Source of the DNA: a virus
Strand: one strand, 5' to 3'
IMG/VR virus record: IMGVR_UViG_3300009094_000064
Coordinates: 1-25,535 of that record
DNA: 25,535 bases
The notes below the pieces were generated by a model, which saw nothing but the letters and a program-made list of their open reading frames with translations, was not told the origin of the DNA and did not search any database. Below, piece by piece: positions 1 through 25,535 of this stretch (its first letter is position 1; every line of letters starts with the position of its first letter). A program made the position numbers and the translations under genes.

Positions 1-1
1 C

Positions 2-1534
2 GACCTGGCCGACCGCGGCGACTCGATCAACCCCGTCATGCTGGCCGACAGGCTGAAAGAGCGCGGATCGAGGATCGAGCCGGCCCATTTGGCCGAGATG
101 CTTATCAATAAGCCGATCGCCTCGGATCTGACCTCGGAGATCGCGAAACTTCGGGAGCTGGCCACGAAGCGGGCGATTCTCAGGCACGCTGAACATTGGT
201 TCAACGAGGCCCAGGCCCGAGACGTGGATGTTTCGTCTCTCGTTGAACGAATCAAGGCCGCGGCTGGCGCATTCGACACCGCGGGAGAAAAGGCCGACCC
301 TCTCCCTATCCGCGAGGTTTGCATTCGAGATGTCGAGATGCTGCCGATTGATTGGCTATGGCGGGGCCGGATCGCCCGCGGAGCCTTGACGCTCTTTGAA
401 GGGATCGAGGGCGAGGGCAAGTCAACGGCCCTTTGCGCCATCGCCGCGGCGGTCACTTGCGGCAGGGGCCTGGAAAGCATGGAACTCGACGCGCCGGGGA
501 ATGTCCTCTGGTTCTCCGCGGAGGATGACCTGGCCCGAGTCCTCAAGCCGCGGCTCCTCGCCGCGGGGGCCTGCGAGGATAGAGTCTTCGCAGTCGGCGA
601 GCCGTTCAGTTTCGACGAGAAGGGCGTCGAACTGGTTCGCCGGATGATTCTGCGCCGCGGCCCGACAATGATTGTGATCGATCCGGTCTTCGCCTACACG
701 AAAGGCGACCCGAGCCGCGGCCACGAAGCGCGGGCAACTACCAACAAGCTGAAGGAACTAGCCGAGGAGTTTATCTGCGCCCTGATCATGGTCCGCCACG
801 TCGGCAAGTCGAAGGGCCTGGGCGAGGCGCGCGCCGCGGGCTTGTATTCGATTGAGTGGCGGGCCGCGGCTCGGTCGGTCCTTCTTATCGGTTCGGACCC
901 CGACTGTCCGCAGACGAAAGCCATCACTCAAACCAAAAACAATTACGGCCCCCTGGCCGAGAGCATTGGCTACGTGATCGAACTGGACCCTGACTCGCCA
1001 TCCGGCGCCCGGTTTAGCTGGCTTGGTCGGTCGGAACTGACCGCGGAGAGGATTCTCTCGACTATTAAGAACGACGAGGAGAAAGCCGAGAAAAAGGACG
1101 CTGAGGAGTTTCTGCAAGAAATCCTCAAGTCAGGGTCTCAGTCGGCCAACGATCTACTCGCCGAAGCTCGACGCTCGGGCATCTCCGAGAGGACTCTAAG
1201 AAGGGCAAAAGCAGCCCTCGGAATCGAGGCCAAACGGGACGGATTCGGCAAAAAAGGCGCTTGGACCTGGTCTCTCATAGGCTGCCAAGAGGGCAACAAT
1301 GGCAGCCTATGCTCAACTAACGGCCACCACAAGACTTACGAGGACGAAACCTCCATAGACTGCCAAGTGGCAGCCTATGACGGGGAGGACTCCTTGCATA
1401 GTCTGCCAAGTGGCAGCCTATGGACAACCGAGGACGATAACCCGTCTGACGGCAACGAGATATTCATAGGCTGCCAAAATTCAGAGTTGGCAGCCTATGA
1501 AGACGACCAATACCTCGACGCGATCGACCAATAA
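2..1534 (+). CDS. Replicative helicase/initiator ATPase (DnaB-N-like plus RepA/AAA_25-like), 5' truncated
   Basis: The frame is open from base 2, so the start lies upstream; 510 residues are visible. The first ~90 residues (including PVMLADRLKERG and a later KLRELATKRAIL helix) read like the DnaB N-terminal helical domain. A RepA-type AAA_25 ATPase follows, with Walker A GIEGEGKS at bases 401-424, Walker B MIVIDP at about 668-685 and a sensor-like RHVGKS near 795-811. This family unwinds DNA at phage and plasmid origins. Around bases 1100-1275 lies a winged-helix-like segment (SGISERTLRRAKAALGI ending GAWTWSL), common at the C-terminus of such ATPases. The last ~85 residues are acidic and low-complexity and are encoded by a cluster of inverted repeats annotated separately. 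A good Shine-Dalgarno for the next gene overlaps the stop. The ATPase call is firm; the DnaB-N part and the exact role (initiator or helicase) are inferred. Confidence 0.8.
   Translation, partial: DLADRGDSINPVMLADRLKERGSRIEPAHLAEMLINKPIASDLTSEIAKLRELATKRAILRHAEHWFNEAQARDVDVSSLVERIKAAAGAFDTAGEKADPLPIREVCIRDVEMLPIDWLWRGRIARGALTLFEGIEGEGKSTALCAIAAAVTCGRGLESMELDAPGNVLWFSAEDDLARVLKPRLLAAGACEDRVFAVGEPFSFDEKGVELVRRMILRRGPTMIVIDPVFAYTKGDPSRGHEARATTNKLKELAEEFICALIMVRHVGKSKGLGEARAAGLYSIEWRAAARSVLLIGSDPDCPQTKAITQTKNNYGPLAESIGYVIELDPDSPSGARFSWLGRSELTAERILSTIKNDEEKAEKKDAEEFLQEILKSGSQSANDLLAEARRSGISERTLRRAKAALGIEAKRDGFGKKGAWTWSLIGCQEGNNGSLCSTNGHHKTYEDETSIDCQVAAYDGEDSLHSLPSGSLWTTEDDNPSDGNEIFIGCQNSELAAYEDDQYLDAIDQ
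1276..1499. repeat. Four intragenic inverted repeats, candidate replication origin (iteron array)
   Basis: Four palindromic sites share the half-site CATAGGCTGCCA(A)/(T)TGGCAGCCTATG. IR1 is 1276-1311 (12-bp arms, 12-nt spacer). IR2 is 1354-1379 and IR3 is 1397-1422 (12-bp arms, one mismatch each at half-site position 6, 2-nt spacer). IR4 is 1465-1499 (perfect 13-bp arms, 9-nt spacer). Centres lie about 73, 43 and 73 bp apart, near whole numbers of helical turns and symmetric. The repeats fall in different reading frames, giving unrelated peptides (IGCQ, HSLPSG, VAAY, GSLW), so selection is on the DNA. Lambda and P22 carry origin iterons inside their initiator gene, and this looks like the same design. 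Alternatives are an autoregulatory operator or transcript-folding elements. Confidence 0.7.
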
Positions 1535-1550
1535 AAGGAGGCTAAGAGTA

Positions 1551-1883
1551 ATGTCTGAAAGAATATTTCAAGATTTTGGACAACAGGCGGTGTTTGAGGC
1601 TCTAGTCAGTCGTGGCGCGACTGTGAATCAAGCACGAGCCGCCGCTGATAAGACGCCGAAATGGAACTCGGATCAATGGCGATCAATTGAGAAGCACATA
1701 GAAGAAGGCGCGAAAGCTGTCCGCGTAGGCTTGGATGCTGACCATACGCGGCTCCTGCGCCAGCGTGAGGAATTGGAGCGCAAGGTTGCGACCCTGGAGG
1801 CGGAAATAAACAGCGTAGATGACGCTATCGCCGAGATTGAGGAGCGCAACTTGGCTGAATTACTCGAAAGCGAACCCGCATGA
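1551..1883 (+). CDS. Small coiled-coil early protein, unknown function
   Basis: I do not recognise this 110-residue protein. The start at 1551 (MSERIFQDFG) is chosen over the in-frame ATG at 1497 because AAGGAGG at 1535-1541 sits at ideal distance and the upstream ATG would lie inside the last inverted repeat. Residues ~5-60 look helical. Residues ~65-108 form a strong heptad-like coiled coil (LLRQREELERKVATLEAEI and on). The protein is acidic overall, with no cysteine clusters or membrane segment. Its place directly after the replication gene and before a PDDEXK nuclease suggests an early or replication-accessory role, but that is context only. Confidence 0.75.
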   Translation: MSERIFQDFGQQAVFEALVSRGATVNQARAAADKTPKWNSDQWRSIEKHIEEGAKAVRVGLDADHTRLLRQREELERKVATLEAEINSVDDAIAEIEERNLAELLESEPA

Positions 1884-1916
1884 CCGATCGAATCACACAA
1901 TCCCGGAGGACTCTCA

Positions 1917-2198
1917 ATGAACGCCAAGGCTAAAGGTTCGAGAACGGAATATAAATCCATCGCCCTGCTCGAATCGCAAGGCTACAAATGCACCCGAGCG
2001 GCGGCGAGCCTGGGTGTCTTCGACATCATCGCAATCGGACCCGATGACATCCAGCTTGTCCAATGCAAGTCGAACAGGTGGGCAGGGGCCGAGGAAATGG
2101 ACGCGATCCGCCAATTCCCCGCCCCGCCCAATTGCGTCAAGACGGTACACAGATGGCGAGACCGACAGCCGGCGCCGGACGTAAGAATCGTGGCTTAG
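1917..2198 (+). CDS. PDDEXK-type nuclease, Holliday-junction-resolvase-like (Hjc-like)
   Basis: This 93-residue protein has the core pattern of small PDDEXK resolvases. An early glutamate sits in a helix (RTEYKSIALLESQGY, residues ~9-23), followed by a strand with the metal-binding Asp (GVFDIIAI, ~33-40) and the Q-x-K motif (LVQCKS, ~47-52). In this family the Asp and the E/Q-x-K pair bind the catalytic metal; such enzymes cut branched DNA in recombination and replication. GGAGG at 1905-1909 supports the ATG at 1917. It is in the early operon after the replication protein, consistent with resolving replication intermediates before packaging. The short C-terminus (ends DVRIVA) is near the minimum for the fold. 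Restriction-like or VRR-NUC-like nucleases are alternatives. Confidence 0.7.
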   Translation: MNAKAKGSRTEYKSIALLESQGYKCTRAAASLGVFDIIAIGPDDIQLVQCKSNRWAGAEEMDAIRQFPAPPNCVKTVHRWRDRQPAPDVRIVA

Positions 2199-2229
2199 GT
2201 CTTAACAAACAATCCAAAGGTAAAAAGCG

Positions 2230-2496
2230 ATGCATTCAGATGTTTCATACAGCGAAAAGAACTGCCCGAAATGTAAGGGTCAGTGCTACGAGCGCGAGTG
2301 CGACAAGTGTGACGATTTGGGATTCTCCGACCACGAATGCGGAGAAGATTGTTGCGCTTGTCTTGATCCAGAACCAAACGTGCGATGCGATCACTGCGGC
2401 GGTAAGGGCTGGCTTGAATGGTGTCCTACGTGCGGCTGGGATTTGATCTTCGGTTCGTACATTAACGGCATAGATGAAAGAGAAAGGAGCTTATGA
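2230..2496 (+). CDS. Cysteine-rich zinc-binding protein (DnaJ-like CxxC repeats)
   Basis: This 88-residue protein contains a dense series of cysteine pairs: CPKC near residue 12, CYEREC and CDKC near 19-27, CGEDCCAC near 38-45, CDHCGGKG near 53-60 and CPTC near 65-68. The CxxCxGxG-type elements resemble the zinc-finger domain of DnaJ. Two or three zinc ions are likely bound; there is no J domain. AAAGG at 2216-2220 precedes the ATG at 2230 by a suitable gap. The stop overlaps the next start (ATGA), so the two are probably translationally coupled. Small zinc proteins of this kind are common in phage early regions and may bind nucleic acid or host proteins; the actual role is unknown. Confidence 0.75.
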   Translation: MHSDVSYSEKNCPKCKGQCYERECDKCDDLGFSDHECGEDCCACLDPEPNVRCDHCGGKGWLEWCPTCGWDLIFGSYINGIDERERSL

Positions 2497-2786
2497 GTCT
2501 CAACAAAGATACTTTCACAACTGAAACGCTTTTATCTCTCATGGTAAAGCTAAAGCAGTTAAAAGCCGCCGCGCACGAACAGGCGTTCCAGCCTGGAAGC
2601 GATCCGCGCTATTCGGCTGTCGAGATCAAGGTTGATAAATTGCTTGAGCGGGCGAAAAAGCTGGTCCCTGCCGTGATGCTCGCGGAGGTTAAATGCTTGA
2701 GCGACCTTGTATCGGATCTCTACCAGTTATTCAGCGAACAGGAACAATCGGAAATCACAACAAAGGAGAACGGGAATGGACATTGA
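2493..2786 (+). CDS. Helical early protein, unknown function
   Basis: I do not recognise this 97-residue protein. It overlaps the upstream stop by 4 bases, and AAAGGAG about 7 bases upstream supports the ATG. It is predicted mostly helical by inspection: residues ~12-30 (LLSLMVKLKQLKAAAHEQA) and ~45-85 alternate charged and aliphatic residues. There is no membrane segment or cysteine motif (one Cys only). The tail is hydrophilic (TTKENGNGH). The following gene starts inside its last codons, so these two plus the zinc protein form a coupled group. Confidence 0.7.
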   Translation: MSLNKDTFTTETLLSLMVKLKQLKAAAHEQAFQPGSDPRYSAVEIKVDKLLERAKKLVPAVMLAEVKCLSDLVSDLYQLFSEQEQSEITTKENGNGH

Positions 2787-3069
2787 AGAAAACACAATCG
2801 GTTACAACGACGGGCGAGACGGCGAAGACGAGCCACAGCGAACGCCCGTCATGCTCTACTCAATCGGCCTGAACGCCGACGAGCTACTGACGGGCTACGC
2901 GGCGCTTAGAACCTATCTCAAGGTTCTCGCCAGTCAGGAAAATGAAGACTTCGAGCAGATTCAGAGCGCCGCGAAACTGCTCATCAGCCTAAAATCGCGC
3001 GCCGTCAGGGCGTCAAAGGAAGTCAGCTTGAGGGCAGTAGGAATTGATTCCGGCTCAAGCTCTGTATAA
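2776..3069 (+). CDS. Acidic early protein, unknown function
   Basis: This 97-residue protein is unrecognised. ATG 2776 is chosen over the in-frame ATG at 2707 because AAAGGAG at 2762-2768 is well placed for it and the shorter form overlaps the previous gene by only 11 bases. The N-terminus is acidic (MDIEENTIGYNDGRDGEDE). The middle and C-terminal parts look helical (ADELLTGYAALRTYLKVLAS, then AAKLLISLKSRAVRASKEVS). It is the last gene before a strong terminator, so it closes the early operon. Confidence 0.7.
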   Translation: MDIEENTIGYNDGRDGEDEPQRTPVMLYSIGLNADELLTGYAALRTYLKVLASQENEDFEQIQSAAKLLISLKSRAVRASKEVSLRAVGIDSGSSSV

Positions 3070-3104
3070 AATCCGCACACTGCTGATCGCGCAATGGACT
3101 CTCC

Positions 3105-3137
3105 AGGCCGCTCGTGGGAAGCGGCCTTCTTTTTTTT
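3105..3137 (+). terminator. Rho-independent terminator at end of early operon
   Basis: A perfect 8-bp stem, AGGCCGCT (3105-3112) with AGCGGCCT (3120-3127), has a 7-nt loop and is followed by TTCTTTTTTTT to 3137. It lies 35 bases after the last early stop codon and just upstream of a promoter-like segment, so it separates the early and packaging/head units. Confidence 0.9.
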
Positions 3138-3152
3138 ACCCTCACCTTAGCC

Positions 3153-3182
3153 TTGACAGCGCGTGTCAGTTTCCCCCACTAT
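3153..3182 (+). promoter_or_regulatory. Candidate sigma70-type promoter for the terminase/portal unit
   Basis: A consensus -35 TTGACA (3153-3158) is followed after 18 bp by a weak -10 CACTAT (3177-3182) and then GCGCGCC. The -10 alone would be unconvincing. However, the distance from TTGACA to the GCGCG tract (30 bp) matches the stronger promoters at 9249 and 25429. The position between a terminator and the first packaging-unit gene also fits. Predicted transcription would begin near 3188-3190, almost on the first codon of the next gene. Confidence 0.5.
3154..3168. promoter_or_regulatory. Palindromic operator-like site overlapping the -35
   Basis: TGACA (3154-3158) and TGTCA (3164-3168) form a perfect 5-bp inverted repeat around GCGCG. 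It covers most of the -35 hexamer and the start of the spacer, where a bound repressor would block RNA polymerase. The next gene encodes an HTH-like protein, a possible ligand. The site is short, so this is suggestive only. Confidence 0.35.
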
Positions 3183-3190
3183 GCGCGCCG

Positions 3191-3517
3191 ATGGCTCGAA
3201 AAAATACACCAAAACCTGAAAACGGCTCTGATCTGGATCACTACGCTACAGAGCGTCCCTCTGATCCCGCCGCCCAGATTATTTCCGTGGACGAAAAAGG
3301 CCTGCGAGAGATGCTTTTGAAACTGAGAAGCAGTGAGGGTTACATCGCGGACCTTGCCGCCAAGCTGGGAGTCAGCGCCCAGTACCTCGGCGAAGTGCTC
3401 AATGGCGACAAAGGTTTCGGTCCTAAGCTGCTGCGCGGCCTGGGAGTGGTGAGAACTTATCGAATGTTCGATGTTGAAGTCATCATGGAGGATTCTGGCG
3501 ATGAGCGAATCGCTTGA
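3191..3517 (+). CDS. Small HTH (XRE/Cro-like) protein, possible regulator
   Basis: With ATG 3191 (MARKNTPKPENG) the protein has 108 residues. The first ~35 are hydrophilic. Residues ~38-90 read like an XRE-type helix-turn-helix: KLRSSEGYIADLAAKLGVSA, then QYLGEVLNGDK and LLRGLGV. The family binds operator DNA as a dimer. The start is uncertain. ATG 3191 has no Shine-Dalgarno and would be nearly leaderless from the promoter at 3153, while the in-frame ATG at 3311 has AAAGG nearby but would cut into the first helix. A longer reading from 3044 would run through the terminator and is rejected. The 3' end overlaps the next gene by 17 bases. It could be a repressor of the packaging unit or an extra terminase-associated DNA-binding protein. 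Confidence 0.6.
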   Translation: MARKNTPKPENGSDLDHYATERPSDPAAQIISVDEKGLREMLLKLRSSEGYIADLAAKLGVSAQYLGEVLNGDKGFGPKLLRGLGVVRTYRMFDVEVIMEDSGDERIA

Positions 3518-3938
3518 GCGCGTGATCCCTAAAGAATCCCGCGAAAGGCTGCTGCTCGCGGTCTTTTCGCCAGTGGCAAAAAAGGCCAGCATTTCAGACC
3601 TAGCAGCCGAGGCGGGGCTTAGCATTCTGGATACCGTTCAATTGATGAACGAGCCGGCGTTTATTGCTCAAGTCCGACAGGTTACGTTCGCGCAGGCCTC
3701 GACGGCTCTTCATGGCGCCGGCGTGGCCGACCTCGTAGAAATCGCCACATCAGGCAAGGACCGCGAACGACTCACAGCTTGGCGCGTGATCGCCCAGATC
3801 ACCGGCGATCTGAAACAGAAACACCAACACGACATCAAGGTTACGTTTGAAGACCTGCGCAGGCGTCAGGGAGACGGCGATTTGGCGGGGCTTTTCGATA
3901 TTCGATCAAGAGTTATAGAAGGAGAAATTGAAGATTAA
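3501..3938 (+). CDS. Putative terminase small subunit
   Basis: The protein has 145 residues from ATG 3501 (MSESLERVIP), with GGAGGA at 3487-3492 upstream. Residues ~28-55 are HTH-like (KASISDLAAEAGLSILDTVQ). A helical segment with a TerS-like look follows (VADLVEIATSGKDRERLTAW, then RVIAQITGDLKQK, ~85-115), and the C-terminus is charged. Small terminase subunits recognise the packaging site, form rings and recruit the large subunit. Position two genes before TerL, size and the HTH-plus-helix layout all fit, but the family is very divergent and no diagnostic residue exists, so the call rests mainly on context. A general HTH regulator is the alternative. Confidence 0.5.
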   Translation: MSESLERVIPKESRERLLLAVFSPVAKKASISDLAAEAGLSILDTVQLMNEPAFIAQVRQVTFAQASTALHGAGVADLVEIATSGKDRERLTAWRVIAQITGDLKQKHQHDIKVTFEDLRRRQGDGDLAGLFDIRSRVIEGEIED

Positions 3939-3939
3939 T

Positions 3940-4188
3940 ATGAAACCATCAGTCCCAATCATTCCGGGAGAGACTCTGCCTGTAACCACCTACGCGAAAG
4001 ATCAGCCCGGATACCAGCCGCTTCCTGTCTGGCGAGACGACGACGGGGCGACATTGAGTCGGTGGCATTGCACATGGCGCGAGCGGTTGCGAATCCTAAT
4101 TACTGGCGATGTGTACCTGTGGCAATTGACATTCAATAGGCCGCTTCAGCCGGTCTCAATGGAATCGAAGGCGCCGGATATGAATTAA
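3940..4188 (+). CDS. Small phage protein upstream of large terminase, unknown function
   Basis: The protein has 82 residues from ATG 3940; a TTG at 3928 is an alternative start. AAGGAGAA at 3919-3926 sits too close to the TTG and rather far from the ATG, so the start is unsettled. The core (RWHCTWRERLRILITGDVYL, then WQLTFNRPLQPVSME) resembles a recurring small phage protein with a WRERL...G..W...L...PLQPV pattern that I have seen near terminase genes; its function is not known to me. A short hydrophobic stretch (LRILITGDVYLWQLTF) is interrupted by charge, so it is not a clear membrane segment. Its stop overlaps the TerL start by one base (TAATG), implying translational coupling. Confidence 0.65.
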   Translation: MKPSVPIIPGETLPVTTYAKDQPGYQPLPVWRDDDGATLSRWHCTWRERLRILITGDVYLWQLTFNRPLQPVSMESKAPDMN

Positions 4189-6110
4189 TGAACGCTACCA
4201 GCCCACAACTGATTCCCTTCGACCGGATAAAAATGATCGTTGATCCACAGAGGATCGAGCGAGAGCATCAGGCATGGGTCAAAGAGGGCGACAGATATAT
4301 TGACCGCCGCTTTACAGATTTGCGCGACTGGGACTTCCCTGTTTACTGCGCGGTCAACATCACGATCACCACAAAGGATGGCCGCGCGGTTCCCTTCCTT
4401 CTGAACAAAATCCAGCTCAGACTTTTAGAGATAATCCTCGAAGAATTAGCTTCAGGGCGCCCGGTCAGAATCCTGATAGACAAGATCCGGCAAGGCGGCG
4501 TGTCGACCGTAATCCTGATTTTTTATTACTGGCTTACTTCCCTTCGCCCGAACCGCAACACGCTCTGTATCACTCAAGACCTGGAGTCCGTCACGAACTT
4601 TTCGAGCCGCCTCCGCGCGGCCATCGAGGAAGCCGACCCGCTTCTGACCCCGAGCATCAAGAGCGAGCGGAATAACCTGATTCACTTCGCCAATCCCACG
4701 GCGCGCGGCGGCAACCGCAGGGACCGCAAGGGCAAGGGTCAGGATTCCAAGATAATGTTTTTCACCTGTAAAAAGGTGAGTATTGGGCGCTCTTTCACCT
4801 TCCAATACGTCCACATCTCGGAGGCCGCTTTCTTTCTCGACCAGAAGCCGAAGGTCAGCGTAAAAACGCTGCTCAGTTCGCTCGCTCACGCCGTACCGCT
4901 CCTGCCTGGCAGCATACTGATTATCGAGACGACCCCGAACGGCCTGAACGAAGTGGCCGAAATGTGGGACAAGGCCGTTAAAGGGCAGAATGAATTCCGC
5001 CCGGTCTTCTTCCCTGCCGTGGCGTCCGAAGAGTACCGGGCGCCGCTCCCTGAAGGCGCAACGCTTGATCTGTGCGAGGCCGAGGAGATGTCAGGCGTTC
5101 CGACCCGGTACGGCAACGAGCTGGCCGAATCCAAGGTAATCAGAAAACAACTGATCGAATGGTGGCCGCACCTTTACGAGAAATGGGGCGATAAATGGCT
5201 CGAACGCGAACTGCTGGCGCGCCTGAACTGGCGCAGGCTCTACATTGACGGCCCGTGCCACGGAGACAAGGCGGTATTCCGTAGGGAATTTCCATTAACA
5301 CCGCAGCAAGGCTTCGAGGCCACGGGCCGCAATTGCTTCGATCTCCGCTCCGTGGCGCTGATGCGGAAGCTCGTCGAAGAGGAAGGCCTTCAGCCGCGAC
5401 GTTATACCTATCTTCATGACCCTGAAAACACGGACCCTGCGACGAAGTTCAAGGCCGACGATTACGGCCCGCTCGCTATCTACGAGAAGCCCGAATTCGG
5501 CGTCCAATACGTTCTAGCTGCCGATCCGGCGCTCGGCAATCCCAATTCCGACCCCTCCGCATTGCTCGTGCTGGCAGTGTCGGAAGAAGCGCCGTATCTA
5601 CGCGAAGTTGCGTCGTATAGCAAAATCACAAAGCCGGATGTATTCGCGGAGCTGATTAACTATCTGGGAATCCTTTACAACATCGCGCTTGTCGGCCCCG
5701 AGAGAAACGAGCGCGGCGGATATGTGGTCTGCCTGAAACTGCATAAAGACCTGAAATATGAGCGACTTTATTTTGAATTCAACGCTTACGATAAGAAACC
5801 AGCCGAGGAACCCGGATTCGTTACTAAGGATTCAAACAAAGCGACGATTGTGGCCGGCTTGGATTATCGCATTAGAGATGCGGAGATTCTCCTTCGAACG
5901 CCATTGTTGCTTGAGCAATTGGAGCATTTTGTCGAAATGGAGAACGGCGAACTTGGAGCGGAGCCTGGATACAACGACGATCTAGCGATGTGCGCCATGA
6001 TCGGCGTCAACATTTCGCTGAAGGTTCACTATTGGATGCCAAAGCCGTCTCCCCCGCCTGGCTCGATTGGCGATCTGAAGAAACGCGGAGTTTTCAAGAG
6101 GAATAGATAA
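4188..6110 (+). CDS. terL: Terminase large subunit (packaging ATPase-nuclease)
   Basis: The 640 residues carry both expected domains. In the ATPase, the Walker A-like KIRQGGVST spans residues ~99-107 (the K-x-R-Q-x-G-x-S-T form typical of many phage terminases). Walker B is VHISEA (~208-213, catalytic Glu 212) and the coupling motif is ETTPNG (~247-252). In the RNase H/RuvC-like nuclease, the acidic residues are seen as AADPALG (Asp ~446), GPERNERGG (Glu ~505) and NDDLAM (Asp ~597/598). The enzyme cuts concatemeric DNA and drives it into the procapsid through the portal. It starts by a 1-base overlap with the preceding stop and ends by a 1-base overlap with the portal start. The protein ends in a basic tail (KKRGVFKRNR). 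No domain is broken, so it should be active. Confidence 0.95.
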   Translation: MNATSPQLIPFDRIKMIVDPQRIEREHQAWVKEGDRYIDRRFTDLRDWDFPVYCAVNITITTKDGRAVPFLLNKIQLRLLEIILEELASGRPVRILIDKIRQGGVSTVILIFYYWLTSLRPNRNTLCITQDLESVTNFSSRLRAAIEEADPLLTPSIKSERNNLIHFANPTARGGNRRDRKGKGQDSKIMFFTCKKVSIGRSFTFQYVHISEAAFFLDQKPKVSVKTLLSSLAHAVPLLPGSILIIETTPNGLNEVAEMWDKAVKGQNEFRPVFFPAVASEEYRAPLPEGATLDLCEAEEMSGVPTRYGNELAESKVIRKQLIEWWPHLYEKWGDKWLERELLARLNWRRLYIDGPCHGDKAVFRREFPLTPQQGFEATGRNCFDLRSVALMRKLVEEEGLQPRRYTYLHDPENTDPATKFKADDYGPLAIYEKPEFGVQYVLAADPALGNPNSDPSALLVLAVSEEAPYLREVASYSKITKPDVFAELINYLGILYNIALVGPERNERGGYVVCLKLHKDLKYERLYFEFNAYDKKPAEEPGFVTKDSNKATIVAGLDYRIRDAEILLRTPLLLEQLEHFVEMENGELGAEPGYNDDLAMCAMIGVNISLKVHYWMPKPSPPPGSIGDLKKRGVFKRNR

Positions 6111-8062
6111 TGCCACGCAAATACAGACCGCCCAGCGCGAATACGAGCGACAGAATGCGCGTTAATCGCGCATCAGCCGCCGTCGTTGAGGAGACTGGAG
6201 ACGCCGAGAAAGACGGCGCTTTATGGATGTCGCGCCTGATGAAAACGCTCCATATGCGAATGGAGTCGGACAATGGAGACCGCCATTGGGCCGCGTATCG
6301 CAACTGGTTCAATGGACGCCAGTGGCAGTTTGAGGACACCGGGAAGAACTCGTGGGATCTGTACAGTGACACGATCACGAGCGTCTACACGAACAATATC
6401 GTCCAAACCATCGCGTCGGCCTATATGCCGTTTCTACTCAACGGCAAGATCGAATTCAAGGTCAAGCCGAAGCCGAATCGCCCCGGCGACGTGAACGCGG
6501 CGGAAATCCACACCTCGATGCTCAATTACGAGTGGGGCGAGCGGGAGATGACCGAACAGGTCAAAAAGGTAGTCGATGACGTCGTAGTGATCGGTCACGG
6601 AATAGCCGAAACGGCCTATGTGGTCGAGGTAGACGAAGCGCGCCGCAAATCTTCGGGCAATATCGAGTACCGCGATTACGTCAAGCGGGACGCCGCCATT
6701 GTCGAATGGGTAGACCCGCATGATTTCCTTCACGACCTGACCGGACGCGACGGGACGCCAAGGACGGGCCGATGGGCGGCAAGGCGAAGCTGGATTCCAA
6801 TCGCAAACGTTGTCGCCAACAAGCGCTACGATCCGAAGGTTACAAGACTAATCGAATCCGGCGCCGCCTCCCACAATCTGACTTCCCGTTCAGCCTACAG
6901 GAACGACGCCCGGTTCAGCGCGGGCGGAATGTTCGGGAAAGACCTAGCCGTTAGGATTCCCGAGGAATCATCAATCGCCATATGGGAAATCTGGGACAAG
7001 GGCTACAGACAGGTGATGACGATGGCCGAGGGTCTTCCCTACCCTCTCGACGTTGAGCCCTGGCGCTATGCCTATCTCGACGGGCTGCCCTTCGTGATGA
7101 TCCAGTTTCTTCGGGCTGAAGGCCTGCTTTACCCGATCGGCGTGGCGCGCCAGCTCAAAGACACGCAGCTTCAGACAAATCGCATCCGTACTCAGCAAAT
7201 TCAAAACGTTCGAGCGCAAAAGAACATGTACGGAGCAACCCCGGGCGTAGCGAAGGAGGCCCTTGACGATTTCGCCAATCTGCCGAATCTGAGCGTTATT
7301 CGAATGGAGCGGAACGGCGACTTGTTCGCAATCGATAATCCGCAGCTCAATCGAGACAACCTGATTTTAGAGCAAGCCATCGCGCAGGACGGAAACAAGG
7401 CCACAGGGGCCGATGCGATATTCCAGGGCGAAACGCCATCGGCGCGGACGCCCGCAGGGGTCGTCACGACGCAAGTTAATGTCATGCGTCTGAAGGCCGA
7501 CGATAAAATCTCAAACGTCGAGGCGGGCGTAAACGAGATCGCCCGCCAAGTCCTTCAGCATTTGAAGGCTAACCGAGTGCAATCCGACGTAATTGAGATC
7601 GTCGGCCTTCTCGGCTCCCAGTGGCGCGAATACAGCCATGCTGAGATACAGGCCGAAACCGATGTCACGGTCAGCTATTTTGCGGCGCCGAAAAGCAATC
7701 CCGATGTCGAGCGGCAGCAAAAGACGCAAGTGGTTCAAGTTGCCGCGCAGTTCGACCCGCTCATGGCGCAATCGGGATCGCCCGTGCGTATCAACTTCGT
7801 CGAGCTATTTGCCTGGCTCTTGAAATCCTTCCCCGACTATCAAGACGTGGGGCGATTCTTTACGCCTGCGCTATCGGTTCAACCTGAGCTACAGCAAACC
7901 CTGGCGCCCGCTGGCGCAGGGGCGGGCATGCCTCCCGCTCTTGCCGGCCAGCTCGCGCCGCAACAGATTCCCGGCCAGCCTGGCGTAGAAAATCCAGGCG
8001 AGGGCCTTTCAGAGCAAGACTTACTAATGCAAATACTTGGCTCATCGAGCCAGATGCAGTGA
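6110..8062 (+). CDS. Portal protein
   Basis: The protein has 650 residues, directly coupled to TerL (TAATG) with GAGGAA upstream. The first ~50 residues are charged. A segment near residues 60-110 (NWFNGRQWQFE, then NIVQTIASAYMPFLLNGK) is typical of portals, where the chain describes a W-x-G...N.i...v...y...lf..p pattern. A middle domain holds WVDPHDFLHDLTGRD, and a helical stem region lies near 340-460 (LKDTQLQTNRIRTQQIQNVR). Late residues turn helical and Pro/Gln/Ala-rich (near 595-650), resembling a podovirus barrel/crown tail. The portal is the dodecameric DNA gate and the platform for tail assembly. Length and position between TerL and scaffold agree; morphology subtype is inferred. Confidence 0.85.
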   Translation: MPRKYRPPSANTSDRMRVNRASAAVVEETGDAEKDGALWMSRLMKTLHMRMESDNGDRHWAAYRNWFNGRQWQFEDTGKNSWDLYSDTITSVYTNNIVQTIASAYMPFLLNGKIEFKVKPKPNRPGDVNAAEIHTSMLNYEWGEREMTEQVKKVVDDVVVIGHGIAETAYVVEVDEARRKSSGNIEYRDYVKRDAAIVEWVDPHDFLHDLTGRDGTPRTGRWAARRSWIPIANVVANKRYDPKVTRLIESGAASHNLTSRSAYRNDARFSAGGMFGKDLAVRIPEESSIAIWEIWDKGYRQVMTMAEGLPYPLDVEPWRYAYLDGLPFVMIQFLRAEGLLYPIGVARQLKDTQLQTNRIRTQQIQNVRAQKNMYGATPGVAKEALDDFANLPNLSVIRMERNGDLFAIDNPQLNRDNLILEQAIAQDGNKATGADAIFQGETPSARTPAGVVTTQVNVMRLKADDKISNVEAGVNEIARQVLQHLKANRVQSDVIEIVGLLGSQWREYSHAEIQAETDVTVSYFAAPKSNPDVERQQKTQVVQVAAQFDPLMAQSGSPVRINFVELFAWLLKSFPDYQDVGRFFTPALSVQPELQQTLAPAGAGAGMPPALAGQLAPQQIPGQPGVENPGEGLSEQDLLMQILGSSSQMQ

Positions 8063-8069
8063 GGAGACT

Positions 8070-8285
8070 ATGACCGACGATCAACTAAAGGTAATTTTCA
8101 GTTATCACGCAGCCACCGAAGCGCAGCGCGTTTCCCACGACCAGATCAATACCGCGTTTCTGGAGTGCGCCCGCGTAATTAATGCGGCTGTTCCTGAAGG
8201 ACCGGGCAAGACGGTCGCGATCCGCAAACTATCCGAAGCGCGCATGCAGGCTAACCACTGCGTTGCGCTGGAGGGGATATTTTAA
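8070..8285 (+). CDS. Acb2/Tad1-hairpin-domain protein, probable anti-CBASS cyclic-nucleotide sponge
   Basis: The protein has 71 residues from ATG 8070, with GAGGAG at 8061-8066. An in-frame ATG at 8037 lies inside the portal gene and lacks that signal. The sequence follows the Acb2 helical-hairpin pattern: an aromatic-Y-H start (IFSYHAATEAQ), a helix ending in ECARVINAAVPEG, then KTVAIRKLSEARMQANHCVA, where family members show E..lAi.kLeeA.mwANAaIA. Acb2 proteins form compact oligomers that bind cyclic di- and trinucleotides, depriving CBASS effectors of their signal. Here the usual Tyr before the first helix is His (SHDQI) and the last Ala-rich motif is changed, so ligand choice may differ. 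It sits between portal and scaffold, immediately upstream of three more small genes. The assignment is from pattern memory, not a search. Confidence 0.72.
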   Translation: MTDDQLKVIFSYHAATEAQRVSHDQINTAFLECARVINAAVPEGPGKTVAIRKLSEARMQANHCVALEGIF

Positions 8286-8522
8286 ATGTTCCAAACAACC
8301 GTCAGATGTAAATCGCTCAGATTGGCCGAGCGCCACAAGGAAGGCAACGCCGAATCCGTAGGAGTGGGCCGCAGGGCCGACGTCGAAGAGTACACGGAGG
8401 CAAACCTTGAGGGTGGAGACGACAAGACCCATTTCTTCTTCTCGTTTCCGGTCAGCCTTCTCGACGCCGATTTAAAAATTGGCGATGAAATTCTAGTCAC
8501 GTTTGAAAGGAAAAACAGATAA
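8286..8522 (+). CDS. Small protein, unknown function
   Basis: The protein has 78 residues. The ATG follows the upstream TAA without a gap, and GGAGGGGA at 8271-8278 provides a strong ribosome site inside the Acb2-like gene. It is not recognised. Beta-strand-like segments at both ends (FQTTVRCKSLRLAER; THFFFSFPVSLL; DEILVTFERKNR) enclose a charged middle, which would fit a small beta-barrel or SH3/OB-type fold. The tight coupling to the anti-CBASS candidate suggests co-expression, and possibly another host-interaction protein. Confidence 0.7.
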   Translation: MFQTTVRCKSLRLAERHKEGNAESVGVGRRADVEEYTEANLEGGDDKTHFFFSFPVSLLDADLKIGDEILVTFERKNR

Positions 8523-8524
8523 CC

Positions 8525-8683
8525 ATGAAACTTAAACTCATACTCTCAATGCTCCTTCCCTTGATGAACATGGCGGTAACGACGCTCCGCGAGAAGGATG
8601 ACAATTCGACCGGAGTGGACGATATAGCGGCAAACCAGATCGAAGCCGCTATTAAGAGTCTACAGGACTACACGAATAGCTAA
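8525..8683 (+). CDS. 52-residue small protein with hydrophobic N-terminus
   Basis: The ATG at 8525 lies two bases after the previous stop, with GAAAGGAA at 8507-8514 upstream; the frame closes at TAA 8681-8683. The N-terminus (MKLKLILSMLLPLMNMAV) is hydrophobic with two lysines, like a short signal or membrane-associated helix. The rest is acidic and helical (DDIAANQIEAAIKSLQDYTN). No family is recognised. Gap-free packing in the operon and a good ribosome site make it likely real despite its size. Confidence 0.6.
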   Translation: MKLKLILSMLLPLMNMAVTTLREKDDNSTGVDDIAANQIEAAIKSLQDYTNS

Positions 8684-8686
8684 AGG

Positions 8687-8760
8687 TTTCAGGGCCGTCA
8701 GGCGCATGTGGCCGGTTGGCGGATTGAGACACGGCCAACCGTCGCCTGTCGGTCCTGAAA
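8687..8760 (+). ncRNA. Long two-part RNA hairpin upstream of the zinc-ribbon gene
   Basis: The outer arms at 8687-8704 and 8743-8760 pair over 18 positions, with one G-U pair and one T-T mismatch (TTTCAGG at one end, CCTGAAA at the other). An inner perfect 8-bp stem, CGGTTGGC (8713-8720) with GCCAACCG (8734-8741), encloses a 13-nt loop. The two stems are separated by 8 nt on the left and 1 nt on the right. There is no T tract, so it is not a standard terminator. It fills nearly the whole gap between the 52-residue gene and the next start at 8769. Plausible roles are RNase III processing, 3'-end protection, a translation switch for the next gene, or a structured small RNA. Confidence 0.6.
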
Positions 8761-8768
8761 GCAAACAT

Positions 8769-9230
8769 ATGCCGCTATTTCAATTCAACTGTAAAACTGA
8801 TGGAGTATTTGAAGTTCTCCGCAACAGCCTGCCCAAGAATCAGCGCCATAAATGCCCGAAGTGCGGCAAGTCTTCGGCCTTCGTCTGGCCCCTGACGGTG
8901 ATGAAACCTGACACCCTATGGGCTGGCCATGTGATCGCCAATCAAGGCTACTTCACGTCGGAATCGCAGTTAGGGAGAGTCATGAAGAAAAAGAAACATA
9001 CCCGCATTGGAGATCGGAGCGACATAGAAGGAATGAAGGCGATGGCGGACGCGGCGGCAAAGGCTCGTGACGCCAAATTTGCCGAAGAGTCCAGCGAGTT
9101 TATGCGAAACGCGGCGGGTGAGCGCGGGCTGTTGGACGCATTTGGCAATCTCAAACCGGAAGCATCCAAACCTCTAACCGATACCCCCCTCGTATCCAGC
9201 AATGACCCCAGAGTTAAAGTAAAACCTTAG
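8769..9230 (+). CDS. FmdB-like zinc-ribbon phage protein
   Basis: The protein has 153 residues from ATG 8769 (MPLFQFNCKTDGVFEV). Earlier in-frame ATGs would run through the hairpin and are rejected. The N-terminal ~45 residues match the FmdB-type zinc-ribbon layout (MP.f.f.C...G.fEv, then KCPKCGKSSAF). One ligand position is changed, because the first pair is C-K-T-D rather than C-x-x-C. The remainder is basic and then helical (KKKKHTRIGDRSDIEGMKAM, AAAKARDAKFAEESSEFM), ending in a loose tail. The Shine-Dalgarno is weak (GAAAG at 8757-8761, which lies in the hairpin arm), so folding could control translation. It lies just before the head-gene promoter. FmdB-like phage proteins have no agreed role; structural or regulatory functions are both possible. 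Confidence 0.6.
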   Translation: MPLFQFNCKTDGVFEVLRNSLPKNQRHKCPKCGKSSAFVWPLTVMKPDTLWAGHVIANQGYFTSESQLGRVMKKKKHTRIGDRSDIEGMKAMADAAAKARDAKFAEESSEFMRNAAGERGLLDAFGNLKPEASKPLTDTPLVSSNDPRVKVKP

Positions 9231-9248
9231 CTCACCGCTCGTATCTAT

Positions 9249-9277
9249 TTGACACGAAAGAGAAACAGGCTAATAAT
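9249..9277 (+). promoter_or_regulatory. Strong sigma70-type promoter for head and tail genes
   Basis: TTGACA (9249-9254), a 17-bp spacer and AATAAT (9272-9277; TAATAA with a 16-bp spacer overlaps it) are close to the bacterial consensus, followed by C and CGCGCG. Transcription should start near 9283-9285. The promoter sits in the only non-coding gap before scaffold and capsid genes, so a host-type polymerase can read the structural genes directly. Confidence 0.8.
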
Positions 9278-9279
9278 CC

Positions 9280-9298
9280 GCGCGTCAGATTAGCGCGC
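9280..9298 (+). promoter_or_regulatory. Short GC hairpin at the 5' end of the structural transcript
   Basis: GCGCG (9280-9284) pairs with CGCGC (9294-9298), with one further G-T pair inside the stem. Predicted transcription starts near its left arm, so only part may be in the RNA. If it is included, it could protect the 5' end upstream of the scaffold ribosome site GGAGAAG (9302-9308). Confidence 0.3.
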
Positions 9299-9312
9299 AC
9301 TGGAGAAGATGT

Positions 9313-10314
9313 ATGAAAATACAAGCGCCAACTGGACAAGGTTTAGGCGTCCAAAAGTTTTCGATGAAGACGACACCGGGCGGCGGACTTCAGTTCGACG
9401 GGAACGCCCAGACTCCGTTGCAGGCGGCGGCGAGCGCCGCTGAACCTCCAGAGGTTCCCGCCGAAACTCCCGCTCTCGCGCCTACGCCAGTAGCGCCAGC
9501 AACAGCTTTCTCGCGACTCTATCCAGGCGTAGACCCTTCAAAAGTCGAAATGGTCTTAGACGATAAGACCAGAAAGATTCGATTCAAGCCGATCGAGGCG
9601 CCGGCTGATGTTCCGCCCGATCCGGTTACAGCGCCGACCCCACCGGCGCCCGTGGTCACATCCGAGCCTGACGCCATCGCGTTACTGAAGGCCGAGATTG
9701 CCGAGCGGGATAAATTGCAGACCGCAATGCTTACCGCAATGATGAGCGGCAGGCCGCTCATGGAAGTGCTAAGCGGCGCCCCGGCAAAGCCCGCCGAGCC
9801 GGATTACAGTCGCTTTGACCTGGAGGACGAAGAAGGGCGCGCGGCTTATGCGCAAGCGGTCAGGGCTGATGCAATTGCCGCCGCGAAGGCCGAGCTGCAG
9901 GCCGAGATGCGGAATCATCTCCCGCAGATTCAGAACGCCAACAAACATGGCGAGCATTTCGCCCTTCAGGCCAAGTACGGTAAGGAGCCGGATTTCGAGC
10001 AAAAGTCTGCGCTCGCGCAAAAGCTGGCCGGCAACAATCCGAACGTTTCAATTGAAGCAACCTACAACCTGATTAACCAGATTCAGGCCGGGCTAGGCGT
10101 CAGTCCCGCGCCGACCCCGACCGTCAAGCAACCTTCAAACCCGATCCTTACGCCCGCGCAGCAAGCGGAAAAAGCCGCACAGGCCGCGCGCTATCAATCA
10201 ACGAACGGAGGCCGGGCGACTGGCCCGCCCGAACCACCGCCCGAAGTCGCCAAGAACTTCAAAAAACTGGCGCATTGGGTGGCTCAACAGCAAGCTCTGG
10301 GCAATCTTCAATAA
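9313..10314 (+). CDS. Head scaffolding protein
   Basis: The protein has 333 residues. It is rich in Ala, Pro, Glu and Gln, with no stable globular core in the first ~120 residues (many P-A-P-T-P runs). A helical region at ~125-215 (EPDAIALLKAEIAERDKLQT; AYAQAVRADAIAAAKAELQA) is followed by a C-terminal basic/aromatic helix (AKNFKKLAHWVAQQQALGN), which resembles the capsid-binding end of phage scaffolds. It is the first gene after a strong promoter and directly precedes the major capsid gene, as scaffolds do. Scaffolds guide procapsid assembly and then leave or are cleaved. No protease motif is seen. The assignment is by composition and position. Confidence 0.75.
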   Translation: MKIQAPTGQGLGVQKFSMKTTPGGGLQFDGNAQTPLQAAASAAEPPEVPAETPALAPTPVAPATAFSRLYPGVDPSKVEMVLDDKTRKIRFKPIEAPADVPPDPVTAPTPPAPVVTSEPDAIALLKAEIAERDKLQTAMLTAMMSGRPLMEVLSGAPAKPAEPDYSRFDLEDEEGRAAYAQAVRADAIAAAKAELQAEMRNHLPQIQNANKHGEHFALQAKYGKEPDFEQKSALAQKLAGNNPNVSIEATYNLINQIQAGLGVSPAPTPTVKQPSNPILTPAQQAEKAAQAARYQSTNGGRATGPPEPPPEVAKNFKKLAHWVAQQQALGNLQ

Positions 10315-10347
10315 GCCCTCGGCTTCTTGCCGCAATAGGAGAACCTG

Positions 10348-11379
10348 ATGGCCTTAGATACCTCTTTCAATCGCGTAGTCGCAACCACCTTGCCGCTCTA
10401 CGCTCCGAGAGTTACGGAATCCATAGTAGGCGGAATCGCCTTGCTGTGGAAAATGGCGATGATGGACGGAGTTGAAACCCGTCCAGGTGGAACACAGATC
10501 GGCGAGCCGACGATCTTGACCGCGAATACCACCGTCCACTCATATACGGAATTCCAAACCCTTGATACAACGCTCCAGTCCGATCCGAATATCGCTTCCT
10601 ATCTTTGGAAGATCATCGCCGGAACCGAGGGTTTGAGCCTGCTCGAACAGGGCAAGAATTCCAATAGCGCTACGGCGCCCGTGGACCTCTGGGACGCGAT
10701 CATCAATCGCCTGGCCCTCTCGATGCGCATTGAGGTCAACCGGGAGCTGTTCCTTGACGGAACCGGAGGCGGCGGCGCGGATCTGACCGGCCTGGCCATC
10801 GGCCTGGATTTTGCCGGAACCAACAGCGTCTACGGCAATATTGACAGCGCGACTTTCACCAACTGGCGCAATCAGACAAGGGCAAGCCCGGCGCTAAACG
10901 TGCTGGATTTGACCACTCCCGCGAATCAGACCGCGATGGTTCGGACCATGCGCCAGCTCGCAAACGACTGCTCCAGCCAAAACGAATGGCCGACGATGTA
11001 TATCACCTCGAAGGAGATTCACGAGGCATGGGAGAGCACGGTCGTTTTAAACGAGCGATTTCAGCGCGAGAGCTTCGACGACGACATGGTTCGGTCGGGA
11101 TTTCAGAACTTCATCTTCAAGGGTGGAGTGCTGTGCTTCGACGATCATATTTTCCCGAACACACTTTCAGCCTCCCCGAGCGCCACGGCAGGCCACGGCT
11201 TTCTCGCGCTCAATCTCAAATATCTCAAGTTCGTGATGATGGAAAACTTCGACTTCGTAATGAGCGATCCTATTCGCCCGTTCGACCAGATGGCCGATGT
11301 TATCCAGATGATCCTTCACTCAAACCTTGTGATGAGCAATCGTCGGCGTCAGGGCCGCACCAACTTCAGAACCGCATAA
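10348..11379 (+). CDS. Major capsid protein (HK97-fold type)
   Basis: The protein has 343 residues, with AGGAG at 10336-10340 upstream. Features seen in this capsid group are an N-terminal segment without a delta domain and a helix-rich middle (NRLALSMRIEVNRELFLDGT). The chain DLTGLAIGLDFAGTNSVYG lies near residues 148-168, followed by TNWRNQT. Later come MYITSKEIHEAW (P-domain-like strand and helix) and the end region GHGFLALNLKYLKFVMMENF. Such proteins form the icosahedral shell. High expression is expected from the promoter at 9249. A small hairpin (CGGC/GCCG, 10320-10332) lies in the gap before it. Homology to a defined Pfam capsid family was not tested, but length, order and pattern make the call strong. 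Confidence 0.85.
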   Translation: MALDTSFNRVVATTLPLYAPRVTESIVGGIALLWKMAMMDGVETRPGGTQIGEPTILTANTTVHSYTEFQTLDTTLQSDPNIASYLWKIIAGTEGLSLLEQGKNSNSATAPVDLWDAIINRLALSMRIEVNRELFLDGTGGGGADLTGLAIGLDFAGTNSVYGNIDSATFTNWRNQTRASPALNVLDLTTPANQTAMVRTMRQLANDCSSQNEWPTMYITSKEIHEAWESTVVLNERFQRESFDDDMVRSGFQNFIFKGGVLCFDDHIFPNTLSASPSATAGHGFLALNLKYLKFVMMENFDFVMSDPIRPFDQMADVIQMILHSNLVMSNRRRQGRTNFRTA

Positions 11380-11388
11380 GGAGAAAAT

Positions 11389-11895
11389 ATGTCAGATGTG
11401 ATTGTAGGATGCGATCCCACTCGCGTGGATACCGTCGCCGCGTTCACACCCGGAACCGAGAGCGCTCATCCCGATACGGCAAACTTTCCAGGGACAAAAC
11501 TCCGTTACGTCAAAGCGGTGACGGCCTTTGCCCTCGGAGACTCGCTGAAGCTCAAAACGGATGAAGTGCTAGAGCCTAACGCCCTGGTTCCAACGGCGGC
11601 AATACAGGAACCCATTGTAGGAATTGCTCACGTTGCGATAGGCGCAGGCTCCTTTGGGTGGATAACTCGACATGGCCGGGTTGCGTCGGCGAAAGCGGCG
11701 GCTTCCACTGCGGCCGGCGCCCGATTGGGATCGTCGGCCACGGCGGGCACACTCACCACGCTCACGCAGGCGGATTCCAACTTCACAAGCAATGACTACT
11801 TCGAACTGCTGGCCTACGCGCAGTCGCCAATCGTCGCGCTCGACGCTAACGACTCGAACGGCGCAAACATCGAAGTCTACATAGGGCAAGGATGA
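11389..11895 (+). CDS. Capsid decoration/cement-like protein
   Basis: The protein has 168 residues, beginning 9 bases after the capsid stop, with AAGGAG just upstream of its ATG. It is Ala-, Gly-, Ser- and Thr-rich and beta-rich with no cysteine near the end. The pattern YVKAVTAFALGDSLKLKTDE, PIVGIAHVAIGAGSFGW and RHGRVASAKAAASTAAGARL resembles DUF2190-type capsid cement proteins (a value carried with alternating short strands and a G.v.v...G.v motif). Such proteins stabilise the expanded head. Its stop overlaps the start of the following enzyme by 4 bases (ATGA), which links the modifying enzyme to head protein synthesis. Confidence 0.5.
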   Translation: MSDVIVGCDPTRVDTVAAFTPGTESAHPDTANFPGTKLRYVKAVTAFALGDSLKLKTDEVLEPNALVPTAAIQEPIVGIAHVAIGAGSFGWITRHGRVASAKAAASTAAGARLGSSATAGTLTTLTQADSNFTSNDYFELLAYAQSPIVALDANDSNGANIEVYIGQG

Positions 11896-13760
11896 TCCAA
11901 ACAAAGCTCAATCTAGGGTCTGGTGGCTCGCCTATGGCGGGCTACCACAACCTTGACATCAAAACCCATGACGAAATCTATCCGCTGCCGGTGGACGATG
12001 GCACGGTAGACGAAGTTCGCGCCAGCCACGTCCTTGAACACTTCCCACATGGCGAAGTCGCGGCCGTGGTGAAGGAATGGGCGCGAGTTCTCAAGCCGGG
12101 CGGTAAGCTCAAAATCGCCGTTCCTGATTTTGATTGGATAGTTAAGGCATACTCAAACGGACACAGGGGCGACGTCAGGCTTAAACACTACCTTTTTGGC
12201 GGACAGCGCGACGGGGACGACTTTCACAAGACATCCTTTAATGAAGAAGAGTTAAAAGCGCTACTCGAAGGCGCCGGACTTGTGGACGTCCAGAAATGGG
12301 AATCCGACGCGCCGGACTGTTCGAGCTATCAAGTCTCCCTGAATCTCGAAGCGCGTAAGCCGGAACCGAAACTGACCTACGCTCCGACTCCGACCTACGA
12401 ATTCATCAAAGACTCGAAGGGCGTAATTCACGTCGGAGCGAACACGGGACAGGCGCGAGATATTTACGCGCAGGCTGGATTGCCGGTCATCTGGATAGAG
12501 GCGGAACCTTCGACGTTCGCCCAACTGGGCGCGAACATCCTGGACTACCCGGGCCAGCGGGCGCTGAACTATCTGATAACCGACAAGGACGGCGGGGAGC
12601 ACACGTTTCACGTCTCCAGCAATGACGGACAGTCATCGTCCATCTTCGACTTCGGCAAACATACGGAAATCTGGCCAGACATCGAATATGTTCACTCCTT
12701 CAAGTCCGAAGGAACAACCCTGAAGACCGCCCTGCAGCGCCATAGTATCAGCCTCGACGAATACGACACGTTGATACTCGACACGCAGGGATCGGAATTG
12801 CTCGTACTAAAGGGCGCGGGGGATCTGCTCGACAGGTTTAAATTCATTCGCGCCGAGGCTTGCGACTTCGAGCTGTACAAGGGCGGCTGTCTTCTCAAGG
12901 ACCTCGACGATTACCTCATACCGCGCGGCTTCGAGCGCGTAATGACCTGGCACTACAAGCGCAGCCCGCAGCCCGAAGTCGAGCGGATCTACGAGGCGCT
13001 GTATCAGAAGAAGGCCGAGGTAAAGAAGACCCGCGAAATAAAGCCGATATACATTCACGATGAGCAGACAGGGGCGAAGGCGATTTGGAGCGTTGCGGCA
13101 ATGGCGAGCGTCCCGCGCCTGGGCTTTCAGGCCCATATGGGCGCGTCGGAGCGGGCTTTCGCAGATCCTCGAATACCGATGCTAAGGCTGAGCGGCTGCG
13201 TGTTCTGGGAAATGACCATGCAGGGCGGCTTCAATTCGTTAATCAAGTCCGGCGCCGACTACATAATCACGACGGACTACGACACGATATTCACCGGCGA
13301 GGATGTAAAGGAACTGCTACGGCTCGTCGTTCGATACCCTGAAGCCGACGCCATAGCGGCCTGGCAGGCCTCCCGCTGGAAGGACCATCCCCCGCTCGCG
13401 GGAATCAAGACAGAAAGAGGCTGGAACGGCGCCGTCTCAATCGAAGAAATGAAGCGCTACGACCTGACCGAAGTTGACAACACGGTCTACGCCCTGACGA
13501 TCATTAAGACTGCGGCCCTAAAGAAAATACCCAAGCCGTGGTTTGTGAACATCCCGAACGCGGAGGGCGAATGGGAGCACGGCAAACATGACGCCGATAG
13601 TTATTTTTGGTCGAAATTCAGGGAGGCCGGCAACAAGCTGTACATGGCGAACAATGTACGCGTCGGCCATCTGCATGAAGAAGTCCTATGGGTGGACAGC
13701 GACTTTAATTTAATCAAGCAAGGCTTGACCGATTACTATTCGAAGGGCCGACCCTTCTAA
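11892..13760 (+). CDS. Three-domain methyltransferase / FkbM methyltransferase / glycosyltransferase
   Basis: The 622 residues fall into three recognisable units. Residues 1-~155 are a class I SAM-dependent methyltransferase: LNLGSG (6-11) binds SAM, and SHVLEHF (45-51), WARVLKPGG (63-71) and KIAVPDFDWI (74-83) are hallmark motifs. Residues ~170-375 are an FkbM-type methyltransferase: IHVGANTGQ (179-187), WIEAEPSTF (201-209) and LILDTQGSELLVLKGAG (294-310), which is the usual D.qG.E...L.G motif. Residues ~385-622 look like a GT-A glycosyltransferase with a DxD-like TTDYDTIF (460-467), DADSYFW (567-573) and VGHLHEE (591-597). FkbM enzymes O-methylate sugars, so the product may add and methylate a glycan. 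It lies between decoration and tail genes, so a virion protein is a likely target (inference). Confidence 0.85.
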   Translation: MIQTKLNLGSGGSPMAGYHNLDIKTHDEIYPLPVDDGTVDEVRASHVLEHFPHGEVAAVVKEWARVLKPGGKLKIAVPDFDWIVKAYSNGHRGDVRLKHYLFGGQRDGDDFHKTSFNEEELKALLEGAGLVDVQKWESDAPDCSSYQVSLNLEARKPEPKLTYAPTPTYEFIKDSKGVIHVGANTGQARDIYAQAGLPVIWIEAEPSTFAQLGANILDYPGQRALNYLITDKDGGEHTFHVSSNDGQSSSIFDFGKHTEIWPDIEYVHSFKSEGTTLKTALQRHSISLDEYDTLILDTQGSELLVLKGAGDLLDRFKFIRAEACDFELYKGGCLLKDLDDYLIPRGFERVMTWHYKRSPQPEVERIYEALYQKKAEVKKTREIKPIYIHDEQTGAKAIWSVAAMASVPRLGFQAHMGASERAFADPRIPMLRLSGCVFWEMTMQGGFNSLIKSGADYIITTDYDTIFTGEDVKELLRLVVRYPEADAIAAWQASRWKDHPPLAGIKTERGWNGAVSIEEMKRYDLTEVDNTVYALTIIKTAALKKIPKPWFVNIPNAEGEWEHGKHDADSYFWSKFREAGNKLYMANNVRVGHLHEEVLWVDSDFNLIKQGLTDYYSKGRPF

Positions 13761-13771
13761 GGGGAAATTTT

Positions 13772-13984
13772 ATGCCTGCAATGAAGAAAATGAAGAAAAC
13801 GACAATTGGCAAGAAGGGCCAATTCAACACGAATACTACGAATCCGAGCGCCGGCAGAGGCGGCGGACCAAAGGGCTTTGTTGTTTCGAGCACTTCAACC
13901 GTAAGTCAGGGCGCGGGAGCGAAGGCTGGCGCGCACGGCAAAGCGATGGGAACCCGCAAGGGCGGCGGCGGGAGGTCGTACTAA
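13772..13984 (+). CDS. Small basic glycine-rich protein, unknown function
   Basis: The protein has 70 residues, with AAGGGGAA before the ATG. It is almost entirely Lys/Arg, Gly, Ser, Thr and Asn (MPAMKKMKKTTIGKKGQFN; GRGGGPKGF; MGTRKGGGGRSY), so it is probably disordered and strongly positive. It has no cysteine and no acidic residue. It could bind DNA inside the capsid, act as a small head or tail component, or be the modified partner of the preceding glycosyltransferase; none of this is shown. The stop overlaps the next start by one base. Confidence 0.65.
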   Translation: MPAMKKMKKTTIGKKGQFNTNTTNPSAGRGGGPKGFVVSSTSTVSQGAGAKAGAHGKAMGTRKGGGGRSY

Positions 13985-14586
13985 TGGCTGAAGATTTTTT
14001 GACCGCCGAAACCAAACCGAAGCCCGAGAAGAAGCCGCGCAAGCCGCGCGGTCCGATGTCCGAGGAGCAAAAGGAAAAGATCCGCGCCTCGAACAAGGCC
14101 GCGCGCGAGCGCTTGAACGCCGAGCGAGCGCCGCAGGTTCCCAACGCTAAAACCGGCATCACCGCCGATGACGCCGAGGAAATGCGCCTTGAGCTTCAAC
14201 TCGCGGCGGCTCAGACCAAGATCAAGGAAGCGGCGATTTCCGAAGATACCCGGCTCATGGTTCATCAGGAGATCAGGGTCGACGTGTTCAATCTGAAGCG
14301 TCAATTCGTCGAACTTACTCCCTCGATGTGTCGATCTCGCAATTGTCCGTTCGACGCGGCGCGGGAGGCGGGCGCAACCGCATGGGGCGATGCTCCTATA
14401 GCGCAGCCGATGAACGACGGAAAGACCTTCGGCGATAGGCTTATCGAACTTCGGGATTATCACGAAGCGACGGCTCACACGGCTCAACAAGTGGAGAGCC
14501 ACATTATTACCGCTGGCGAGTTAAACAGCCGGCAGTGGAATCCGGGCCAGTCCATCAAGAACGAGTTTTTGACGGGTGCAAAATAG
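13984..14586 (+). CDS. Phage protein with basic NUMOD3-like N-terminus, unknown function
   Basis: The protein has 200 residues, coupled to the previous gene by TAATG. Residues ~12-45 are very basic. A KPRKPRGP AT-hook-like run is followed by SEEQKEKIRASNKAARERL, which resembles NUMOD3-type DNA-binding motifs (SeE.keKIr.s.K). Residues ~55-110 are helical (MRLELQLAAAQTKIKEAAIS). A later segment has one C-x-x-x-x-C pair (CRSRNC) and the end is unremarkable. I see no HNH or GIY-YIG nuclease core, so a homing endonuclease is unlikely. Position before the adaptor suggests a virion or head-completion protein that touches DNA, but this is only context. Confidence 0.6.
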   Translation: MAEDFLTAETKPKPEKKPRKPRGPMSEEQKEKIRASNKAARERLNAERAPQVPNAKTGITADDAEEMRLELQLAAAQTKIKEAAISEDTRLMVHQEIRVDVFNLKRQFVELTPSMCRSRNCPFDAAREAGATAWGDAPIAQPMNDGKTFGDRLIELRDYHEATAHTAQQVESHIITAGELNSRQWNPGQSIKNEFLTGAK

Positions 14587-14592
14587 ACAGCA

Positions 14593-15294
14593 ATGGCGAC
14601 TCCTAACTCCATAGCTTTGGGTCTAATTCAAGAAGTCGGCGAGTCCACGGACGACGCCGACTTCGTGTTGCTCGTCGAGAAGCGCGTCAACGAGGCCGTT
14701 CAGGAGATCGCCCTTGCCGCGAATTTCAACCCTTACAAAGCCCGCAGTCCGTTCAGTACCGCGATCGGGACGGCGACGTACAATATGCCCGCCACGGCGC
14801 GCGAATTGATTCAGCTGAGGTTCGTTACGGACGGCGCTCCGATCGCGTACGCCACAACTCAGGAACTTGTCGCCCGGCGTCTGAAGCTCACCGATCCCGG
14901 CAGGCCGCAATTCTGGCTTGAAGACGGCGTTGTAGTGGTCGGCTCTGACACCTTGCTGAAGATTCGGCTCGTTCCCGTGCCTGTCGCTGTTGAGAGCATC
15001 GAGGAGGAGCATTACTTCGATCCGACCGACACGGCTTCGGCTTCGAACATTCCGATCCCGCTGTCGTGGATCGTTCCCACGCTCGACCGCGTGAGATCGT
15101 TTCTGCTCGAAAACCTGGGCAAGTATGACGCTTCGGCGCTCGCGATCCGCCGCTACGAAAAGAGTCTGAAGCGCATAGCCGACAGGGAGAACAACAAGAC
15201 CGCCGACAAAGCCGTTCTCCAAGAGGTCGATATCGCCAATCTCCGCAGGCGCAGAGGCCCGCGCCTTCCCGGTAACTTTCCCGACACATGGTAA
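14593..15294 (+). CDS. Head-tail adaptor protein (P22 gp4-like)
   Basis: The protein has 233 residues. It follows the pattern of podovirus adaptor proteins: an N-terminal helix with many acids (EVGESTDDADFVLLVEKRVN), then TATYNMPATARELIQLRFVT, then GRPQFWLEDGVVVVGSD and KIRLVPVPVAVESIEEEHYF, the usual P..w...g..l.l.P.P......Y arrangement, followed by helices. Adaptors bind beneath the portal after packaging and seal the head. The start has no strong Shine-Dalgarno; only 6 bases separate it from the upstream stop, so re-initiation is likely. The end carries AAGGAGG, which serves the following TTG start. A siphovirus connector of similar fold cannot be fully excluded. Confidence 0.65.
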   Translation: MATPNSIALGLIQEVGESTDDADFVLLVEKRVNEAVQEIALAANFNPYKARSPFSTAIGTATYNMPATARELIQLRFVTDGAPIAYATTQELVARRLKLTDPGRPQFWLEDGVVVVGSDTLLKIRLVPVPVAVESIEEEHYFDPTDTASASNIPIPLSWIVPTLDRVRSFLLENLGKYDASALAIRRYEKSLKRIADRENNKTADKAVLQEVDIANLRRRRGPRLPGNFPDTW

Positions 15295-15306
15295 GGAGGT
15301 TTAGCT

Positions 15307-16944
15307 TTGGCCTCCACAAATGCCGACAATGCTGGAGTAAAAACGATTCCCTACGCCGGATGGGGCCGAGGGATAATCACGTCCAAGCCATCAACCGAAA
15401 TTCCAGATGACGCCGCGCAGGATATTCACAATATGGAATTCGACGAGTCGGACAATCTCTCGACTCGCAACGGCTTCGTCCAGCTCAACGCCAATACCTA
15501 CGCCAGCCGCATAACATCCGATTACTACTTCACGTCCGGATCGGGCGAGATCGGAATCCTGTTTACGACCGGAAGCCAGCTCCGAATCGTCGAGACGGAT
15601 GGAACGGGCGACACGAATCTGACCGGCGCTCTGACCCTTCCCAACGATACTTTTTGGCAATGGATCACTTATAAAGACCTGGCGATCGGCGTGAATAAGG
15701 CGACATCGGGCGACAATCCGGTGAAGGTTTCAACCGGCGCCGTAGCGGCCGCTCTCGGCGGATCGCCGCCAAAGGGAAAGTACATCGCGCTGTGGGAGAA
15801 TCGAGTGTGGATCGTTTCCGCTACGGAACCGAACCAGCTTCGAGGATCATTCCTCGGCGACCCTGAAAACTGGGCGACCGGGACCGACGCGCAGGGCGTT
15901 TCCATAGATATAGAAATTGACGATAACGACCTGATTACAGGGCTTTTCGCGACAAAAGACGCGCTATACGTCTGGAAAACCAAGAAGATTTACAAGCTCG
16001 TCAGGATAGACCCCGCGAAGGCGATCACGCTGGCCAGCAATCTAAGAGTCGCGATCCATTCGCAGACTATCGGATGCGTGTCGCCCTATTCGATCCAGCC
16101 GCTACTCGACGATGTGGTTTACCTGTCCGCGCAAGGCCTGGCGAGCCTTCGACTGTCGGAGTTGGCCGAGGACTTCAGGACCGCGCTGTACAGCCGGAAC
16201 GTGGCCGAGATCGGCAAAATCAACAAAACGACCGAGGAAATACCCTCGCTCTTGCTCCCGAACGCAAACCAATACTGGCTATCTTTCCCTGCGGCAATAT
16301 CGACACGGTCTATCAATGAGAGCTACGTCCTTGACTACTTGAACATCCAGGCGGGCGTAGACGCGGCGCGCTGGACGCGCTTTACAGGCCTCGCCGGCTT
16401 CACGGCCGCAACGTCATTTCCGAGCGCGACCGGGACCGTCTACGTGGTTGGGGCTGAGAATGAGGCCGGAACGCATCAATTATTCACGTATCGGCCGAAA
16501 GATTCGGGCGGCGTCTACAACGATAACGGGGAGAGCTACGCGAAGGAACTGAAGACGAAGGCCTTCCCGCACGAATCCGTTCTACTCCGCAAGGAATGGC
16601 ACAAATGGGGCTTTAACTTCGACCTTTTAACGAACAGCGCACAGGTCGCGATTCAGTATTTTCTCGACGACAATCTGAACAAGGGAGGCAATCAATCGTT
16701 CAGCCTTTCGGCGTCCACGCTCGGCGCGCTATGGGATCAGGCAATATGGGACGTTGACCTGTGGGACAGCGCCGTACAGGGGCCGGTCCAGATAGTAAGG
16801 CGATTGCTCTCGAATTCTTCAGGGCGGATCGGCGAGACGATCACGTTCAGGATCTCGAACGGTCAGGCCGATGAGGCCATAGTGATTAAGGACATGCTCT
16901 TGATGTATACACTGCTCAATGAAAAGGGAGTCACAACGCTCTAA
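15307..16944 (+). CDS. Podovirus tail nozzle-like beta-rich protein
   Basis: The protein has 545 residues and starts with TTG at 15307 (MASTNADNAG). AAGGAGG near 15294-15300 is well placed and no closer ATG exists. The N-terminus has the familiar IPDDAAQDIHNMEFDESDNL then STRNGF signature (p..a....N.e.d....l..R.G). It continues through repeated beta-strands: GKYIALWENRVWIVS, DALYVWKTKKIYKLV and IGCVSPYSIQPLLDDVVYLS. This resembles the propeller-like tail nozzle/gp10 class in short-tailed phages, which plugs the tail channel and carries the fibres. It sits between adaptor and fibres, as expected. A siphovirus-like hub is less likely without tail tube genes. Confidence 0.65.
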   Translation: MASTNADNAGVKTIPYAGWGRGIITSKPSTEIPDDAAQDIHNMEFDESDNLSTRNGFVQLNANTYASRITSDYYFTSGSGEIGILFTTGSQLRIVETDGTGDTNLTGALTLPNDTFWQWITYKDLAIGVNKATSGDNPVKVSTGAVAAALGGSPPKGKYIALWENRVWIVSATEPNQLRGSFLGDPENWATGTDAQGVSIDIEIDDNDLITGLFATKDALYVWKTKKIYKLVRIDPAKAITLASNLRVAIHSQTIGCVSPYSIQPLLDDVVYLSAQGLASLRLSELAEDFRTALYSRNVAEIGKINKTTEEIPSLLLPNANQYWLSFPAAISTRSINESYVLDYLNIQAGVDAARWTRFTGLAGFTAATSFPSATGTVYVVGAENEAGTHQLFTYRPKDSGGVYNDNGESYAKELKTKAFPHESVLLRKEWHKWGFNFDLLTNSAQVAIQYFLDDNLNKGGNQSFSLSASTLGALWDQAIWDVDLWDSAVQGPVQIVRRLLSNSSGRIGETITFRISNGQADEAIVIKDMLLMYTLLNEKGVTTL

Positions 16945-17823
16945 ATGGCCAGCGCTTTAGCAAGAGTGACGGATTTCGTTCCCGCAACGCCGATCCTGTC
17001 GGCCGAGGTAGACGCCGAGTTTAATCAGCTCGTCAATCTGCTCAACGGGACCAGCACGGCTGTCAAGGGCGTAATGAAGGTCAGCGATACGGGCGATCCG
17101 CCGCTTGAGCTGAACCAGCTTTCAACCGGGCCGATCCTGAAAGGCTTTCAGGCCGGCGTCGAAAAGTTCCGCATTCGCAATGACGGCTCGATCCGAACCC
17201 CTGGAATCTACGACACGAACGATAACGAGCAGTTACTATTCAGCCTGACCGCCGCAGCGATTAACGAGTTCACGATGAAAAATGCCGCCCTCGGCAACGC
17301 GCCGCAGTTACAGGCGACAGGCGGCGATACGAATATCGGGATCGCGCTTGTTCCGAAGGGGTCCGGCGTCGTCAAGATTCAAGCGGGGCTCCCGGTCGCG
17401 AACGAAGACGCCGCGAATAAGCTCTACGTTGATAACAAGCGGGCGTATTTCGTCGCGGCCTTCAAGATTGATGACCCTTCGACGTTCCCGCTGACTGACC
17501 AGAGTGCCCTCGCGTTCGTCAGGATTCCGAATATAGCAAGCGGATTTATTACTCGCGTCCATATCCTGTTTGCGTCAGGCTCGCACACGGCGGGCGGAAG
17601 CGTGACCTTCCGAGTCTTTATAAACGGCGCAGGCGTCGGTAGTGGCGTGGCCTTCACCGACACGAATAACACGGCCTTCACTTTCTACGCTGAGGACTTT
17701 GCCGATCAGGCTATATCGGACGGCAGCTCGATGACCGTCGTAATCAGCGCGAGAAGCGGAACCGTCACGGAGCGGAACGTCACAATCAACGTCGAGGGCT
17801 ATCAAAACATCAAGTCCCCATAG
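16945..17823 (+). CDS. Tail fibre protein, first paralogue
   Basis: The protein has 292 residues; the ATG directly follows the upstream TAA. The N-terminal ~50 residues (RVTDFVPATPILSAEVDAEF, NQLVNLLNG) match the next gene and are the attachment domain typical of short-tail fibres. A shaft follows with ELNQLSTGPILKGFQ and a KGSGVVKIQAGLPVANEDAA stretch continuing into NKLYVDN; the latter is the frequent phage-fibre DAaNK.YVD collar. The C-terminal ~140 residues are beta-rich (VRIPNIASGFITRVHILFAS and on) and look like a jelly-roll tip. It probably makes first contact with the host surface. Trimerisation is expected but not visible. Confidence 0.7.
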   Translation: MASALARVTDFVPATPILSAEVDAEFNQLVNLLNGTSTAVKGVMKVSDTGDPPLELNQLSTGPILKGFQAGVEKFRIRNDGSIRTPGIYDTNDNEQLLFSLTAAAINEFTMKNAALGNAPQLQATGGDTNIGIALVPKGSGVVKIQAGLPVANEDAANKLYVDNKRAYFVAAFKIDDPSTFPLTDQSALAFVRIPNIASGFITRVHILFASGSHTAGGSVTFRVFINGAGVGSGVAFTDTNNTAFTFYAEDFADQAISDGSSMTVVISARSGTVTERNVTINVEGYQNIKSP

Positions 17824-17831
17824 GCTAATAA

Positions 17832-18734
17832 ATGGCTGTACTGACGCGCATAACCGATTTCATTCCGAATACGCTCATCGTCTCACAGGAAGTTGACGAT
17901 GAGTTTAACCAGCTTGTGAATATACTGAGCGGGGTTTCGACGAATAAGGACGCCTTGATTAAGTATAGTCACGCGACCGACCCTGTTTTGCGCGTGGACC
18001 AGCTTGGCGCGGGCAAGATTCAGAGCTGGCTACAAAACGGATCGGAAAAGGCGAACATCACGAACGCCGGCCTTGTAACCTCGGTCGGCATGACGTCTAC
18101 CGGACAGATCAATACCAGCTTCAACGACGGGACAAATCCCGCGCTCAACGTCAACCAGATCGGGGCCGGACTAATCGAACGCTGGCAGAATAACGGAGCC
18201 GACAGGGCTTCGCTGTCGGCTCTCGGCCGATTCCTTCTCCCTGCGGGAATCGGGGCAACGCCCTCGACTGACCAGATAAGCAATTTCGGGACATACTTCG
18301 TCGATCCGACAACGCGCGCCACGATAGCGAATACGCTTGAAACGGACCTTTCAAGTAAGACCGTCGCGGCCAATACGTTCGCAGCGAACGGCGATTTTAT
18401 GATCGGCTTCGCTGAGATAGCCTATGCGGCAAACGCGAACACGAAGCGTTATAGGCTCTATTTCGGCGGGAACGTGATTTACGACACGACCGCCCTCGGC
18501 CTAAATGGCGTCGATCACATGGTCTTATTCTTCCTGATGCGAACCGGCGCCACGTCCTTGCTCACTTTTATAATGGTAAACTCGACGAGCGCCTTGCTCG
18601 CGGCGGCGGCGACGAGCGCGACCGCGCCGACGTTCTCAAATAGCAACATACTGAAAAGTACAGGGCTGAACGGGACGGCAAACGCGAACGATATACAGCA
18701 ACGCGGCTTTATAGTCGTTAAGGGCAGTGTTTAA
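17832..18734 (+). CDS. Tail fibre protein, second paralogue with internal duplication
   Basis: The protein has 300 residues. Its N-terminal domain (RITDFIPNTLIVSQEVDDEF, NQLVNILSG) is a clear paralogue of the preceding gene. The shaft contains two copies of one unit: LRVDQLGAGKIQSWLQNGSE near residues 55-75 and LNVNQIGAGLIERWQNNGAD near 102-121. The C-terminal ~140 residues differ completely from the first fibre (YRLYFGGNVIYDTTALGLNG; MVLFFLMRTGATSLLTFIMV), so the two probably have distinct receptor tips or form a fibre pair. The ribosome site is weak; the ATG starts 9 bases after the upstream stop. Confidence 0.7.
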   Translation: MAVLTRITDFIPNTLIVSQEVDDEFNQLVNILSGVSTNKDALIKYSHATDPVLRVDQLGAGKIQSWLQNGSEKANITNAGLVTSVGMTSTGQINTSFNDGTNPALNVNQIGAGLIERWQNNGADRASLSALGRFLLPAGIGATPSTDQISNFGTYFVDPTTRATIANTLETDLSSKTVAANTFAANGDFMIGFAEIAYAANANTKRYRLYFGGNVIYDTTALGLNGVDHMVLFFLMRTGATSLLTFIMVNSTSALLAAAATSATAPTFSNSNILKSTGLNGTANANDIQQRGFIVVKGSV

Positions 18735-18735
18735 T

Positions 18736-19371
18736 ATGAGCGAACCGAAAGTAACGTGGTTTGATGACTTTCTAGGCATCCGGATCAACCCGATCTATGC
18801 GATCTCGCTGGCTGGAACCGGCGATGTGAAAATATCGGACGGCCCGAACGGGGTCCTTGCGCTCTACGCGACATCCGCCGCGGCCGGGACGGCGCGCGTA
18901 AGGCTCGGCGAGGAACCTGGGAATAGTCTTCACAACGCCCTCAATTTCAGCGCGAGAAAGAATCTCGTTTATCAAGCTCGCGTCTTCCTGAATCGCAATA
19001 CGGACATTCAGGCGACGGTCGGGCTGACAGGTCTGAACGATCCCCACAACGTTTTGGCCCTTGTTTATGACCACCCCCATACGCAAGAGGGGTGGTTTTT
19101 CCAGGGGATAAACGAAGGCGCAAACCTGACTATCCCTATAGGCTTCAAACATGATCCTGGCGCGTACTTTACGGTTAGGATCGAAGCCGATCCGGACATC
19201 GCCAAGGTCTTCATCAGCGGCGAGGTCGAACCGAGGGCCGTTATCGGCCACGAATTCATACCGGACGGACTGTGCGCCGAATTCCAGGTCTGGAATAGGC
19301 CGCTCAGCGGCGGACTCTATTCACAGCCGACGCTTTATGCTGACTATCTCTCGATCACTCAGGATCGCTAA
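18736..19371 (+). CDS. Beta-sandwich (lectin-like) tail-associated protein
   Basis: The protein has 211 residues from ATG 18736, one base after the preceding TAA; an in-frame start at 18727 would overlap it. The protein is built of beta-strands with Gly and polar turns (WFDDFLGIRINPIYAISLAG; YFTVRIEADPDIAKVFISGE; CAEFQVWNRPLSGGLYS). Alternating strands ending in a long-range Y-A-D-Y-L pair resemble concanavalin-A-like carbohydrate-binding domains seen on phage tails. No catalytic residues for a depolymerase are obvious. It could be a receptor-binding or head-fibre component. A terminator-like hairpin lies inside the gene at 19070-19100. Confidence 0.5.
   Translation: MSEPKVTWFDDFLGIRINPIYAISLAGTGDVKISDGPNGVLALYATSAAAGTARVRLGEEPGNSLHNALNFSARKNLVYQARVFLNRNTDIQATVGLTGLNDPHNVLALVYDHPHTQEGWFFQGINEGANLTIPIGFKHDPGAYFTVRIEADPDIAKVFISGEVEPRAVIGHEFIPDGLCAEFQVWNRPLSGGLYSQPTLYADYLSITQDR
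19070..19100 (+). terminator. Intragenic terminator-like hairpin
   Basis: ACCACCCC (19070-19077) pairs perfectly with GGGGTGGT (19089-19096) around an 11-nt loop, followed directly by a T run ending at 19100. The geometry equals a weak rho-independent terminator, but it is inside a coding frame (YDHPHTQEGWFFQ). It could lower expression of the downstream ejection genes, or be chance. The reverse strand has no T tract in the needed place. Confidence 0.35.
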
Positions 19372-19381
19372 AGGAGACTAG

Positions 19382-20344
19382 ATGGCCGTTTCCAATCTCT
19401 CGCCGTTTCAACAGGCGCTTCAATCCGTGGTCGGATCGGGCAAGGGAGCGGGCGCTAATCTAACGCCTGAAATCCTCGGCCGCGTGGCTGATTCCGTTTT
19501 TGGCCCGTTTCCGATTCCGCCCGGTTCGCAAATCATCTTCCAAGGGCCGGACCGCGCCGAGTGGATTGACGCCGAGGGCTATCGCCACAGTGCCACGCGC
19601 TCGCTCGATGGTAGAGATCCGAACGCCGGACGCGTCCGCGAGCAAACCGACCGACCGCCGATTCTCCCAGCCGGACAGGGCCAGCAAGACCTTTTAGGCC
19701 AACTGACCGGCGCGCAGGGCATACAGTCCGACATCGAAGCCGTCAGAAACCTTGCCGCGAGATTGCAGGAACCCGCCGTACTGGCGCAGCTGGACCCGCA
19801 GACAAAGGCCGCGCTTGACCAGATCACGCAAAATACGCTCACGCAACTAACTCAACAATTCCAGCAGGACCAGGCTCGCCAGCTCGCCGCACTGTTCGGC
19901 AATCGCGTACAGCAAAGCTCGATTGCCACGAACGCCGTAGGCCAGCTTTTAGAGAATCAGGGCCGGGTTACATCGCAGGCCTTAGCCGAAGGCGCAGGGC
20001 GCGAGCTTGGCGCCCGTCAGTTCATCACGGACACTCAGCGGGCAAATCTAGCAACGGCCTTGCAAGGCCTACTTGCTGGCGCGGACGTTCAGAGCGGCTT
20101 GATTCAAAACCTGACCGGCCAGCAAACGCAGCGCGATATCGCGGGTGGGAATCTCAATTTAGGCTTCGCGGACCTGGCCGAGCGATCACGCGCGACCGGA
20201 CTGGACTTCGAGCTAGGCCAGCAAGAGGCGGATCGAAAACTTGCCGAATCTCGCGCGCTCTTGCCGAAGATACTCGCGACGATTCAAACTCTCGGACAGG
20301 CTGCGCAAGGAATCGGCACGGGCATTGCCGGTTTTAAGGGGTGA
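19382..20344 (+). CDS. Internal virion / DNA-ejection protein, small
   Basis: The protein has 320 residues, with AAGGAG upstream. Residues ~30-105 are hydrophilic with several P and G. From ~105 the chain is almost continuous Gln/Ala/Leu-rich helix: LTQLTQQFQQDQARQLAALF, RELGARQFITDTQRANLATA, FELGQQEADRKLAESRALLP. It closes with LPKILATIQTLGQAAQGIGTG, an Ala/Gly-rich helix. This is the composition of small podovirus ejection proteins such as P22 gp7/gp20 or T7 gp14, which leave the head first and build a channel. Three such genes in a row follow the tail genes here. The assignment is by composition and order only. Confidence 0.5.
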   Translation: MAVSNLSPFQQALQSVVGSGKGAGANLTPEILGRVADSVFGPFPIPPGSQIIFQGPDRAEWIDAEGYRHSATRSLDGRDPNAGRVREQTDRPPILPAGQGQQDLLGQLTGAQGIQSDIEAVRNLAARLQEPAVLAQLDPQTKAALDQITQNTLTQLTQQFQQDQARQLAALFGNRVQQSSIATNAVGQLLENQGRVTSQALAEGAGRELGARQFITDTQRANLATALQGLLAGADVQSGLIQNLTGQQTQRDIAGGNLNLGFADLAERSRATGLDFELGQQEADRKLAESRALLPKILATIQTLGQAAQGIGTGIAGFKG

Positions 20345-20347
20345 TCT

Positions 20348-21523
20348 ATGGAATTTGGACCAGCTACAACGGGCGTACAACAGGCGATTTTGGCGCTACT
20401 CCAAGGGCGAAGCCCCAGCCCCGTGGCGCCCGTACCGCTCGCGCCCACGGGCGGAATCGGACCGCTCGAAATGGACACCACGGCGGCGCTCGCGGCGCTT
20501 CAACCGCAGCCCGTTCCAGCGCCACTGCCCGGACCTGTAGACGCTGAAGCGATCCGATCACGCTTCGCCGGGATGGCCGGACCTGAGCCGGCTGCGCCCA
20601 CAGTCGAGCCGACGAGCCTGATTATTCGGATCGCTCGCGCGCTCCAAGGATTCGGCGCGGGCGTCCAAGGACAAGGGCCGCAATTTCTCGCGCAGCTCGC
20701 CGAACAGCGCGAAGCTCCACAGCGTGAGTACCGGGCGAGAAAGGAGCGCTTCGATGCGCGAAAGCAGGATCTCGAATTCGCCGGCGAACAGGCTGTACTG
20801 TCAGCCGAGGATCGCCGGGCGCAACGAACTCAACAGCTATTGGACAAGCAAGCTGACCGGGACTTCGAGGAGTCGCTGAAGCGCGCGGGACTCAAGAGCG
20901 CTGAAGCCATCGCCCAGATGCGCGCCGCTTTCGACCTTGAGCGAGACGCCCGTAAGGCCGAATTCGAGCGGCAGGAACAGGCGCGCAAGGACGCCAAGGA
21001 CCGCAAAGCGGCAGTTACCACGCTGGCGAATACTTTTACGGACGATTTTAAAGTCTCGCGACAGGAAGCGCTGCGATTCGCCCAACACGAAATAGAAGGG
21101 ACGGCCCTCAGCGCGGCGGACGCCAAGCGCTATGGCCGAATCGAGAAGTACAGGCCAGCCGCAGGCGGAACCGGGTCGGGCGGCGGAAGCGGTAAGGTAA
21201 TGGTCGAGATCGTAAACCCTGACGGCTCGACATCCGTGGTTCCTTTCAATCAACAGGTAAGCGCAGCGATCAACGCCGGGAATGTAGATCAGGGGCCGCG
21301 CGGCGTCTTCGTTGATGGCGGAAGCGTAACGCCCCGACCGATGCCCGGCGCGCCTGGCGGGCCACAAGGCCCATTCGTTCCACCTTCAGCGCTCGCCGCC
21401 CCGCAGCCGCCAGCCGGGACTGTATTCACGCGCGCCCAGGTAGAGGCGCACGCCAAGAAGACGAAACGCGATCCAGCCGCCGTTGAAGCCGACATACGGG
21501 CGCGGGGCGGCGTCGTGCAATAG
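20348..21523 (+). CDS. Internal virion / DNA-ejection protein, coiled-coil
   Basis: The protein has 391 residues, with AAGGGG at 20336-20341. Residues 1-~90 are Pro/Ala-rich. Residues ~95-115 contain an amphipathic helix (LIIRIARALQGFGAG). A very long charged coiled coil follows at ~120-230 (ARKERFDARKQDLEFAGEQA; MRAAFDLERDARKAEFERQE). The remainder is Gly/Pro-rich and ends with a small helical motif (TRAQVEAHAKKTKRDPAAVE). Coiled-coil ejection proteins form the tube through the cell envelope in podoviruses, and position between two other such genes supports this. No enzymatic motif was found. Confidence 0.5.
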   Translation: MEFGPATTGVQQAILALLQGRSPSPVAPVPLAPTGGIGPLEMDTTAALAALQPQPVPAPLPGPVDAEAIRSRFAGMAGPEPAAPTVEPTSLIIRIARALQGFGAGVQGQGPQFLAQLAEQREAPQREYRARKERFDARKQDLEFAGEQAVLSAEDRRAQRTQQLLDKQADRDFEESLKRAGLKSAEAIAQMRAAFDLERDARKAEFERQEQARKDAKDRKAAVTTLANTFTDDFKVSRQEALRFAQHEIEGTALSAADAKRYGRIEKYRPAAGGTGSGGGSGKVMVEIVNPDGSTSVVPFNQQVSAAINAGNVDQGPRGVFVDGGSVTPRPMPGAPGGPQGPFVPPSALAAPQPPAGTVFTRAQVEAHAKKTKRDPAAVEADIRARGGVVQ

Positions 21524-21525
21524 TT

Positions 21526-24500
21526 ATGGCCGATGATGCAATCGCAAAATTCCTTAAACGCCCGGTCCCCAAGCCGAAGTCCGTCTCGGTTGATGAATTC
21601 CTGAAAACGCCAGTTCCGGCGCCGGAACCAGCCGTGCCCGCTCCTACCCCTGGATTCCTTGAAAACCTGAAGATCGGCGGACAGCGGGCCTTGCTGAGCG
21701 CGGCGGACGCTGGCCGGGTAATGGAAGAGGCCTTGGGCGCGGCGTCCCGTGGAGACTTCGCCCCTATCGGCCAATTGATCGAACAGGCTGGACGCGGCGC
21801 CGCTCCGTTTATCTCAGGCCTCAGCGCAAGGCCCGAGATGGCCGGACAGGCGTTTCTCTCTGAACAGACCGCCCAGGCGCCGCGCGTAGGCGAGATTACC
21901 GCAGCGCGCGAGGCCAGAATGGACGCCGATCCCACGCTCTTTTCCCGTGAAGCTAGAGCCGAAAGGGCTAGACTTGACGAGATGGCCGGGCGGGATCCAT
22001 CCCTTGCCGGCAAGATCACGCGCCGGACGACCGAAGGCGTAGTGACGGCGATACCCTCCATCGTCGCTGGCGCGGCGACAGGCGGAAGCGTCCCGGCAAT
22101 GGCAACAATGGCGGGCATTCAATCGATGAACGCGCCGGAAATGCTGGTCCCGAACGTAGCGCTCGCCGCTACGCCGCTTCCACTTGGAAAAGCTATCGCG
22201 CCAATTGTCCGCAGAATTAAGGTCGGCAGGGTCGCAGTCGAAGCGATTCCGCCCGCGCCGGTATCCATTGAGCCGGTAGCGCCCGGAGTTATTCCTGAGA
22301 TACCCGCCATTTCGCCGGAAACGGCCCTTCCTGCGGCTCAAACCCGCGCCCCCTTCCCTGCTACCTCGCCGGACGTTCCGCTCAATCCTGCGCAACAGGA
22401 GGCCGCTGCGCTGAATTCGGCCATCCGGAAACTCGGGACCGACAGCGTAGACGAAATCGCGGAGATGATCGCCAATGCCAACCGGCGCTTTAATAAAACC
22501 GTCTCAGCGCCGGGCCAGCCAAAGCGATCGATCACGCCGGTCGAGCGACAATCAATGCGCGAGGATTACCAACGAGTTAGCGCCCTAACCAAGGAAGAAA
22601 ACGCGGCCCTGGCCGAAGTCTTACCGGAGCGAACCTTCTCGCCTGTCAATAAAATACTGGTCGAAGGCGAGCCGACAGCGCGCAACATCTCCGATATTCC
22701 GATTGACGAGCCGAGCGCCCAGCTTGACGCTAACCTGCGTCAACTAAAGGCGTTTTTTGGCTCACGGGACATAGTGCAAGAGAGCAGGATCGCGGCTGCC
22801 GTGGGCCAAAGCGCTGACGATCCAGCGATAGTCTCGAGCGCCGATCTGGGCCTTGAAACGGTTCCGGTTCCGGTCAGGCCCGTGGACGCCGTTCCGGTCA
22901 CTCGGCGCATTTCCGTGGATGATATTTCGCTTGGCCGCGAGACGCTTTCAAAGGGCAGGATTTTCCAGGCTCAAGAATCCCTCAAGGGCGGTGTAAAGCC
23001 TGAGACTAAAGGGGTTCCCTTGCGCCAACAGGTCGAGCCGATGACCGTTGTTCCCGATCCGCAACGGCCCGGTAAATTCATCGTGGAGGATGACGGGAAT
23101 CATCGAATCGCCCTTCTGAAACTTCAGGGCGTCACGGACGACATTCCGGTGAGATCGTTCGAGACGCCGACGCAAACCGCCGAGATCAGCGCCACGGTCG
23201 GGCCTCGAGCGGGCGAGGTTGCGCCAATGGAGGTCGAGATAGGCCGTCAACTGAGACAGGCTGAAGCCTCCGGCGTGGCGCGGAATATGGACCCGCTGCA
23301 GGTCGAATCAATGGCGCGCGCCGAACAGCTCCCGCTCTTGGACGTGGCGCAGAAAAGCAGGCTCAAAAAGGCTTTCAGCATCGCCGCCGACGTTTACAAT
23401 ATCCCGCGCGCGCTGCTGTCCAGCAGCGACATTTCGGCCCCGTTCAGGCAGGGCGCGATTCTCACCCTTCCGCCGTCGCGGTGGGGTAAGGCGCTCCGCT
23501 CATCCGTCGAAATGTTCCGGGCGCTGGTGCCCGACAGGCCGACATCTATCAAAGGTGGAATCAAGGCTCAGTTCCAGCCGAAGACGGAGCGCTTTCAGCG
23601 GATGATTGACGCCATCGCGAGCGATCCCGACGCCCAGGCGGGACAGGGCGCGGGTCTCCATCTGGGAACGCAGTCACGCGGACCGCTCCGAAAGGCTGAA
23701 GAAGAGTTCGTATCGCGCACGGCGGATCGAATCCCTATCGTCAGGGAAAGCCAGCAGGCCTACACCGCCTATCTGGATAACATTCGGCTCAATACTTTTA
23801 AGCAGTATAAGCAGGCGATAGACGCCCAGGGCTTCACGGCGACTCAGACGGAACGCGCGTACAAGGCGGCGGCGGACTGGATCAACATCGCCACGGGGCG
23901 CGGCAGTTTTGGCCCGAAGCTCGACAGGGCGATGGACGCCTTGAACTTCTTCGTTTTCTCGCCACGCTTGCTGGCTTCGAGGATTCAGGTGTTGAATCCG
24001 CGCACGTACCTCAAGAACGCCACAACGGCTGAGGGGCGCGTTGTTCTCAAGAAACAAATGTCCGAGATGGCGCAGTTCACGGGCATGGTCGGGGGAACGC
24101 TTTTGCTCGCAAAGGCGGCAGGCTTCAAGGTCGGAACGAATCCCGAGAAGCCCGATTTCCTGCGCCTCAGCCTCGGCAATTATCACTATGACGGCCTGGC
24201 AGGCCTTCAACCTGTAATGCGATTGATTTGGAACGTCGGCAAGGATGCCGTCAGGGCGTCGCAGGGCGAGAAGCCGCAGACCGGAGCGAGAGACGCGCTT
24301 GATGTTGGCGCGCGATTCCTACGCTCGAAAGCGGCCCCGGTTCCGTCGTTCTTCGTGGACTTCTTTGACCGAAAGACATTCGAGGGCAAGCCGTTCGACC
24401 TGACCGACGCGGCGGTCGAACGGCTAACCCCTATCATGTGGCAGGACTTTATCGAAGCGTATCAGCGCGAAGGCCTCGGCGGACCCTTAATGCTCTCGCC

Positions 24501-24912
24501 CGGCGCCGTGGGATTCGGCGTTCAGTACTTCGAGCCGAAACCGATTGATGCGGCGATCGAAGCGCGACCAGGCCTTCTGACTGAACTGACCCGCCTTCAG
24601 GTCAGGCTTGCCGATCCGCGCCGCAAGCCCGATGAGACGGACGCCGCATACAAAGGCCGACAGCAAGCGATCGCCAATCTGTACAGCCGATTCGGAGTTA
24701 GCCTGATGTCGGATCGCCGGTACGCGAAGCTGCCGGACACTGAAAAGCGAGACGTTTTCGATGTTTTGCACTCGCGGATTCTCGATGCGGTCAACACGCG
24801 CGACCGCAGTACTGGGCAGTTCCGGTTTGAGGCGCTGATAAACTCGATTCGCAAATCGGCGAAACAGAAAACGATCCGCGAGCGGTTGATTTCCCGAAGG
24901 CCTCCGCTGTAA
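21526..24912 (+). CDS. Large internal virion protein with ParB-like segment (ejection protein)
   Basis: This is the largest gene, 1128 residues. The N-terminus (MADDAIAKFLKRPV then SVDEFLKTPVPAPEPAVPAP) resembles short anchor peptides of virion cargo. Residues ~460-545 form a ParB/sulfiredoxin-like segment: RRISVDDISLGRETLSKGR, then PGKFIVEDDGNHRIALLKLQ and GVTDDIPVRSF, with the usual DGNHR.aAl...G...ipv pattern. Residues ~800-830 (ALNFFVFSPRLLASRIQVLN) plus a hydrophobic run near 852-870 (FTGMVGGTLLLAKAAGFKVG) look like a membrane-active part found in large phage polyvalent proteins. I expect injection into the host with the DNA. I see no clear lysozyme or polymerase catalytic motif. The start has a weak ribosome site; it directly follows the previous gene. 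Confidence 0.6.
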   Translation: MADDAIAKFLKRPVPKPKSVSVDEFLKTPVPAPEPAVPAPTPGFLENLKIGGQRALLSAADAGRVMEEALGAASRGDFAPIGQLIEQAGRGAAPFISGLSARPEMAGQAFLSEQTAQAPRVGEITAAREARMDADPTLFSREARAERARLDEMAGRDPSLAGKITRRTTEGVVTAIPSIVAGAATGGSVPAMATMAGIQSMNAPEMLVPNVALAATPLPLGKAIAPIVRRIKVGRVAVEAIPPAPVSIEPVAPGVIPEIPAISPETALPAAQTRAPFPATSPDVPLNPAQQEAAALNSAIRKLGTDSVDEIAEMIANANRRFNKTVSAPGQPKRSITPVERQSMREDYQRVSALTKEENAALAEVLPERTFSPVNKILVEGEPTARNISDIPIDEPSAQLDANLRQLKAFFGSRDIVQESRIAAAVGQSADDPAIVSSADLGLETVPVPVRPVDAVPVTRRISVDDISLGRETLSKGRIFQAQESLKGGVKPETKGVPLRQQVEPMTVVPDPQRPGKFIVEDDGNHRIALLKLQGVTDDIPVRSFETPTQTAEISATVGPRAGEVAPMEVEIGRQLRQAEASGVARNMDPLQVESMARAEQLPLLDVAQKSRLKKAFSIAADVYNIPRALLSSSDISAPFRQGAILTLPPSRWGKALRSSVEMFRALVPDRPTSIKGGIKAQFQPKTERFQRMIDAIASDPDAQAGQGAGLHLGTQSRGPLRKAEEEFVSRTADRIPIVRESQQAYTAYLDNIRLNTFKQYKQAIDAQGFTATQTERAYKAAADWINIATGRGSFGPKLDRAMDALNFFVFSPRLLASRIQVLNPRTYLKNATTAEGRVVLKKQMSEMAQFTGMVGGTLLLAKAAGFKVGTNPEKPDFLRLSLGNYHYDGLAGLQPVMRLIWNVGKDAVRASQGEKPQTGARDALDVGARFLRSKAAPVPSFFVDFFDRKTFEGKPFDLTDAAVERLTPIMWQDFIEAYQREGLGGPLMLSPGAVGFGVQYFEPKPIDAAIEARPGLLTELTRLQVRLADPRRKPDETDAAYKGRQQAIANLYSRFGVSLMSDRRYAKLPDTEKRDVFDVLHSRILDAVNTRDRSTGQFRFEALINSIRKSAKQKTIRERLISRRPPL

Positions 24913-24957
24913 ACTTCGCCCGCATCGAATTAGTGCTCATCGTTCCGGTTGGGAAAG

Positions 24958-25002
24958 ACGCCATTCCCCAGTAAACACTGGGGAATGGCGTTTCTTTATT
25001 TT
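24958..25002 (+). terminator. Strong rho-independent terminator closing the structural unit
   Basis: A perfect 15-bp stem, ACGCCATTCCCCAGT (24958-24972) with ACTGGGGAATGGCGT (24977-24991), has an AAAC loop and a T-rich tail to 25002. It lies 46 bases after the last structural stop. The segment 25003-25092 upstream of the next gene has no other clear signal beyond a weak TTGAGA at 25001. Confidence 0.95.
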
Positions 25003-25092
25003 GAGATGAAATTTCTCCGCATCCGGTAGTAGACTCACATCGAAGAATACCCCAAACGCTAGCATGCCAATTATTTAGCGGAGGTGGTAACC

Positions 25093-25413
25093 ATGATTGC
25101 TTGGATTCGCGAGAACGCTGCCCTTGTCTCACTCGCTGCGACCGCTGTTATTTGCATTTCAACCGTAGCTGTCGCTCGCTTTCAACTCGCTGGCCTTGTC
25201 GCCGCGCAGACAGAGGTACGCCAGCACATGAATGACACAACCCGACATCTCGATCCGCATCGAGACGCTGAGACCATGAAGGAGCTGAAAGAGCGGATTG
25301 ATAAACTTGAGGATCACATTGAGCGCCTTGAACGGCGACAGGTATGGATGATTCGAAGCGTTCGGCAGGGCAACACAAGCTCTATTCCTATTTTGATAGA
25401 TCCGCCTCAATGA
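25093..25413 (+). CDS. Small membrane protein with coiled coil, possible lysis (spanin/holin-like) component
   Basis: The protein has 106 residues from ATG 25093, chosen because GGAGGTG at 25080-25086 fits it better than the in-frame GTG at 25084. Residues ~8-32 form one transmembrane helix (AALVSLAATAVICISTVAVA). Residues ~36-55 are polar with several His. Residues ~58-85 form a coiled coil (TMKELKERIDKLEDHIERLE) and the rest is a polar tail. One N-terminal membrane helix plus a long coiled coil is the layout of inner-membrane spanins, and also of small phage holin-adjacent proteins. It lies after the structural terminator, where lysis genes often stand. No endolysin is in the window, so function is unproven. 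Confidence 0.55.
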   Translation: MIAWIRENAALVSLAATAVICISTVAVARFQLAGLVAAQTEVRQHMNDTTRHLDPHRDAETMKELKERIDKLEDHIERLERRQVWMIRSVRQGNTSSIPILIDPPQ

Positions 25414-25428
25414 CCGTGGCTACCCACC

Positions 25429-25456
25429 TTGACACCATACTAAAATGATTCATACT
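25429..25456 (+). promoter_or_regulatory. Sigma70-type promoter reading out of the right end
   Basis: TTGACA (25429-25434), a 16-bp spacer and CATACT (25451-25456) are followed by A and CGCGCGCG. The distance from TTGACA to the CGCGCG tract agrees with the promoter at 9249 to within one base. The rest of the right end (25457-25535) has no gene of useful length; a 12-codon frame at 25445 is too short and overlaps the promoter. The target gene must lie beyond the window. Confidence 0.6.
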
Positions 25457-25535
25457 ACGCGCGCGTTGCATGTACAGTAACCCTACAGCGTAAGCCAACC
25501 AGGCCACGACAAACACACCGAACAAACAGACTCGA

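Follow-up and report, generated by a model that had tools for sequence, protein, structure and literature searches.

A methyltransferase-FkbM-glycosyltransferase fusion exchanged together with the capsid decoration gene in uncultured tailed phages, a putative virion-glycan writer

The window, the whole 25,535-nucleotide stretch of viral DNA analyzed here, encodes a fusion of two methyltransferase domains and a glycosyltransferase domain (MT1-FkbM-GT) whose gene is exchanged as a pair with the adjacent capsid decoration (cement) gene in the window lineage. From these comparisons of sequences we put the probability at about two in three that the enzyme is a dedicated virion-glycan writer, one that would glycosylate and O-methylate the cement protein and be exchanged with it as a cassette. 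Only a few cultured phages, most of them mycobacteriophages, are known to glycosylate their virions, and head decoration proteins are usually regarded as stabilizers.

A preliminary description of the window, made from the sequence alone, had recognized a 622-residue protein with two SAM-methyltransferase folds and a GT-A-like glycosyltransferase. The open reading frame proved exact, and Pfam, AlphaFold2 and a DxD motif agreed with its reading of the domains (Table 1). In the domain search and structure prediction that it had proposed, MT1 and FkbM both scored over the Pfam cut-offs and the GT-A assignment came from the model. Residues 27-134 matched Methyltransf_11/23/25 over the curated cut-off, with a best E of 4.9e-8 for Methyltransf_11, and with 33.9 bits against a cut-off of 21.2 (Methyltransf_11/23) and its motifs present in nearly all relatives MT1 is a class I SAM methyltransferase. 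Residues 180-347 matched FkbM (PF05050, E 8.2e-10, 39.5 bits against a cut-off of 22.7) over nearly the full length of the profile (positions 1-171 of 173). The C-terminal domain fell below the cut-off for Glycos_transf_2 (residues 455-544, E 0.12, 12.7 bits against 23.3), and for this reason we call it GT-A rather than a member of the GT2 family; the homologous domain of one relative (L104) does score over that cut-off. The C-terminal part of the fusion also matched PHROG 1574, of unknown function (E 1.5e-4).

Table 1. Features of the window discussed in the text
Feature	Position	Strand	Description and basis
Scaffold candidate	9313-10314		Position only
Major head protein (MCP)	10348..11379	+	phrog_9953, E 2e-30; upstream border of the cassette
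Decoration (cement) protein, proposed substrate	11389..11895	+	168 aa; PF09956 Phage_cement_2, sub-threshold; covariation with the enzyme
MT1-FkbM-GT fusion enzyme	11892..13760	+	622 aa, ATG start, intact ORF; Pfam, AlphaFold2, six full-length relatives
MT1, class I SAM methyltransferase domain	11892..12362	+	Residues 1-157; LNLGSG, NLD, SHVLEHF and PDFD motifs; Pfam, motif conservation in 53 sequences, fold matches
FkbM methyltransferase domain	12372..13025	+	Residues 161-378; HVGANTG, IEA and DTQGSE motifs; PF05050, alignment, dN/dS
GT-A glycosyltransferase domain	13038..13757	+	Residues 383-622; AlphaFold2 and Foldseek, relative L104 over Pfam cut-off
GT DxD metal/sugar-nucleotide motif, D462-Y463-D464	13275..13283	+	Both Asp invariant in 53/53 relatives
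His593, candidate metal ligand of the GT domain	13668..13670	+	Kept in 52/53 relatives; putative role, by analogy with GT-A enzymes
Small basic Gly-rich protein	13772..13984	+	Downstream border of the cassette; pairwise identities
Further small gene	13984-14586		Between the Gly-rich gene and the adaptor
Fibre-type gene	20348-21523		Identities track the backbone

The AlphaFold2 model of the fusion, built from a 53-sequence alignment, had a mean pLDDT of 88 and a pTM of 0.45, a value at which the single domains are reliable and their relative placement is not. Searched against the PDB with Foldseek, it matched class I methyltransferases and GT-A glycosyltransferases, the latter including the collagen galactosyltransferase COLGALT1 (9evj, E 6e-7) and mimivirus R699 (9dyt, E 6e-6), so that the C-terminal domain combines a GT-A fold with a DxD motif. 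A sequence search of the PDB returned weak methyltransferase matches alone.

In the GT domain D462, D464, R409, Q492, R495, D569, F572 and W573 are invariant across the 53 relatives, and the GxG and SHxLEHF motifs of MT1 are near-universal. All three domains are under purifying selection in the window lineage, with dN/dS in the triple-domain set of 0.06-0.14 for MT1, 0.04-0.16 for FkbM and 0.02-0.12 for the C-terminal part of GT; values up to 0.38 arose only where two N-terminal subtypes of GT were compared. Given six full-length relatives at 67-100% identity and dN/dS mostly of 0.02-0.16, a chance open reading frame is excluded. No domain proved degenerate in all relatives, an outcome that the preliminary description had counted against its reading: the motifs are intact in the window lineage, and MT1 is degenerate in one distant sub-clade of the relatives selected by MCP (below). 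The nearest neighbors differ by domain, FkbM grouping L003, L004 and L005 and GT grouping L004, L005 and L006, and the fusion gene is therefore itself mosaic.

The enzyme gene lies among virion structural genes, the order being scaffold candidate, major head protein, cement, enzyme, Gly-rich protein, further small gene and adaptor. As had been pointed out in the preliminary description, its ATG overlaps the stop of the preceding gene, in the form ATGA (11892..11895, + strand), and this junction is identical in all six distinct triple loci (the window and L003-L007), which makes translational coupling of cement and enzyme likely. The window cement protein matches PF09956 below threshold (E 5.4e-4, 20.8 bits against a cut-off of 24); of 11 homologues, 4 match the profile with E no higher than 0.01, the best of them at 3.6e-6. 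The C-terminal half of cement is near-invariant in the triple carriers (LTQADSNFTSNDYFELLAYAQSP...ALDANDSNGANIEV). A protein encoded at 8706-9230, between the portal and the scaffold candidate, has a sub-threshold zinc-ribbon match (E 2.2e-7, 31.2 against 34.4 bits).

No sugar-nucleotide genes were recognized among the window proteins scanned, and the donor sugar is thus presumably host-derived. The earlier idea of a self-contained virion glycan system consequently went too far in the word self-contained, while the comparative data strengthen its virion glycan part. An integrase is present in the records L002, L007 and L093, and the lineage is therefore temperate. We found no cultured close relative of the phage; Myxococcus phage Mx9, to which the MCP is most similar (28%), has no enzyme annotated at the corresponding position.

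The behavior of the cement gene was followed in 12 records with a related head protein (81-100%). The site between the cement and Gly-rich genes holds MT1-FkbM-GT in the window, L084-L087 and L091, FkbM-GT without MT1 in L093, and GT-MT1 in L092, and is empty in L083, L088, L089 and L090, although cement is present in these four. The window and L083, which has no enzyme, are 96% identical in terL, 90% in portal, 97% in MCP and 86% in adaptor, but only 40% in cement. The sister phages L091 (triple) and L092 (GT-MT1) are likewise 92% identical in terL, 92% in portal, 95% in MCP and 92% in adaptor, and 38% in cement. Conversely, the window and L091, both with the triple, are 71% identical in terL, 73% in portal and 55% in scaffold, and 80% in cement. 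Thus cement is 77-81% alike on distant backbones that share the enzyme, and 38-40% alike on backbones that are 90-97% alike (terminase, portal, capsid) with a different enzyme or none. When the six triple carriers among 11 distinct phages were relabelled exactly, the real labelling ranked 1/462 for excess cement similarity. The occurrence of cement-bearing phages without the enzyme (L083, L088-L090) would make any such modification dispensable in the lineage.

The preliminary description had offered the decoration protein, the Gly-rich protein or the fibres as targets, and the decoration protein is favored, since it co-varies with the enzyme while the other two follow the backbone. The Gly-rich protein, 76% identical between the window and L083, 68% between the window and L091 and 86% between L091 and L092, was rejected as a co-evolving target because these values vary with the phage backbone rather than with the cassette. 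The fibre-type genes were rejected as well; the one listed in Table 1 is 78% identical between the window and L083, and 34% between the window and L091, which share the enzyme.

The triple arrangement is not singular, but one of several architectures found at the same site. A single-sequence scan of viral contigs returned six loci, all triple, one identical to the window (L002) and five at 67-83% (L003-L007). An alignment-based scan revealed that most often the protein has two domains only, MT1-GT, and a length of about 390 aa. A first domain scan assigned 71 ORFs to this form; that scan counted L008, L009, L049, L073 and L075 as MT1-GT because their FkbM is of a second subtype (FkbM'), making them MT1-FkbM'-GT. 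FkbM' matches PF05050 in all five members scanned, including L010, a permuted triple (GT-FkbM'-MT1). L011 is a permuted GT-MT1, and L025 has an additional N-terminal methyltransferase. Stand-alone FkbM genes adjoin MT1-GT in L198, L200, L227, L229 and L230, and FkbM has therefore joined the pathway repeatedly. The exact MT1-FkbM-GT triple is confined to one uncultured podovirus lineage, as a variant of a widespread MT-GT fusion family. A search with the FkbM domain alone gave matches in the window lineage only, and among 50,697 INPHARED phage records there was neither a full-length relative nor a fused MT-GT. The best 80 loci in bacterial genomes mostly had MT1 or FkbM alone; the fusion was present among them in five MAG contigs only, four of which adjoin a capsid gene and/or the small protein described below.

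Several members of the family have peculiarities of their own. In L007 a stretch of about 50 residues (about 10450-10640), Cys-rich and resembling a zinc ribbon, is inserted between MT1 and FkbM; the other triple proteins lack it. The MT1-GT protein of L106 (8150-10714) is 855 aa long, 460 residues of which form an N-terminal extension without a Pfam match. L046 and L047 each have a second, downstream GT-MT1 fusion (17192-19681), apparently split by an intein that contains a LAGLIDADG endonuclease domain. In L031 (9848-12579) the genes for the head and small proteins are followed by one gene for GT alone and one for MT1-GT, which a gp6-like connector gene separates, and in L067 (7167-8469) sulfotransferase and cytidylyltransferase-like genes, which suggest sulfated or otherwise tailored glycans, lie between the small capsid-linked protein and MT1-GT.

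Outside the window lineage the fusion occupies a corresponding position. Among 60 loci, each a fusion gene preceded by 2 kb or more of sequence (some near-duplicates among them, and counted apart from the window-lineage loci and the second, intein-bearing gene of L046/L047), 56 have the order MCP, a protein of about 150 aa, and MT1-GT. The head protein assignment is independently given by PHROGs, which place 26 of the 31 upstream genes examined in phrog_617/phrog_10, most of these lying at position -2, and the small protein is phrog_5707, of unknown function. Because the profile of the small protein had been built from genes at that position, a control set was picked by head protein alone; in the 57 loci of this set with enough downstream sequence, the small protein was present in 54 and the enzyme or part of it in 53 (40 MT1-GT, 12 GT with an MT1 remnant, and 1 MT1 only, cut by the contig end). 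Within the control set the similarity of the GT domains is tied more strongly to that of the small protein than to that of the MCP, with partial correlations of 0.54 and 0.17, a result that 0/2000 permutations reached.

In L237, L240, L242-L246, L249, L250, L253, L258 and L259 the gene after the small protein consists of a GT domain behind the MT1 remnant, which, as read in four of these 12 loci, is without the LNLGxG and SHxLEHF SAM-binding motifs and is kept as an N-terminal domain. The small protein is predicted to form a beta-sandwich (AlphaFold2, pLDDT 74). It had no PDB match at E ≤ 0.001, and its tenth-ranked match was a weak one (E 5.6e-3) to a capsid chain of phage Carin1. Homology between it and the cement protein was considered and found unsupported, with an hhalign probability of 4%. 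One 62.1 kb record, L187 (IMGVR_UViG_2927473223_000001), combines head protein, small protein, MT1-GT and an integrase; its IMG number resembles that of an isolate genome, so that a cultured lysogen may exist.

Because neighboring genes may be transferred together even when their functions are unrelated, linkage alone could mimic the covariation of cement and enzyme, and it could be proposed that the cement protein swaps through adjacency only and that sugar and methyl groups are added by the enzyme to another virion protein, such as the MCP or the fibres. The enzyme gene does lie in the head operon, one gene from that of the MCP, and in the mycobacteriophage precedents it is subunits of the capsid and the tail tube that are modified (PMC12363180, PMC12619734, citing Freeman et al. 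2023). We nevertheless regard this as unlikely, given that the MCP remains 95-97% identical across phages with a different enzyme or none and the cement protein only 38-40%, that the fibre-type genes have diverged to 34% between two phages that share the enzyme, and that in the second set of phages the similarity of the GT domains goes with the small protein rather than with the MCP. It was also necessary to consider that a gene absent from several close relatives (L083, L088-L090) is cargo, or encodes a pseudo-enzyme, without virion function, but with dN/dS mostly of 0.02-0.16, invariant catalytic motifs, and the enzyme or one of its domains kept in 53 of the 57 capsid-selected loci this is very improbable.

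An enzyme that modified a host surface glycan (LPS or capsule) might block superinfection or alter the lysogen, as phage Gtr seroconversion systems do. The temperate nature of the lineage would suit such roles, and other phages, Synechococcus phage S-SRM01 among them, do have FkbM genes within glycan clusters. On the other hand, the gene is located inside a late head operon, with the ATGA overlap with cement and a position conserved in unrelated phages, and the fusion looks soluble; no flippase or membrane partner of the Gtr type was recognized among the window proteins scanned. The locus therefore does not resemble a Gtr seroconversion cassette, and we consider action on the host surface distinctly improbable. 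Modification of phage DNA, by glycosylation of a hypermodified base, was entertained as well, given that phage glycosyltransferases can glycosylate DNA (PMC12619734). It is scarcely plausible for a gene that is found in the structural module rather than among DNA metabolism genes, is exchanged with cement, and includes an FkbM domain, of a family whose members occur in islands for flagellin glycosylation (PMC4875605, PMC5109656).

Modification of the cement protein is thus the reading we prefer. Accepting it, the enzyme gene would probably share one transcript with the cement gene and probably be translationally coupled to it. The GT-A domain would move a host-supplied nucleotide sugar onto the cement protein, or onto a sugar already there, and MT1 and FkbM would then O-methylate hydroxyls of the glycan, leaving a capped, methylated sugar on the capsid exterior that might shield the particle or otherwise alter its surface properties. 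Cement and enzyme would constitute a two-gene cassette through which phages could swap decoration protein and glycan chemistry together.

The general kind of system is already known, from a chlorovirus enzyme, from mycobacteriophage virion glycosylation and from flagellin islands. A064R of the chlorovirus PBCV-1 (638 aa) has three transferase domains, GT-GT-MT, and builds and O-methylates the outer part of the capsid N-glycan (PMC9614988). Compared by architecture, A064R and the window enzyme are both single viral proteins fusing GT and SAM methyltransferase domains, with a methylated glycan on the capsid protein as the product of A064R. They differ in that A064R, from a eukaryotic virus, has two rhamnosyltransferases, one methyltransferase and no FkbM and acts on an existing N-glycan, whereas the enzyme from the window is MT-FkbM-GT, belongs to a tailed phage and has a putative substrate. 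In mycobacteriophage Corndog the head operon includes genes for an O-methyltransferase and three glycosyltransferases, gp35-gp38 (PMC4351075), and glycosylation of capsid or tail tube is reported for Che8 (gp110), Corndog and Myrna in PMC12363180 and PMC12619734, citing Freeman et al. 2023. These too are phage-encoded O-methyltransferases and glycosyltransferases of the head region, but they are separate genes between portal and protease, and the targets are capsid and tail tube subunits and not a decoration protein.

In Enterobacteriaceae and Geobacillus the islands for flagellin glycosylation include FkbM methyltransferases, and those of Enterobacteriaceae also glycosyltransferases that contain methyltransferase domains (PMC4875605, PMC5109656). 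The islands share FkbM with the window and modify a surface structural protein, as the window enzyme putatively does, but are cellular and multi-gene, with flagellin as target and GT41 or GT2 enzymes. The cyanophages S-SRM01 and P-SSM2 have an FkbM homologue about 28-30% identical to the FkbM domain of the window. In S-SRM01 it lies among glycosyltransferases, but in both phages it is a single-domain gene, and in the S-SRM01 region inspected it is not beside head genes. Searches of the accessible literature, which comprised papers open without subscription, turned up no account of phage proteins fused as MT-GT or MT-FkbM-GT. As far as that literature shows, it is new for tailed phages to have the fused architecture, for a decoration gene to be the partner, and for the two to be exchanged as a cassette.

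What emerges at the level of genomes is a rule, that a glycosyltransferase, usually fused to one or two methyltransferases, stands directly behind the capsid decoration gene in phages of uncultured hosts. Whether the MT-(FkbM)-GT fusions as a whole make up a widespread and hitherto undescribed class of glycan writers specific to capsid decoration, each forming a swappable pair with its decoration protein, we judge to be evenly balanced. The data suggest that head decoration proteins are carriers of a variable sugar coat, and these phages probably put swappable methylated sugars on their shells; if so, uncultured tailed phages, much like bacteria trading modules for flagellin or O-antigen glycosylation, would alter the chemistry of the capsid surface by trading one two-gene cassette.
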